Source: Porphyrobacter sp. HT-58-2 (lineage in GTDB: Bacteria > Pseudomonadota > Alphaproteobacteria > Sphingomonadales > Sphingomonadaceae). Taken from it: a stretch of DNA of 64,000 bases. Positions 1 to 64,000 of the stretch are shown here, piece after piece. The notes under the pieces were generated by a model. It did no database searches and was not told where the DNA came from. It saw nothing but the letters and a program-made list of their open reading frames with translations. The stretch lies in NCBI RefSeq assembly GCF_002952215.1, contig NZ_CP022600.1:2232001-2296000 (forward strand). The letters run 5' to 3'. Every line of letters starts with the position of its first letter. The first letter of the stretch is position 1. A program made the position numbers and the translations under genes.

Positions 1-1128
1 CGCGCGCCAGCCGGCGATCCGCGCCTTCCACTCGCCGAGGTTTTTCGGCTCTCGGCTGCCCCATGTCTCGATCAGCTGTGCCAACACCGTGCCGCAGTCG
101 CCGACAATGCCCATGTCCACCGGCACTGTCTTGTTGATCGAGGACCGGTCGATATCGATGTGGATCTTTTTGGAATTGGGCGAGAAGGCATCCAGCCGCC
201 CCGTCACCCGGTCATCGAAACGCGCGCCGATGCACACCATCACATCGCACTGGTTCATCGCCATATTGGCTTCATAGGTGCCGTGCATCCCCAGCATCCC
301 GAGCCAATCGGGGTGCTGCGAGGGAAAGGCACCAAGGCCCATCAGGGTCGAGGTGACGGGTGCGCCGGTGATGTCCTGAAACCGGCGCAGCAGCGCGCTG
401 GCCTCAGGCCCGGAATTGATCACCCCGCCGCCGGTGTAGAAAATCGGGCGCTGGGCTGCGGCGATCATTTCGACCGCTTCGATGATCTGTTCGGGCGGCG
501 CGACGGTCTGCGGGGCGTAGCGATGCGATCCGGCCCGCACCAGCGCGCGGCGTTCCGAAGGCACGGCAATCTGGACGTTCTTGGGAATGTCGATCACGAC
601 CGGACCGGGCCTGCCGGTGGTCGCGATCAGGAAGGCCTCCTTGATCGTCGCGGCGAGATCGGCCGGGTCCTTCACCAGATAATTATGCTTGGTGCAGTGC
701 CGCGTGATGCCGATGGTGTCGGCTTCCTGAAAAGCGTCGGTGCCAATCAGCGCAGTCGGAACCTGTCCGGTGATGACCACCATCGGGATCGAATCCATCC
801 ATGCGTCCGCAATGCCGGTGATCGCGTTGGTCGCCCCCGGACCGCTGGTGACGAGCACCACGCCCGGCTTGCCGGTCGCGCGCGCATAGCCTTCGGCGGC
901 ATGGGCCGCGCCTGCTTCGTGGCGTACGAGAATATGGCGGATGCGTTCATCGCCGAACAATTCGTCGTAGATCGGCAGCACCGCGCCGCCCGGATAGCCG
1001 AACACGAATTCGACACCCTGTTCGATCAGGCACTGAACAAGGATCGCCGCGCCGCTCATCGCGGTTTCGTTCGCCGGGACGGCGGTGTTCGGGGTAGGGG
1101 CCGGCTTGTCGGGCACAAGGCACTCCAT
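1..1128 (-). CDS. ilvB: Acetolactate synthase large subunit (3' part cut off by the window edge)
   Basis: Thiamine-diphosphate enzyme making acetolactate or acetohydroxybutyrate, the first common step of branched-chain amino acid synthesis. The minus-strand frame starts at ATG 1128 (MECLVPDKPAP) and is open to the window edge, giving 376 of roughly 580 expected codons. The N-terminal ThDP-binding segment reads VFGYPGGAVLPIYDEL, followed by HEAGAAHAAEGYAR with the conserved catalytic Glu, then TSGPGATNAITGIADAW. The central FAD/ThDP-domain linker also follows the family. A GAGGG Shine-Dalgarno lies about 9 nt before the ATG. A terminator-like hairpin in the leader may attenuate it (see 1171-1211). 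The small subunit gene ilvN would be expected beyond the left edge. Confidence 0.93.
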   Translation of the reverse strand, partial: MECLVPDKPAPTPNTAVPANETAMSGAAILVQCLIEQGVEFVFGYPGGAVLPIYDELFGDERIRHILVRHEAGAAHAAEGYARATGKPGVVLVTSGPGATNAITGIADAWMDSIPMVVITGQVPTALIGTDAFQEADTIGITRHCTKHNYLVKDPADLAATIKEAFLIATTGRPGPVVIDIPKNVQIAVPSERRALVRAGSHRYAPQTVAPPEQIIEAVEMIAAAQRPIFYTGGGVINSGPEASALLRRFQDITGAPVTSTLMGLGAFPSQHPDWLGMLGMHGTYEANMAMNQCDVMVCIGARFDDRVTGRLDAFSPNSKKIHIDIDRSSINKTVPVDMGIVGDCGTVLAQLIETWGSREPKNLGEWKARIAGWRA

Positions 1129-1170
1129 CTGACGGAACCCTCGGGGCCGCAGTGGGCCGCAGGGGCGTGA

Positions 1171-1211
1171 ATAAACAAAACCGGCCCGACGCATGGGGGC
1201 GCATCGGGCCG
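1171..1211 (-). terminator. Intrinsic terminator or attenuator between miaA and ilvB
   Basis: Read on the minus strand, CGGCCCGA and TCGGGCCG pair, with a G-U and two more pairs inside, and the stem is followed directly by TTTTGTTTAT. It lies between the miaA stop and the ilvB start, both on this strand. It either ends the miaA transcript or acts as an attenuator in the ilvB leader. I see no clear branched-chain-rich leader peptide. A possible TTG-started frame at 1250 carries only scattered Ile/Val/Leu codons, so the attenuator role is unproven. Confidence 0.6.
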
Positions 1212-1253
1212 AGAGAGACGCCCGCTATCTGTTATAATCTGATAGGTCAAGCC

Positions 1254-2210
1254 TTAATTGCGCAATAATGATGCGAAAAGAGCCTTAAGGTCGATATTTT
1301 CATGCCCCTGTCCGATGGTCGCCCGAGGCCATTCGGGTGGCGGCTGCCGTCGGAACCAGGTGAACTGGCGCTTGGCATAGTTGCGCGTGGCCTGACTGCC
1401 GGCTGCAATCACCCCATCCTTGTCCAGCACGCCTTCCAGCATCGCGGCAATTTCCGGCACACCGATGGCATGCATCACCGGCAGATCGGGATCGAGCCCG
1501 CGCGCCAGAAGGCTCTCGACCTCCTCTACGGCGCCGTTTTCGAGCATCGCGGCGAAGCGATGGTTGCAGCGGTCGTAAAGCCATGTGCGATCGGGTTCTA
1601 TTACCAGCGGGTGCAGCGCGATCTCCTCGGCGATCCCACCTGACTTGGCGAGCTGCCAATCGGCCAGGGTCACGCCGGTCGAGCGTTTGACTTCCAGCGC
1701 GCGGGCGATGCGCTGGCGGTCGCCCGGATCAAGTTCGGCAGCGCGCAGCGGGTCTTCGATCTGAAGGAGCTTGTAGGCCGCGTCATCGGGCAGGGCGCGC
1801 ACAGCGGCGCGGATATCGGGGTCGATGGCGGGGATCGGCGCAATGCCCTCCAGCAGCACTTTCAGATACAACCCCGTGCCGCCGACAAGGATCGGTACGG
1901 CCCCGGATGCGTGAACATCGGCAATCTCGGCCTTGGCCCTTTCCGCCCAGGCGGCAGCGGAACATGCCTCGTTGCCGTCCCACGCGCCGAACAGGCGGTG
2001 TTCGACGCCTTCCATCTCCGCCTCGGAGGGGCGGGCAGAAAGCACCTGTAAATCGGCATAGACCTGTGCGGAATCGGCATTGATGATCACGCCGCGCTGC
2101 CCGGCCTTTGCCAGACGATGGGCGAGGGCTAGCGCAAACGCGCTCTTGCCGCTAGCGGTCGGCCCTGCAATGAGCGCGACCGGCAAGGCTGGAGAAATGG
2201 AAATGCTCAT
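1254..2210 (-). CDS. miaA: tRNA dimethylallyltransferase
   Basis: Transfers a dimethylallyl group to A37 of tRNAs that read U-starting codons. The 318-residue product starts at ATG 2210 ([10 protein letters not shown]). The frame is open further upstream, but that part is low-complexity Ser/Ala translation antisense to serB. The P-loop GPTASGKS is at about residues 15-22, followed by INADSAQVY (substrate Asp) and [13 protein letters not shown]. The C-terminal QFTWFRRQP motif is typical of MiaA. Length matches the family. Its 5' end overlaps that of the divergent serB by 8 bp, so each promoter must lie inside the other gene. Confidence 0.95.
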
Positions 2211-3087
2211 CGCGCGGCTGATAGCAGACACGGCGACAAGTGAAACGCGTCTCGATACGCTTTCGGGCGCTTTGCAGGCGGCAGGGATGCCGTTGACCGC
2301 TGCTGCCATGCCCGAAGACGATGACGGCTTGCTGGAACTGCATATTGCTGCCGACGATCCGGCGGCGGTGCTGGCGCTGATCGACAAGGTGTTCGATCCG
2401 ACTGATATGCTGGCGGCGCGCGGGGCCATCGAAGTGCCGCGTCTGTTCGTATCGGACATGGATTCGACCATGATCGGGCAGGAATGCATTGATGAGCTGG
2501 CCGACTACGCGGGGATCAAGCCCGAGATTGCCGAAATCACCGAACGCGCCATGCAAGGCGAACTCGATTTCGAAGCGGCCTTGCGCGAACGCGTGGCCCT
2601 GCTTGCCGGACTCGATGAAACCGCGATTGCGACCTGTCTGGCTGAACGGATCCGCGCAACACCGGGCGCAGCGACGCTGGTGGCCACGCTGGCCGGACTG
2701 GGAACACGCACCGTACTGGTGACGGGAGGCTTCCACCACTTTGCGGACCCAGTCGCAGAAATGCTCGGCTTCCACCGTGTCGTCGGCAACCGGCTCGCGG
2801 TCGAGGGTGGTAAGCTCACCGGCGGACTGGTTGGTCCGGTCACGGACAGCGCCGTAAAGGCGGCGGTCCTCAAGGAGGAAGCCGCTCAGCTAGGCGAGGG
2901 CGCCCACAGCCTTGCAACCGGAGACGGCGCCAATGACATTCCCATGATCGAGGCGGCAACCTATGGCTTTGCTTATCGCGCCAAGCCCAAGGCGCGCGCG
3001 GCCGCCAATGGACGGATCGATGCCGGTGATCTTACTGCGGTGCTTCGTCTTTTGGGTGTTCCGCGGTCGCAGTGGCGGGAGGTTTGA
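2203..3087 (+). CDS. serB: Phosphoserine phosphatase
   Basis: HAD-superfamily enzyme hydrolysing 3-phosphoserine to serine. The product is 294 residues from ATG 2203; an in-frame ATG at 2197 is an alternative. GGAG at 2191-2194 is correctly spaced for 2203, and it lies inside the start of miaA on the other strand. HAD motif I is [11 protein letters not shown] (about residue 88), motif II is [10 protein letters not shown], and motif IV is [10 protein letters not shown]. The N-terminal 80 residues form the small regulatory-like domain common in proteobacterial SerB. Divergent from, and overlapping, miaA. Confidence 0.95.
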
Positions 3088-3205
3088 TGACAGGCGCGGA
3101 ACGTGCGGCTGAAAAATGGGTTTTCTTTTATGACCCGAATCGGCTATTAACATTGATGTAAGCAAGTAAGGCTAGGCTCAGCCCGTCTTGAAGGATCAAT
3201 TAGTG

Positions 3206-4051
3206 ATGAAACGTTCCGCCCGCGATGCCTACACCCGGCTGCATGCCTCTGATGGCACGGTGCTGCTGCATCCCGAACGTCCGGCCGCACGTTATCGCCC
3301 CTTGCGCGCCGTCAAGGCGTTTCAGGCGCTGATCAAGGACAAGGAAGACACTTCGCTGGTCTTCAAGATCTTCGAATCGCTGCCGTCGAACGACTTCATG
3401 CCCCGCGTGCGCGATCTGGCGCTGTCTGAGCAGGGCGAGATGCTGCGTTCCACCGAACCCAGCCTGCCCGAAATTCTCGATGACCACGCCGCCCTGCGCC
3501 GCACGCCCAAAGGTAGTCTTGCGCACGCCTATTGCGATTTCATGGAGAGCGAAGGGCTGAGCGCCGCCGGTCTTGTGGCCGAGGCAGAGCGCCTTGGCCG
3601 CGCCAAGTACCCGGATCTCGTGCAATGGTTCATGGAACGCTCGCGCGATACGCATGATCTGTTTCATGTCCTGACCGGCTATGGCCGCGATGCGCTGGGC
3701 GAACAATGCGTCCTGCTGTTCACGCACGGCCAGTCCCCCAGTCAGGGGCATCTGCTGATCGGTTATGCCGGGGCAGCGAACATCGCCAAGATGATCAAGG
3801 GCAGCAAGGCGCCGGTGTTCGGTGCTGTGCGCCAGGCCCATCGGACCGGCAAGGGCGCGCCGCAACTGATGGCGCAGCCGATCCGCGAACTGCTTGCGCG
3901 CCCGATCGATGAAGTGCGGGCCGAACTGCGCATCCCCGAACCGAGCCAGTATCGCGAATGCCACCGCGTCTGGCAGGCCGAAGGGATTGATCCCTACGAC
4001 CTGCTGGCCACAAAGGCCAAGACTGACGAACCTGCGTTGCTGGCGGCCTGA
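3206..4051 (+). CDS. Coq4 family ubiquinone-biosynthesis protein, first copy
   Basis: Coq4 proteins act in ubiquinone ring assembly, and eukaryotic COQ4 has been linked to C1 decarboxylation/hydroxylation. The 281-residue product starts at ATG 3206, preceded by AAGGA at 3191-3195. The family metal-site signature HDLFHVLTGYGRDALGE (HDxxH followed by a conserved Glu) is at about residues 150-166. Related to the copy at 4850-5647: both share KDKEDTxxVF, EGLSAAGLVAE and RDTHDLFHVLTGYGRDALGE. The convergent nitroreductase gene separates them. The gene is intact, with normal composition. Whether the two copies divide labour cannot be told from sequence. Confidence 0.88.
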   Translation: MKRSARDAYTRLHASDGTVLLHPERPAARYRPLRAVKAFQALIKDKEDTSLVFKIFESLPSNDFMPRVRDLALSEQGEMLRSTEPSLPEILDDHAALRRTPKGSLAHAYCDFMESEGLSAAGLVAEAERLGRAKYPDLVQWFMERSRDTHDLFHVLTGYGRDALGEQCVLLFTHGQSPSQGHLLIGYAGAANIAKMIKGSKAPVFGAVRQAHRTGKGAPQLMAQPIRELLARPIDEVRAELRIPEPSQYRECHRVWQAEGIDPYDLLATKAKTDEPALLAA

Positions 4052-4061
4052 GCGCGCATGA

Positions 4062-4748
4062 TCAAAGCCAGCTGGCGATCTGCTCCAGCGGCTTTTTGAT
4101 CAGGGCGTGGGTAGGCACGGTTGCGTCCGCTGCCGGATGACCGGCGACGATGATCATCACCGGCTTTTCCCATTCGGGCCGTCCACAAATTTCGCGCAGG
4201 AACCCCATCGGCGAGGGCGTGTGGGTGAGTGTCGCCAGCCCCGCTTCGTGCAACGTAGCCAGCAGCATCCCGCAAGCAATGCCGACGCTTTCGTTCACGT
4301 AGTAGTTCTGAGTAACGCCATCCTCGGCAATCCCGCCTTTGCGTTGCGCAAAGACGATGATCAACCAAGGTGCCGTCTCCAGAAAGGGCTTGTCGGCATC
4401 GGTGCCAAGCGGGCCGAGTGCCTCCAGCCATTCGGCGCTGGCCTTGGGGTCACCGCCCGCCGCGCCATAGAAGCGCCGCTCCTCAGCCTCGGCGGCCTCT
4501 CTGATCGCGCGTTTCCTTTCCGGGGAGGCAATGGCCGTGAAGTGCCAGGGCTGGTGATTGGCGCCGGATGGTGCGCTGCCCGCCGCGTCGATTGCCGCCT
4601 CGATCACCGCACGCGGCACCGGTCCATCGGAAAACGACCGGCAGGTCCGGCGCTGGCGAAGCCTTGCGGCCATCAAGCGGGCGCGGGCGATAGCTTCTTC
4701 GTCCGGCAAAGCGGGCAGGCTGTAGGGCAGGGTCTCGGGATCGTGCAT
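4062..4748 (-). CDS. Nitroreductase family flavoprotein
   Basis: A 228-residue FMN-dependent nitroreductase-fold protein. The FMN-binding N-terminal segment RRTCRSFSDGPVP is followed by AAGSAPSGANHQPWHFTAI, then ETAPWLIIVFAQ and the C-terminal GLATLTHTPSPMGFLREI. It most resembles the iodotyrosine-deiodinase/BluB-like branch rather than NfsB. It lies between the two coq4 genes on the opposite strand, convergent with the first copy (10 bp apart). Its 5' end faces the second copy across a 101 bp divergent promoter region. Substrate is unknown; a redox role linked to quinone metabolism is only a suggestion from position. Confidence 0.82.
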   Translation of the reverse strand: MHDPETLPYSLPALPDEEAIARARLMAARLRQRRTCRSFSDGPVPRAVIEAAIDAAGSAPSGANHQPWHFTAIASPERKRAIREAAEAEERRFYGAAGGDPKASAEWLEALGPLGTDADKPFLETAPWLIIVFAQRKGGIAEDGVTQNYYVNESVGIACGMLLATLHEAGLATLTHTPSPMGFLREICGRPEWEKPVMIIVAGHPAADATVPTHALIKKPLEQIASWL

Positions 4749-4849
4749 CGGCCTGACCTTTCAGGAAGGGTAATGGACTATCAACTGACACGCATGTTAA
4801 TTGTTGACCCTGGCGCGCATTCGCGACTCGAACCAAGGATGTTACAGGC

Positions 4850-5647
4850 ATGGCTGTCACCGATCTTCCGCTGATCGCGCCCGACCGCAAGCTATCGGGC
4901 TTTCGCCCGCTCAAGGTGCTGCATCACTTCGGCAAGCTGGTCGAGGACAAGGAAGACACCGAGCAGGTGTTCCACATCATCGAGGCGACCAAAGGGCGGC
5001 GCAGCCATGCGCAGGCCCATGCTTTCATCTGCTCGCCGGAAGGCCAGCGGTTCCTGCGGGAAGGCGTCGATATCCCCGCGATGCTCGACGATCACGACCG
5101 CTGGGCCGATTGCGGCCCGAACACGGTCGCCGCGCATTATATCGCCTTCATGAAGCGCGAAGGGCTTTCGGCGGCGGGTCTGGTGGCGGAAAGCCACAAG
5201 TGGGCGCCGCCCGAAACCCTGCCGAAAGACCAGACCCAGTGGTATTTCGATCGCCTGCGCGACACGCATGATCTGTTTCATGTCCTGACCGGCTATGGCC
5301 GCGATGCGCTGGGCGAGGCCAGTCTGCTCGCCTTCAGCTACGAGCAGAACCACAACAAGGGCATCCTGTTCATCGCCTATGCCGGCGCGCGCCAGATCAG
5401 GAAGGTGAGCGGCACCAAGGCGCCGGTGTTCGCCGCGATCAAGGAAGGGCGCAGGCTCGGCAAGGCTGCGGCGAAGATCGCGCATCAGGACATCGCCGCG
5501 CTGATGCGCGAGGATATCGACGCGGCGCGGGCGCGGCTCGGTATCGGCAAGCCGGAGGTTTACCGCCAGTGCCTCGCTATCCTTCAGGACGAAGGTGTGG
5601 CGCGCGATGAGCTGACGCTGGGCGGGGCGGGGGCGCAGGCGGCCTAG
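4850..5647 (+). CDS. Coq4 family ubiquinone-biosynthesis protein, second copy
   Basis: A 265-residue Coq4-like protein with the same core as the copy at 3206-4051: HHFGKLVEDKEDTEQVF near residue 25, EGLSAAGLVAES, and the metal signature HDLFHVLTGYGRDALGE near residues 138-154. The N-terminal extension is shorter than in the first copy. ATG 4850 is preceded by AAGGATG about 10 nt upstream. Divergent from the nitroreductase and convergent with purL (stop codons 7 nt apart). Confidence 0.88.
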   Translation: MAVTDLPLIAPDRKLSGFRPLKVLHHFGKLVEDKEDTEQVFHIIEATKGRRSHAQAHAFICSPEGQRFLREGVDIPAMLDDHDRWADCGPNTVAAHYIAFMKREGLSAAGLVAESHKWAPPETLPKDQTQWYFDRLRDTHDLFHVLTGYGRDALGEASLLAFSYEQNHNKGILFIAYAGARQIRKVSGTKAPVFAAIKEGRRLGKAAAKIAHQDIAALMREDIDAARARLGIGKPEVYRQCLAILQDEGVARDELTLGGAGAQAA

Positions 5648-5653
5648 GCCACC

Positions 5654-7900
5654 TTACCCTTCCATCCATTCGTCAAAGAAACGCTGGTTGGCAGCGCGCA
5701 GCTCGCTAAGCGGCACGCCCAGCACCTTGTCTCCGCCCACAGTGCCGATCCGCTGGAAGCCGATCTGCGCGGTCTCGTCGTTGCGGGTGCCCTTGGCGAG
5801 CGCCGCGTTGAGCGCGGCGACGTCCGGCACAGTCACCAGATAGCGTCCCTGATCCTCGCCGAACCACCACTGGGCGGGGGTATAGGCGGGGTTCCCCGGT
5901 TCGACCTCGGCGCCAATGTTGCCAGCCAGCGCCATCTCCGCGAGCGCGACCGCAAGGCCGCCATCGGAAAGGTCATGAACCGCGTTGACGAGGCCATCGG
6001 CTATCAACTCGTGGATGATTTCGCCCGCGTTCTTTTCCACGGTGAGGTCGGTCGGCGGGGTGCGTCCTGCCTCCATCCCCTTGACCACGCGCAGCCACAG
6101 AGACTGGCCGAGGTGCGAGCGGGTGGGATCGGGCTTGGCCCAGAACTCCGGGCCGACGAGGTAGATCGCATCGCCCGCCTGTTTGAAGTGCATGGTCATC
6201 ATTTTCGCAAGGTCAGTGATGATGCCGACGCCGCCGATGGCCGGGGTGGGCAGAATTGCCGAGCCGCCCCCGGTCGCCTTGGATTCGTTGTAAAGGCTGA
6301 CGTTCCCCGACACGATGGGGAAGTCCAATGCCCGGCAGGCATCGCCCATGCCGTCGAGGGCGTGGACGATCTGCGCCATGATTTCGGGGCGCTGCGGATT
6401 GGCGAAGTTGAGGCAGTTGGTCACCGCCAAGGGCCGTGCGCCCACGGCACACAGGTTGCGATAGGCCTCGGCAATCGCTTGCTTGCCACCCTCATAGGGG
6501 TCGGCGAAGACATAGCGCGGCGTGCAATCAGTGGTGATGGCGAGCGCCTTGCCCGTTCCATGCACCCGCACCACACCCGCATCGCCGCCGGTCTGAAGCG
6601 TGTCGGCACCGACCTGCGAATCATACTGCTCGGCAATCCAGCCGCGCGAGGCGAGATCGGGCGAGGCCATCAGCTTGAGGAGGTCCGCCGCCACGTCGTC
6701 AGTCGCAGGCACTTCGCCCAGCGGCTTGACGCCCGCCCATGCGGCATATTCCTCCTTCGACAGATAAGGCCGGTCATAGAGCGGGGCTTCATCGGCCAGC
6801 GGGGCCAGCGGAATGTCGCACACCACTTCGCCATTGAATTCTAGTACCATGTGGCCGGTATCAGTGACTTCGCCGATCACCGCGAAGTCCAGCTCCCACT
6901 TCTTGAAGATCGCTTCGGCCATGGCTTCCTTGCCGGGCTTCAGCACCATGAGCATCCGCTCCTGGCTTTCGGAAAGCATCATTTCGTAAGGCGTCATGCC
7001 GGTTTCGCGGCACGGCACCTTGTTCATGTCGAGCCGGATGCCCGCGCCGCCCTTCGACGCCATCTCGACGCTGGAGGAGGTCAGGCCTGCTGCGCCCATA
7101 TCCTGAATCGCGACGATGGCATCGGTCGCCATCAGTTCGAGGCAGGCTTCGATCAGCAGCTTTTCGGTGAAGGGATCGCCGACCTGCACCGTCGGGCGCT
7201 TGGCCTCGGCATCCTCGCCGAAATCGGCGCTCGCCATGGTTGCGCCGTGAATCCCGTCGCGCCCGGTCTTGGAGCCGACATAGACAATCGGGTTTCCGAG
7301 GCCGGTGGCGGCGGAATAGAAGATCTTGTCCTGATCGGCGACGCCCACGGTCATGGCGTTCACAAGGATGTTGCCATCGTAAGCCGGGTGGAAATTGGTC
7401 TCCCCCGCAACGGTCGGCACGCCGACGCAATTGCCATAGCCGCCAATCCCAGCGACCACACCTTGCACCAGATGCTTCATCTTGGGGTGTTCCGGCCGAC
7501 CGAAGCGCAGCGCATTGGCATTCGCCATCGGCCGCGCCCCCATGGTGAAGACATCGCGCAGGATGCCGCCGACGCCGGTGGCCGCGCCCTGATAGGGCTC
7601 AATGTAACTCGGGTGGTTGTGGCTCTCCATCTTGAAGATCGCCGCCTGACCGTCACCGATGTCGATCACGCCCGCGTTCTCGCCCGGACCGCAGATCACC
7701 CACGGCGCCTCGGTCGGCAGCTTCTTGAGGTGCAGGCGCGAGGACTTGTAGCTGCAATGCTCTGACCACATCACCGAAAAGATGCCGAGCTCCACCAGAT
7801 TCGGCTCGCGGCCCAGAGCGTGAAGGACGCGCTCGTATTCCTCGGGAGAAAGGCCGTGCTGTTCGACGATTTCGGGGGTGATGGTGGGCGTCTGGGACAT
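5654..7900 (-). CDS. purL: Phosphoribosylformylglycinamidine synthase subunit PurL
   Basis: ATP- and glutamine-dependent amidation of FGAR in purine synthesis, working with PurS and PurQ (neither is in this window). The 748-residue length is that of the small PurL class. Start at ATG 7900 ([12 protein letters not shown]) because AAGGAG is 10 nt upstream; the TTG two codons earlier is too close. Visible motifs are [36 protein letters not shown] (ATP/Mg site), [12 protein letters not shown] and, in the second half, [18 protein letters not shown]. Complete and ordinary. Confidence 0.97.
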
Positions 7901-7931
7901 GGGCAAGGGACTCCTTGCGCCGCCCCCTAGA

Positions 7932-8606
7932 TCACTGCGCCGACAAGGCCAAGCCGCCGCGTTTCCTGAACCAGCGATTCTCCCCGACCCACGCGGCCAT
8001 CACTGTCAGGACGGCAAAGGCGACCAAAGCCTGAAGATACAGGAACAGCCCTGCGCTTTGGGGGTGCGGCGCGAACCAGTTGACGAGCTGGAACAGCAGC
8101 ATCACCCCCAGCAGCACCAAGGGCGGCCCCGCAGGCCCACGCGTCCGGCGGATATAGAACGCGAAGGCACCCAGCGTCAGCAGCAGTTCGAGCGGCATGG
8201 CCACCGTGGGATAATTCCACAGCCCCAGACCGAACTTGGGCGGCGTGCCATCAATGGTCAGATCGGGGACATGTACGAGCCAGTCGAGCAGCCAGTGCGA
8301 CAGCACGACCAGTCCGGCCAGCAGCCCTACGGCGAGATCGCGGCGATGAATGCCCACTATGCCCAGGAACGCCGCAGCCCAGATACCCGCGCCGACAAGG
8401 CTATGGGTGTAGGGCATGTGATAGAGATCGAATGGCACCATCACACTTGCCGCCGGATCAATCCGCATCCGTTCAACGCCGATGGCAGCAAGAGCAAAGA
8501 ACCCCCAATCGACCAGCTGCGCCGCGATGAACATCGCCCCAAGCCGCGGCCGATCAGGGGTGACGGCAGCGGCGATAAAGGCCGGGGCGAAGTGGCCGAT
8601 GAACAT
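7932..8606 (-). CDS. Membrane-bound metal-dependent hydrolase-like protein (YdjM/DUF457 type)
   Basis: A 224-residue integral membrane protein. It starts [10 protein letters not shown] and has several hydrophobic segments. A His/Asp pattern characteristic of the YdjM-type family is visible: GHFAPA at the N-terminus, MPYTHS around residue 65 and [11 protein letters not shown] around residue 105. The family is annotated as putative inner-membrane hydrolases; the substrate is unknown. It sits 31 bp upstream of purL on the same strand and directly after the DUF2177-like gene, so the three may be co-transcribed. Confidence 0.7.
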
Positions 8607-8607
8607 T

Positions 8608-9027
8608 TCAGGCGGCAGGCGCTGTCGGGACGAAGCGCAGCACTGCCCAGCACGCGATCGCGCTCGCCGCGCCGGTCACAAAGGCACCCCACAGGATATC
8701 GAGCACGCTGACATGGGTCGCCCACACCTTCATCACCGCCTGCGAGGTGAGGTCAAAGGTGGCATAGCACAGTGCGCCGAGCAGAATTCCGTTGAGCATG
8801 GCCGCCTGAACGCCGCCGCCTGCAAGGCCGGGCTTGATCGCGAACCAGCAGATCCCGGCAATGTAGATGAGGTAGAAGGCAACCGCTGCCGGCAGGTTGA
8901 AATCCTTGGCCATGATCTCGCCGATCACCGGCCGGTAGAGATTGACCGAGGCCCAGCGCAGCCACACCGCGTCAAGCGCCAGAAACGACACTGCTGCAAC
9001 GCCATAGGCGATGATCCATTTCAACAT
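8608..9027 (-). CDS. DUF2177-like inner membrane protein
   Basis: A 139-residue protein starting at ATG 9027 (MLKWIIAYGV), with AGGGA about 11 nt upstream; the earlier in-frame start at 9084 would add a charged tail without sense. It has four predicted membrane segments, with LDAVWLRW in the first and GILLGALCYATFDLTSQAVMK in the third, as in DUF2177 proteins. Function unknown. The stop is 1 bp from the start of the YdjM-like gene, suggesting coupling. Divergent from xseB. Confidence 0.7.
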   Translation of the reverse strand: MLKWIIAYGVAAVSFLALDAVWLRWASVNLYRPVIGEIMAKDFNLPAAVAFYLIYIAGICWFAIKPGLAGGGVQAAMLNGILLGALCYATFDLTSQAVMKVWATHVSVLDILWGAFVTGAASAIACWAVLRFVPTAPAA

Positions 9028-9099
9028 TCGCAGAATATCCCTGTGTTTCCTGAGCCCGCCCGTCACCGCCAGCCTTGACCGCACCGCTGCGCCCCGTCA

Positions 9100-9384
9100 A
9101 TGCTTGCCGCCATGGACGAGGGCACAGCATCACCGGCGACCAGCGCGCCGGACATTTCGCGTATGAGCTTCGAGGAGGCGCTCGCTGCGCTCGAAGGGAT
9201 CGTGCAGCAGCTTGAACGCGGCGACGTGCCGCTTGATCAGTCGATCGGGCTGTATGAACGCGGCGAGGCGCTGCGGGCGGCGTGTCAGCAGCGACTCGAT
9301 GCAGCGCAGGCGCGGATCGAGCGGATCGTCACCGCCGCCGATGGCCGGGCGACCGGCACGGCCGCGTTCGACACGGAAAGTTGA
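9100..9384 (+). CDS. xseB: Exodeoxyribonuclease VII small subunit
   Basis: Small subunit that binds XseA to form exonuclease VII. The core MSFEEALAALEGIVQQLERG followed by LDQSIGLYERGEAL is the family signature. Length is 94 residues from 9100, or 90 from the second ATG at 9112; neither start has a strong Shine-Dalgarno. It is followed 5 bp later by ispA, the standard xseB-ispA arrangement. XseA is not nearby. Confidence 0.93.
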   Translation: MLAAMDEGTASPATSAPDISRMSFEEALAALEGIVQQLERGDVPLDQSIGLYERGEALRAACQQRLDAAQARIERIVTAADGRATGTAAFDTES

Positions 9385-9389
9385 ACGCC

Positions 9390-10301
9390 ATGCTCGCCGA
9401 TACCCAGAGCACGGTGCTTAGCGATGCGATCAAGCGGGTCCAGTCCGAGATCGATTCGCTGTTCGATGCGTTGCTGCCCGTGCCGGACGATACCAGCGCG
9501 CGCCTGATCGAGGCCATGCGCTATGCCGCGATCGGCGGGGGCAAGCGGGTGCGCCCGCTGCTGGTGGTCAGCACCGCCGCCCTGTTCGGCGTCTCGCGCG
9601 ATGCGGCACTGCGCGCGGGCGCGGCGATCGAGGCGATCCATGTCTATTCGCTGATCCACGATGATTTGCCCTGCATGGACAATGACGATCTGCGTCACGG
9701 CAAGCCTACGCTGCACAAGGTCTATGACGAGGCGACAGCCGTGCTGGCTGGCGATGCGCTCCACGCGCTGGCGTTTGAAATCCTCGCCGATGATGCCACC
9801 AGCGAAGACCCCTTCACCCGCAGCGAGTTGATCCTGACGCTGGGCAAGGCCAGCGGCATGCACGGCATGGCGGGCGGCCAGATGATGGACATGGTCGCCG
9901 ATGAAGAGGGCGTTCAGTACGATCTCCACACCATCACCCGCCTGCAACAGCTGAAAACCGGCGCGTTGCTGGCCGCCAGTGTCGAGATGGGGGCGGTTCT
10001 CGGCAAGGTTTCCCCGCCAGGCCGCGCGCATCTGCGGGCCTATGCCCGCGATATTGGCCTCGCATTCCAGATTGCCGACGATCTGCTGGATGTGGAGGGC
10101 GATCAGGACAAGGCGGGCAAGGCGCTGCGCAAGGATGACGAGCAGGGCAAGCAGACCTTCGTTACCTTGCTTGGCGTGGACCGGGCGCGGGAACAGGCGC
10201 GTGCGCTGGTCGACCAGGCAATCCAGCGGCTGTCTTCCTACGGCAGCGAGGCGGACGTGCTGCGCGCGCTGGCTCGCTATATCGTCGAACGCGACCACTG
10301 A
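9390..10301 (+). CDS. ispA: Polyprenyl (farnesyl) diphosphate synthase
   Basis: Condenses IPP with allylic diphosphates to FPP for quinones, carotenoids and undecaprenyl-PP. The 303-residue product starts at ATG 9390 (MLADTQSTV). The first Asp-rich motif is DDLPCMDNDD at about residue 92, the second is DDLLD at about residue 230, and GGGKRVRPLL lies near the N-terminus. The extra two residues between the first Asp pair (DDLPCMDND) are the bacterial FPP synthase pattern. Just downstream of xseB. I see no dxs in the window, although it often follows. Confidence 0.93.
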   Translation: MLADTQSTVLSDAIKRVQSEIDSLFDALLPVPDDTSARLIEAMRYAAIGGGKRVRPLLVVSTAALFGVSRDAALRAGAAIEAIHVYSLIHDDLPCMDNDDLRHGKPTLHKVYDEATAVLAGDALHALAFEILADDATSEDPFTRSELILTLGKASGMHGMAGGQMMDMVADEEGVQYDLHTITRLQQLKTGALLAASVEMGAVLGKVSPPGRAHLRAYARDIGLAFQIADDLLDVEGDQDKAGKALRKDDEQGKQTFVTLLGVDRAREQARALVDQAIQRLSSYGSEADVLRALARYIVERDH

Positions 10302-10348
10302 CCCGGACGCAACCACCGGGCGCCGCGCCGAAAGAGAGGATACCTGCC

Positions 10349-10861
10349 ATGACACGCCGCGTCGGGATCTATCCCGGGACTTTCGACCCCATCACCCTTG
10401 GCCATGCCGACATTATCCGGCGCGGCTCCAAGCTGGTCGATCACCTGATCATCGGTGTCACCACCAACATCGCGAAAAGCCCGATGTTCTCGGACGCTGA
10501 ACGCATTGCCATGGTCGAGCGTGAAGTCGCCAGCCTCGGTCTCGCCAATGTCGAGGTCGTTGGGTTCAATGCCTTGCTGGTTGACTTTGCCGATGCGCAA
10601 GGCGCCTCGGTCGTGGTGCGCGGTATTCGCGGGGTGACCGACTTCGAATATGAATATCAGCTCACCGGCATGAACCGGCAGCTCAACGACAAGGTGGAAA
10701 CGATCTTCCTGATGGCGGATGTCAGCCTCCAGCCGATCGCCAGCCGATTGGTCAAGGAAATCGCGCTTTATGGCGGCGATATTGCCAAGTTTGTCAGCCC
10801 TGCGGTGTGCGCGGACGTTATGGCCCGGGTTCGCCAACAGGGGCTCAAGGGCGGTCGTTAG
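10349..10861 (+). CDS. coaD: Phosphopantetheine adenylyltransferase
   Basis: Penultimate step of coenzyme A synthesis. The 170-residue length is normal. The nucleotidyltransferase motif YPGTFDPITLGHADII is near the N-terminus, VVVRGIRGVTDFEYE mid-protein, and a variant of the ISSxxVKE motif (IASRLVKEIA) near residue 133. Preceded by GAGAGGA. Lies 47 bp after ispA and before an exported cyclophilin. Confidence 0.96.
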   Translation: MTRRVGIYPGTFDPITLGHADIIRRGSKLVDHLIIGVTTNIAKSPMFSDAERIAMVEREVASLGLANVEVVGFNALLVDFADAQGASVVVRGIRGVTDFEYEYQLTGMNRQLNDKVETIFLMADVSLQPIASRLVKEIALYGGDIAKFVSPAVCADVMARVRQQGLKGGR

Positions 10862-10946
10862 GCGTTGTCCCTGTCGGTAAGGGCGCTTCATTCATTGAAG
10901 TGTCAGCCGGGCAGGGCTAAACGGCCTCGCGAAACCGGATGGAACG

Positions 10947-11663
10947 ATGATCACAGTGAAGCTCTCGCCTGCTCTTGCCGCTCTTCTCATGATGGCCGCG
11001 CCTCACGCTGCGAGCGCGCAGGCACAGCGCGACGATACGCCGCCTGTGGCCTTCGGCGACGATGCCGACAAGGACGGGGACGAGGACGAGGCCGCACCAG
11101 CGGCCATGCGCACCTATGCACCGATCAATTACGATGTTTCCGCCGATCCCGAAAACATCTGGGTGCTCGACCTATCAAATGGCCAGAGGGTCAAGATCCG
11201 GCTTCAGGCTGACTGGGCGCCGGGCCATGTCGAACGCATCAAGACGCTGACGCGCCGCGGCTTTTATGATGGCGTGGTGTTCCACCGCGTAATCGATGGC
11301 TTCATGGCGCAGGGCGGCGATCCGACCGGCACCGGCCAGGGCGGCAGCGAGCTTCCCGACCTCAAGGCGGAATTCAATCCCATGCCGCATGTGCGCGGCA
11401 CGCTGTCGATGGCCCGTGCATCCGAAGAAGACAGCGCCAACAGCCAGTTCTTCATCGTCTTCTATCCGCGCTTCAGCCTCGACAAGAAATATACCAATTT
11501 CGGCCGGGTGATCGAGAACATGGAAGCGGTCGATGCGATCAACCGGGGCGAGCCGCCGAGCGAGCCGACCTATATCGTGCAGGCCTCTATCGCAGCCGAC
11601 AACAAGGCACCGCCGCCCCCCCTGCGCCGGTGGATGATGCCCCGATCTCGGCCGACATGTTGA
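10947..11663 (+). CDS. Exported cyclophilin-type peptidyl-prolyl isomerase, C-terminus frameshifted
   Basis: Cyclophilin (proline cis-trans isomerase) with an N-terminal signal peptide ending near ASAQA, so probably periplasmic. The body shows FYDGVVFHRVIDGFMAQGGD, GTGQGGSELPDLKAEF, GTLSMARASEEDSANSQFF and TNFGRVIENMEAVDAI. After the APPPP stretch the frame gives an unlikely tail (LRRWMMPRSRPTC) and stops at 11663. Adding one C to the run of seven Cs at 11616-11622 would give PAPVDDAPISADMLSAPLS and a stop at 11680, a far more natural end. The catalytic domain is unaffected either way. Confidence 0.85.
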   Translation: MITVKLSPALAALLMMAAPHAASAQAQRDDTPPVAFGDDADKDGDEDEAAPAAMRTYAPINYDVSADPENIWVLDLSNGQRVKIRLQADWAPGHVERIKTLTRRGFYDGVVFHRVIDGFMAQGGDPTGTGQGGSELPDLKAEFNPMPHVRGTLSMARASEEDSANSQFFIVFYPRFSLDKKYTNFGRVIENMEAVDAINRGEPPSEPTYIVQASIAADNKAPPPPLRRWMMPRSRPTC

Positions 11664-11722
11664 GCGCGCCGCTGTCCTAAAGGGCTTTCGCGCTGCCGGG
11701 CAACCGGCTAGGGGCGCGCGCC

Positions 11723-12760
11723 ATGAAGGTAGACCTGTTCGATTTCGAATTGCCGTCAGAGCGCATTGCGCTGCGGCCGGTGCGCCCGCGCGATGCAGCG
11801 CGGATGCTGGTGGTGCGCGGAGCTGATGCGCCGTTCGAGGATCGGGGCGTGCGCGATCTGCCGCAATTGCTCAACCCCGGCGATGTGCTGGTTTTCAACG
11901 ACACCCGCGTGATCCCCGCCCAGCTCGAAGGCCGCCGCGCCGACGGGGAGGCGAAGATCGGCGCGACGCTGCACAAGCGCCTCGACCTCAGGCGCTGGCA
12001 GGCGTTTCTCAAGAATGCCAAGCGCGTGAAGATCGGCGACAGCCTCGTGTTCGGCGGCGGTGTCACCGCCATTGCCGAGGAACGCCACGCCGATGGCTCG
12101 CTCACCCTGTTCTTCGAAGGCGAGGAACCCGTCGAAGTCTTGCTCGACCGTGCCGGCACCATGCCGCTGCCGCCCTATATCGCGTCGAAGCGCGGGGTCG
12201 ATGCACAGGATCTCGAAGACTACCAGACGATGTTCGCGCGCGAGGAAGGCGCGGTTGCGGCGCCGACCGCCTCGCTGCACTTCACGCAAAGGCTGGTCGA
12301 TGCCATTGACGCCGCCGGGGTTGGCCGGGCGATCCTGACGCTGCATGTGGGGGCAGGGACGTTTCTGCCGGTAAAGGCCGAGGACACCGACGACCACCAG
12401 ATGCACGCCGAATTCGGGCGTATCTCCCAGACGACCGCCGCTCAGCTCAACGAAGCGCGTGCGAGGGGTGGCCGGATCATCGCGGTCGGCACCACGGTGC
12501 TGCGTCTGCTCGAAAGCGCGGTGGACGAAAATGGCGTGATCCAGCCCTTCGCCGGAGACACCAGCATCTTCATTACGCCGGGCTACAAGCTGAAGGCGGT
12601 GGATGGGCTCATGACCAATTTCCACCTGCCCAAATCGACCTTGATGATGCTCGTCAGCGCGCTGATGGGGCGTGATCGCATGATGGCCGCCTATGCCCAT
12701 GCGATCGCAAATGAATACCGCTTCTATTCCTATGGTGACTCCTCGCTACTGCTCCCGTAA
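11723..12760 (+). CDS. queA: S-adenosylmethionine:tRNA ribosyltransferase-isomerase
   Basis: Makes epoxyqueuosine in tRNA from preQ1-tRNA. The 345-residue product starts [16 protein letters not shown], with [35 protein letters not shown], the SLHFT motif and [12 protein letters not shown], all characteristic. Ends [15 protein letters not shown] and a short tail. tgt, the previous enzyme of the pathway, lies 2.5 kb downstream on the same strand, separated by an ABC exporter and an outer-membrane protein. Confidence 0.97.
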
Positions 12761-12769
12761 CGCCGGGGC

Positions 12770-13714
12770 ATGAACGAACCGATCCTGTCGATCCGCGGCC
12801 TGACCAAGACCTATAAGGGCGGCACCCGCGCGCTGGACGGGGTCGATCTCGACATCCGCAAGGGCGAGATCTTCGCGCTGCTCGGGCCCAATGGCGCGGG
12901 CAAGACGACGCTGATCGGGGCGGTGTGCGGACTGGTACGGCCCACCGGCGGCACGATGCACGCCTTCGGGCACGATCTCGCACATGACTGGCGCCGGGCG
13001 CGGGCGCGGATCGGGCTGGTGCCGCAGGAACTCAGCACCGACATGTTCGAAACCGTGCGCCGCGCGGTGACCTATTCCCAGGGCCTGTTCGGAAAGGCCC
13101 ACGATCCGGCGCGGATCGAAGAAATCCTGCACAGCCTCTCGCTGTGGGACAAGCGCGACACGCAGATTCGCGCGCTCTCCGGCGGGATGAAGCGCCGCGT
13201 GCTGATCGCCAAGGCGCTCGCGCATGAGCCCGAACTACTGTTCCTCGATGAGCCCACTGCTGGCGTGGATGTGGAATTGCGCAAGGGGATGTGGGAACAG
13301 ATCGCGGCGCTGAAAGAACGCGGCGTCACCATCATCCTCACCACCCATTACATCGAGGAAGCCGAGGAAATGGCCGACCGCGTCGGAATCATCCGCGGCG
13401 GGCGCATCCTGATGGTGGATGACAAGCACGCGATGATGGAGCGGCTCGGCACGACCGAAGCGGTGATCGATCTCGCCGCGCCATTACCCGCGCTGCCGCC
13501 AGCGATTGCCGCCTTCCCGGTTGAGCTCGGCAAGGGCGGTATGCGCCTCATCTATCGCGGCGGTAGCGGCGCGGGCGGGGGCGGGGCCGAGGTCGCGCAA
13601 TTGGTGCAGGCCCTAACGCGAGCGGAAATTGCCTTCACCAGCATCGACATCCACGATTCGTCGCTGGAGGACATATTCGTCGGCCTGCTGGGCGCGCAGG
13701 GGGAGGCGGCGTGA
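12770..13714 (+). CDS. ABC transporter ATP-binding protein (YadG/NodI-like)
   Basis: A 314-residue ATPase. Walker [13 protein letters not shown] is near residue 43, signature LSGGMKRRV near 139, Walker [13 protein letters not shown] near 160, and the switch His is in [17 protein letters not shown]-terminal extension carries a Gly-rich spacer ([12 protein letters not shown]) and ends [14 protein letters not shown]. It overlaps the permease start by one base (TGATG). The pair resembles E. coli YadG/YadH; the exported substrate is unknown. Position between queA and tgt does not by itself imply a queuosine role. Confidence 0.92.
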
Positions 13715-14481
13715 TGCATTTCAATCTCCGCAGCGCCTATGCCATTTACCGCCGCGAAATGGCCCGCGCGTTCCGCACCGCGTTCCAGTCGATCCTGTCG
13801 CCAGTGCTGACAACCTCGCTCTATTTCGTGGTGTTTGGCAGCGTGATCGGCGCGCGGATGGAGCCTATCGGCGGTGTGCCTTACGGCGCCTTCATCATTC
13901 CCGGCCTGCTGATGCTGACGCTGCTGGGCGAGACGACCTCCAACGCCAGCTTCGGCATCTACATGCCGCGCTTTACCGGCACGATCTACGAACTGCTTTC
14001 CGCTCCTGTGGGTGTGGCCGAGACACTGGCAGGCTTCGTTGGCGCGGCGATGACCAAGGGGCTGATCCTTGCCGCGATCATCCTCGCCACGGCGACCTTT
14101 TTCGTCGATTACGAAATCGCCCATCCGGTTTTCGCCGCCGGTTACATCATGCTGGTGGCGTCGAGCTTCGCGCTGTTCGGATTTATCCTCGGCATCTGGG
14201 CTGACAGTTTCGAAAAGCTGGGCATCATCCCGTTGCTGATTCTCACGCCGCTGACATTCCTTGGCGGCACCTTCTATTCGATCGGCGATTTGCCGGCACC
14301 GTGGGACGGACTTGCGCTCGCCAACCCCATCGCCTTTCTGGTGAGCGGGTTGCGCTGGACCTTCTACGGCACATCGGACGTGCCGATTGCGCTGTCGCTG
14401 GGACTGACGCTGGGCTTTCTTGCGCTTTGTACCATCATCATCGCGGTGATCTTCCGCACCGGATGGCGGCTGCGCGAATGA
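13714..14481 (+). CDS. ABC-2 type transporter permease (YadH-like)
   Basis: A 255-residue membrane protein with six hydrophobic segments. Start at ATG 13714, directly overlapping the ATPase stop (GTG 13711 is an alternative). [15 protein letters not shown] and [27 protein letters not shown] match the ABC-2 family core, with [13 protein letters not shown] near the C-terminus. Forms the membrane half of the exporter encoded upstream. Confidence 0.9.
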
Positions 14482-14536
14482 GCGGGGCGCGTCCGGCCAA
14501 TGCTATTGGTCGGACAGAATGCACCTCCAAACGGAC

Positions 14537-14560
14537 ATGAACGGCAACTTGTCCGTTCAT
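14537..14560. repeat. 8-bp perfect inverted repeat in the 162 bp gap after the ABC permease
   Basis: ATGAACGG and CCGTTCAT flank an 8-nt loop (CAACTTGT). GGAC next to the left arm gives a partly overlapping alternative pairing with GTCC in the loop. No T-run follows, so it is not a clear terminator. It lies between the ABC permease and the outer-membrane protein gene and could be an mRNA-end structure or an operator for the latter. Confidence 0.5.
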
Positions 14561-14643
14561 TCATTGCGCAGAAAGCGTCGGATTCCTAACTGCTTGGCCA
14601 CCGCCGCAACTTTTGCGGCAGGTCAAGAAAAGGACATACACGC

Positions 14644-16431
<1,788 letters not shown>

Positions 16432-16432
<1 letters not shown>

Positions 16433-16734
16433 TGCCCAAACTGCCTGAAGACTGTCAGACCATGGTCGAGGTGCGCGAGGGCGTCGATGCGCTCGATCGC
16501 GAACTGGTGGCGCTGCTGGCGAAGCGCTTCGGCTACATGCGCGCAGCAGCCCGGATCAAGTCAAGCCGCGATGCGGTACGCGACGAAGCCCGCAAGGCCA
16601 GTGTGATCGCCGCTGCCGTCGCCGAGGCCGAGGGGCAGGGCCTGCCCGCCGATGTCATTGCGGACATCTGGGAGCGCCTCGTCGAAGGCTCCATCGCCTA
16701 TGAATTCACCGAGTGGGACCGGATCAGGGATTAA
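16432..16734 (+). CDS. Chorismate mutase (AroQ class)
   Basis: A 100-residue all-helical AroQ-fold protein: VREGVDALDRELVALLAKRFGYMRAAARIK carries the usual Arg/Asp/Lys pattern, and VRDEARKASVIAAAVAEAEG the second-helix residues. Converts chorismate to prephenate for Phe/Tyr synthesis; the closely related isochorismate pyruvate-lyase activity cannot be excluded. Coupled to tgt. Its last 11 bp overlap the 3' end of the convergent oxidoreductase gene. Confidence 0.85.
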
Positions 16735-17365
16735 CCGCGTCCTGCCCAAGAAAGGCGGCAAGCCGCGCCTGCTTCTTTTCTGGCGCTTTCTGCCGCACTG
16801 TCCGCGCCAGCTTCGCCACCCGCGCTTCCCACTTCGCAAGATTGCGCGGCGGGGTGTTCTCGCCCACCGGGCCGAGCGATATTGTGCGCACTGGCGCAAA
16901 GCCGCAAAAGCCGAGGATCTGTCCCTTCCAGCGCCGGATCAGCGGGTTGCCGTAATACCACCTGAGCACGAAGGGCGGGGTGTCCATCGTCGCGATCAGA
17001 TCGGCTGAACGGCCCTGCATCAGCTTGTCCCACCACGGATCGCCGACATGGTAGGCGAAGGTGAATTTGGGCAGGAACAGGCGGTCGACCAAACCCTTGA
17101 GCGCCGCGGGCTCCGCGCCCCACCACATCGGGAAGGCGACCACGAGATGATCGCAGGCGTCGAGCAATTCGGCGAGACGCTGGATATCGGGTTCCCAGGC
17201 CGTGCGCTGCTTGTAGCCATGACGCAGCACCGGCGAAAAGGCGAGATCGCGCACCGCCACCCGCGTCACCTGCGCTGTCGCGGGCAGAGTGCCGGCGTAG
17301 ACATCAAGCAGATGCGTGGTCAGCCGACCTTCATCGGGATGGCCATCAAGCAGCAGCACCTTCAT
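16724..17365 (-). CDS. NAD(P)H oxidoreductase, flavodoxin-fold quinone reductase family
   Basis: A 213-residue protein from ATG 17365 (MKVLLLDGHPDEGRL). The fold signature is KVLLLDGHP at the start, then DHLVVAFPMWWGAEPAALKGLVDRLF at about residues 77-102, as in NQO1/MdaB/KefF-type reductases. Predicted two-electron quinone or dye reduction using FMN or FAD. It overlaps the chorismate mutase gene tail-to-tail by 11 bp. Confidence 0.85.
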   Translation of the reverse strand: MKVLLLDGHPDEGRLTTHLLDVYAGTLPATAQVTRVAVRDLAFSPVLRHGYKQRTAWEPDIQRLAELLDACDHLVVAFPMWWGAEPAALKGLVDRLFLPKFTFAYHVGDPWWDKLMQGRSADLIATMDTPPFVLRWYYGNPLIRRWKGQILGFCGFAPVRTISLGPVGENTPPRNLAKWEARVAKLARTVRQKAPEKKQARLAAFLGQDAVNP

Positions 17366-17407
17366 CGCAATCGCTCCCGTTTGGGCCAGAATTGCAGCGC
17401 GCAAGGC

Positions 17408-17438
17408 AAAAGAAAAGGGCGACCCCGCAGGATCGCCC
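17408..17438 (-). terminator. Intrinsic terminator of rpsD
   Basis: Minus strand: GGGCGATCC-TGCG-GGGTCGCCC hairpin followed by TTTTCTTTT, 31 bp beyond the rpsD stop codon. Confidence 0.85.
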
Positions 17439-17469
17439 TCTTGCTTGGCTGTTCAGCGGAGAAACCGGA

Positions 17470-18084
17470 TCAGCGCGAGTAGAATTCCACCACCAGGTTC
17501 GGTTCCATCGTCACCGGGTAGGGGACTTCGTCAAGCTTCGGCACGCGGGTGAAGGTCACCTTGTCGTTGCCGTCGGGCATGACGTAATCGGGAATGTCGC
17601 GCTCGGCGAGGCCCTGCGCTTCGATCACCAGCGCCATTTCCTTGGCCTTGGCACCCAGGCTGACGACATCGCCCACCATGACGCGGCGCGAGGCGATGTT
17701 GCACTTCTGGCCGTTGACATAGATGTGGCCGTGGCTGACGAGCTGACGAGCCGCGAAGATCGTCGGCGCGAACTTGGCGCGGTAAACGACCATGTCCAGA
17801 CGCTGTTCGAGCAGGCCGATGAGGTTCTGGCTCGTGTCGCCCTTCATGCGCGAGGCTTCAAGGTAGTTGCGCTTGAACTGCTTTTCGGTGACGTCGCCGT
17901 AATAGCCCTTGAGCTTCTGCTTGGCGCGCAGCTGCAGGCCATAATCGCTCATCTTGCCCTTGCGGCGCTGACCGTGTTGGCCGGGGCCGTAGGAACGCTT
18001 GTTCACCGGGGAATTGGGACGGCCCCAGATGTTCTCGCCCATACGGCGATCAAGCTTGTGCTTGGCGCTCTTGCGCTTCGACAT
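17470..18084 (-). CDS. rpsD: 30S ribosomal protein S4
   Basis: Primary 16S rRNA-binding protein. The 204-residue product starts [21 protein letters not shown]. The S4 RNA-binding domain is [30 protein letters not shown] at about residues 92-121. Stands alone with its own terminator and a 166 bp leader containing a small hairpin. In E. coli S4 autoregulates translation; no such structure can be asserted here. Confidence 0.98.
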
Positions 18085-18108
18085 AAGTCGTATCCTTCAA
18101 ATTGCTGA

Positions 18109-18125
18109 GCGACCCCATTGGTCGC
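18109..18125 (-). promoter_or_regulatory. Small hairpin in the rpsD leader
   Basis: GCGACC/GGTCGC with a 5-nt loop, 25-40 nt before the rpsD start codon. Could affect access to the GAAGGA Shine-Dalgarno that lies downstream. No further evidence. Confidence 0.35.
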
Positions 18126-18250
18126 CTTCAACCCGGCATCGCTCCATCGGGACGTGTGTCCTGATGCGGCCGCCGCTTCACCGGGGTGCGGAGCCCATTT
18201 GCGAAGGCGCGCGCCTAGCAGGACTGGGCGCGAAGTCAAGCATGGATGGC

Positions 18251-18997
18251 CTAGTCGCGCCGCTCGCGCTCCAGCGTACTGAGAATGCCGCGCAGCGTGC
18301 GCACCTCAAGGTGGTTCCAGCCCGGTTTGGTCAGCAATGTGCGCAAGGTGCGCCGTGACGCTTCGGCGCGGCTTTCCGGAAAGAAATAGTCACGCGGTTC
18401 CAGCAGTCTTTCGAAATGGGCGATCATCGCCTCAAGTTCTTCCTGCGGGGCAGGGGGCAGGGTGTCCTCCAGCGTCGGCTGCACCAGCGAACCACCTGCA
18501 TCGGCGATCTCGCGTCCCATGCGCGACCATTCATAGGCGACCAGGATGACCGCCTGCGCCAGATTGAGCGAGCCGAACTCGGGATTGATCGGGATTGTCA
18601 GGATGTTGCGGGCCAGAGCCACATCCTCGGTTTCGAGCCCGGAACGCTCCGGCCCGAAGATGATCGCGTGGCGACCGGGCAGGGTGTGGACTTGCCGCCC
18701 CGCCTCGTCAGCACCGATCACCGGCTTGGTCACGCCGCGCTTTCTGACCGTGGTGGCATGGACATGAGCGCAGTCGGCGACCGCTTCGGCGGTGGTCTCG
18801 AACACCCTGGCCTGTTCCAGCACAATGTCCGCGCCTGCCGCCGCTGGCCCTGCCGAGGGGTTGGGCCAACCATCGCGCGGCGCCACAAGCCGCATTTCGG
18901 TCAGCCCGAAGTTGAGCATCGCGCGCGCCGCCTTGCCGATATTCTCCCCCAGCTGCGGGCGCACCAGCACAATCACAGGTCTGTTGAGATCAGACAT
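18251..18997 (-). CDS. trmJ: SPOUT RNA methyltransferase, TrmJ/LasT type
   Basis: A 248-residue SAM-dependent 2'-O-methyltransferase of the TrmH superfamily. VLVRPQLGENIGKAARAMLNFGL (motif 1) is at the N-terminus, then HAIIFGPERSGLETEDVA (motif 2) and INPEFGSLNLAQAVILVAYEW (motif 3), typical of TrmJ acting on tRNA position 32. Last gene of the run rpiB-glyA-72 aa-nrdR-trmJ; it starts 8 bp after the nrdR stop. Confidence 0.88.
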   Translation of the reverse strand: MSDLNRPVIVLVRPQLGENIGKAARAMLNFGLTEMRLVAPRDGWPNPSAGPAAAGADIVLEQARVFETTAEAVADCAHVHATTVRKRGVTKPVIGADEAGRQVHTLPGRHAIIFGPERSGLETEDVALARNILTIPINPEFGSLNLAQAVILVAYEWSRMGREIADAGGSLVQPTLEDTLPPAPQEELEAMIAHFERLLEPRDYFFPESRAEASRRTLRTLLTKPGWNHLEVRTLRGILSTLERERRD

Positions 18998-19004
18998 TTA
19001 AGTA

Positions 19005-19466
19005 TTATTCTTTCGCGGCTTGCTGGACAGTGCTGGCAAATTCTTCGAAGTCGCGCGCTTCGGAGAAATCGCGATACACCGAGGCGAAGCGAATATAGGC
19101 GACCGAGTCGATCTGCCTGAGCCCTTCCATCACCAGCTCGCCGATATGGGAGGATGCGACTTCGGCCTCGCCCGAGGTTTCAACCTGCCGCTGGATCCCG
19201 GAAATCAGCTGGTCGAGCCGCTCCTGTTCGATTTCCCGCTTGCGACAGGCGAGAGCGACCGACTGTTCAAGCTTGGAGCGCTCGAACGGCTCACGCCGGT
19301 CCCCGGACTTCACCACCACGACCTCACGCAGTTGGACGCGTTCAAAGGTGGTGAACCGCGCCCCGCAGGACGAACACTGGCGCCGTCGCCGGATCGAGGT
19401 GCCATCCTCGGTCGGGCGGCTATCCTTCACCTGAGAATCATCATGGGCGCAGAAGGGGCAGCGCAT
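19005..19466 (-). CDS. nrdR: Transcriptional repressor NrdR
   Basis: Zn-finger/ATP-cone regulator of ribonucleotide reductase genes. The 153-residue length is normal. The Zn ribbon is CPFCAHDD...CSSCGARF (CxxC twice, with RRRRQC between), followed by the ATP-cone segment [16 protein letters not shown]. Lies downstream of glyA and a 72-residue membrane protein, as in many alphaproteobacteria. No nrd gene is in the window. Confidence 0.96.
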
Positions 19467-19474
19467 TAAGGGGG

Positions 19475-19693
19475 TTACTTTCTGATCCTCTGATACAGCG
19501 CGAAGCTCGCTCCGACGAGACCGCCAAGGATCGGGCCACCGACGATGAGCGCCCCGGCGAGCGCGCCGATTCCGGTGCCGATCAGCACCGGCTTGGTCGA
19601 AGGGTGGTTCAAACCTTCCCTTGCCATGCCGGTGACCTCGACTGTCACATCCTCAACCCATTCGGGGGTCTGGCGGGGGCCCTGATCGCTCAT
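19475..19693 (-). CDS. Small membrane protein between glyA and nrdR
   Basis: A 72-residue protein from ATG 19693 ([16 protein letters not shown]), ten bp after glyA. A soluble acidic N-terminus is followed by a Gly-rich hydrophobic hairpin ([30 protein letters not shown]) and a basic end. Not recognised. Its place inside a tight operon and normal codon use argue that it is real. Confidence 0.7.
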
Positions 19694-19703
19694 GATGGCT
19701 GCC

Positions 19704-21022
<1,319 letters not shown>

Positions 21023-21026
<4 letters not shown>

Positions 21027-21502
21027 TGATGGGTCTCGATATGATCGGGGAAGAACGGGGGCTGGCCAAGCTTGCCGACCCGGCGCTGGTGACGCCCGGC
21101 GGGGTCACCGGCATCGGCGAATTCGGTGTCAAGGAAAGTGGCGATGCAGGACTTGGCCATCTCAATCCCTACGAGCCGCGCGCCCATTGCGATGCAATTG
21201 GCATCATTATGTTCGCGGGCGAGGGCGGCAGAGAGCGGTTCGGAGACCAAAGCGCAGCGCACATCAGGGTGACGGTTGACGCTGATCGAGATGCCGATGC
21301 CCGAGCCGCACAGCGCGATCCCGTATTCGACCGTGCCTTCGGCGATGATCTCGGCGAGGCGGTAGCCGTAATCGGGGTAGTCGACGCTCTGGCCGGGTTC
21401 CGGCCCGAGATCGGCGACCTCATGGCCTTCTTCAACCAGCCATTCGGCAAGTTCGGCTTTCAATTCCACGGCGGCGTGGTCGGAGGAGATGGCAATGCGC
21501 AT
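21023..21502 (-). CDS. rpiB: Ribose-5-phosphate isomerase B
   Basis: Interconverts ribose-5-P and ribulose-5-P. The 159-residue product starts at ATG 21502 ([15 protein letters not shown]). [13 protein letters not shown] and [20 protein letters not shown] are the RpiB signature, with the Cys of LCGSG as catalytic base. First gene of the glyA operon, overlapping it by 4 bases. Confidence 0.95.
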
Positions 21503-21579
21503 GGCAGCCCCATACGCGCTGGGGGAGAGATTCTCCACCCCTTCGCGCAGGCTTTTCGACCGCAGGCAGATGGCGCGTG

Positions 21580-21601
21580 AAAAACCCCGCCGAAGCGGGG
21601 T
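21580..21601 (-). terminator. Intrinsic terminator of the dnaG-rpoD operon
   Basis: Minus strand: a 7-bp stem (ACCCCGC/GCGGGGT) with a TTCG tetraloop followed by TTTTT, just past the rpoD stop. The plus-strand reading also gives a stem followed by CTTTC, so it may work weakly both ways. Confidence 0.9.
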
Positions 21602-21611
21602 CTTTCGACAC

Positions 21612-23642
21612 TTACTGATCGAGGAACGACCGCATCTTGCGGCTGCGTGAGGGATGCTTGAGCTTCCGCAGCGCCTTGGCTTCGATCTGCCGGATACGCT
21701 CGCGCGTCACCGAGAACTGCTGGCCCACCTCTTCCAGCGTGTGATCGGTGTTCATCCCGATCCCGAAGCGCATCCGGAGCACGCGCTCCTCGCGGGGAGT
21801 CAGCGAAGCCAGCACGCGGGTCACGGTTTCCTTGAGGTTTGCCTGGATCGCCGCGTCCACGGGGATGATCGCGTTCTTGTCTTCGATGAAATCGCCGAGG
21901 TGGCTGTCTTCCTCGTCCCCGATGGGGGTTTCGAGGCTGATCGGCTCCTTGGCGATCTTCATCACCTTGCGCACCTTTTCGAGCGGCATCGAAAGCCGCG
22001 CGGCCATTTCCTCCGGCGTCGGCTCGCGGCCTTCTTCATGGAGGAACTGGCGCGAGGTGCGCACCAGTTTGTTGATCGTCTCGATCATGTGCACCGGAAT
22101 GCGGATGGTGCGCGCCTGATCGGCGATTGAACGCGTGATCGCCTGCCGTATCCACCATGTCGCATAGGTGCTGAACTTGTAACCGCGGCGATATTCGAAC
22201 TTGTCGACCGCCTTCATCAGGCCGATGTTACCTTCCTGAATGAGATCAAGGAATTGCAACCCGCGGTTGGTGTATTTCTTGGCAATCGAAATCACCAGAC
22301 GCAGGTTTGCCTCGACCATTTCCTTCTTGGCAATGCGTGCCTCGCGCTCGCCCTTCTGCACCATGTTCACGATGCGGCGGAACTCGTTGAGGCTCATGCC
22401 GGTCTGTGCGGCAATATCGGCGATTTCGGCGCGGATGCGCTCGATCGCGTCTTCCTCGCGTTCGAGGAAGGCGGCCCACTTCTTGTCCTTCTTCGCGCGC
22501 TCCTTGATCCAGGCGTCATCCATTTCGTTGCCGACATAGGCCCCGAGGAAATCGACGCGCTTGATCTTGTGACGCTCGGCCAGACGCAGCATCTGACCGC
22601 CCAGCGTCGTCAGCCGGCGGTTGAACGCGTAGAGATTGTCGACCAGAAATTCGATCTTGGTCGCGTGGAACTGCACGCTTTCGACTTCGGCGGTGAGTTC
22701 TTCACTGAGCGATTCGTACTTCTTTTCCTTGGCAGCCGGGAAATCATTGCCCGCCGCAAGGGTTTCGACCCGTTCGGCCTGAAGCTTTTCAAAGGCATTG
22801 AACAGCGTGGTAATGCGCGCGAAACGTTCGAGCGCCTCGGGCTTCAGCGCGGCTTCCATCTGGGCAAGGGAAAGGGTGTTGTCCTCTTCCTCGTCCTCTT
22901 CGCGCTTGGCGCGGGGCTCGCCGTCCTCGTCCTCGTCATTTTCTTCGGGCTCTTCCTCGACCTCGTCATCCTCGCGGATGGTCGGCCCGGCGGTGGCTTC
23001 GGAGATTTCGTCGTCGTCGTCATCCTCGGCGCCTTCGGCCATTTTCTCGGCCGGCGGTTCCTTGGAGAGCATCGCATCCAGATCGAGGATCTCGCGCAGC
23101 TGCATGTCGCCATTGTTGAGCGCTTCGGACCACTGGATGATGGCGTGGAAGGTGATCGGGCTTTCGCACAGCCCCATGATCATCATGTCGCGCCCGGCCT
23201 CGATCCGCTTGGCGATGGCGATTTCGCCCTCGCGGCTAAGCAGTTCGACAGCGCCCATCTCGCGCAGGTACATGCGCACCGGATCATCGGTCCGCTCACC
23301 CGTGGCGAGCTTCTTGTTGCCGGCGCGGGCATCCTTGGCGGGCCCCTTCTTTTCGCCGTCATCATCCTCGTCATCGTCATCGTCGGAGCCAAGCTCCTCG
23401 GCTTCCGATTCCTCGCCCTCCGCCTCGGCCTCGGCCTCCTCGTCGCTTTCGACGATCTGCACGCCCATTTCGGACAGGGCAGTCTGGATGTCTTCGATCT
23501 GGTCGGGGCTCATCTCGCCGGAGGGCAGGGCCTCGTTCAGCTCGTCGTAGGTGACATAGCCGCGCTTTTTCGCCTTGCTGATCAGCTTCTTGATCGAAGC
23601 CTCATTGAGGTCGATCAGCGGGGCATCTTCCTTCTCGGCCAT
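21612..23642 (-). CDS. rpoD: RNA polymerase sigma factor RpoD (sigma-70)
   Basis: Primary sigma factor, 676 residues. Region 1.1 at the N-terminus ([21 protein letters not shown]), region 1.2 [24 protein letters not shown], region 2 [48 protein letters not shown], region 3 [10 protein letters not shown] and region 4 [28 protein letters not shown]. Two strongly acidic low-complexity stretches (about residues 65-97 and 210-255) interrupt the protein, the second within the non-conserved region. Downstream of dnaG in the macromolecular synthesis operon. Confidence 0.98.
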
Positions 23643-23723
23643 AAATTCTCGTCAATCCGTTTCAGGGGTCGCCTGCCGCATTGCGCACCGCAGCAGGCCA
23701 CCCGTTAATCCCATCTCCGCCGC

Positions 23724-25586
23724 TCAGGCGGCGTCTTCACCCGTGGCGGCGGCCGCCTTGCGGCGCCCGAAAGCTTTCAGGCGTTCTTCGACTGCCATGA
23801 GCTGCGCGCGCAGACGCGTCTGTTCGGCAAACGATCCTTCCGGATCGCTATCGAAACGCGCAATGGTGGCCGCAAGCGCAGCCTCCAGCGCTGGCCGTTC
23901 GACCAGCAGCGACACAGCTTCAGCCAGTTCCTCGCACGCAGCGTCGGGATCGGTGCCTTCATCAAGAAAGGCGTATCGGATATCTGCCGACGGGACGGGT
24001 TGGCCTTGCTCGCTGCATATGGCGGTTGGCGGCTGCGAATCAAGCATTTCTGCAAGTTCGAACAGCGATTCGATCATCGGGGCCGCATCAGGGGTGGCTC
24101 GCGCCAGGGCGGAGAGGGCTTCAGTGTGGCGCGCAATGGCCTGCGGAAAACGGGCAAACCCGGCAATCACCGCCTGCAACAACCCTTGCCGCTGGGCGCC
24201 TGGCCTGAACCCTGAAAGCTGCGCGCGGGCCCCTTCGCTGAGCCCCTGCGGCTGAACCTGCCCGCTGCGACCTCGCGTGAAGGGCGCGCCGCGCTGGCTC
24301 GTTAGCGGGCGCTGCGGGCGCGGGGGATAGGCGAAGGCGGAGAAGCGGTCGGACAGCTCGCGGCGGTAGAGGCTCTTGACTTCCGGGTCGGCGATGGTCT
24401 CGACATGGGCCATCAGCCGCGCCTTCAATCCCGCCTTGGCCTCCGGGGTGGTGAGGGGCTGGGCATCGCGTTCGAATTCCCACAGCGTGTCGATGAGGGT
24501 GGCAGGCGAGGCAAGGAGTTTCTCCATCGCGCTCTTGCCCTGCGCCTTGATCAGATCATCGGGATCGAGCCCGGCGGGCAGGCGCACAATCGAAAGCGAG
24601 CGCATCGGGGCGAGCAGCGGCAGCGCCCGCGCAATCGCCCGCATCGCCGCCCGCTGGCCTGCCGCATCGCCGTCGAAGCACAAGACCGGCACCTCGACCA
24701 TGCGCCACAGCAGTTCGAGCTGCATCTCGGTGAGCGCCGTGCCGAGCGGGGCGACCGCATCGGCAATCCCCGCGTTGGCGAGCGCGATCACGTCCATATA
24801 GCCTTCAACCACCACCACGCGGCCAGACTGGCGCGCGGCAGGCGCGGCGCGGTGGAGGTTGTAGAGTGTGCGGCCCTTATCGAAGAGTTCGGTGTCGGGC
24901 GAATTCAGATATTTCGCCACCCCCTCACGCTTGTCGAGGATGCGCCCTCCGAAAGCGATTACCCGCCCGCGCGCGTCCTGGATCGGCAGCATCACCCGCC
25001 CGCGGAAGCGGTCGTAACGTTCGCCCTGTTCATTGTGGGCGCGCATCCCTGCGCCTTCGAGCATCTCCTCGCCGAATTGCGAAAGCGCGCGTGGCAGCGC
25101 CTGCCGGTCATCGGGCGCCCAGCCGAAGCCGAATTCCGCCATGATCTGCGCTGAGAAGCCGCGCCGCGTCAGGTATTCGCGCGCCGCTCCGCCCGACGGG
25201 CCGCCGAGAGCGTCCACAAAGAACCGCTGCGCTGCCTCGGTCACGTCGATCAGGCTGGCCCGCTGTTCGGCCTTCTTTGCCTGCACCGGATCGGGCGCGG
25301 GAACCTCCATCCCGGCCATGCCCGCCAGCTCCTTGATGGCGTCCATGAATTGCAGGCCTTGTTGGTCCACCATCCACGAAATCGCATCGCCATGCGCGCC
25401 GCAGCCGAAGCAGTGGTAGAACTGCTTTTGGTCGTTGACGTAGAAACTCGGCGTCTTTTCCTCATGGAACGGGCAGCACCCCTTCCACTCGCGCCCCGCG
25501 CGGGTCAGCTTGACCGACCGCTGGACGAGCGAAGACAGCGTGATCCGCGCACGCAGTTCGTCCTTCCATTGCGGGGTGATGGCCAT
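23724..25586 (-). CDS. dnaG: DNA primase
   Basis: Synthesises RNA primers at the replication fork. 620 residues. CHC2 zinc finger CCPFHEEKTPSF...FYHCFGCGAHGD at about residues 36-65. TOPRIM domain with VVVVEGYMDVIALANAGI near 255 and CFDGDAAGQRAAMRA near 305. A C-terminal helicase-binding region follows. Order on this strand is yqeY, GIY-YIG gene, dnaG, rpoD. Confidence 0.97.
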   Translation of the reverse strand: MAITPQWKDELRARITLSSLVQRSVKLTRAGREWKGCCPFHEEKTPSFYVNDQKQFYHCFGCGAHGDAISWMVDQQGLQFMDAIKELAGMAGMEVPAPDPVQAKKAEQRASLIDVTEAAQRFFVDALGGPSGGAAREYLTRRGFSAQIMAEFGFGWAPDDRQALPRALSQFGEEMLEGAGMRAHNEQGERYDRFRGRVMLPIQDARGRVIAFGGRILDKREGVAKYLNSPDTELFDKGRTLYNLHRAAPAARQSGRVVVVEGYMDVIALANAGIADAVAPLGTALTEMQLELLWRMVEVPVLCFDGDAAGQRAAMRAIARALPLLAPMRSLSIVRLPAGLDPDDLIKAQGKSAMEKLLASPATLIDTLWEFERDAQPLTTPEAKAGLKARLMAHVETIADPEVKSLYRRELSDRFSAFAYPPRPQRPLTSQRGAPFTRGRSGQVQPQGLSEGARAQLSGFRPGAQRQGLLQAVIAGFARFPQAIARHTEALSALARATPDAAPMIESLFELAEMLDSQPPTAICSEQGQPVPSADIRYAFLDEGTDPDAACEELAEAVSLLVERPALEAALAATIARFDSDPEGSFAEQTRLRAQLMAVEERLKAFGRRKAAAATGEDAA

Positions 25587-25592
25587 AGGCCT

Positions 25593-25943
25593 TTACTGCC
25601 CCCCATCTCCGTTCGTGTCGAGCGAAGTCGAGACATCTAGTCGTGGAGTGCCTGTGGATCGTTCGGCGGGCGGCTTGGCGAAGTGTGAGAGGGCTTGCCA
25701 ATCCGACCGTGCAAGCGCCTCCTTCTTCGCGCGATACCACTTCTTGATGGTCAACTCGCTTTGGAGCGCTTCGACGCGTGAAGGGAAATCCTGCGCCCAT
25801 ATGAGCGTGACGGGGCGTCGCTTCGACGTGAACCCGCAATAGCCGCCGTGCTGATGCTCGGCCATGCGTAGCTCCAGGTTGTCCGTGTGTCCGGTGTAAT
25901 ATTTGCCGTCGGAACAGCGCAGAATGTAGCACCAGAAGGCCAT
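25593..25943 (-). CDS. GIY-YIG family protein with a repeat-derived C-terminus
   Basis: A 116-residue YhbQ-like stand-alone GIY-YIG domain. The N-terminus reads MAFWCYILRCSDGKYYTGHT, then MAEHQHGGYCGFTSKRRPVTLIW and ALQSELTIKKWYRAKKEAL. The nuclease-fold core ends near residue 95. The last 20 or so residues (RLDVSTSLDTNGDGG) are encoded by one arm of the dispersed repeat described at 25607-25634, and the stop lies just beyond it. It is wedged between yqeY and dnaG, only 6 bp before the dnaG start. Activity not predictable; members are usually uncharacterised. Confidence 0.85.
   Translation of the reverse strand: MAFWCYILRCSDGKYYTGHTDNLELRMAEHQHGGYCGFTSKRRPVTLIWAQDFPSRVEALQSELTIKKWYRAKKEALARSDWQALSHFAKPPAERSTGTPRLDVSTSLDTNGDGGQ
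25607..25634 (-). repeat. Single arm of the dispersed REP-like repeat inside the GIY-YIG gene end
   Basis: CTCCGTTCGTGTCGAGCGAA and continuing AGTCGAGAC matches the arm shared by the elements at 25958, 27254, 57969 and 58854. No convincing second arm follows, so it is a solo or decayed copy. In the gene's direction it is read as VSTSLDTNGDGG, the same frame as in CarA and GlyS. Confidence 0.8.
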
Positions 25944-25957
25944 GTCACACTCATACG

Positions 25958-26032
25958 CGTTCGCCTCGAGCGAAGTCGAGAGGCCACCACTGAACGGCCA
26001 GGGGTGTCTCGACTTCGCTCGACACGAACGGA
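25958..26032. repeat. REPIN-like paired inverted repeat between yqeY and the GIY-YIG gene
   Basis: Left arm CGTTCGCCTCGAGCGAAGTC (then GAGAGGCC) and right arm GGTGTCTCGACTTCGCTCGA (then CACGAACGG) are imperfect inverted copies about 17 bp apart. This is the non-coding form of the family. It fills almost the whole 100 bp gap between the two genes and could form a long hairpin in the transcript. Confidence 0.85.
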
Positions 26033-26043
26033 AGGTGAGGGTG

Positions 26044-26499
26044 TTAGCTCAGCGCCGCCTTCACCAGCCCGCTGGCCAGCTTGCCGTCGAGCACCGCGCC
26101 GTGGCGATTGCGCAGTTCGGTCATCACGGCGCCCATGTCCTTCATGCTCGATGCGCCAAGCTCCGCCTTGATCGCTTCGATCGCGGCGCGGGTGGCGGCC
26201 TCGTCCATCATCTGGGGGAGGAATTCCTCGATCACGGCCAGCTCCGCGCGCTCGACGGCTGCCAGCTCCACGCGCCCGCCCGCATCGTACATCTCGATCG
26301 ATTCGCGGCGCTGCTTGGCCATCTTCTGGAGGACGCTTGTCACCAGCACATCATCATCGCTCACGGGCGAAGCGGCGGTGCGTTCCTCGATGTCGCGGTC
26401 CTTGATCTTGGCGCTGATCTGGCGGAGCGCGGCGGTGCGGTCCTTTTCGCCCGCCTTCATCGCGGCGATGGTGGCGGCCTTGATATCGTCACGGATCAT
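26044..26499 (-). CDS. yqeY: GatB/YqeY domain protein
   Basis: A 151-residue helical protein homologous to the C-terminal tRNA-binding domain of GatB. MIRDDIKAATIAAMKAGEKDRTAALRQI starts the protein; VIEEFLPQMMDE and the conserved DMGAVMTELRNRHG...DGKLASGLVKAAL near the end fit the family. Precise role unknown. Heads the run leading to dnaG-rpoD, a common association. Divergent from carA across 145 bp. Confidence 0.9.
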   Translation of the reverse strand: MIRDDIKAATIAAMKAGEKDRTAALRQISAKIKDRDIEERTAASPVSDDDVLVTSVLQKMAKQRRESIEMYDAGGRVELAAVERAELAVIEEFLPQMMDEAATRAAIEAIKAELGASSMKDMGAVMTELRNRHGAVLDGKLASGLVKAALS

Positions 26500-26644
26500 T
26501 TTCGGTCATTTCCTGTGGATGGGTTTCGTGGGCGGGCCTCTAACGCAAATAGTGGGCCAAGCCTAGGTTGACGCGCGGGGTGCATGTCCCTAGCGGACGA
26601 AACTTAGCAACATCGCTGGCAACACCCGCAAACGGAGCGCCCCA

Positions 26645-27910
26645 ATGGCCGACCCCGCAACTTTTCGTGCGCAACCTTCAGGGGCAACCGGCGTTCTGGT
26701 TCTGGCTGATGGCACGGTGATCTGGGGGCGCGGCTTCGGTGCCGTGGGCAGCGCGGTGGGCGAGGTGTGCTTCAACACCGCGATGACCGGCTATCAGGAG
26801 GTGATGACCGATCCCAGCTACGCCGCGCAGATCGTCACCTTCACCTTCCCGCACATCGGCAATGTCGGCGCCAATGCCGAGGACGTGGAAAGCCGCGTGG
26901 AAGGCGCAGTCGGTTGCATCGTGCGCGAGGATGTGACCGAGCCTTCGAGCTTCCGTTCGATCGAGCGGTTCGCCGACTGGATGGCGCGCAACGGCAAGAT
27001 CGGCCTTTCGGGCGTCGACACCCGCGCGCTCACCCGCCGCATCCGCCAGTCCGGCGCGCCCAATGCGGTGATCGCCCATGCGCCGGACGGCAAGTTCGAC
27101 CTGCCTGCGCTGCTCAAGCGGGCGCAGGAGTGGCCGGGCCTTGAGGGCATGGATCTTGCGGTGCGGGTGACGCGCGGCGCTGATGAACGATGGGACGGCG
27201 GTGCTTGGCAGTTGGGCAAGGGCTATGGGCGCGCGCCTTGGCCCAAGCCAGTTCCGTTCGCCTCGAGCGAAGTCGAGAGGCCGGAGAGCGGTGTCTCGAC
27301 TACGCTCGACACGAACGGAGGTGGGAAACTCCCTCACGTGGTCGCGATCGATTACGGCGCGAAGGACAACATCTTCCGCAATCTGGTGAAGGCCGGGGCG
27401 CGGGTGACGGTGGTGCCGGCGAAGACCTCGTTCGACGAGATCATGGCCTTGCAGCCCGACGGCGTGTTCCTGTCCAACGGCCCGGGCGATCCGGCGGCGA
27501 CCGGCGAATATGCCGTGCCGGTGATCAAGGCGCTGCTCGATGCCGATGTGCCGCTGTTCGGCATCTGCCTCGGCCACCAGATGCTCGCGCTGGCGGCGGG
27601 GGCGAAGACGATCAAGATGCACCAGGGCCACCGCGGCGCGAACCACCCCGTCCAGCGCGTCGGGGAAGGGTGGGGCGAGACCACCGGCCTCGTCGAGATC
27701 ACCTCGATGAACCACGGCTTCGCGGTGGACGCCGCAACCCTGCCGGAGAACGTCGAGCAGACCCACGTCTCGCTGTTCGACGGGACGAATTGCGGGATCG
27801 CGATCAAGGGCAAGAAGGCCTTCGCGGTGCAGTATCATCCGGAGGCGTCACCGGGGCCACAGGATAGCTTCTACCTGTTCGAGAAGTTCGTGGGGGGGCT
27901 GGGAGACTAA
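26645..27910 (+). CDS. carA: Carbamoyl-phosphate synthase small subunit with an in-frame repeat insertion
   Basis: Glutaminase subunit supplying ammonia to CarB for arginine and pyrimidine synthesis. 421 residues. The N-terminal domain shows [26 protein letters not shown] and [15 protein letters not shown]. The class I amidotransferase domain shows [28 protein letters not shown] with the nucleophile Cys, and [13 protein letters not shown] with the His/Glu. Residues about 204-225 ([21 protein letters not shown]) are encoded by a 65 bp dispersed repeat inserted exactly in the linker before [17 protein letters not shown]. All catalytic residues remain. Confidence 0.96.
27254..27318 (+). repeat. 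REPIN-like element inserted in frame in carA
   Basis: Left arm CCGTTCGCCTCGAGCGAAGT and right arm GTGTCTCGACTACGCTCGAC followed by ACGAACGG, in inverted orientation about 10 bp apart. Both arms lack stops in the carA frame. Same family as the elements at 25958, 57969 and 58854. Confidence 0.9.
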
Positions 27911-27913
27911 GCA

Positions 27914-28137
27914 ATGGCAGTCGTAAAACAGTTTTCGGTCGAACCTCAAAACTCTCGGATTGGCCATACTGAGTGCTCTGGAGTGATAAGGGCAATCGAG
28001 GTGGATGGAGAGAAGTTCATCCAGATCGACACGTACGGCTCCAAAGATCGAGAATTCCAGAACAAACTCTCTCAATCGCTAAGGCTCACTGAGGGCGCGT
28101 TTAACCAACTGATGAAGCTAGGCGAAAAGCACTTCTA

Positions 28138-28138
<1 letters not shown>
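27914..28138 (+). CDS. Small low-GC ORF between carA and carB, function unknown
   Basis: A 74-residue soluble protein ([17 protein letters not shown]...) rich in charged residues, with a conserved-looking core [20 protein letters not shown]. It begins 3 nt after the carA stop, and its stop overlaps the carB start (TAATG). The base composition is visibly lower in GC, with A/T-ending codons that differ from carA and carB. Not recognised. Likely acquired by horizontal transfer and fitted into the operon without breaking coupling. Confidence 0.75.
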
Positions 28139-31464
<3,326 letters not shown>

Positions 31465-31592
31465 CTTGCAGTCTCTGAGCCTTGCCCCCTGAAATCGAAA
31501 GTGCCTGACGTCGTGCCACTTGGTCGGCGTTGAACCCTTTCTTTTCCTTGGGCCGGCAGGGCAGGACACAACGGACGGAAAGACGATAAGCT

Positions 31593-32069
31593 ATGGCGAC
31601 GATGGAAAAGGTCCCGATGCTGGCCGAGGGTTACGAGCGGCTGACCGCTGACCTCAAGGTGCTGCGCGAGGAACGCCCGAAAATCGTCGAGGCGATCGAG
31701 GAAGCGCGGGCGCATGGTGATCTGTCGGAAAATGCCGAATATCACGCCGCCAAGGAGCGTCAGGGCCAGGTCGAAGCGCAGATCGCCGAGCTTGAGGACA
31801 AGGTCAGCCGCGCGCAGATCATCGATCCCACCACGCTGTCGGGTGACAAGATCATCTTCGGCGCCACCGTTACCCTGCTTGACGAGAACGACAAGCCGAT
31901 CCGCTACCAGATCGTCGGCCAGACCGAGGCGGATGCGAACAAGGGGCGGATTTCGTACAATTCGCCGCTGGCGCGCGCGCTGATCGGCAAGATCGTCGGC
32001 GACGAGATCGAGGTGACGGTGCCTTCGGGCGAAAAGTTCTACCTCGTCGAAAAGATCGAGTTCATCTGA
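31593..32069 (+). CDS. greA: Transcription elongation factor GreA
   Basis: Rescues backtracked RNA polymerase by stimulating RNA cleavage. 158 residues. N-terminal coiled coil with acidic tip ([23 protein letters not shown]) and C-terminal FKBP-like domain ([27 protein letters not shown]). Separate from carB by 128 bp, where no clear terminator was seen. Confidence 0.97.
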
Positions 32070-32080
32070 GGCGCAGGGGC

Positions 32081-32368
32081 GTGGCTGTCCCGCCCGTCAG
32101 ACCGCTGGCCGAACGCCGCTTGGTACAGCACTTTCGCGATGCTGGCGCGGTCAGCATGGCCGACGCCATTCCCTTTGCCCCAGCCACACCAAGCCGTCAG
32201 CGCGCCTTCGATCGGCTGAAGGGCGCAGACGTGCTCAGGACGGACGGGCAAGGGCGCTGGTGGCTGGAAGAGGAGCGCTGGCACGACAGGCGCTCCGATC
32301 GCCGGGCAAGGGTGGTGCTGACCATGCTGGCGGTCGCTGCCGCAGGGGCCTTTGCAGCCCTGCGCTGA
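32081..32368 (+). CDS. Small basic protein with a C-terminal membrane segment
   Basis: A 95-residue protein from GTG 32081, 11 bp after greA and preceded by CAGGGGC. An Arg-rich soluble region (ERRLVQHFRDAGAVSMADAIPF, DRLKGADVLR, WWLEEERW) precedes one hydrophobic helix near the C-terminus (VVLTMLAVAAAGAFAAL). Not recognised; codon use is like that of its neighbours. Confidence 0.6.
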   Translation: MAVPPVRPLAERRLVQHFRDAGAVSMADAIPFAPATPSRQRAFDRLKGADVLRTDGQGRWWLEEERWHDRRSDRRARVVLTMLAVAAAGAFAALR

Positions 32369-32448
32369 TCGGCCTTGCTCACCGCCAGACCGGTGTCAGG
32401 CCGCAGTCAGACCCGTGCCAGACCCCCTCTTGCCCGGCTTTGCGGGCG

Positions 32449-32464
32449 TGTTTCATGTGAAACA
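32449..32464. promoter_or_regulatory. parS-like ParB binding site
   Basis: TGTTTCATGTGAAACA has 7-bp perfect arms around a TG centre and differs from the near-universal chromosomal parS (TGTTTCACGTGAAACA) at one central base. It sits in the 111 bp gap between two convergent genes, as parS sites often do. ParA/ParB genes and dnaA are not in the window, so binding is unproven. Confidence 0.55.
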
Positions 32465-32479
32465 AGGGGGCAGGCGCGC

Positions 32480-32710
32480 TCAGTCTTCCGGGGTCAGCAG
32501 CTTGTGGATGTGGACCACCACATACTTCATTTCGGCATCATCAACCGTGCGCTGCGCCTGCGCGCGCCAGGCGTCGACCGCGGCGTCGTAGGAGCTGAAG
32601 ACGCCGACGACGTGGATGCTTTCAGGATCCTGGAATTCGATGCCGCGCGGATCTTTCACGCGGCCGCCCATCACGAGGTGGAGGCGCTGGGTGGGGGTGG
32701 TTTCTGCCAT
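32480..32710 (-). CDS. DUF4170-like small protein
   Basis: A 76-residue protein from ATG 32710 (MAETTPTQRLHLVMGGRV), with AAGGA about 10 nt upstream. It continues KDPRGIEFQDPESIHVVGVFSSYDAAVDAWRAQAQRTVDDAEMKYVVVHIHKLL, with no break within these parts; this matches a conserved alphaproteobacterial family of unknown function. Confidence 0.75.
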   Translation of the reverse strand: MAETTPTQRLHLVMGGRVKDPRGIEFQDPESIHVVGVFSSYDAAVDAWRAQAQRTVDDAEMKYVVVHIHKLLTPED

Positions 32711-32793
32711 GTCTGCAAAGTCCTTGGGGAGGAACGATGCGCGCCCCTTAGCGCCTGCCACGCCAAGGGCAACCCTTGGCACGTTGCAAAAAC

Positions 32794-33357
32794 CTAACCC
32801 TTTGTTCCGCGTGTCAGATTGCTGGCGGAACTGACCGCCTTGCGGGCGAGGGCGCGGGTGCCATCCGCTGCTGAACTGGCCGCCTCCGATGCACTGGCAG
32901 AAAGCTTACGCGCCTGTGCGCCGGCGGCATCGCCCAACTCTTCGGCACGCTCCTGCCCCGCACGAGCCGTCTCGACAAGATCGTCGATCAGCGAGAGGAC
33001 ATAGGCCACCGCCGCCTCGCCCAGCATCGTCCCGATCCGCGAACCCCCGCGTGCCGCGACATTCTTGACGCCAGAGGTTGCGCTTGAAGCAGCACCGGAA
33101 ATTGCCTCGCCTGCGTTACCGATTGCACGCCCTGCGACCCTGCGACCGGGGCGGGTGAGCAGGCCGATCACCAGACCCGCCGCAAGCGCACCGCCGATCA
33201 CCGTCAAGGGATTGGCGCGGGTGTAATCCACCGCTGCCGCAGCGACATCGCGGGCCTGCTCGGCAATGCTGCGTTCGGCATTGCGGCGTTCGGCCGCCTC
33301 GATCCGCGCGCGCAGGGCATCGCGGCTATCGACAGTGGGGCGGGGCAGGGTGCTCAT
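32794..33357 (-). CDS. YqjD/ElaB-like membrane-anchored helical protein
   Basis: A 187-residue Ala-rich helical protein. The N-terminal RARIEAAERRNAERSIAEQARDVAAAAVDYTRANPLTVIGGALAAGLVIGLL resembles the DUF883 pattern: a helix, then a TRANP...G-rich membrane segment. A long amphipathic Ala/Ser helix follows. Last gene of a four-gene operon, overlapping the preceding one by 4 bases (ATGA). DUF883 proteins in E. coli bind ribosomes at the membrane in stationary phase; a similar role here is only a guess. Confidence 0.6.
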   Translation of the reverse strand: MSTLPRPTVDSRDALRARIEAAERRNAERSIAEQARDVAAAAVDYTRANPLTVIGGALAAGLVIGLLTRPGRRVAGRAIGNAGEAISGAASSATSGVKNVAARGGSRIGTMLGEAAVAYVLSLIDDLVETARAGQERAEELGDAAGAQARKLSASASEAASSAADGTRALARKAVSSASNLTRGTKG

Positions 33358-33728
33358 TCGTCGTCTCCTCCAGCGGCTTCTGCATCGGGCGCGGCCTCGC
33401 CCGGGTTGTCTTCTACGTCTTCGTCCAGACCGAGCGTTTCGATCCAGTCGAGGATCGGGCCGCGCGCCAGAAACAGGATGATCGCGCCGACCAGCAAGGC
33501 CAGCACGCCCTTGTAATCATTGGCCTGAGCCATCGCCTGCGCCAGCACGTCGCGTGCGCCGGTGCGGATGCGTGTGGAGATCGTGCCGGTCACACCCGAT
33601 GACACGCGCGATGCGATCCCTTCCTCGGCAAGGCTCGCACGCAGATGCTCGATGTCCTCGATCAGCACGGCGCGGGCCGCATCGCGCAGAGCGCGGTCTT
33701 CGATGAAGCGGGCGGGCAGACGGGTCAT
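33354..33728 (-). CDS. Membrane protein of the four-gene envelope operon
   Basis: A 124-residue protein with a basic/amphipathic N-terminal half (RALRDAARAVLIEDIEHLRASLAEEG), one hydrophobic segment (GVLALLVGAIILFLARG) and an acidic C-terminal tail. Not recognised. Overlaps both neighbours by 4 bases, so strongly coupled. Confidence 0.65.
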   Translation of the reverse strand: MTRLPARFIEDRALRDAARAVLIEDIEHLRASLAEEGIASRVSSGVTGTISTRIRTGARDVLAQAMAQANDYKGVLALLVGAIILFLARGPILDWIETLGLDEDVEDNPGEAAPDAEAAGGDDE

Positions 33729-34138
33729 GCCTCGTCCTCAGACCCGAACATCGCCGCCAGCAGCTTGCCGTCGGACACCGCGCCCATCACCAGCAGCGCC
33801 ACACCCAGCAGCATCACGCCCACCACAAGTCCGATTGCCCCCCAGATCGTTATCAGCGGCGCCAGTGCGATCACCGCACCCACCGCCAATGCGATGAGCG
33901 CAATGTGAAGCAGCACCACCGCCAGCACCAGCAGCACCAGCGCCCGCGCACCGCGCTTTCCCGCTATCCCGGCGCGGGTCTTCTGGAACGCGATTTCAGC
34001 TTCGGCATAGGTGCGCGCGTCTTCGACCAGTGTCGTGATGTCATCGCGCAGACTGTCAAAGGCATTCCCGGCCTCCTCGTCCAGCGAGGATGGGTCTGCC
34101 TGAGGCGCATCCGCAAGGCCGGGGGTGCTGTCATGCAT
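33725..34138 (-). CDS. Phage-holin/YqjE-like membrane protein
   Basis: A 137-residue protein. An acidic N-terminus is followed by the helix DDITTLVEDARTYAEAEIAFQKTRAG and two hydrophobic segments (ALVLLVLAVVLLHIALIALAVG and IWGAIGLVVGVMLLGVALLVMG), the layout of the DUF1469/holin-X superfamily. Despite the family label, no phage genes are nearby. Second gene of the operon. Confidence 0.65.
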   Translation of the reverse strand: MHDSTPGLADAPQADPSSLDEEAGNAFDSLRDDITTLVEDARTYAEAEIAFQKTRAGIAGKRGARALVLLVLAVVLLHIALIALAVGAVIALAPLITIWGAIGLVVGVMLLGVALLVMGAVSDGKLLAAMFGSEDEA

Positions 34139-34161
34139 GGGCTGGGTTCCGCGCGGCAGGT

Positions 34162-34788
34162 TCAGCGCTTCCTGCCGCCCAGCATCCGCGCAAGGAAAAA
34201 GCCGAACACTGCGGCAATCCCGACAGCCATGCCCGGGCTCTTGCGCACCATTTCACGCGCGTCCTCGCCCAGTTCCTCGACGCTCTTGGATTCGAGCTTG
34301 GCGGAGGTTTCCTGCAAACTGCGCGAAGCCTTGCGGGCATAATCGCCATATTGTTCGCCGAGCTTTTCGTCGATCTGTGCCGCGCTTTCACCAATCGCCT
34401 TGCCGACCGAGGCAATCGCATCGCTGGCGACCTGCTTGCCTTCGACCGCAAGCTCGCTGGCCTTGCCCTTGGCCTGTTCGCCATAGGCCTTGGCATCGGC
34501 GACAAGATCGCTGCCCTTGCCCTTGGCCTGTCCGCTGACAGTGGTGAGACGGTTTTCCGCCTCTGCGCGCAGGGCGGCCGCTCCAGCCTTGGCTTCTTCC
34601 AGCGCGGCGTTGAACCGGCTCTTGGTTTCAACGGCCGGCGGCGTCGGTGCATCGGGCGCCTTTGCGGTCGCACCGGTCTTGCGCGGAGCCGCCTTGGCCG
34701 GGCCTGTGGTCTTGGCGGTTGCACCTTTTGCCGATTTGGCAGGGGTCTTCTTCGCCGGGGTTTTCTGCGGTTCGGGTGTCTGTGCCAT
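34162..34788 (-). CDS. Lys/Ala/Pro-rich helical protein with a C-terminal membrane segment
   Basis: A 208-residue protein from ATG 34788 (MAQTPEPQKTPAKKTP), preceded by AGGA. The first 70 residues are a Lys/Ala/Pro low-complexity tail resembling a nucleic-acid or polyanion binding arm. A long amphipathic helix region of about 100 residues follows. The end, KSPGMAVGIAAVFGFFLARMLGGRKR, is a DUF883-type anchor. First gene of the operon; divergent from eno. Confidence 0.65.
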   Translation of the reverse strand: MAQTPEPQKTPAKKTPAKSAKGATAKTTGPAKAAPRKTGATAKAPDAPTPPAVETKSRFNAALEEAKAGAAALRAEAENRLTTVSGQAKGKGSDLVADAKAYGEQAKGKASELAVEGKQVASDAIASVGKAIGESAAQIDEKLGEQYGDYARKASRSLQETSAKLESKSVEELGEDAREMVRKSPGMAVGIAAVFGFFLARMLGGRKR

Positions 34789-34869
34789 TGCCGTCCTCCT
34801 TGTCCTTGTTCGCGTTCCCATGGGCCGTGCGTCATCCGCTTGCACAGGGAACCTCCCGCGCATAGGGAC

Positions 34870-34918
34870 ATGTCGCAAGCGCCCCATGCCGGAATCATAC
34901 GCCAGAATCGTGCGACAT
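34870..34918. repeat. 8-bp inverted repeat in the divergent eno promoter region
   Basis: ATGTCGCA and TGCGACAT separated by 33 bp, in the 189 bp gap between eno and the divergent four-gene operon. Spacing of about four helical turns between arm centres would suit a looping regulator. No further support. Confidence 0.35.
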
Positions 34919-34953
34919 CCTTAGCACAGGGCCTGAGTGTCTTAACAACCTAA

Positions 34954-36264
<1,311 letters not shown>

Positions 36265-36297
36265 CCGGGGCAGGGCAGTAGCGCGGGGGGCGCGGTT

Positions 36298-36837
36298 CTA
36301 GTATCCCGGCCCCTGCACTTCGTCGAAGAAGCGCTCCATCGCCGACAACCCCGTCGCAGTCAGGCGAACAAGCACGCGGCGCTGATCGGAGGCATCGCCC
36401 TCACGCACGACCAGTCCCTCATCGGCAAGCACGCCGAGCCAGCGCAGACCCGTTGTGGCGGGCGCGGCTGAGCCAATGCACGCGCTTGATACCGAGACAG
36501 GCTTGCCCTCGGCATGGGCGATGAACAGGTCGAGCAAGATGTCCCATGCCGGTTCACCGAACAGATCGGGATTGCCGAAGATCGCCGCACGCTTGCGCCG
36601 CAAGGCATAGGCCCGCCGGGCCAGTGCAAGGTGGCTTGCCGATGATCGCGGCAGGCGCTGGCGCGTCGCTGGCGGCTGTTCCGGAGTGGCCTTGGGCGGA
36701 TCGCTCGCGGTAGCGGCGCTCCGCAGTCGCTCCGCAATCGCCATCAGCTCATCAGCGAGGGGCTGGAGTAGCGTCTCCTGCGCGAAAGAGGTGTCGGCCT
36801 CAGTCGATTCTGCGGTCTCGCCTGACGAATTTTCCAT
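36298..36837 (-). CDS. MarR-like winged-helix regulator
   Basis: A 179-residue protein from ATG 36837 (MENSSGETAEST). The first 80 residues are acidic and low-complexity. From about residue 85 a winged-helix region is visible: ALRRKRAAIFGNPDLFGEPAWDILLDLFIAHAEG, SSACIGSAAPATTGLRWLGVLADEGLVVR (recognition-helix region) and DQRRVLVRLTATGLSAMERF (wing). This fits the sphingomonad MarR-type proteins with a long N-terminal tail. Target unknown; eno lies tail-to-tail. Confidence 0.75.
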   Translation of the reverse strand: MENSSGETAESTEADTSFAQETLLQPLADELMAIAERLRSAATASDPPKATPEQPPATRQRLPRSSASHLALARRAYALRRKRAAIFGNPDLFGEPAWDILLDLFIAHAEGKPVSVSSACIGSAAPATTGLRWLGVLADEGLVVREGDASDQRRVLVRLTATGLSAMERFFDEVQGPGY

Positions 36838-36991
36838 TGTCCCGACCTCAGGAAAGCCACGGACTTGCGGCCCACGGGTTTGTCTGCCTGCATGATAGGT
36901 GGGCCGGGGCGGGAAGGCTTTACGTGCCAATACTGATGTTTGGTTAGTCGTAGCGGAAAGGCGCCTTGCTGCTCAAGGCTAAATTAGGCTG

Positions 36992-37156
36992 TCAGCGACG
37001 GGCGAGATCGAGCCGCAACTGCTGGATTGCCGCATCCAGATGTGCGGCAGCGATATGTGCGCCTAGCTTGTCCAACGCCAGCAGCTGTTGTTCGAGCAGC
37101 ATAAGAACATGCTGACCACCGCTATTGTCCGGCGCGCCTGATGAACGGTTTTCCAA
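36992..37156 (-). CDS. Possible 54-residue protein with TTG start
   Basis: Minus-strand frame from TTG 37156 to TGA 36992. The product has a short polar N-terminus then HVLMLLEQQLLALDKLGAH and IAAAHLDAAIQQLRLDLARR, a clean two-helix amphipathic pattern with third-position GC like real genes. GGGA lies 7 nt before the TTG. A later in-frame ATG (residue 19) could be the start. Not recognised. Lies 154 bp upstream of the MarR-like gene on the same strand; the rest of 36838-37319 shows nothing coding. Confidence 0.45.
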   Translation of the reverse strand: MENRSSGAPDNSGGQHVLMLLEQQLLALDKLGAHIAAAHLDAAIQQLRLDLARR

Positions 37157-37319
37157 TGTCAGATCCCACCCTGTCGATCTTCATCCCCGATACCCCAGAC
37201 AAGGCGGTGGTAACAGCGGAAGCTGGTTGGATATCGCGTTAATGCCTTAAGCGAATCTACAGAGGGAAACTACGTAGTTGAGTTCAAGTTTCAGAATGAA
37301 ACAGATTGCGCGGGAGCCC

Positions 37320-37742
37320 TCAATTTCCGAAGCGGCCCTGCAAGGCCAGCAGCGCAAGCGCCGCCTTGGCGGCTTCTCCACCCTTGTCCTTCTGCGCCGG
37401 GTCGGCTCTGACCAGCGCCTGTGCCTCGTTCTCAGTGGTGAGGATACCGTTGCCGATCGCAATACCGTCCATGGTCAAGGCCATGATTGCACGCGCACTT
37501 TCACCCGCGACGATCTCGAAATGATAGGTCTCCCCGCGGATCACCACGCCGATGGCGACGAAGGCATCATAGCGGTCAGCCTCGGCCGCCAGCGCGATGG
37601 CGCCCGGGATTTCCAGCGCGCCCGGAACGGTAAGAACCTCGACATTGTGCCCTTCGGCTTCCAGTGCAGCACGCGCGCCGGCGATCAGCATGTCGTTGAG
37701 ATGGGCATAGAAGCGCGCTTCGACGATGAGGATATCGGCCAT
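37320..37742 (-). CDS. ribH: 6,7-dimethyl-8-ribityllumazine synthase
   Basis: Penultimate step of riboflavin synthesis. 140 residues. [20 protein letters not shown] at the start, [16 protein letters not shown], and [20 protein letters not shown] with the catalytic-site His. It follows ribB by 5 bp on the same strand, so the two form an operon. Confidence 0.95.
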
Positions 37743-37747
37743 GGTGA

Positions 37748-38995
37748 TTACTCCGGAATGGGGTGGAAGTCGGTAATGGTCAGGCCATAGCCTTCGAGCG
37801 CGACCAGATCGGGACGGCTGTTCGACAGCAGCGCCATTTCGGTCACGCCGAGATCGACAAGGATCTGAGAGCCGATGCCGATGTTGCGCAGTTCCTCGTC
37901 ACGCCGCCATTCGCCGGTGCCGACGCGGCCTGTCAGGATCACGATCACGCCTGAGCCATGATCGCCGATCGCCTGCATGGCCCGCTGCAAGGTGCGCTTG
38001 CGCGGCCCCGGTGCGCCGAGGACGTCGTCGAACACCGAAATCGGGTGAACGCGGGCAAGGGTCGGCTCGCCCGGGATGACATGGCCCTTCTGGAGCACAT
38101 AGGCCTCGTTGCCTTCAACCCTGTTGCGATAGGTGATCATCCGCCATTGGCCACCATAGTCGCTTTCGAAGCTGCGTTCGCCGACCCGCTCGACCAGGTG
38201 ATCGTTCCGCATCCGATAGGCAATAAGGTCGCGGATCGTGCCGATCTTGAGGTCGTGCTTGCGGGCAAAGGCGATAAGATCGTCGAGCCGGGCCATGGTC
38301 CCGTCCTCATTCATGATCTCGCAGATCACCCCCGAGGGGTTGAGGCCGGCAAGGCGCGAGATATCGACGGCCGCTTCGGTATGCCCCGCGCGCACCAGCG
38401 TGCCGCCGTCACGTGCCATGAGCGGGAAGACGTGGCCCGGCGTGACGAGGTCGTCGGCGCCCTTGGCCGCATCGATCGCGACCGAGATGGTACGCGCGCG
38501 GTCTGCGGCGGAAATGCCCGTGGTGACGCCTTCCTTTGCCTCGATCGAGATGGTGAAGGCGGTCTGCATCGATTCCTTGTTGTTGCGGCTCATCGGCTGC
38601 AATCCGAGGTGGTCGACGCGCTCCTTGGTCAGTGCCAGGCAGATCAGTCCGCGCCCGTGCATCGCCATGAAGTTGATGGCCTGCGGGGTCGCCATCTGCG
38701 CGGGAATGATGAGATCGCCCTCGTTTTCGCGATCTTCATCATCGACAAGGATGTACATCCGCCCATTGCGGGCCTCGTCGATGATTTCCTCGATCGTGGC
38801 GAGCACCGGCTTGTCGTCATTTGCCGCGAGGAAGGCCTCAAGCTTGGCGAGCGTTTCTGCCGTCGGGTTCCAGCCCGCGTCGGCGCAGTCGCGCAAGGTG
38901 TTGGCGTGGAGGCCCGCAGCACGCGCAAGGCCGGCGCGCGTCATGGTGCCTGATGTGACGAGATCGCGAACCCGTGTGATCAGTGATGTGCTCAT
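37748..38995 (-). CDS. ribB: DHBP synthase with N-terminal HTH-like segment and degraded GTP cyclohydrolase II domain
   Basis: Makes 3,4-dihydroxy-2-butanone-4-P from ribulose-5-P. 415 residues in three parts. Residues 1-60 contain a helix-turn-helix-like stretch, [20 protein letters not shown]...[13 protein letters not shown]. The RibB domain (about 65-265) has [51 protein letters not shown] and [12 protein letters not shown]. The C-terminal RibA-like part keeps the fold but lacks the Zn cysteines ([14 protein letters not shown] in place of HSECLTGD...CDCG), as in RibBX-type hybrids known in Proteobacteria. A palindrome lies directly upstream. Confidence 0.93.
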
Positions 38996-39006
38996 GCGGC
39001 CGCTCT

Positions 39007-39024
39007 ATCACATCGAAATGTGAT
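39007..39024. promoter_or_regulatory. 18-bp perfect palindrome upstream of ribB
   Basis: ATCACATCGAAATGTGAT: 7-bp arms around a 4-bp centre, starting 11 bp before the ribB start codon. The position overlaps where the promoter or ribosome site must be, so it is a good candidate operator, possibly for the HTH segment of RibB itself. Confidence 0.55.
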
Positions 39025-39111
39025 TACAAGCGATGAGTATATGGCAAATATGGCAGGATAGCCCGCAAAAGCGGTTGCACGCGGTCTGATCAGACATCGA
39101 AATTGGGGGGG

Positions 39112-39187
<76 letters not shown>

Positions 39188-39306
39188 GTTCCGATCCGCT
39201 CGGAACCGCGATCCGGAAGGGCCTGAGCCATGTCCCGATTCGCGTGAGGCGCTGCATTTAGCGCGTCAGTCCCCGATGGCAAGGGCCTTTTCGCAACTGC
39301 GGGAAA

Positions 39307-40442
39307 TCAGACCATCAGTCCCCGCCGCGGAGCCTCGCGGTTCCAGCGATTGACCATCATCAGCAGGCCAATGCAGATCATGTTCGTCATCATCGAGGAG
39401 CCGCCGTGGCTCATCCACGGCAGAGGAATGCCCTTGGCAGGGGCCATGCCCATCACCATCAGCAGGTTGATCGCGATGTAGAAGAAGATCGTCGCCGTCG
39501 CCCCGGCGGCGAGCAAGGCGCAGAAACGATCGCGTGCCTCGCTCGCTACTTTCCAGCCCCAGCGCAGGATGAGGGTGTACATCAACAGCACGAACAACCC
39601 GCCCATCAGACCCCATTCCTCTGCCATCGTTGCAAACACGAAATCCGTGTGCGGTTCAGGCAGATAGTTCAAATGGCTTTGGGTGCCCTCGTTGAAGCCC
39701 TTGCCGAACAATCCGCCCGATCCGATGGCAATCTTGGACTGGGCGATGTGGTAGCCCGCACCAAGCGGGTCGCTTTCCGGATCAAGAAACGTCGTCACGC
39801 GCGCGCGCTGGTAATCGTGGAGCGCGAAGAAATAGATAAGGGGAAGGGCCGCCACGCCGACCCCGCCGGCGGCCAGAAACCACCACAGGGGCAGGCCGGC
39901 GAGGAACATGACGACCACACCGCCGAAAGCAATTGCCACCGACGTCCCGAGATCGGGTTGCAGCAACACGAGCGAAATCGGCAGCACGATCAGCATTCCC
40001 GATGGCAGGAGGGAACGCCAGGAACCGATCAGTCCGGCAGGCAAGGTTTCGTAGAAGCGCGCCATCGCCAGCACCACGGCAGGCTTCATCAGTTCCGAAG
40101 GCTGGATGCGGATCGGCCCGAATTCGAGCCAGCGCTGGCTTCCCACCCACCGACCTGACCGACAATCTCCACCGCCAGCAGCAACAGCAAGACGGCGAGA
40201 TAGGCAGGATAGGTCAGCACGCGCACTGCATCGCGCGGCATGGAGGCGATGATTGCCGCCATCACCGAAAACACGCCGAAGCGGATGAAGTGCGACAGCG
40301 CAAAGGGCTGCATCGCCCCGCCGCCTGCCGAATAGAGCACCAGGCCACCGAAGCAGGTGAGCAGCACCAGCGGGATCAGCATGTCCCATGGCTGACGCGC
40401 GATCGGTTCGGGAACGATCCCGCGTGAAGCAAGCGTGTTCAT
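39307..40442 (-). pseudogene. rodA: Rod shape-determining protein RodA, frameshifted
   Basis: SEDS-family peptidoglycan glycosyltransferase partner of PBP2. The first frame runs from ATG 40442 (MNTLASRGIVPEPI) through AVLLLLLAVEIVGQVGG, then goes wrong. The second frame resumes at VGSQRWLEFGPIRIQPSELMKPA and runs to 39307 with the whole SEDS core (LGTSVAIAFGGVVVMFLAGLP, GFNEGTQSHLNYLPEPHTDF, MSHGGSSMMTNMI). One extra G in the GGTGGGTGGG run at about 40141-40150 restores a continuous protein of about 378 residues. Since rodA is normally essential, a sequencing error is likely. ATGA overlap with mrdA. Confidence 0.9.
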
Positions 40443-42607
40443 TGGCTCGCCTCGCTGGGGTTCGCAGGCGTGACAGACGCCGCCGGACCAGTGTCGCCCG
40501 CTGGCGGAGCGGCTGTCGCCTGGGCCTGCGGGACATCGGGGGCCGGAGCCCCGGGGGCAGCAGAGGGATTGGCTTCAGGGCGCGGTGCGATCACGTCATC
40601 AGCGATGGCTTCGGTGCGCGCGGCCGCAAGGCGCGCCTCAGCCTCGACCCGTTCAAGGATGTCCTCGTCGCGGCGTGGCGGGCGACTTACGGTCGCACCG
40701 CGTTCGGCGGCATAGGCAGCATAGCGCGCATCGAGCCGCTGCTGCGCCGTTCCGCCCCACTGCTTTTCGAGGGCCGTCAAGGCTTCCATGCCCTTGGCCG
40801 GATCGAACATGAACGTCATCACATCGCGGGCGATCGGATATGCTGCGCCTGATCCGCCGCCGTGTTCGATCACCACCGCCCCGGCATAGCGCGGTTTGTC
40901 GTAGGGGGCGAAAAAGATGAACAAGCCGTGGTCACGGTACTTCCATGGCCCCGACTTGCCGTTCGAAATCGAGAGCGAGACGACCTGTGCGGTTCCCGTC
41001 TTGCCAGCCATTTGCACGCCTTCAATGGGGAGCCTGGCGCGGCCTGCAGTACCGGGGCCATTGACCACGTCGCTCATTGCGCGCTGGACATAATCGACCT
41101 GTTCGGCGGGGAAGTCGATGGTCTCGAAGCCCTTTGGTTTGGTGTCGAGGGTCAGGCGCGGCATCACATGGCGTCCGGTGGCAAGGCGCGAGGCCATGAC
41201 CGCCAGCTGCAAGGGACTGGAGAGCATGTAACCCTGGCCAATGGTGGCGTTGACCGTGTCGAAGGCCTGCCACTCACGCCCCCACTTCTTCATCTTCCAT
41301 TCGGGGTCAGGCACAGTGCCGTAGAACTGGCTGGTGACGGGCAGGGGGAATTCCTGACCCATCCCGCAGCGCCGCGCCATCGCTGCAATCGGGTCCATGC
41401 CGGTGCGCTGCGCCATGGCGTAGAAATAGACATCGCAGCTCTGGTAGATGGCCTTCGCCATATCGACCGCGCCATGCCCGCGCCGGTTCCAGCAGCCAAA
41501 GACGCGGTTGCCCACTCTGAGCCCACCGCCGCAGTAGACCGTCTCGTTCGGGTCGATGCCCTGTTCCATCAGCGCCATCGAAACCATCGGCTTGACGGTG
41601 GAGCCCGGCGGATAAAGGCCTTTGAGCACCTTGTTGCGCAGCGGCACGCGTTCGTCCTCGCGCAGCATGGCATATTCCACGCCGCCGATTCCGTCCGAAA
41701 AGGAATTGGGATCAAAGCTCGGCATGGAGGCCATGCACAGAAGGTCGCCGGTGCGGCAGTCCATCACCACGACAGATCCGCTCTCCAGCCCGATCCGGCG
41801 CGCGGCGTAATCCTGAAGCGGGCCGTCGATGGTCAGGCGGACGGGCGCACCTTGCACATCCTCGCGCGTTTCAAGATCGCGTACAATGCGGCCTCTCGCG
41901 GTCACTTCCACGCGCCGCGCACCGGGAATGCCACGCAGTTCCTTCTCGAACTGTTTTTCCAGACCATCCTTGCCGATCTTGTAGCCCGGCGTGATCAGAA
42001 TGGGATTGGGGTCTTTCTCATACTCCTCGGCCGATGCCGGGCCGACATAGCCGATGAGATGACCGACGCTGGAGGCGGTCGGGTAGAAGCGCGAAAAGCC
42101 GCGCTGCGGCACCACGCCGGGCAGATCGGGCAGCCGCACGCTAAGGGCCGCGAATTGTTCGTATCGCAGGCCACTTGCCACCTCGACCGGCTGAAACCCG
42201 CGCGAAGTGCTGATCTTGTCCTTGATGTCGGCAATCCGCGTGGGCTTGAGATCGAGCAACACGCCAAGCTGTTCGATCGTCGCTTCGGGGTTGATCATCC
42301 GTTCCGGGATGACATCAACGCGAAAATCGGCGCGGTTCGAGGCAAGCGGCGCACCATTGCGATCGAGGATCCAGCCCCGGCGCGGCGGGATCAGCGTGAG
42401 ATTGACGCGGTTGCTTTCGGATTCGAGCCGGTATTTCTCGTTCTCGGCAATCGCGAGATAGCCAAGGCGCAGGGCCAGCAACACCCCGATCCCGCCTTGC
42501 ACCGCTCCGATCACAACCGCCCTGCGCTCGAAACTGCTGCGCAGGATCGATGCATTGATCATCCGGGAAGGGCGTTCTGGCCCATCGCGCAGGAAGGGGA
42601 TTTTCAT
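40439..42607 (-). CDS. mrdA: Penicillin-binding protein 2
   Basis: Peptidoglycan transpeptidase of the elongasome. 722 residues, one N-terminal membrane helix (AVVIGAVQGGIGVLLALRLGYLAI). The dimerisation domain contains PPRRGWILDRNGAPLASNR. The active-site SxxK is in YPPGSTVKPMVS (about residue 335), SxN region in IYQSCDVYFYAMAQR, and KTGT in MAGKTGTAQVV. The last 80 residues are an Ala/Pro/Glu-rich tail, probably disordered. Overlaps mreD by one base and rodA by four. Confidence 0.96.
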   Translation of the reverse strand: MKIPFLRDGPERPSRMINASILRSSFERRAVVIGAVQGGIGVLLALRLGYLAIAENEKYRLESESNRVNLTLIPPRRGWILDRNGAPLASNRADFRVDVIPERMINPEATIEQLGVLLDLKPTRIADIKDKISTSRGFQPVEVASGLRYEQFAALSVRLPDLPGVVPQRGFSRFYPTASSVGHLIGYVGPASAEEYEKDPNPILITPGYKIGKDGLEKQFEKELRGIPGARRVEVTARGRIVRDLETREDVQGAPVRLTIDGPLQDYAARRIGLESGSVVVMDCRTGDLLCMASMPSFDPNSFSDGIGGVEYAMLREDERVPLRNKVLKGLYPPGSTVKPMVSMALMEQGIDPNETVYCGGGLRVGNRVFGCWNRRGHGAVDMAKAIYQSCDVYFYAMAQRTGMDPIAAMARRCGMGQEFPLPVTSQFYGTVPDPEWKMKKWGREWQAFDTVNATIGQGYMLSSPLQLAVMASRLATGRHVMPRLTLDTKPKGFETIDFPAEQVDYVQRAMSDVVNGPGTAGRARLPIEGVQMAGKTGTAQVVSLSISNGKSGPWKYRDHGLFIFFAPYDKPRYAGAVVIEHGGGSGAAYPIARDVMTFMFDPAKGMEALTALEKQWGGTAQQRLDARYAAYAAERGATVSRPPRRDEDILERVEAEARLAAARTEAIADDVIAPRPEANPSAAPGAPAPDVPQAQATAAPPAGDTGPAASVTPANPSEASQ

Positions 42608-43164
42608 CAGTCGAGCTTCCGCGCCCGGGCAAGACGGAACCGATCAAGACCAGCGACCATGCGTGCCAGTATCGGATAGAGCAGCACCGACAGCAAGGCC
42701 TGCGGCCCTGCGACCATCAGCATTTCCGGCGTCACGCTGGCACCTGATAGCAACAGTGCCGCCAGCCAATAGGCAACCGCAAGCGTGCTGGCGGTAACCC
42801 AGTCGTGCCAGAAATCGCGCCAGGGAAAGCGGGTTTCGGCAAGTTCGATCGCGATCATCGCCAGCGACCAGAGAAGGATTGCACTGCCGAAAGGCTGACC
42901 ACTTACCAGATCATCGAACGCCCCTAGCGGCGCACCTGCCCACAGGGGGAGCAGACCGGGCCGCACCATGCGCCAGGCCAGCAGCATCATGAAGCCGAGG
43001 GATGGCAAAAGCGGCATCAGATCAGCGACCAGCAGCACGGGCAGCAATGAACCCAGCATGATCGACAGATAAGGCACGCTGCGAACCCGCCAGGGGTAGG
43101 GCGCACGGTTGATGCGCCGTCCATAGATATCGGAGCGGGCGCGAGGATCGAGCCGCTCCATCAT
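42607..43164 (-). CDS. mreD: Rod shape-determining protein MreD
   Basis: A 185-residue inner-membrane protein with about five hydrophobic segments. SIMLGSLLPVLLVADLMPLLPSLGFMMLLAW and LGAFDDLVSGQPFGSAILLWSLAMIAIELAETR are the MreD pattern. Links MreB/MreC to the synthases. Overlaps mreC by four bases. Confidence 0.93.
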   Translation of the reverse strand: MMERLDPRARSDIYGRRINRAPYPWRVRSVPYLSIMLGSLLPVLLVADLMPLLPSLGFMMLLAWRMVRPGLLPLWAGAPLGAFDDLVSGQPFGSAILLWSLAMIAIELAETRFPWRDFWHDWVTASTLAVAYWLAALLLSGASVTPEMLMVAGPQALLSVLLYPILARMVAGLDRFRLARARKLD

Positions 43165-44111
43165 TCGCTGCCGGCAGTTGCTGCGCCAGGTTCAGCCGTT
43201 GCCGATGTCGAGGCCGATGCTGCGGATGACGGGAAGCTTTCCGAGGGATCGGCCAGATCGGCAACAGCTGCCGGCTGATGTACCGGCTCGACCGCGACGA
43301 AGTTGGTTGCTGCGGGCTCTGCCACGAGGCGGGCAATTCCGCCATCGGGGGTGAGCTTGGCAATCACCGCGACAGCGACCCCTGGCCGATAATACCCCCC
43401 TGCGCCGCTGGTCACCATCAGATCACCGACCTTGAGCGGATTGATCCCGAGATTGACCAGTCGGACACGCAGCAACCCGTCGCCGCGCCCTTCGGCAAAG
43501 GCAATCACATCGTCCTTGGCGCGGCGAACCGGCAGGACGCTCTCACTATCAGTGAGCAGCAACACGCGGGCAGAGCTGCGCCCGGTCTCCAGCACCCGGC
43601 CGATCACGCCGCGTTCGGACAACACCGGCATTCCTGCCGCCACACCATTTCGGCTTCCCACACCGATATAGGCAAGACGCCGCGCGCTGGTTGCGGTTGA
43701 ACCGACGAGCCGTGCAACGGCAACCGGCGTGGTTTCATCATCGCGCAGGCCAAGCAGCCCTTTGAGGCGGCGATTTTCGGCCTTGATCGCGTCAGCCTCA
43801 GCCAGCTTGATCCGGGCAAGCTCCATTTCGCGCCGCAGGTCGGCGTTCTGCTGTCCGGCTCTGAAATAGCCGGTGATGCTCGCAAACACCCCTTGCGAGC
43901 CAGACCGGGTCACGGCGGCAGCCTCGCCCGCAGGCGCCACCGCATCGCTCGCCACACCGCGCACCGGCGCAAAGGCCGCAGGCTGCCACAAGGACAGCGC
44001 CAGCAACGCTACCCCAGCGACTGCCCCGACCGCAGCCAGCAGGTAGCCGGTGAAGACCGAGTATTGTGCCTTCTTCGAAAAGCCCGAGCGGCGCGAAGAG
44101 GGAGGCGCCAT
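43161..44111 (-). CDS. mreC: Rod shape-determining protein MreC
   Basis: 316 residues. Short cytoplasmic N-terminus, membrane helix (VFTGYLLAAVGAVAGVALLALSLW), periplasmic coiled coil (LRREMELARIKLAEADAIKAENRRLKGLLGL) and beta domain (AYIGVGSRNGVAAGMPVLSERGVIGRVLE, VTSGAGGYYRPGVAVAVI). The C-terminal 50 residues are Ala/Ser/Pro-rich. Second gene of the elongasome operon. Confidence 0.94.
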   Translation of the reverse strand: MAPPSSRRSGFSKKAQYSVFTGYLLAAVGAVAGVALLALSLWQPAAFAPVRGVASDAVAPAGEAAAVTRSGSQGVFASITGYFRAGQQNADLRREMELARIKLAEADAIKAENRRLKGLLGLRDDETTPVAVARLVGSTATSARRLAYIGVGSRNGVAAGMPVLSERGVIGRVLETGRSSARVLLLTDSESVLPVRRAKDDVIAFAEGRGDGLLRVRLVNLGINPLKVGDLMVTSGAGGYYRPGVAVAVIAKLTPDGGIARLVAEPAATNFVAVEPVHQPAAVADLADPSESFPSSAASASTSATAEPGAATAGSE

Positions 44112-44146
44112 GGCTTAAAACCCCTTCCGGCTTACATCGAGCAGCG

Positions 44147-47251
<3,105 letters not shown>

Positions 47252-47254
47252 TAA

Positions 47255-47710
47255 ATGGCAACAACGGACGAAATCATGACTGCTCTTGGTGAAGCAGTAT
47301 TCGCAGCACAGGGCTTCGAGATGAATGTCGGTAGCCTACTTCTGTTTCTCACAGTTGAGGCCGGCGACCCCGCGCAATTTCAGAATCCTGATGGAGATAG
47401 GGACGAGGCTGCGGTTCGGGCATTTTTAGAACAAGTTGATCGACTTACCCTCGGTCAATTGAAGGGGAAATTAGAAGCGCTGGGGGCCTTGGATGAGGAA
47501 ACAATCAGCCAAATCTCATTGTTGAACGAGAAGCGAAAGCGTCTCATCCACTACTTCGTCGCAGATTATGTTGACTGCATGGATACGGTTGAAGGCAGGC
47601 AAAGCGTTCTTGAGGAGCTTAAAGGTATCAATGCGACCCTGACCGAAGCATGGCATAACCTTCAGGCCTTCTTAGCCGAGAAAGCCTTGGAGCATAGAGC
47701 GCGGCAATAA
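47255..47710 (+). CDS. Orphan low-GC gene after mutL, function unknown
   Basis: A 151-residue helical, acidic protein (MATTDEIMTALGEAVFAAQ...) with a central DRLTLGQLKGKLEALGAL and NEKRKRLIHYFVADY followed by a terminal helix. It starts only 3 nt after the mutL stop. Its composition is clearly lower in GC, with many A/T-ending codons unlike its neighbours. Not recognised. No membrane segment or motif of a known defence protein. Convergent with ychF (6 bp apart). Probably horizontally acquired. Confidence 0.75.
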   Translation: MATTDEIMTALGEAVFAAQGFEMNVGSLLLFLTVEAGDPAQFQNPDGDRDEAAVRAFLEQVDRLTLGQLKGKLEALGALDEETISQISLLNEKRKRLIHYFVADYVDCMDTVEGRQSVLEELKGINATLTEAWHNLQAFLAEKALEHRARQ

Positions 47711-47716
47711 GTCCCC

Positions 47717-48817
47717 TCAAACGTTGAACTTGAACAGCAGCACGTCCCCGTCCTGCACCACGTATTCCTTGCCTTCCTGCCGCAGCTTGCCCGCTTCCTT
47801 CGCGCCCGCTTCGCCGCCCAGCGCGATGTAATCCTCGTAAGCGATCGTCTCGGCGCGGATGAAGCCGCGCTCGAAATCGGAATGGATCTCGCCCGCGGCC
47901 TGCGGGGCCTTGGCGCCATCGGGGAAGGTCCAGGCGCGGGCTTCCTTGGGGCCGGCGGTGAAGAAGGTTTTCAGCCCCAGGAGCTTATACCCGGCGCGGA
48001 TCACGCGGGCGAGGCCGCTCTCCTCAAGACCCAGCGCTTCGAGAAATTCGCCCCGGTCTTCCACCGGCATGGCCACCAGTTCGGCTTCGATCGCGGCGGA
48101 GACGACCACGGCCTGTGCGCCCTCAGCCGCGGCCTTTTCGAACACCTTGGCGGACAGGGCATTGCCGGTGGCGGCGTCTTCTTCGGCGACGTTGCACACG
48201 TAAAGCACGGGCTTGGCGGTGAGCAGTTGCGCCTGCTTGAACAGGCGCGCTTCCTCGTCGTCGTTCGGCACGGTGAGGCGCGCGGGCTTGCCGTCGCGAA
48301 GCAGTTCGAGCGCCTGCCCCAGCACGCTCGCCATTGCCTTGGCTTCCTTGTCGCCGCCGGTGGCGCGCTTGGCCGCCGCGGGGACGCGCTTTTCGAGGCT
48401 TTCGAGATCGGAGAGCATCAGCTCGGTCTCGACCACTTCGGCATCGGCGATCGGATCGACCTTGTTGGCGACGTGCTGGATGTCGTCATCCTCGAAGCAG
48501 CGCAGCACGTGGACGATGGCGTCCACCTCGCGGATATTGCCGAGGAACTGGTTGCCGAGGCCTTCGCCCTTGCTCGCGCCCTTCACGAGGCCCGCGATGT
48601 CGACGAAGCCCAACTGCGTTTCGATGATCTTGGCGCTCTTGGCGATGGCGGCGATCTTCTGCAGGCGTTCATCCGGCACCGCGACCTGCCCGACATTGGG
48701 CTCGATGGTGCAGAAGGGATAGTTCGCCGCCTGCGCCGCCTGCGTCTCGGTGAGCGCATTGAACAGAGTGGACTTGCCCACATTGGGCAGGCCGACGATC
48801 CCGCAACGGAAACCCAT
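47717..48817 (-). CDS. ychF: Redox-regulated ATPase/GTPase YchF (Obg family)
   Basis: 366 residues. P-loop GLPNVGKSTLFNALT at about residue 9, FVDIAGLVKGASKGEGLGNQFL (switch region), NKVDPIADAEVVE and the C-terminal TGS-like domain with REARAWTFPDGAKAPQAAGEIHSDFERGFIRAET. Ribosome-associated ATPase. Alone, convergent with the orphan gene. Confidence 0.97.
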   Translation of the reverse strand: MGFRCGIVGLPNVGKSTLFNALTETQAAQAANYPFCTIEPNVGQVAVPDERLQKIAAIAKSAKIIETQLGFVDIAGLVKGASKGEGLGNQFLGNIREVDAIVHVLRCFEDDDIQHVANKVDPIADAEVVETELMLSDLESLEKRVPAAAKRATGGDKEAKAMASVLGQALELLRDGKPARLTVPNDDEEARLFKQAQLLTAKPVLYVCNVAEEDAATGNALSAKVFEKAAAEGAQAVVVSAAIEAELVAMPVEDRGEFLEALGLEESGLARVIRAGYKLLGLKTFFTAGPKEARAWTFPDGAKAPQAAGEIHSDFERGFIRAETIAYEDYIALGGEAGAKEAGKLRQEGKEYVVQDGDVLLFKFNV

Positions 48818-48884
48818 GATGATTGTGCCTTGGCTATCTGGAAAGCGCGGCCCTTAGCGGGCAGGCGCGGCGCTGGCTAGAGCC

Positions 48885-49877
48885 TCACCGCTCATGCACG
48901 GCGCGCACCAGCGGCCCGGCGCGCGAATTGCCGAGCCAGTCGACTTGCACCCGCGCCGTCACTTCGTTGATCGGCACCTGCGGCTTGTTGCCGGGCGCAA
49001 CGGGCAGTCGCAGCGGGCGGGTGCCGGGGGGCAGGGCGATCAGGCCCGCAATGGCCTTCGCCACATCAGCCGGATCATTGCTGCGGCCCGATCCGTCCTC
49101 GGTTCCCATGGCGGCGACCTGCTGCGGATAGCCGTCGGTGTGCTGCGCCTCGGCGCGCTCTTTCAGAGCCTGCGAATAGGCGTTGCGGTTGACCCAGACC
49201 TTGGTGGGATAGCCGCCGGGCTCGATGATCGAAACGTCGATCTTGTGCGGCACCAGTTCGTAGGCGAGCTGCTCGCTCATCGCCTCCAGCGCGAACTTGG
49301 TCGCTGAGTAATGCCCCGAATAGGGCGAGATGACGCGCCCCAGCTGGCTGGAAATCTGGATGATCTGGCCGGCGCCCTTCTTGCGCATCCCCGGCAGCAC
49401 CGCGCGCGCCATGCGGTGGGGGCCGAAGACGTTGGTCTCGAACATCAGGCGGGTGGCCTCCATGTCCTGCACCTCGACCGGCGAGGTGATGCCGATCCCG
49501 GCATTGTTGACGAGGACATCGATCGCGCCGCCCGCCGCCAGTTCGGCCTGCGCGACGCCTTCTGCTACCTGCTGGTCTGAAGTCACGTCAATTTCGATCA
49601 CATGGAGATCAAGCCGGTCCTTCAAGGCCATCATCCGCAGGCTATCCGCCTCAGCGCGGGGGAGGCCTCGCATCGTGGCGAAGACCTTCGCCCCCTGCCG
49701 TGCCAGCAGTTCCGCCGCGATCCGTCCGAAACCTGACGAGCAGCCGGTGATCAGCACGCTCTTGCCCTTGAAGTTCAGCTGCGGCGTGTAGACCGGCTCT
49801 ACGGCTTGGGCGCGCTGGGCGGCGAGGGCAGCGGTGGCGGCGGCTCCGGCTAGCAGGGCACGGCGGTCGAGGCTCAT
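48885..49877 (-). CDS. Short-chain dehydrogenase with a Tat-like signal
   Basis: 330 residues. The N-terminus MSLDRRALLAGAAATAALAAQRAQA has the twin Arg and hydrophobic stretch of a Tat signal. Rossmann SDR core: VLITGCSSGFGRIAAELLARQG, NNAGIGITSPVE, and the catalytic ISSQLGRVISPYSGHYSATKFALEA (Ser, YxxxK). An exported SDR is unusual, as NAD(P) would have to be bound before export. The alternative is that the N-terminus is not cleaved. Substrate unknown. Confidence 0.85.
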   Translation of the reverse strand: MSLDRRALLAGAAATAALAAQRAQAVEPVYTPQLNFKGKSVLITGCSSGFGRIAAELLARQGAKVFATMRGLPRAEADSLRMMALKDRLDLHVIEIDVTSDQQVAEGVAQAELAAGGAIDVLVNNAGIGITSPVEVQDMEATRLMFETNVFGPHRMARAVLPGMRKKGAGQIIQISSQLGRVISPYSGHYSATKFALEAMSEQLAYELVPHKIDVSIIEPGGYPTKVWVNRNAYSQALKERAEAQHTDGYPQQVAAMGTEDGSGRSNDPADVAKAIAGLIALPPGTRPLRLPVAPGNKPQVPINEVTARVQVDWLGNSRAGPLVRAVHER

Positions 49878-49950
49878 GGGGTGGTCCTTGGCTGAAACGC
49901 GGGTCGAGCGCAGACTATTGGCTCTGCGCCATTGTGCAAGGCCTGCAGGT

Positions 49951-50475
49951 TCAGCCGTCGATGCTTGCCGGGTTCGCTTGCGCGCGCTTCAGATATTCGC
50001 GCCGCTTGCGCTTGAGATAAGCGTTCAGCTCAGTCGGGCCTTTCTCCATCGGGGTGGGGATTTGATAGCCTCCTGCTCCCAGGTGGGTCCAGTGTCGGCG
50101 CGGCAGGTGCGAGCCATCAACCTCGATCAGAACGTGATAGCCCAGCGCGCGATAGTTGAGACGCTTTCTAATGCCCGTGATTTCCTGCCATGTGAAATGG
50201 TGAGTCCAGAAATTTCCCACCATGTGCACGCCGCTGGCGCCAATCTCCAGGCGGTAGGTGAACAGCACATTGAGATGGAGCAGCACAATAAACAGCATGA
50301 AGGCGGCGGAAAAGATCAGCAGCAGCCCCCTCCAGGAACCATCTGGCGCGGCCAACAAACTGGTGCCGGCCCAGCCCATCGCGGCGGCAAGAGTGCCGAC
50401 TACCGCCACAATGCAAATTACCCCAAGATGCCCCCACCAGCGCATCTTGATGACGGTCACCTTGCCGTCCACCAC
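49951..50475 (-). CDS. Membrane protein with a PH-like C-terminal domain, function unknown
   Basis: 174 residues, two N-terminal hydrophobic segments (LGVICIVAVVGTLAAAMGW and GLLLIFSAAFMLFIVLLHLNVLF) then a soluble domain (YRLEIGASGVHMVGNFWTHHFTWQEITGIRKR) resembling bacterial PH domains of small membrane proteins. One bp from pth on the same strand, so likely co-transcribed. Confidence 0.65.
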   Translation of the reverse strand: MVDGKVTVIKMRWWGHLGVICIVAVVGTLAAAMGWAGTSLLAAPDGSWRGLLLIFSAAFMLFIVLLHLNVLFTYRLEIGASGVHMVGNFWTHHFTWQEITGIRKRLNYRALGYHVLIEVDGSHLPRRHWTHLGAGGYQIPTPMEKGPTELNAYLKRKRREYLKRAQANPASIDG

Positions 50476-50476
50476 C

Positions 50477-51046
50477 TCAGCCCTGCATCCTCAAAGCCAC
50501 ATCATTCATGAAGCGCACGTCGTCGCCCTTGGCGAGCCATTCGGCCTCAGCGCCAATCGCGCCGAGCATGGCCACAAGATCGTCCTGTTCGTCCTTGGCG
50601 AAATTGCCGAGGACGTGGCCGGTGACGCGATCCTTGTGGCCGGGATGGCCGATGCCGAGACGGATGCGGCGGAACTCGGCTCCGCAATGCTGGTCAATGG
50701 AGCGCAGGCCATTATGCCCCGCATGGCCGCCGCCCTGCTTCACCTTCACCTTGAAGGGGGCAAGGTCGAGCTCGTCATGGAACACCGTGAGCGCCTCAGT
50801 GCCAAGCTTGTAGAAGCGCAGCGCCTCCCCCACCGCGCGGCCGCTTTCGTTCATGAAGGTGGCGGGCTTCAGCAGCAGCACCTTCTGGCTGCCGATCCGG
50901 CCTTCCTGCACCCAGCCTTGAAACTTGGTCTGCACCGGCCCGAAGCCGTGCATGTCCGCGATCACGTCCACGGCCATGAAGCCGACATTGTGCCGGTGGA
51001 GCGCATAGCGCGGTCCGGGATTTCCGAGGCCGACCCATATTTGCAT
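50477..51046 (-). CDS. pth: Peptidyl-tRNA hydrolase
   Basis: Releases peptides from peptidyl-tRNA. 189 residues. MQIWVGLGNPGPRYALHRHNVGFM with the catalytic His, KPATFMNESGRAVGEAL, VFHDELDLAPFKVKVKQGGGHAGHNGLRSI (catalytic Asp). Follows rplY, a common pairing, but a terminator lies between them. Confidence 0.97.
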   Translation of the reverse strand: MQIWVGLGNPGPRYALHRHNVGFMAVDVIADMHGFGPVQTKFQGWVQEGRIGSQKVLLLKPATFMNESGRAVGEALRFYKLGTEALTVFHDELDLAPFKVKVKQGGGHAGHNGLRSIDQHCGAEFRRIRLGIGHPGHKDRVTGHVLGNFAKDEQDDLVAMLGAIGAEAEWLAKGDDVRFMNDVALRMQG

Positions 51047-51072
51047 GACGTGTTACCTATCGTTCCTCTGCA

Positions 51073-51114
51073 CAAAACGAAACGCCGGACTTCCCGCGAA
51101 GGAAGCCCGGCGTT
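51073..51114 (-). terminator. Intrinsic terminator after rplY
   Basis: Minus strand: a 14-bp stem (AACGCCGGGCTTCC with GGAAGTCCGGCGTT, one G-U) and a 6-nt loop, followed by TCGTTTTG. It lies 24 bp past the rplY stop and 27 bp before pth, so pth may depend on read-through or its own promoter. Confidence 0.8.
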
Positions 51115-51137
51115 CAAAAGCCGTCGGTGACGCGCAA

Positions 51138-51755
51138 TTACTCGGCGTCAGCTGCTTCTGTAGTGGTGTCACCTTCGCTGCTCTTGAGCGCCGAGGGGGC
51201 GACAAGCGTGGCGATGGTGAAATCGCGGTCGGTGATCGCGCTGGTGACGCCCTTGGGCAGGGTCACTTCGCTGATGTGGATTGCATCGCCCACGTCCTTG
51301 CCGGTCACATCGACGTGGATTTCGTCGGGGATCGCGTCGCTGGCACAGACCAGTTCAAGCTCGTGCCGAACGATGTTGAGCACGCCGCCCTTCTTGAGGC
51401 CGGGCGACTTTTCTTCGTTGATGAACACCACCGGCACCGCAACTTCGACCTTGGCATCGCCGGTCAGGCGCAGGAAATCGACATGGGTCGGACGGTCGGT
51501 CACCGGGTGGAACGCGACATCCTTGGGCAGGGTGCGAACGGTCTTGCCACCGATCTCGATGTTGACGATCGAGTTCATGAAGTGGCCGGTCATCAGCTGA
51601 CGCACCAGTTCCTTCTGCTCGACGTGGATCAGGGTGGGTTCTTCCTTGCCGCCATAGATGACAGCAGGGGTCCGACCATCGCGGCGAAGTGCTCGGGAGG
51701 CTCCCTTGCCAGCCCGTTCGCGCGCTTCGGCCGGCAGGTTCAGAGCTTCGCTCAT
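51138..51755 (-). CDS. rplY: 50S ribosomal protein L25 (Ctc type)
   Basis: 5S rRNA-binding protein with the long C-terminal domain of the Ctc form; 205 residues. N-terminal [29 protein letters not shown] is the 5S-binding beta domain; then [33 protein letters not shown]. The acidic tail is usual. Confidence 0.96.
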
Positions 51756-51875
51756 AATCGTGCCTTTCGAATGCGTGTTTGAAGAGTAGTCACACGGCGC
51801 AAGCCGCCTCCAGGGATGACCGGAAAGCGCCGAAGCGCGGCCCCTTAGAGAGAGAAGGCCGGTTTGGCAACCGCT

Positions 51876-52805
51876 TTAGGGCAGGCGGCGTATCCGATAA
51901 CCCTGCGCTTCAAGCAGCGCGGCCAGACCATCAGGGCCAACCAGATGCGCCGCGCCGACTGCGATGAGAGGGCGAGGGCGTTCGGCCAGCATCGGCACGA
52001 TCGCCTCTGCCCAGCGCTGGTTGCGCCCGGTCAGCAGCGCCTCGCGCAAGGCTGGCACAGCAAGAAAACCCTCGTGCGTCGCGGTCTCGATGATCACTGC
52101 ATCCCCCGCCAGCCAGGCCCGCTGCAGCCGGGCAGGATCCCTGCGCGTGCGCTCGCTTTCGCTCACGACGGCAGCCAGCATGGCACGTTGATCGAGCTCG
52201 GGCAGGCGGTCGAAGATCGCAAGCTGTCCGCGCATTCCCTCAAGCTCGCGCACGGGGCGATCGGCGAAATCGGCCATCAGCGCGCGGTCAACCCCGTTCG
52301 CAGGATTGCCGGTGGCATCCCCCCGCGCAAGCGTGATCGCCGCGGCCCATGTTTCAAGCTGCAAGAAGTCGCGATCATCAAGGTCGCCGCGCTTCATCAT
52401 GCCGGCAAGCATTGGACGCAAGTGCGCCGGAAGCCGGGAGCCGATTTCCGGCTGATCCGGGCTCTGCGCAAGGCCGAGATAGATCGAAGTCCTTTCGTCA
52501 GGCCCCCTTGGTTCGCTGATTTCGACCACAAGGAAATCGGCCGCGTCGATGACACGGCCGATCTCGGTTGTGCGCCAGCGGGTGCCATCGGGAAGGGCGT
52601 GGATGGTGCCAAGCATCCAGCCTTCGACCGTGCCATCGGCACTGGCGATTTCATAGAACAGCGGGTTTGCTGGGGGGCCTTCTGCTCCCACCTCGCCGGG
52701 ACCATTGCTGCACCCGGCGAGGCTGAGGGCAAGGGCCAGGCCAATGATCGCGGCGGCGACAGTTCGCCAACCATCAGCGATCATTGCCCTGATGCCGCCT
52801 GTCAT
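51876..52805 (-). CDS. TraB/GumN family lipoprotein, copy 1
   Basis: 309 residues with a lipobox (LALALSLAGC, Cys about residue 32), so a predicted lipoprotein. The TraB/GumN (Tiki-related) signature is the N-terminal WMLGTIHALPDG and the C-terminal PLIAVGAAHLVGPDGLAALLEAQGY; in Tiki-type proteases the paired GxxH motifs bind metal. Directly after copy 2 (15 bp). Substrate unknown. Confidence 0.88.
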   Translation of the reverse strand: MTGGIRAMIADGWRTVAAAIIGLALALSLAGCSNGPGEVGAEGPPANPLFYEIASADGTVEGWMLGTIHALPDGTRWRTTEIGRVIDAADFLVVEISEPRGPDERTSIYLGLAQSPDQPEIGSRLPAHLRPMLAGMMKRGDLDDRDFLQLETWAAAITLARGDATGNPANGVDRALMADFADRPVRELEGMRGQLAIFDRLPELDQRAMLAAVVSESERTRRDPARLQRAWLAGDAVIIETATHEGFLAVPALREALLTGRNQRWAEAIVPMLAERPRPLIAVGAAHLVGPDGLAALLEAQGYRIRRLP

Positions 52806-52820
52806 TGCTGCGCGCCGCGC

Positions 52821-53729
52821 TTATTTGACCCGCGTGACCACGATGCCCTTTTCGGCAAGGTAGTCCTGCACGCTCTTGGGGCCGGCAAGGTGGCCTGCGC
52901 CGACGGCGATGAACACCGAGCCGGGCTGGTCAAGCCGTGCGTCGATCCATTCGGCCCAGTTGGCATTGCGCGTGTAGAGCAGGGCTTCAGCGACGGCCGG
53001 ATCGGTCATGCCTTCGTTCATCACCTCGGCAAGCCCTTCGGCATCGCCCGCGGCCCACTCGGCCACCATGCGGTCAAGCATCGGCTTGGCCTCATCGATG
53101 CCCTCTGCCGCTTCCATCATGAAGGCAACCTGGGCTTCCTGGGTCATGCCGTCGAAAATCCCGAGCTGAAACTCGGCGGTTTCAAGCGCGCCGGTTTCCT
53201 TGCCGGGAACCTTCGAAAGAAGCACCTTCTCGACCCCGCTGCTGGGATCATAGCCCTGCTGCATCAGCGGGACGAGTGACATGGTCAGGCCGACGAGCCA
53301 GGGCTTGAGGGGATCGAACGCCTCAGCCGGCACGCCGATCTTGCCCAGCGCGGTGCTGTAAGTCTCGGTCTGCTCCGGCGTCAGCAGCGACCGCAGCGTG
53401 GTACCGGCAGGAAGCATCCCCTTGGCCATGGTCAGCTGCTGCAGTTCGGCTTCGGCAGCGGGATCCATGGGGATTTCGGTCACGATCATGTCCGATCCGG
53501 TCAGCGCCGTCTCGATGGTGGTGTCGTACCAGTCGATCCCCTGCGGCAGCACGTGAACCGTTCCGAACAGGTAGATGGTGGTGTCCTCATCCGCGACCTT
53601 CCACAGCGCCGGGCCGGTTGCGGCAGCGGCAACAGTGGCGGGGGCCGCCTGTTCTTCAGCCAGCGCCGGATTGGCTGCCAGCAAGGCGAAAGGGGCAACG
53701 GTCAGGCCAAGAAATGCAGCAAGTTTCAT
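52821..53729 (-). CDS. TraB/GumN family exported protein, copy 2
   Basis: 302 residues from ATG 53729 (MKLAAFLGLTVAPFALLAANPALAEE), preceded by AAAGGAA. A standard signal peptide is cleaved after ALA. IYLFGTVHVLPQGIDW and the C-terminal FIAVGAGHLAGPKSVQDYL carry the paired GxxH motifs. Similar in layout to copies 1 and 3. Confidence 0.9.
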   Translation of the reverse strand: MKLAAFLGLTVAPFALLAANPALAEEQAAPATVAAAATGPALWKVADEDTTIYLFGTVHVLPQGIDWYDTTIETALTGSDMIVTEIPMDPAAEAELQQLTMAKGMLPAGTTLRSLLTPEQTETYSTALGKIGVPAEAFDPLKPWLVGLTMSLVPLMQQGYDPSSGVEKVLLSKVPGKETGALETAEFQLGIFDGMTQEAQVAFMMEAAEGIDEAKPMLDRMVAEWAAGDAEGLAEVMNEGMTDPAVAEALLYTRNANWAEWIDARLDQPGSVFIAVGAGHLAGPKSVQDYLAEKGIVVTRVK

Positions 53730-53806
53730 CGGTATTCCTTTCAGGAAAAAGAGGTTTTCGGGGTATTCAGGGGATTGTGCAAGGGGTGCTGGCTTGGGAG
53801 TGGGAA

Positions 53807-54259
53807 TTACAGCCGCCAGCGGGCAAACAGGAAACTCACGAACATCGAGACATAGGCGATGGCAAACACGCCGAAGGCATGGGGCGCAGGCAGGAAGCCG
53901 CCAGCGTGGAGCACGGCCCACACGGGAAAGCCCGCCAACACGCCCAGACATCCGCCGGTAAAGGCGACGAGGTTCTGCTCGCGCTTGTAATCATCAATCA
54001 TGCGGAAGCCGTAGAGCGGCAGGGCGAGGAACCCTGCCAGCAGCAGTAGCGCAAGGCCTGCCGCCAGCGCCGGGGGCAGCTTGAGCTTTTCCCAATCGCC
54101 CGCAAACAGGTTGCCCTGGCCTTCGTCGAAAAAGCCGGTGCCAAAGCCGATCACGCCGCCGATCACGCCTGCGACAACGAGGAACACGATCTGGTTGCGT
54201 CGACGCTGGCGGGTGCGTTCCTCGCCGGGGCCCAGCGGGCGGGTTTTCTCAAGCGTCAT
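53807..54259 (-). CDS. Three-helix membrane protein in the XRE module
   Basis: 150 residues from ATG 54259 (MTLEKTRPLGPGEERTRQRRR), preceded by GGAG at 6 nt. A basic cytoplasmic N-terminus is followed by four hydrophobic stretches (IVFLVVAGVIGGVIGFGTGFF, LAAGLALLLLAGFLALPLYGF, LVAFTGGCLGVLAGFPVWAVL, AFGVFAIAYVSMFVSFLFARW). Not recognised beyond XRE-associated membrane proteins. Overlaps the XRE gene by 11 bases. Confidence 0.75.
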   Translation of the reverse strand: MTLEKTRPLGPGEERTRQRRRNQIVFLVVAGVIGGVIGFGTGFFDEGQGNLFAGDWEKLKLPPALAAGLALLLLAGFLALPLYGFRMIDDYKREQNLVAFTGGCLGVLAGFPVWAVLHAGGFLPAPHAFGVFAIAYVSMFVSFLFARWRL

Positions 54260-54455
54260 GATGGTCTCCATCATCGAAAATCTCCTCGATCCGCATGTCG
54301 AACAGGCGGGCAATACGAAAGGCGAGGGGCAGTGAAGGATCGTGCTTGCCGGTCTCGATGGCATTGACCGCCTGGCGCGAGACATCCAGCCGCCCGGCAA
54401 GTTCCGCCTGCGACCAATCGCGTTCGGCGCGCAGCACTTTGAGGCGGTTTTTCAC
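54249..54455 (-). CDS. Small XRE-family transcriptional regulator (YozG-like)
   Basis: 68 residues from GTG 54455 (MKNRLKVLRAERDWSQ); the in-frame ATG at 54509 lies inside the preceding small ORF and is not conserved-looking. The HTH is AELAGRLDVSRQAVNAIETG, followed by KHDPSLPLAFRIARLFDMRIEEIF, the standard short XRE type. Third codon positions and overlaps indicate a three-gene unit with the 39-residue and 150-residue membrane proteins. It probably represses its own promoter through the sites at 54603-54676. Confidence 0.92.
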   Translation of the reverse strand: MKNRLKVLRAERDWSQAELAGRLDVSRQAVNAIETGKHDPSLPLAFRIARLFDMRIEEIFDDGDHHDA

Positions 54456-54459
54456 CAGG

Positions 54460-54579
54460 TCAAAACCCCAGCGCGTTGCTGATCTTGGCTGCCAGAGTGC
54501 CGGCCGCAAAGCCCGAAGCCCCGAGCATCACGAATACCAGCCACTGCTTCACGCAGACAGTCTTGGAAAGAAAATCCAT
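54460..54579 (-). CDS. 39-residue membrane protein heading the XRE module
   Basis: Minus strand from ATG 54579, with strong GGAGG 6 nt upstream, to TGA 54460. The product is MDFLSKTVCVKQ, a hydrophobic stretch WLVFVMLGASGFAAGTLA, then AKISNALGF. A single membrane helix is predicted. The stop is 4 nt before the GTG of the XRE gene. Not recognised, but the ribosome site and spacing make it very likely translated. Confidence 0.75.
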   Translation of the reverse strand: MDFLSKTVCVKQWLVFVMLGASGFAAGTLAAKISNALGF

Positions 54580-54602
54580 GGCGTGCCTCCATCAGGTTAG
54601 CC

Positions 54603-54676
54603 TGACCATATGTCAGGTATGCATGACTATATGTCGCGATTCGCTGACTATGTCAAGATAACCTGACTTTAAGTCA
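54603..54676. promoter_or_regulatory. Four-site operator array upstream of the XRE module
   Basis: Palindromes TGACCATATGTCA (54603-54615), TGACTATATGTCG (54624-54636), TGACTATGTCA (54645-54655) and TGACTTTAAGTCA (54664-54676). Centres are 20-21 bp apart, two helical turns, so the sites face the same side of the DNA. The first lies 24 bp before the 39-residue ORF. The region is AT-rich against its surroundings and probably includes the promoter. Confidence 0.75.
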
Positions 54677-54703
54677 TGATAGCAGGACACATCCCAAGGA
54701 AAC

Positions 54704-55727
54704 CTACTGAATCCGTTCGGCTTTCAACCCGCGCGCCTCGATCATCGTCAGAACCGAATCCGGCCCCGCCATATGGCCCGCGCCAACCGCCAGCAGCACA
54801 TTGCCCGGCCGGGTCATCCGCTCTGCCAGCCAGTCGCTCCAGGCGCGGTTGCGGTCGACCAGCAGGATATCGTAGAGCGCCCGCGAGAACGGGTCCTCCA
54901 TCATTTCCGCGAGTTCTTCCTCGCCAAGCTGGCCCTTGGCCCAGCCATGTTCGCTGCTCCAGTCGGTCTGTCCTGCCTGCACCAGCCCGCAGCCATTCCA
55001 TTCATCAAGCGCCTGATCGAGCAAGGTGACCATCTGGGCTTCATCGATGGTGAACAGCTTGGCCATCACCGCCACCGGATCCTCGATCGCGGTGACGGGG
55101 CGGCCAGTGGCCCGGTATTCCTGCTCGATCACTGTTTCGACCCCGAGGCTGCGCTGCGAGCCTTCGGCTTCCGAACTCGCCAGCGAGATGGCAAACAGCG
55201 TGACCAGTGCGGCGCGCGCGCTCGACATCGGCAAGCGTTACACCGGCCAGATCGAGCATCCGCTGAAGCTTGCCGCGGTTGCGTTCGGCGATGCGCTGGC
55301 TGAGCGGAATGTCGCTGCGAAATTGCTCGAACAGGGCGGCAAAGGCGACCTCCTCTGCTGTCGGGGTAGCGTCATCCGCTCTAGGTTCCTCCACGGATTC
55401 AAACACGACCTCGTCCGTCTCGGCGATCAGCTTGTCGAGCAGCGCAGTGCGCCAGCGAAAGCCTTCGGGCAGGATATGAAACGTCCCAAAGATGTAGATC
55501 GTGGTGTCCTCGTCAGACAGTTTCCACAGCGCTGGTGCAGGCTCGTAGTCCTGAACCGGCAGCACCACCGCGCCGGGTTGTTGCCGTACAGCGTGAATGG
55601 TGCGGCAGACCGGAGCCGGGGCGGCATCGTCGGGAGCGGCCTGCGTGGCCGCGGCGGGCGCCATCGGCAAGCCCAGCAGCGAGAGGGCGGCGACAAGCCC
55701 GGTTGCCTCGCGGATAAACGATCTCAC
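54704..55727 (-). pseudogene. TraB/GumN family exported protein, copy 3, frameshifted
   Basis: The first frame starts at GTG 55727 (MRSFIREATGLVAALSLLG, signal peptide), preceded by AAGGA, and carries IYIFGTFHILPEGFRW. It continues to GKLQRMLDLAGVTLADVERA near 55215. Beyond that, the sensible sequence continues in another frame (RAALVTLFAISLASSEAEGS ... NVLLAVGAGHMAGPDSVLTM) to 54704. The shift occurs in the alternating CG run at about 55209-55218. Joined, it gives a protein of about 340 residues with both GxxH motifs. Confidence 0.85.
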
Positions 55728-55874
55728 AGCCGGTTCCTTGTCCGATTCATGCAGGATTTCAATGCAGACGGCCTGACGCACGGAGTCAAGCGCGCCGTGA
55801 TCTTGCGGTCCACTGGGGACCATGCTGCGCTGCGGCATTGACGCTGCCGGGGTGTTCGGCCATGGCGAGCCGCC

Positions 55875-56843
55875 ATGAGTGCCGCTCCCACCTTCACGCC
55901 GTCTCAGCGCGATCCTTCGCGCTCGTTTCAGGACATGATCCTGACGCTTCACGACTTCTGGAGCGAGCACGGCTCCTGCGTGATCCTTCAGCCCTATGAC
56001 ATGCGCATGGGGGCAGGGACGTTCCACACCGCGACCACCCTGCGCGCGCTCGGGCCGGAGCCGTGGAACGCGGCCTTCGTCCAGCCCTGCCGCCGCCCGA
56101 CCGACGGGCGCTATGGCGAGAACCCGAACCGGCTGCAGCATTACTACCAGTATCAGGTGATCCTGAAGCCGTCCCCGCCCGACATCCAGGCGCTCTATCT
56201 CAAGAGCCTCGCCGCGATCGGCATCGACCCGCTGGCGCACGACATCCGCTTTGTCGAGGACGACTGGGAATCGCCCACGCTCGGCGCCTGGGGGCTGGGC
56301 TGGGAAGTGTGGTGCGACGGGATGGAAGTCACCCAGTTCACCTATTTCCAGCAGATGGGCGGCTTCGACTGCAAGCCGGTCGCGGGCGAGCTCACCTACG
56401 GGCTCGAGCGCCTCGCAATGTACATCCAGGGCGTCGACAACGTCTATGATCTTGTTTTTAATAGCCCCCCGGCCTCAAGTAGCGAAGCGGTAGGCCAACA
56501 AGGAATCGTCACCTATGGCGAGGTGTTTCTCGAAAACGAGCGCCAGATGTCGAAGTGGAACTTCGAGGTCGCGGATACCGAAACCCTGTTCGAAGGCTTC
56601 CGCCGCGCCGAGGCCGAGTGCCTGCGCTCGCTCGAAGCCGGGGTGCCGATTGCCGCCTATGAACAGGCGATCGAGGCCAGCCACCTGTTCAACCTGTTGC
56701 AGGCGCGCGGCGTGATCTCGGTGCAGGAACGCGCCAGCTACATGGGCCGGGTGCGCGACTTGGCGCGCTCGTCCTGCGAGGCCTATGCGACCAAGATGAC
56801 GCCCGAATGGCAGGCGAAATATCCCGGGTGGAGTCTCGTCTGA
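55875..56843 (+). CDS. glyQ: Glycyl-tRNA synthetase alpha subunit
   Basis: Catalytic subunit of the alpha2beta2 enzyme. 322 residues, somewhat long. [74 protein letters not shown] and [20 protein letters not shown] are the family core. Between VYDLVF and IVTYGEVF there is an extra stretch of about a dozen residues ([15 protein letters not shown]) encoded by unusually AT-rich DNA (56450-56505). The stop overlaps the glyS start (TGATG). Confidence 0.95.
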
Positions 56844-59197
56844 TGGCCGACTTCCTGCTCGAACTGCTGTGCGAGGAAATCCCCGCCCGGATGCAGCCCA
56901 AGGCCAAGGAGGATCTGGCGCGGCTGTTCACCGATGCGCTGGCCAAGGCCGGATTGCAGGCGGAGAGCGTCGAGGCCTTCGCCACGCCGCGCCGCCTTGC
57001 CCTGATCGCGAAGAGCCTGCCGCTGGCGACCGAGGCTGTCAGCGAAGAGACCAAGGGGCCCAAGGTTGGTGCGCCGCCGCAGGCGCTGGAGGGCTTCCTG
57101 CGCAAGCTTGGCTTGTCGGAAGATCAACTGACCCAGCGCGACGGCGTATACTTCGCCGTGGTCGAAAAGCCGGGGCGCGATACGGCAGAGGTGCTGGCCG
57201 AAGCCATCCCGGCGATCATCCGTGCCTTCCCCTGGCCCAAGTCGATGCGCTGGGGCGCCGCTTCGATCACCACTGAATCCTTGCGCTGGGTGCGCCCGCT
57301 CTCGGGGATCATTGCGCTGCTCGATGGCGAAGTTGTACCGTTCGCGGTGGACGGGATCGCAAGCGGCCGCACCACCATGGGCCACCGTTTCCACCATTCC
57401 GGCCCGGTCGAAATCGCCGACGCCGGTTCCTATGTCGAAACCCTGCGCGCCGCGCACGTGATCGTCCATTTCTCCGAACGATGCCGGATTATCCGCGAAG
57501 GCGCGGCCAAGGCTGCGGCTGATGCTGGGCTGACGCTGGTCGCCGATGAAGGCCTGGTGATCGAGAACGCCGGGCTGACCGAATGGCCCGTGCCGCTGCT
57601 CGGCCGCTTCGACGAGGCGTTTCTGGATGTCCCCCCCGAAGTCATCCAGCTCACCGCGCGGGTGAACCAGAAGTATTTCGTGTGCGAAGGGCCGGACGGC
57701 AAGCTCGCCAACGCCTTTGTCTGCACCGCGAATATCGACCCGCGTGACCCCGCCGTGGTGGTCGACGGCAACCGCAAGGTCCTCGCCGCGCGGCTGTCGG
57801 ATGCGCGCTTCTTCTGGGAACAGGACCAGAAGACGCCGCTGGCGGTTCATGCCGAAAAGCTGTCGCGCATCACCTTCCACGAGAAGCTCGGCACCGTCGC
57901 CGACAAGGTCGAGCGGGTGGCCAAGCTGGCGCGGTGGTTGTGCGAGGAGGGGGTTGTTAGCCCCGCCTCCGTTCGTGTCGAGCGTAATCGAGACACCGAG
58001 AGCGGCCTCTCGACTACGCTCGAGGCGAACGGGGATGAGGTGCGCAAGCTGGCCGACATGGCCGAGCAGGCCGCACGCCTGTGCAAGGCCGATCTCGTCA
58101 CCGAAATGGTCGGCGAGTTCCCCGAATTGCAGGGCCTGATGGGCGGCTACTACGCCGCCAAGGAAGGCCTGCCGGTCGAAGTCGCCGAGGCGATCCGCGA
58201 TCACTACAAGCCGGTCGGGCAGGGCGACGATGTGCCGACGGCGCCGGTGACGGTGGCGGTGTCGCTGGCGGACAAGCTGGATACGCTGGCTTGCTTCTTT
58301 TATGCCGATATGGCGCCGACCGGCTCGAAAGACCCATTTGCTCTTCGACGCGCGGCGATTGGGCTGCTTGCTCTCTTGGTGGCGAATGGCATTCGTTTGC
58401 CGCTTTTGCTTCCGATGGCGATTGCGACGGGCGCAGCGACAGGACGGGTTCGCCATCTGGAGTTTATTTACAAGGTTGAGAACCTTGCAAAGGCTCGGGC
58501 GGAAGCTGGTGACCCGATGTCCGACGATGATAAGCGCGACAGCTATCAGAAGATGGTCGATCAAGTTTCTTCCGATCTTAAAACAGGAAAGTTTGACGAG
58601 AAGGTTTTGGGCGCTGTTACTGACCTCCTCGACTTCCTCGCCGACCGCCTCAAGGTCCAGCAGCGCGAGGCGGGCGTCCGCCACGATCTGATCGACGCGG
58701 TGTTTGCGCTCGGCGGGGAGGACGATCTCGTCCGCCTGCTCGCCCGTGTCCATGCGCTCCAGGCCTTCGTCACCACCGAGGACGGCGCCAACCTCCTTGC
58801 AGGCTACAAGCGGGCGGCGAATATCCTCAAGAAGGAAGGTGTCGAACCCACCTCCGTTCGTCTCGAGCGTAGTCGAGAGACCGGTGGTGAGGACGTCTCG
58901 ACTGCGCTCGACGCGAACGGGATGGGAGCGCTTTCCTACACCCCCGAACCGGCGGAAAAGGCGCTGATCGACGCGCTCGCCGCCGCTGCCCCTCGCGCTG
59001 CCGAGGCCGTGGAAGCGGAGAAGTTCGCCGATGCGATGGCTGCGCTGGCCACCTTGCGCGCACCCATCGACCGGTTCTTTGAAGAGGTGACCGTCAACGA
59101 TGCCGATGCGAACAAGCGCGCGAGCCGCCTTGCCCTGCTGGCGGCGTTCCGCGATGCCGTCCACCGGGTCGCCGATTTCAGCCGGATCGAGGGATGA
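56843..59197 (+). CDS. glyS: Glycyl-tRNA synthetase beta subunit with two in-frame repeat insertions
   Basis: 784 residues, against 689 in E. coli. Starts [21 protein letters not shown]. Family blocks: VRPLSGIIALLDGEVVPF, LTARVNQKYFVCEGPDGKLANAF, FFWEQDQKTPLAVHAEKL, DKLDTLACFF and KDPFALRRAAIGLL. Residues about 375-396 (VRVERNRDTESGLSTTLEANG) and 670-692 ([22 protein letters not shown]) are dispersed repeat elements in loops between helices. Residues about 482-594 come from a patch with lower GC and A/T-ending codons. The C-terminal anticodon-binding part ends AFRDAVHRVADFSRIEG. Confidence 0.95.
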   Translation: MADFLLELLCEEIPARMQPKAKEDLARLFTDALAKAGLQAESVEAFATPRRLALIAKSLPLATEAVSEETKGPKVGAPPQALEGFLRKLGLSEDQLTQRDGVYFAVVEKPGRDTAEVLAEAIPAIIRAFPWPKSMRWGAASITTESLRWVRPLSGIIALLDGEVVPFAVDGIASGRTTMGHRFHHSGPVEIADAGSYVETLRAAHVIVHFSERCRIIREGAAKAAADAGLTLVADEGLVIENAGLTEWPVPLLGRFDEAFLDVPPEVIQLTARVNQKYFVCEGPDGKLANAFVCTANIDPRDPAVVVDGNRKVLAARLSDARFFWEQDQKTPLAVHAEKLSRITFHEKLGTVADKVERVAKLARWLCEEGVVSPASVRVERNRDTESGLSTTLEANGDEVRKLADMAEQAARLCKADLVTEMVGEFPELQGLMGGYYAAKEGLPVEVAEAIRDHYKPVGQGDDVPTAPVTVAVSLADKLDTLACFFYADMAPTGSKDPFALRRAAIGLLALLVANGIRLPLLLPMAIATGAATGRVRHLEFIYKVENLAKARAEAGDPMSDDDKRDSYQKMVDQVSSDLKTGKFDEKVLGAVTDLLDFLADRLKVQQREAGVRHDLIDAVFALGGEDDLVRLLARVHALQAFVTTEDGANLLAGYKRAANILKKEGVEPTSVRLERSRETGGEDVSTALDANGMGALSYTPEPAEKALIDALAAAAPRAAEAVEAEKFADAMAALATLRAPIDRFFEEVTVNDADANKRASRLALLAAFRDAVHRVADFSRIEG
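57969..58032 (+). repeat. REPIN-like element inserted in frame in glyS, first copy
   Basis: Left arm CCGTTCGTGTCGAGCGTAAT followed by CGAGACAC, right arm GGCCTCTCGACTACGCTCGA followed by GGCGAACGG. 64 bp, arms inverted, no stop in the glyS frame. Confidence 0.9.
58854..58920 (+). repeat. REPIN-like element inserted in frame in glyS, second copy
   Basis: Left arm CCGTTCGTCTCGAGCGTAGT followed by CGAGAGAC, right arm GACGTCTCGACTGCGCTCGA followed by CGCGAACGG. 67 bp, no stop in the glyS frame, in the C-terminal domain. Confidence 0.9.
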
Positions 59198-59268
59198 AGG
59201 CCCCCTCTCCCCTGTCCGTCAAGCAGATGAATAGTTATGTATTTCAAGGGAATACTGTCGAATAGTCG

Positions 59269-59294
59269 CTTGACACCCTGTCAAGTTTGTCAAG
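59269..59294. promoter_or_regulatory. Palindrome plus extra half-site upstream of ppdK
   Basis: CTTGACACCCTGTCAAG is a perfect 7-3-7 palindrome, followed 4 bp later by another TGTCAAG-like half site (TTTGTCAAG). It lies 25-51 bp before the ppdK start in an AT-rich 122 bp gap. TTGACA in it could also serve as a -35 element. Candidate operator for an unidentified regulator. Confidence 0.5.
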
Positions 59295-59319
59295 CTGATC
59301 ACATCAAGCGGGAAGAACC

Positions 59320-61992
59320 ATGACATTGAAGACGGTCTATGTATTCGGGGGCGCTGCCGACCACTCCGATCCGCGCCAGAAGGACAAGACCGTCGTCGGG
59401 GGCAAGGGCGCGAACCTTGCCGAAATGGCGAGCATCGGCCTGCCGGTGCCACCGGGCTTCACCATCACCACCGAGGAATGCATTGCCTATCTGAAGGATG
59501 GGGCAGACTTCTCCGAAGCCTTGCGAAGTGCGGTGTCCGCCGCGCTCGCCCATGTCGAAGCCACGGTGGGCAAGGCTTTCGGTGATGCGGCTGACCCGCT
59601 GCTGGTCTCGGTGCGCTCGGGCGCGCGGGTGTCGATGCCCGGGATGATGGACACTGTCCTCAACCTCGGCCTTAACGATGCGACGGTAGAAGGTCTGGCA
59701 ACCTCGAGCGGCGATGCGCGCTTTGCCTGGGACAGCTACCGCCGGTTCATCCAGATGTACTCGGACGTGGTGCTGGGGCTCGATCACGGGCTGTTCGAAG
59801 AAGCGCTCGAAATCGCCAAGGAAGACAAGGACTACTACAACGACACCGAGATGAACGCGGCCGACTGGCAGGCGCTCGTCAAGGAATACAAGGCGATCGT
59901 CGCCGACGAGCTGGGCAAGCCGTTCCCGCAGGACGTCCACGAACAGTTGTGGGGCGCGATCCGGGCGGTGTTCGACAGCTGGGATTCGGACCGCGCCAAG
60001 GTCTATCGCCGCTTGAACGATATTCCGGGGGACTGGGGCACGGCGGTCAATGTGCAGGCGATGGTGTTCGGCAATATGGGCGAAACGAGCGCCACCGGCG
60101 TCGCCTTCACCCGCGATCCGGCGACGGGCAACCGCGCCTACTACGGCGAATACCTGATCAACGCGCAGGGCGAGGACGTGGTCGCGGGGATCCGCACCCC
60201 GCAATACCTCACCAAGGCCGCGCGCGAGGCGGCGGGGGCCAAACCGCTGTCGATGGAAGAGGCACTGCCGGATGCCTACGCCGAGCTGGCCCGCGTGTTC
60301 GACCTGCTGGAGCTCCACTACAAGGACATGCAGGACATTGAATTCACGGTGGAACGCGGCAAGCTGTGGATGCTCCAGACCCGCTCGGGCAAGCGCACCG
60401 CCAAGGCCGCGCTCAAGATGGCAGTGGACATGGTCGGCGAAGGGCTGATCGATGAGCGCGAGGCGGTGCGGCGGGTCGATCCGATGGCGCTCGACCAGTT
60501 GCTCCACCCGACGCTCGATCCCAAGGCCGAGCGGCATGTGCTGACGACGGGCCTTCCGGCTTCGCCAGGGGCGGCTGCGGGCAAGATCGTGCTCGATGCC
60601 GACACCGCCGAACAATGGGCGGGTCGAGGCGAGAAGGTCATTCTGGTGCGGGTTGAGACCTCGCCGGAGGACATCCACGGGATGCACGCAGCGCAGGGCA
60701 TCCTTACCGCCCGCGGCGGGATGACCAGCCACGCTGCGGTCGTGGCGCGCGGGATGGGGCGGCCTTGCGTCTCGGGTGCCGGAGCGGTGTCGATTGACCG
60801 CAACAGCCGCACGCTGCGGATCGGCTCGACCGAACTGAAGGAAGGCGATGCGATCACCCTCGATGGAGCGACCGGACAGGTGATGCTCGGCATCGTCCCC
60901 ACGGTCGAGCCGGAGCTGGCGGGTGATTTCGGGACGCTGATGGTGTGGGCCGACAAGCTGCGCAGGATGCGCGTGCGCACCAATGCCGAAACGCCCGACG
61001 ACTGCCGCATGGCGCGCCAGTTCGGGGCCGAGGGCATCGGGCTCTGCCGTACCGAACACATGTTCTTCGAAGCCTCGCGCATCTCGCTGGTTCGCCAGAT
61101 GATTCTTGCCGACGACGAGACCGGACGCCGCCGTGCGCTCGACAAGCTGCTGCCGGAACAGCGCGCCGATTTCACCGCGATCTTCGAGGTGATGGCCGGC
61201 CTGCCGTGCACCATCCGCCTGCTCGATCCGCCGCTCCACGAATTCCTGCCGCACGCGGACGAGGAATTCGCCGAGTTGGCGGACGCGACCGGCCTCGGGG
61301 TCGACCATTTGAAGCGCCGCGCGGGCGAGCTGCACGAGTTCAACCCGATGCTCGGACACCGTGGCTGCCGATTGGGGATTACCTTCCCGGAAATCTACGA
61401 GATGCAGGCGCGCGCGATCTTCGAGGCGGCCTGCGCGGTCAAGCAGGCGTCAGGCGAAGCGCCGCTGCCGGAAATCATGATCCCTCTGGTCGCCACCAAA
61501 CGCGAACTGGCTATCCTGCGCGCGCTGGTCGACCGGACGGCCGACGCGGTGTTTCTCGAAACCGGGGTGCGGGTTGATTACCTCGTCGGCACGATGATCG
61601 AGCTGCCGCGCGCCGCGTTGATGGCGGGTGAGATTGCCGAGGAAGGCGCGTTCTTCTCCTTCGGCACGAACGACCTGACCCAGACCACGCTGGGCGTCAG
61701 CCGCGACGATGCGGCGCGGTTCCTCAGCGTCTATGTCGACAAGGGCATCTTCCCGCGTGATCCCTTCGTCAGCCTCGATATCGAGGGCGTCGGCCAGCTG
61801 GTGGAACTGGCTGCGGAGCGGGGCAGGGCGACCCGGCCCGACATCAAGCTCGGCATCTGCGGCGAGCATGGCGGCGATCCGGCGAGCATTGCCTTCTGCG
61901 AGGGTGTGGGCCTCGATTACGTCAGCGCCTCGCCCTACCGCGTGCCGATTGCGCGTTTGGCCGCGGCGCAGGCCGCGCTGGCGCGAGGCTAG
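59320..61992 (+). CDS. ppdK: Pyruvate, phosphate dikinase
   Basis: Interconverts pyruvate, ATP and phosphate with PEP, AMP and PPi. 890 residues. ATP-grasp N-terminus (VVGGKGANLAEMASIGLPVPPGFTITTEEC, SVRSGARVSMPGMMDTVLNLGLN), phosphohistidine domain ARGGMTSHAAVVARGMGRPCVSG, and PEP-binding TIM barrel with FGAEGIGLCRTEHMFF and the catalytic Cys in LGICGEHGGDP. Its TAG stop lies within a CTAG shared with the stop of the convergent methyltransferase gene. Confidence 0.97.
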   Translation: MTLKTVYVFGGAADHSDPRQKDKTVVGGKGANLAEMASIGLPVPPGFTITTEECIAYLKDGADFSEALRSAVSAALAHVEATVGKAFGDAADPLLVSVRSGARVSMPGMMDTVLNLGLNDATVEGLATSSGDARFAWDSYRRFIQMYSDVVLGLDHGLFEEALEIAKEDKDYYNDTEMNAADWQALVKEYKAIVADELGKPFPQDVHEQLWGAIRAVFDSWDSDRAKVYRRLNDIPGDWGTAVNVQAMVFGNMGETSATGVAFTRDPATGNRAYYGEYLINAQGEDVVAGIRTPQYLTKAAREAAGAKPLSMEEALPDAYAELARVFDLLELHYKDMQDIEFTVERGKLWMLQTRSGKRTAKAALKMAVDMVGEGLIDEREAVRRVDPMALDQLLHPTLDPKAERHVLTTGLPASPGAAAGKIVLDADTAEQWAGRGEKVILVRVETSPEDIHGMHAAQGILTARGGMTSHAAVVARGMGRPCVSGAGAVSIDRNSRTLRIGSTELKEGDAITLDGATGQVMLGIVPTVEPELAGDFGTLMVWADKLRRMRVRTNAETPDDCRMARQFGAEGIGLCRTEHMFFEASRISLVRQMILADDETGRRRALDKLLPEQRADFTAIFEVMAGLPCTIRLLDPPLHEFLPHADEEFAELADATGLGVDHLKRRAGELHEFNPMLGHRGCRLGITFPEIYEMQARAIFEAACAVKQASGEAPLPEIMIPLVATKRELAILRALVDRTADAVFLETGVRVDYLVGTMIELPRAALMAGEIAEEGAFFSFGTNDLTQTTLGVSRDDAARFLSVYVDKGIFPRDPFVSLDIEGVGQLVELAAERGRATRPDIKLGICGEHGGDPASIAFCEGVGLDYVSASPYRVPIARLAAAQAALARG

Positions 61993-62756
61993 GTTCCGGC
62001 GAGCGAGCGTCGCCCCGTAAGGGTGACGATCTCGAAAGTCTCGGGGGTCTTGCCGTCATCTTCGGCGCGCGCGGCAAAGGCGGCGCGGGCGCGGGCGAGG
62101 GCGGCTCTGCCGAGCGGCGGGGCGGCGCGCGCCAGCACATTGCCGAGACCCTGGTCGCGCAGATCGGAAATCAACCGGTCGAGCGATCCATAGCGCACAC
62201 TTAGCGTGTGGGTGTCGACCACTGGGTCCTTCCACCCGGCACGCTGCATCAGGCCGGGGGCGGCGCGGGCATCGACCAGCGGGTGGATGCGCGCTGCGGG
62301 CCGGTCGGGCTCGGCAGCGAGCATCGCGGCACGCAGCGCGAACAGGCTCTGGCCGCCAATGAAGCTCGCAATAACGAGGCCACCGGGCTTCAGAGCATGG
62401 CGCAGGTGGATCAGCGCGCCCGGGAGATCGTTGACGGCGTCGAGCTGTCCGATAACTCCGATGAAGTCGTAAGGCCCACCGATCAGAGGCTCGGCCGGGT
62501 TTGCTGTGGCGCTTACCGAAAGGGACGCGCCATCTTGCCTGAGATAGCTCGCCAGAGGCGGGGGGCAGTCGCCGATCATCAGCGAGATTTGCGGTCTGTG
62601 TCGGACGAAAGACAGGCGGTCGATCATGTCATCCGCCATGTCCTCAATCAGAAAGCTTGCCGCGTCGGCACTGTCTTTCCTGCGTGCCGCCGATCGAAAT
62701 GCACGCGCCACGCGCCGCGCTTCGGAGAATATCGTGGGAACCTGATTGACGGTCAT
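61989..62756 (-). CDS. SAM-dependent methyltransferase (NDUFAF5/BioC-like)
   Basis: 255 residues from ATG 62756 (MTVNQVPTIFSEARR). ASFLIEDMADDMIDRLSFV near residue 35 is followed by a class I methyltransferase fold: YDFIGVIGQLDAVNDLPGALIHLRHALKPGGLVIASFIGG and YGSLDRLISDLRDQGLGNVL. This resembles alphaproteobacterial homologues of mitochondrial NDUFAF5. Divergent from comF, a conserved pairing in this group. The canonical SAM-binding loop is weak (LMIGDCPPP in place of DLGCGTG). Confidence 0.82.
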   Translation of the reverse strand: MTVNQVPTIFSEARRVARAFRSAARRKDSADAASFLIEDMADDMIDRLSFVRHRPQISLMIGDCPPPLASYLRQDGASLSVSATANPAEPLIGGPYDFIGVIGQLDAVNDLPGALIHLRHALKPGGLVIASFIGGQSLFALRAAMLAAEPDRPAARIHPLVDARAAPGLMQRAGWKDPVVDTHTLSVRYGSLDRLISDLRDQGLGNVLARAAPPLGRAALARARAAFAARAEDDGKTPETFEIVTLTGRRSLAGT

Positions 62757-62810
62757 GCGGCTCCCCTGCCGTGCTTGCTTGAAGAGAGCAAGCCGTGCGA
62801 CAAGCAGGTT

Positions 62811-63533
62811 ATGGCAGTGGTCGCTCAACTTGCCCGACAGCTCGCGCCCGTGGTGGATGTGCTCTATCCGCCGCGCTGTCCGGCGTGCGGGATCGCGATT
62901 GCACGTCAAGCCGGCTTGTGCGGGGAATGCTGGAGTACGCTGGAAGTGCCGGCGGTGGCTATGACCGATGACGCCGGAATTCCGGTTTACGCAGCAAGCC
63001 TGTACGGTGACACATCACGCAAGCTGGTTCTGGCATTCAAGCATGGTGGACGCATCGCGCTCGCTAAACTTCTGGCCCAATTGATCGCAGCGCGGCTACC
63101 CGGGGTTCCTGCTGGAGACGCACCGCCGTTGCTGGTTCCGGTTCCGCTGCATCCCTGGCGATTGTGGAGCCGCGGTTTCAATCAGGCTGCCTTGCTGGCC
63201 AAGGAACTGGAGCGACTTGGGTGCGGAGAGGCGCTTGTCGACGGCTTGCGGCGCAATCGCCGCACGCCAAGCCTGGGGGGGCTGGGGCGGGAGGCGCGTG
63301 AACACGTGCTCAGGGGTTCGATCACCCTTCATGCGGCAAAAGCAGAACGGCTGGCTGGTCGACACGTGATACTGGTCGATGATGTGCTAACCAGCGGTGC
63401 GACGAGCCGTGCCTGCCTTGCCGCCATGGCTGCGGCACGACCGCTATCTCTCGCGGTCGCGTGCTTCGCGCAGGTCAGTAATGCCGAAGGGTTGGAGAGC
63501 CTTGTAAAGGAGAAGGCTTCGCCAAAAACATAA
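62811..63533 (+). CDS. comF: ComF family phosphoribosyltransferase-like protein
   Basis: 240 residues from ATG 62811 (MAVVAQLARQLAPVVDVLYPPRCPACG). N-terminal Zn ribbon CPACG...CGEC, then YGDTSRKLVLAFKHGGR, LLVPVPLHPWRLWSRGFNQAALLAKEL, and the PRPP motif VILVDDVLTSGATSRACL. ComF-type proteins function in DNA uptake and recombination in some bacteria; no other competence genes are near. Confidence 0.94.
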   Translation: MAVVAQLARQLAPVVDVLYPPRCPACGIAIARQAGLCGECWSTLEVPAVAMTDDAGIPVYAASLYGDTSRKLVLAFKHGGRIALAKLLAQLIAARLPGVPAGDAPPLLVPVPLHPWRLWSRGFNQAALLAKELERLGCGEALVDGLRRNRRTPSLGGLGREAREHVLRGSITLHAAKAERLAGRHVILVDDVLTSGATSRACLAAMAAARPLSLAVACFAQVSNAEGLESLVKEKASPKT

Positions 63534-63579
63534 CGCCCGAGGCCTTTTGAGCCCCGGGGGCCACGTGACGAAACGGTGA

Positions 63580-63690
63580 GGATCCACCCAATCAGGCTAT
63601 GGCAGCGACCCCCTAACTTCGCTGCCGGGATCCAGTCCCTATCGTTCAACCGGTCGCGCTGGCACCCCGCTGCCAGTTACGCGGGCCGGT
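63580..63690 (+). ncRNA. Possible structured RNA between comF and hisI
   Basis: The 361 bp gap 63534-63894 has no convincing gene (a 101-codon plus-strand frame there looks like random GC-rich translation). It contains two nested hairpins. One is GGCAGCG/CGCTGCC closed outside by GGATCC/GGATCC (63580-63633). The other is CTGGCA/TGCCAG within CGCG/CGCG within ACCGG/CCGGT (63649-63690). It does not match 4.5S, tmRNA or RNase P patterns I know. Could be a small RNA, the hisI leader or a transcript end. Strand uncertain. Confidence 0.3.
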
Positions 63691-63894
63691 CACCCCCTGA
63701 ACCTGACACCGGGCGGTGCCACTGTTCGAGTGTTGAACCCCTTGCGAGAGCTCTGGAGCTTATGTTCCACGCTCGCCTTCAACTCGAAAGGCTGAACCTG
63801 CAAATTCCGTATTTTTTGCATGGTGCTGTTGTGTGCTTGCAACAATCGTCGCATGGGCCGCTACCTTGCGACACGATCTGACAGGAGTTTTGAC

Positions 63895-64000
63895 GTGGCC
63901 GATCACTCTATTACCCCTCAGGAACGCGAGGGCGGGACCGTTTTCGCGCCCAAGTATGATGCGAGCGGTTTGGTGACGGCGGTGGTGGTCGATCATGCCA
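63895..64000 (+). CDS. hisI: Phosphoribosyl-AMP cyclohydrolase, start only (cut by window end)
   Basis: GTG start at 63895 with AGGAG 7 nt upstream. The 35 visible codons (MADHSITPQEREGG, then FAPKYDASGLVTAVVVD) match the N-terminus of HisI, in which a xFDxxGLVxAVVxD segment precedes the catalytic part. The Zn cysteines lie beyond the window. Histidine biosynthesis. Confidence 0.72.
   Translation, partial: MADHSITPQEREGGTVFAPKYDASGLVTAVVVDHA

Follow-up and report, generated by a model that had tools for sequence, protein, structure and literature searches.

REPINs are pairs of inverted REP arms that are dispersed as one unit and are associated with a RAYT, a Y1 transposase. The elements described here were found in the order Sphingomonadales, whose members are mostly free-living bacteria. 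They resemble the palindromic elements of Rickettsia in being in-frame palindromes in conserved genes of an alphaproteobacterium, here in 11 genes of one genome and in 13 CarA sequences, and the likeness to the Rickettsia elements that had been proposed in a preliminary description of the locus holds in behaviour. However, the host order differs, and the present elements consist of two facing REP-like arms.

REPs lying in frame inside genes were in print by 2013, including examples in E. lithoralis and S. alaskensis (PMC3733652). According to the main text of that paper, GTAG and CGTC REPs are small palindromes, often paired, that code for 20-30 residues in more than half of the intragenic cases, with hosts including uvrA, a DNA ligase, tRNA synthetases and TruB of E. 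lithoralis and S. alaskensis; the CGTC REPs have no dedicated transposase, and recB of two Xanthomonas carries different REPs at about one site (PMC3733652). In the same main text (gene list of additional file 3 excluded), the word "carbamoyl" occurs 0 times and carA is unnamed, and no carA case appeared in the literature searched (open-licence papers without their supplementary files).

The window analysed here, a stretch of 64,000 nucleotides of Porphyrobacter sp. HT-58-2 (genome G000), contains a palindrome in frame in carA, which had been called REPIN-like. Its family, termed family A, has short palindromic arms whose stem changes compensate one another (169 of 170 cells), with two inverted arms dispersed as one unit (at least 40 places), and that part of the name stands; strict REPIN membership does not, as the RAYT gene that had been expected was not found in G000 by profile searches with PF01797 and NF047646, and a RAYT is accordingly rejected as the mobiliser there. 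Among 61 same-genus genomes, NF047646 gave three weak matches, none above the cut-off. PF01797 matched in four of the 15 genomes searched with it, and nine of the 11 non-matching genomes hold family-A arms. Unlike REPINs with RAYT, family A has 13 of 48 examined arm clusters inside genes. Family A ends in CCGTTCG and thus lacks the GTAG or CGTC tag, and two other inserts, in CarA of G015 and in glyS of G014, begin with CGTC-like letters as the main text of PMC3733652 describes them. In contrast to the published GTAG and CGTC REPs, several families here use the same sites of several proteins across genera. As far as the literature covered extends, this sharing of protein sites and the role of carA as a host are new.

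The carA insert and its family in the genome

The features of the carA region are as follows.

26645..27910, + strand: carA ORF, host of the insert, 421 aa
27254..27318, + strand: family-A palindrome in frame in carA, spelling 22 residues
27264-27278 (+) and 27294-27308 (-, one mismatch): arm cores of the carA palindrome
25958..26032, no strand assigned: extragenic two-arm family-A copy, between ORFs
25608..25635, no strand assigned: single family-A arm at the 3' end of a GIY-YIG ORF, spelling its C-terminal residues

The 65-base unit in carA reads CCGTTCG...CGAACGG, with its two arms inverted relative to each other. When positions 27250-27325 were folded as single-stranded DNA, the energy was -30.8 kcal/mol (z -7.4), and none of 200 dinucleotide shuffles was as good, which bears out the preliminary reading of a REP-type unit. 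The element is not unusually stop-free, as five of its six frames are open and 20% of shuffles equal that; the idea that such elements are specially free of stops is therefore unsupported.

The host ORF is open and keeps both of its Pfam domains, CPSase_sm_chain at residues 18-143 and GATase at residues 234-416. Against E. coli CarA (1bxr_B), the protein gives two matches, residues 16-205 to chain residues 5-192 and residues 229-416 to chain residues 190-371; the first ends at chain residue 192 and the second starts at 190, which places the insert where the CarA halves join, between the N-terminal and amidotransferase domains, as had been proposed. The catalytic motifs were also correctly described as intact: C308, H398 and E400, which we take to be the catalytic residues, are invariant among 32 aligned CarA. 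The insert had been said to add about 22 residues; that is indeed what the element spells, but the linker of this CarA has 37 residues against a median of 10, an excess of 27, because the flanking residues differ too.

The 15-base arm core has 54 exact copies in the 3.28 Mb genome and 0 in a reversed control, and in the window it occurs nine times at two or fewer mismatches against 0.38 expected; chance is therefore excluded. The two-arm unit was found at 40 or more distinct places (61 rows, of which 21 are the same place on the other strand), a lower bound because only 40 of 56 first-look candidates were scored. In 85 arms of G000 with eight tip types, all but one of the 170 stem-tip cells are Watson-Crick paired, compared with a mean of 80 and a maximum of 104 in 1000 shuffles, and the arms thus keep their pairing, as REPs do. 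The claims of a dispersed element and of an intergenic copy at 25958-26032 hold on these data.

Other repeats and small ORFs occur nearby and elsewhere in the genome. The single arm in the GIY-YIG ORF (25593-25943, - strand) spells its last residues, DVSTSLDTNGDGGQ, and holds the ORF end. The arms upstream of carA (25608-26032) have counterparts at similar distances upstream of carA in G011 and G014 (L303, L304; G014:C241), and copies outside genes can thus persist for long as well. A second palindrome family (CCCTCCCGCNNGCGGGAGG) lies at 16 places in G000, some of them clustered (e.g., C1:734384-735069), and the core of family B, introduced below, has 0 copies; both are exact-core counts, in which one core is self-complementary, so that each of its places is counted twice. 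Between carA and carB, a 74-residue ORF (27914-28138, + strand) with a GC content of 0.48, against 0.67 in carA, and no Pfam match is perhaps a foreign small gene.

Copies in other housekeeping genes and at the same sites in relatives

Thirteen of 48 distinct arm clusters lie in frame in 11 housekeeping genes of G000, the 48 being those in 47 fetched loci (L061-L090, L191-L207), a partial census that excludes the single arm at 25608-25635. A copy was counted as in-gene where an ORF with coding-type codon positions on both sides crossed the arm cluster. Eleven copies pass on both sides. In the second glyS copy and in that of rnr, one side passes, and these two were counted because Pfam matches span or adjoin the place; an antisense ORF opposite valS that passed the test was set aside. 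By Pfam names, the hosts are carA, a biotin carboxylase of the propionyl-CoA type, a class I tRNA synthetase (valS by likeness to protein P0037), uvrA, glyS (two copies), ligA (two copies), uvrC, ileS, a carboxyltransferase gene, trmD and a gene for an RNB-domain protein (rnr). Three reading frames are used among these copies. Besides the carA copy, two of the 13 lie in the window, both in glyS, and were overlooked in the preliminary description.

56807..59197, + strand: glyS ORF (glycyl-tRNA synthetase beta), host of two inserts, 796 aa
57969..58032, + strand: family-A palindrome in frame, glyS first site, spelling SVRVERNRDTESGLSTTLEANG
58854..58920, + strand: family-A palindrome in frame, glyS second site, spelling 23 residues

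The second ligA copy fails the ungapped inverted-repeat test because of an extra inner stretch. Alike inner stretches with a CCTGAGCCTG motif reminiscent of family B occur in this ligA copy (L087, about 2750-2846) and in the rnr copy (L205, about 1450-1540), as if one palindrome had entered another.

For the genes other than carA, 11 sites in nine genes (rnr left out) were compared with nine relatives, with some sites missing in some relatives. The family-A element is absent from most of these relatives. It is common to G000 and G011 at valS, the carboxyltransferase gene, trmD and the second ligA site, the last of which is shared also with G048, and it is common to G000 and G025 at uvrC. Four of the 11 sites are occupied in some relatives by another palindrome, which scores better than 200 shuffles:

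biotin carboxylase site: other palindrome family in G013
uvrA site: other palindrome family in G013
glyS first site: other palindrome family in G014 and G039
trmD site: other palindrome family in G013, G014 and G025

With carA, where G011 and G013 have family B, this makes five protein sites held by different families. The measured inserts in this comparison all have lengths divisible by three. At ileS and the second glyS site, some relatives have longer loops, which by the shuffle test are not palindromes. Misplaced stretches were left out, namely that of G025 at the first site in glyS and those of G039 and G011 at the first site in ligA.

CarA linkers across Sphingomonadales

A set of 126 CarA sequences (46 from genomes and 80 best named loci), of which 122 are distinct, has a two-peaked distribution of linker lengths: 107 linkers have 9-14 residues, one has 20, and 14 have 30-58. 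The segment is thus not universal in CarA, and ordinary length variation was rejected as its origin on the two peaks. Paired palindrome arms are carried by 13 of the 14 long linkers, in at least four families that were distinguished by eye: A (one variant), B (SVRPE..SSART), C (CGTC-like) and D (CTCCC-like). The inverted repeat exceeds 100 shuffles in 12 of the 13 long linkers scored; the 58-residue linker of L032, with family-B arms by eye, was left out of this scoring, and no inverted repeat was found in the long linker L184 (Sphingobium psychrophilum) or in the 20-residue linker L182. Hosts of long linkers include Pontixanthobacter, Altererythrobacter, Sphingobium, Sphingomonas and Sphingopyxis. 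The CarA halves lie 0-42 bases apart, in a listing read by eye, in 29 genomes from the order's other families, and such an insert is therefore absent there.

The insert had been predicted to be present in some strains and cleanly absent in close relatives. Among the 45 same-genus genomes with full-length CarA (own included), five have long linkers with a palindrome and 40 have short ones, in agreement with the first part; the absence is not wholly clean, as G000, G011 and G013 have common flanking residues around the insert (PW.K...GKLPHVV) that are missing in empty alleles. The comparisons support an in-frame, dispersed, paired-arm palindrome in the CarA linker that is present in some strains only.

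On a CarA tree built by a quick method from 121 sequences with linkers removed, the 13 insert rows need 13 changes, at least seven of them forced by the starred branches; these are changes and not insertions, because three changes can be one gain and two losses. The family-A CarA of G000 forms a weak group (87/22) with four B-bearing CarA, whose flanks it shares, and an exchange of palindromes within an inherited allele is therefore a possible alternative to fresh insertion. P0025, with family B, groups with the A-bearing P0002 and P0004 at 98/97, with different flanks. The ends of families A and B are identical (CCGTTCG...CGAACGG). Insertion points within the linker differ between genomes by several codons, which speaks for tolerance of the protein and against one exact DNA target; with no common target seen by eye, a single exact target in carA is unsupported.

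The G000 CarA linker as a protein query gave 10 matches beyond itself. Seven are CarA (P0002-P0008), and one is a biotin carboxylase that has the peptide at the same site; in the other two, a flavoprotein and an E2 acyltransferase (E-values 0.5 and 0.9), the peptide is still plain by eye. The G011 linker (family B) gave 53 matches, of which 10 are CarA and many are E2 acyltransferases; others are methylmalonyl-CoA mutases, TruB, Fe-S assembly ATPases, ValRS and the propionyl-CoA carboxylase alpha subunit, and P0021, P0022, P0037, P0039 and P0060 were inspected. In both searches, several non-CarA matches have E-values above 0.01, and CarA is favoured because the query is a CarA linker. The first glyS element gave four matches beyond itself, all of them GlyS in which the element occupies that site, although here too the query's own protein is favoured. 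Of these proteins, P0067 has a different insert at the second site and P0066 has half an element there, which looks like in-frame decay. Two different palindrome-like peptides occur together in the biotin carboxylase P0009 (FASSEVE and RRRPGPSG) and in the GlyS P0068 (SVRVERSRD and SVRPELVEG).

Origin and persistence of the inserts

We consider it probable, judging from the sequence comparisons, that a REP-type mobile palindrome stands in frame in carA and is most likely translated as CarA linker, and that such palindromes spread, survive in tolerant loops and are gained, exchanged and lost at the same sites. An enzyme would spread the palindromes through the genome. Inside genes, survival would be limited to copies that preserve the reading frame and lie in a loop or linker tolerating some 20-50 extra residues; the CarA linker may be such a place, as may a few loops in other core enzymes. 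Across Sphingomonadales, palindromes of several families would then have come and gone at the same protein sites, or replaced one another there, and a copy in an essential gene may be shielded from loss, because most deletions would break the gene. The recurrence suggests that certain core-enzyme loops are repeatedly occupied by mobile DNA. Mobile DNA usually ruins the gene it enters, whereas here several families recur in frame, in several genera, in the same loops of enzymes that are indispensable to most bacteria. Sites that are empty, occupied, swapped or half-lost make up a natural series on how proteins take up new segments and how small mobile elements persist, and they point to REP-like elements without a visible transposase.

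A different history, which we regard as a realistic though tentative possibility, is that each site received one or a few old insertions, which were inherited or passed from species to species when core-gene alleles recombined, and which were often lost or were exchanged in place for another palindrome, so that recurrence would reflect descent of alleles more than repeated landing. The carboxyltransferase insert, nearly identical in G000, G011 and G032, fits this history: between G000 and G032, its 23 codons differ by three synonymous changes and one nonsynonymous change, whereas the two flanking stretches of 150 codons differ by 56 and 49 synonymous changes, and the insert is therefore old or transferred, with its DNA conserved. 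The likeness of the first glyS insert in five GlyS, the flanks common to A- and B-bearing CarA and the identical ends of the two families point the same way. Against it, the CarA insert rows are scattered on the tree, with as many changes as rows, the families differ, and so do, outside the Erythrobacter-like group, the insertion points and the flanks. Targeted insertion, in which some DNA or mRNA feature of these genes attracts the mobiliser to the same sites again, would explain why several families share sites and why CarA is among the commonest hosts in two protein searches; we think it unlikely, as the CarA insertion points lie several codons apart without a common target by eye, and a search begun with a CarA linker is bound to favour CarA.

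The conserved palindrome DNA of the carboxyltransferase insert, together with the position of the CarA insert at a domain junction, could also be read as co-option, for instance as mRNA hairpins that slow ribosomes between the CarA domains, but this is very unlikely when 107 of 122 CarA have short linkers without it and the families differ. A strong hairpin inside a conserved gene might further suggest that the insert is missing from the finished protein through ribosome bypass or removal. We hold this to be highly improbable: those insert-bearing CarA ORFs that were examined keep an open frame, insert lengths at the other sites are divisible by three, and bypass would need no frame. Moreover, pN/pS in the carboxyltransferase insert is near that of its flanks, at 0.12 against 0.12 and 0.08 for G000 and G032 and at 0.12-0.15 against 0.08-0.13 over the range, with few changes in each case. 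Ordinary CarA length variation with no mobile repeat would suit linkers L184 and L182, in which no inverted repeat was found, but can practically be dismissed with the 65-base unit at 40 or more genome places and palindrome arms in 13 of 14 long linkers.

Returning to mobile palindromes that survive in tolerant loops, a further extension, speculative and rather unlikely in our estimate, is that a small set of core-enzyme loops (the CarA linker, GlyRS beta, TrmD, UvrA and the carboxylase alpha subunit) forms a shared platform to which a common mobiliser delivers families or at which it exchanges them, with essential genes acting as refuges that reseed the genome after extragenic loss.

Copy numbers vary widely among genomes, with exact family-A arm cores numbering 54 in G000, 21 in G011 and 0 in G039. 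Genomes with few copies keep a large share of them in these core genes, on small numbers. Four of the 19 places examined in G011 are inside genes. Of the four two-arm copies in G032 (E ≤0.001), at least two are in carA and the carboxyltransferase gene, and the three in Pontixanthobacter rizhaonensis (E ≤0.001) lie in carA and in uvrA-like and trmD-like genes, at the same sites.
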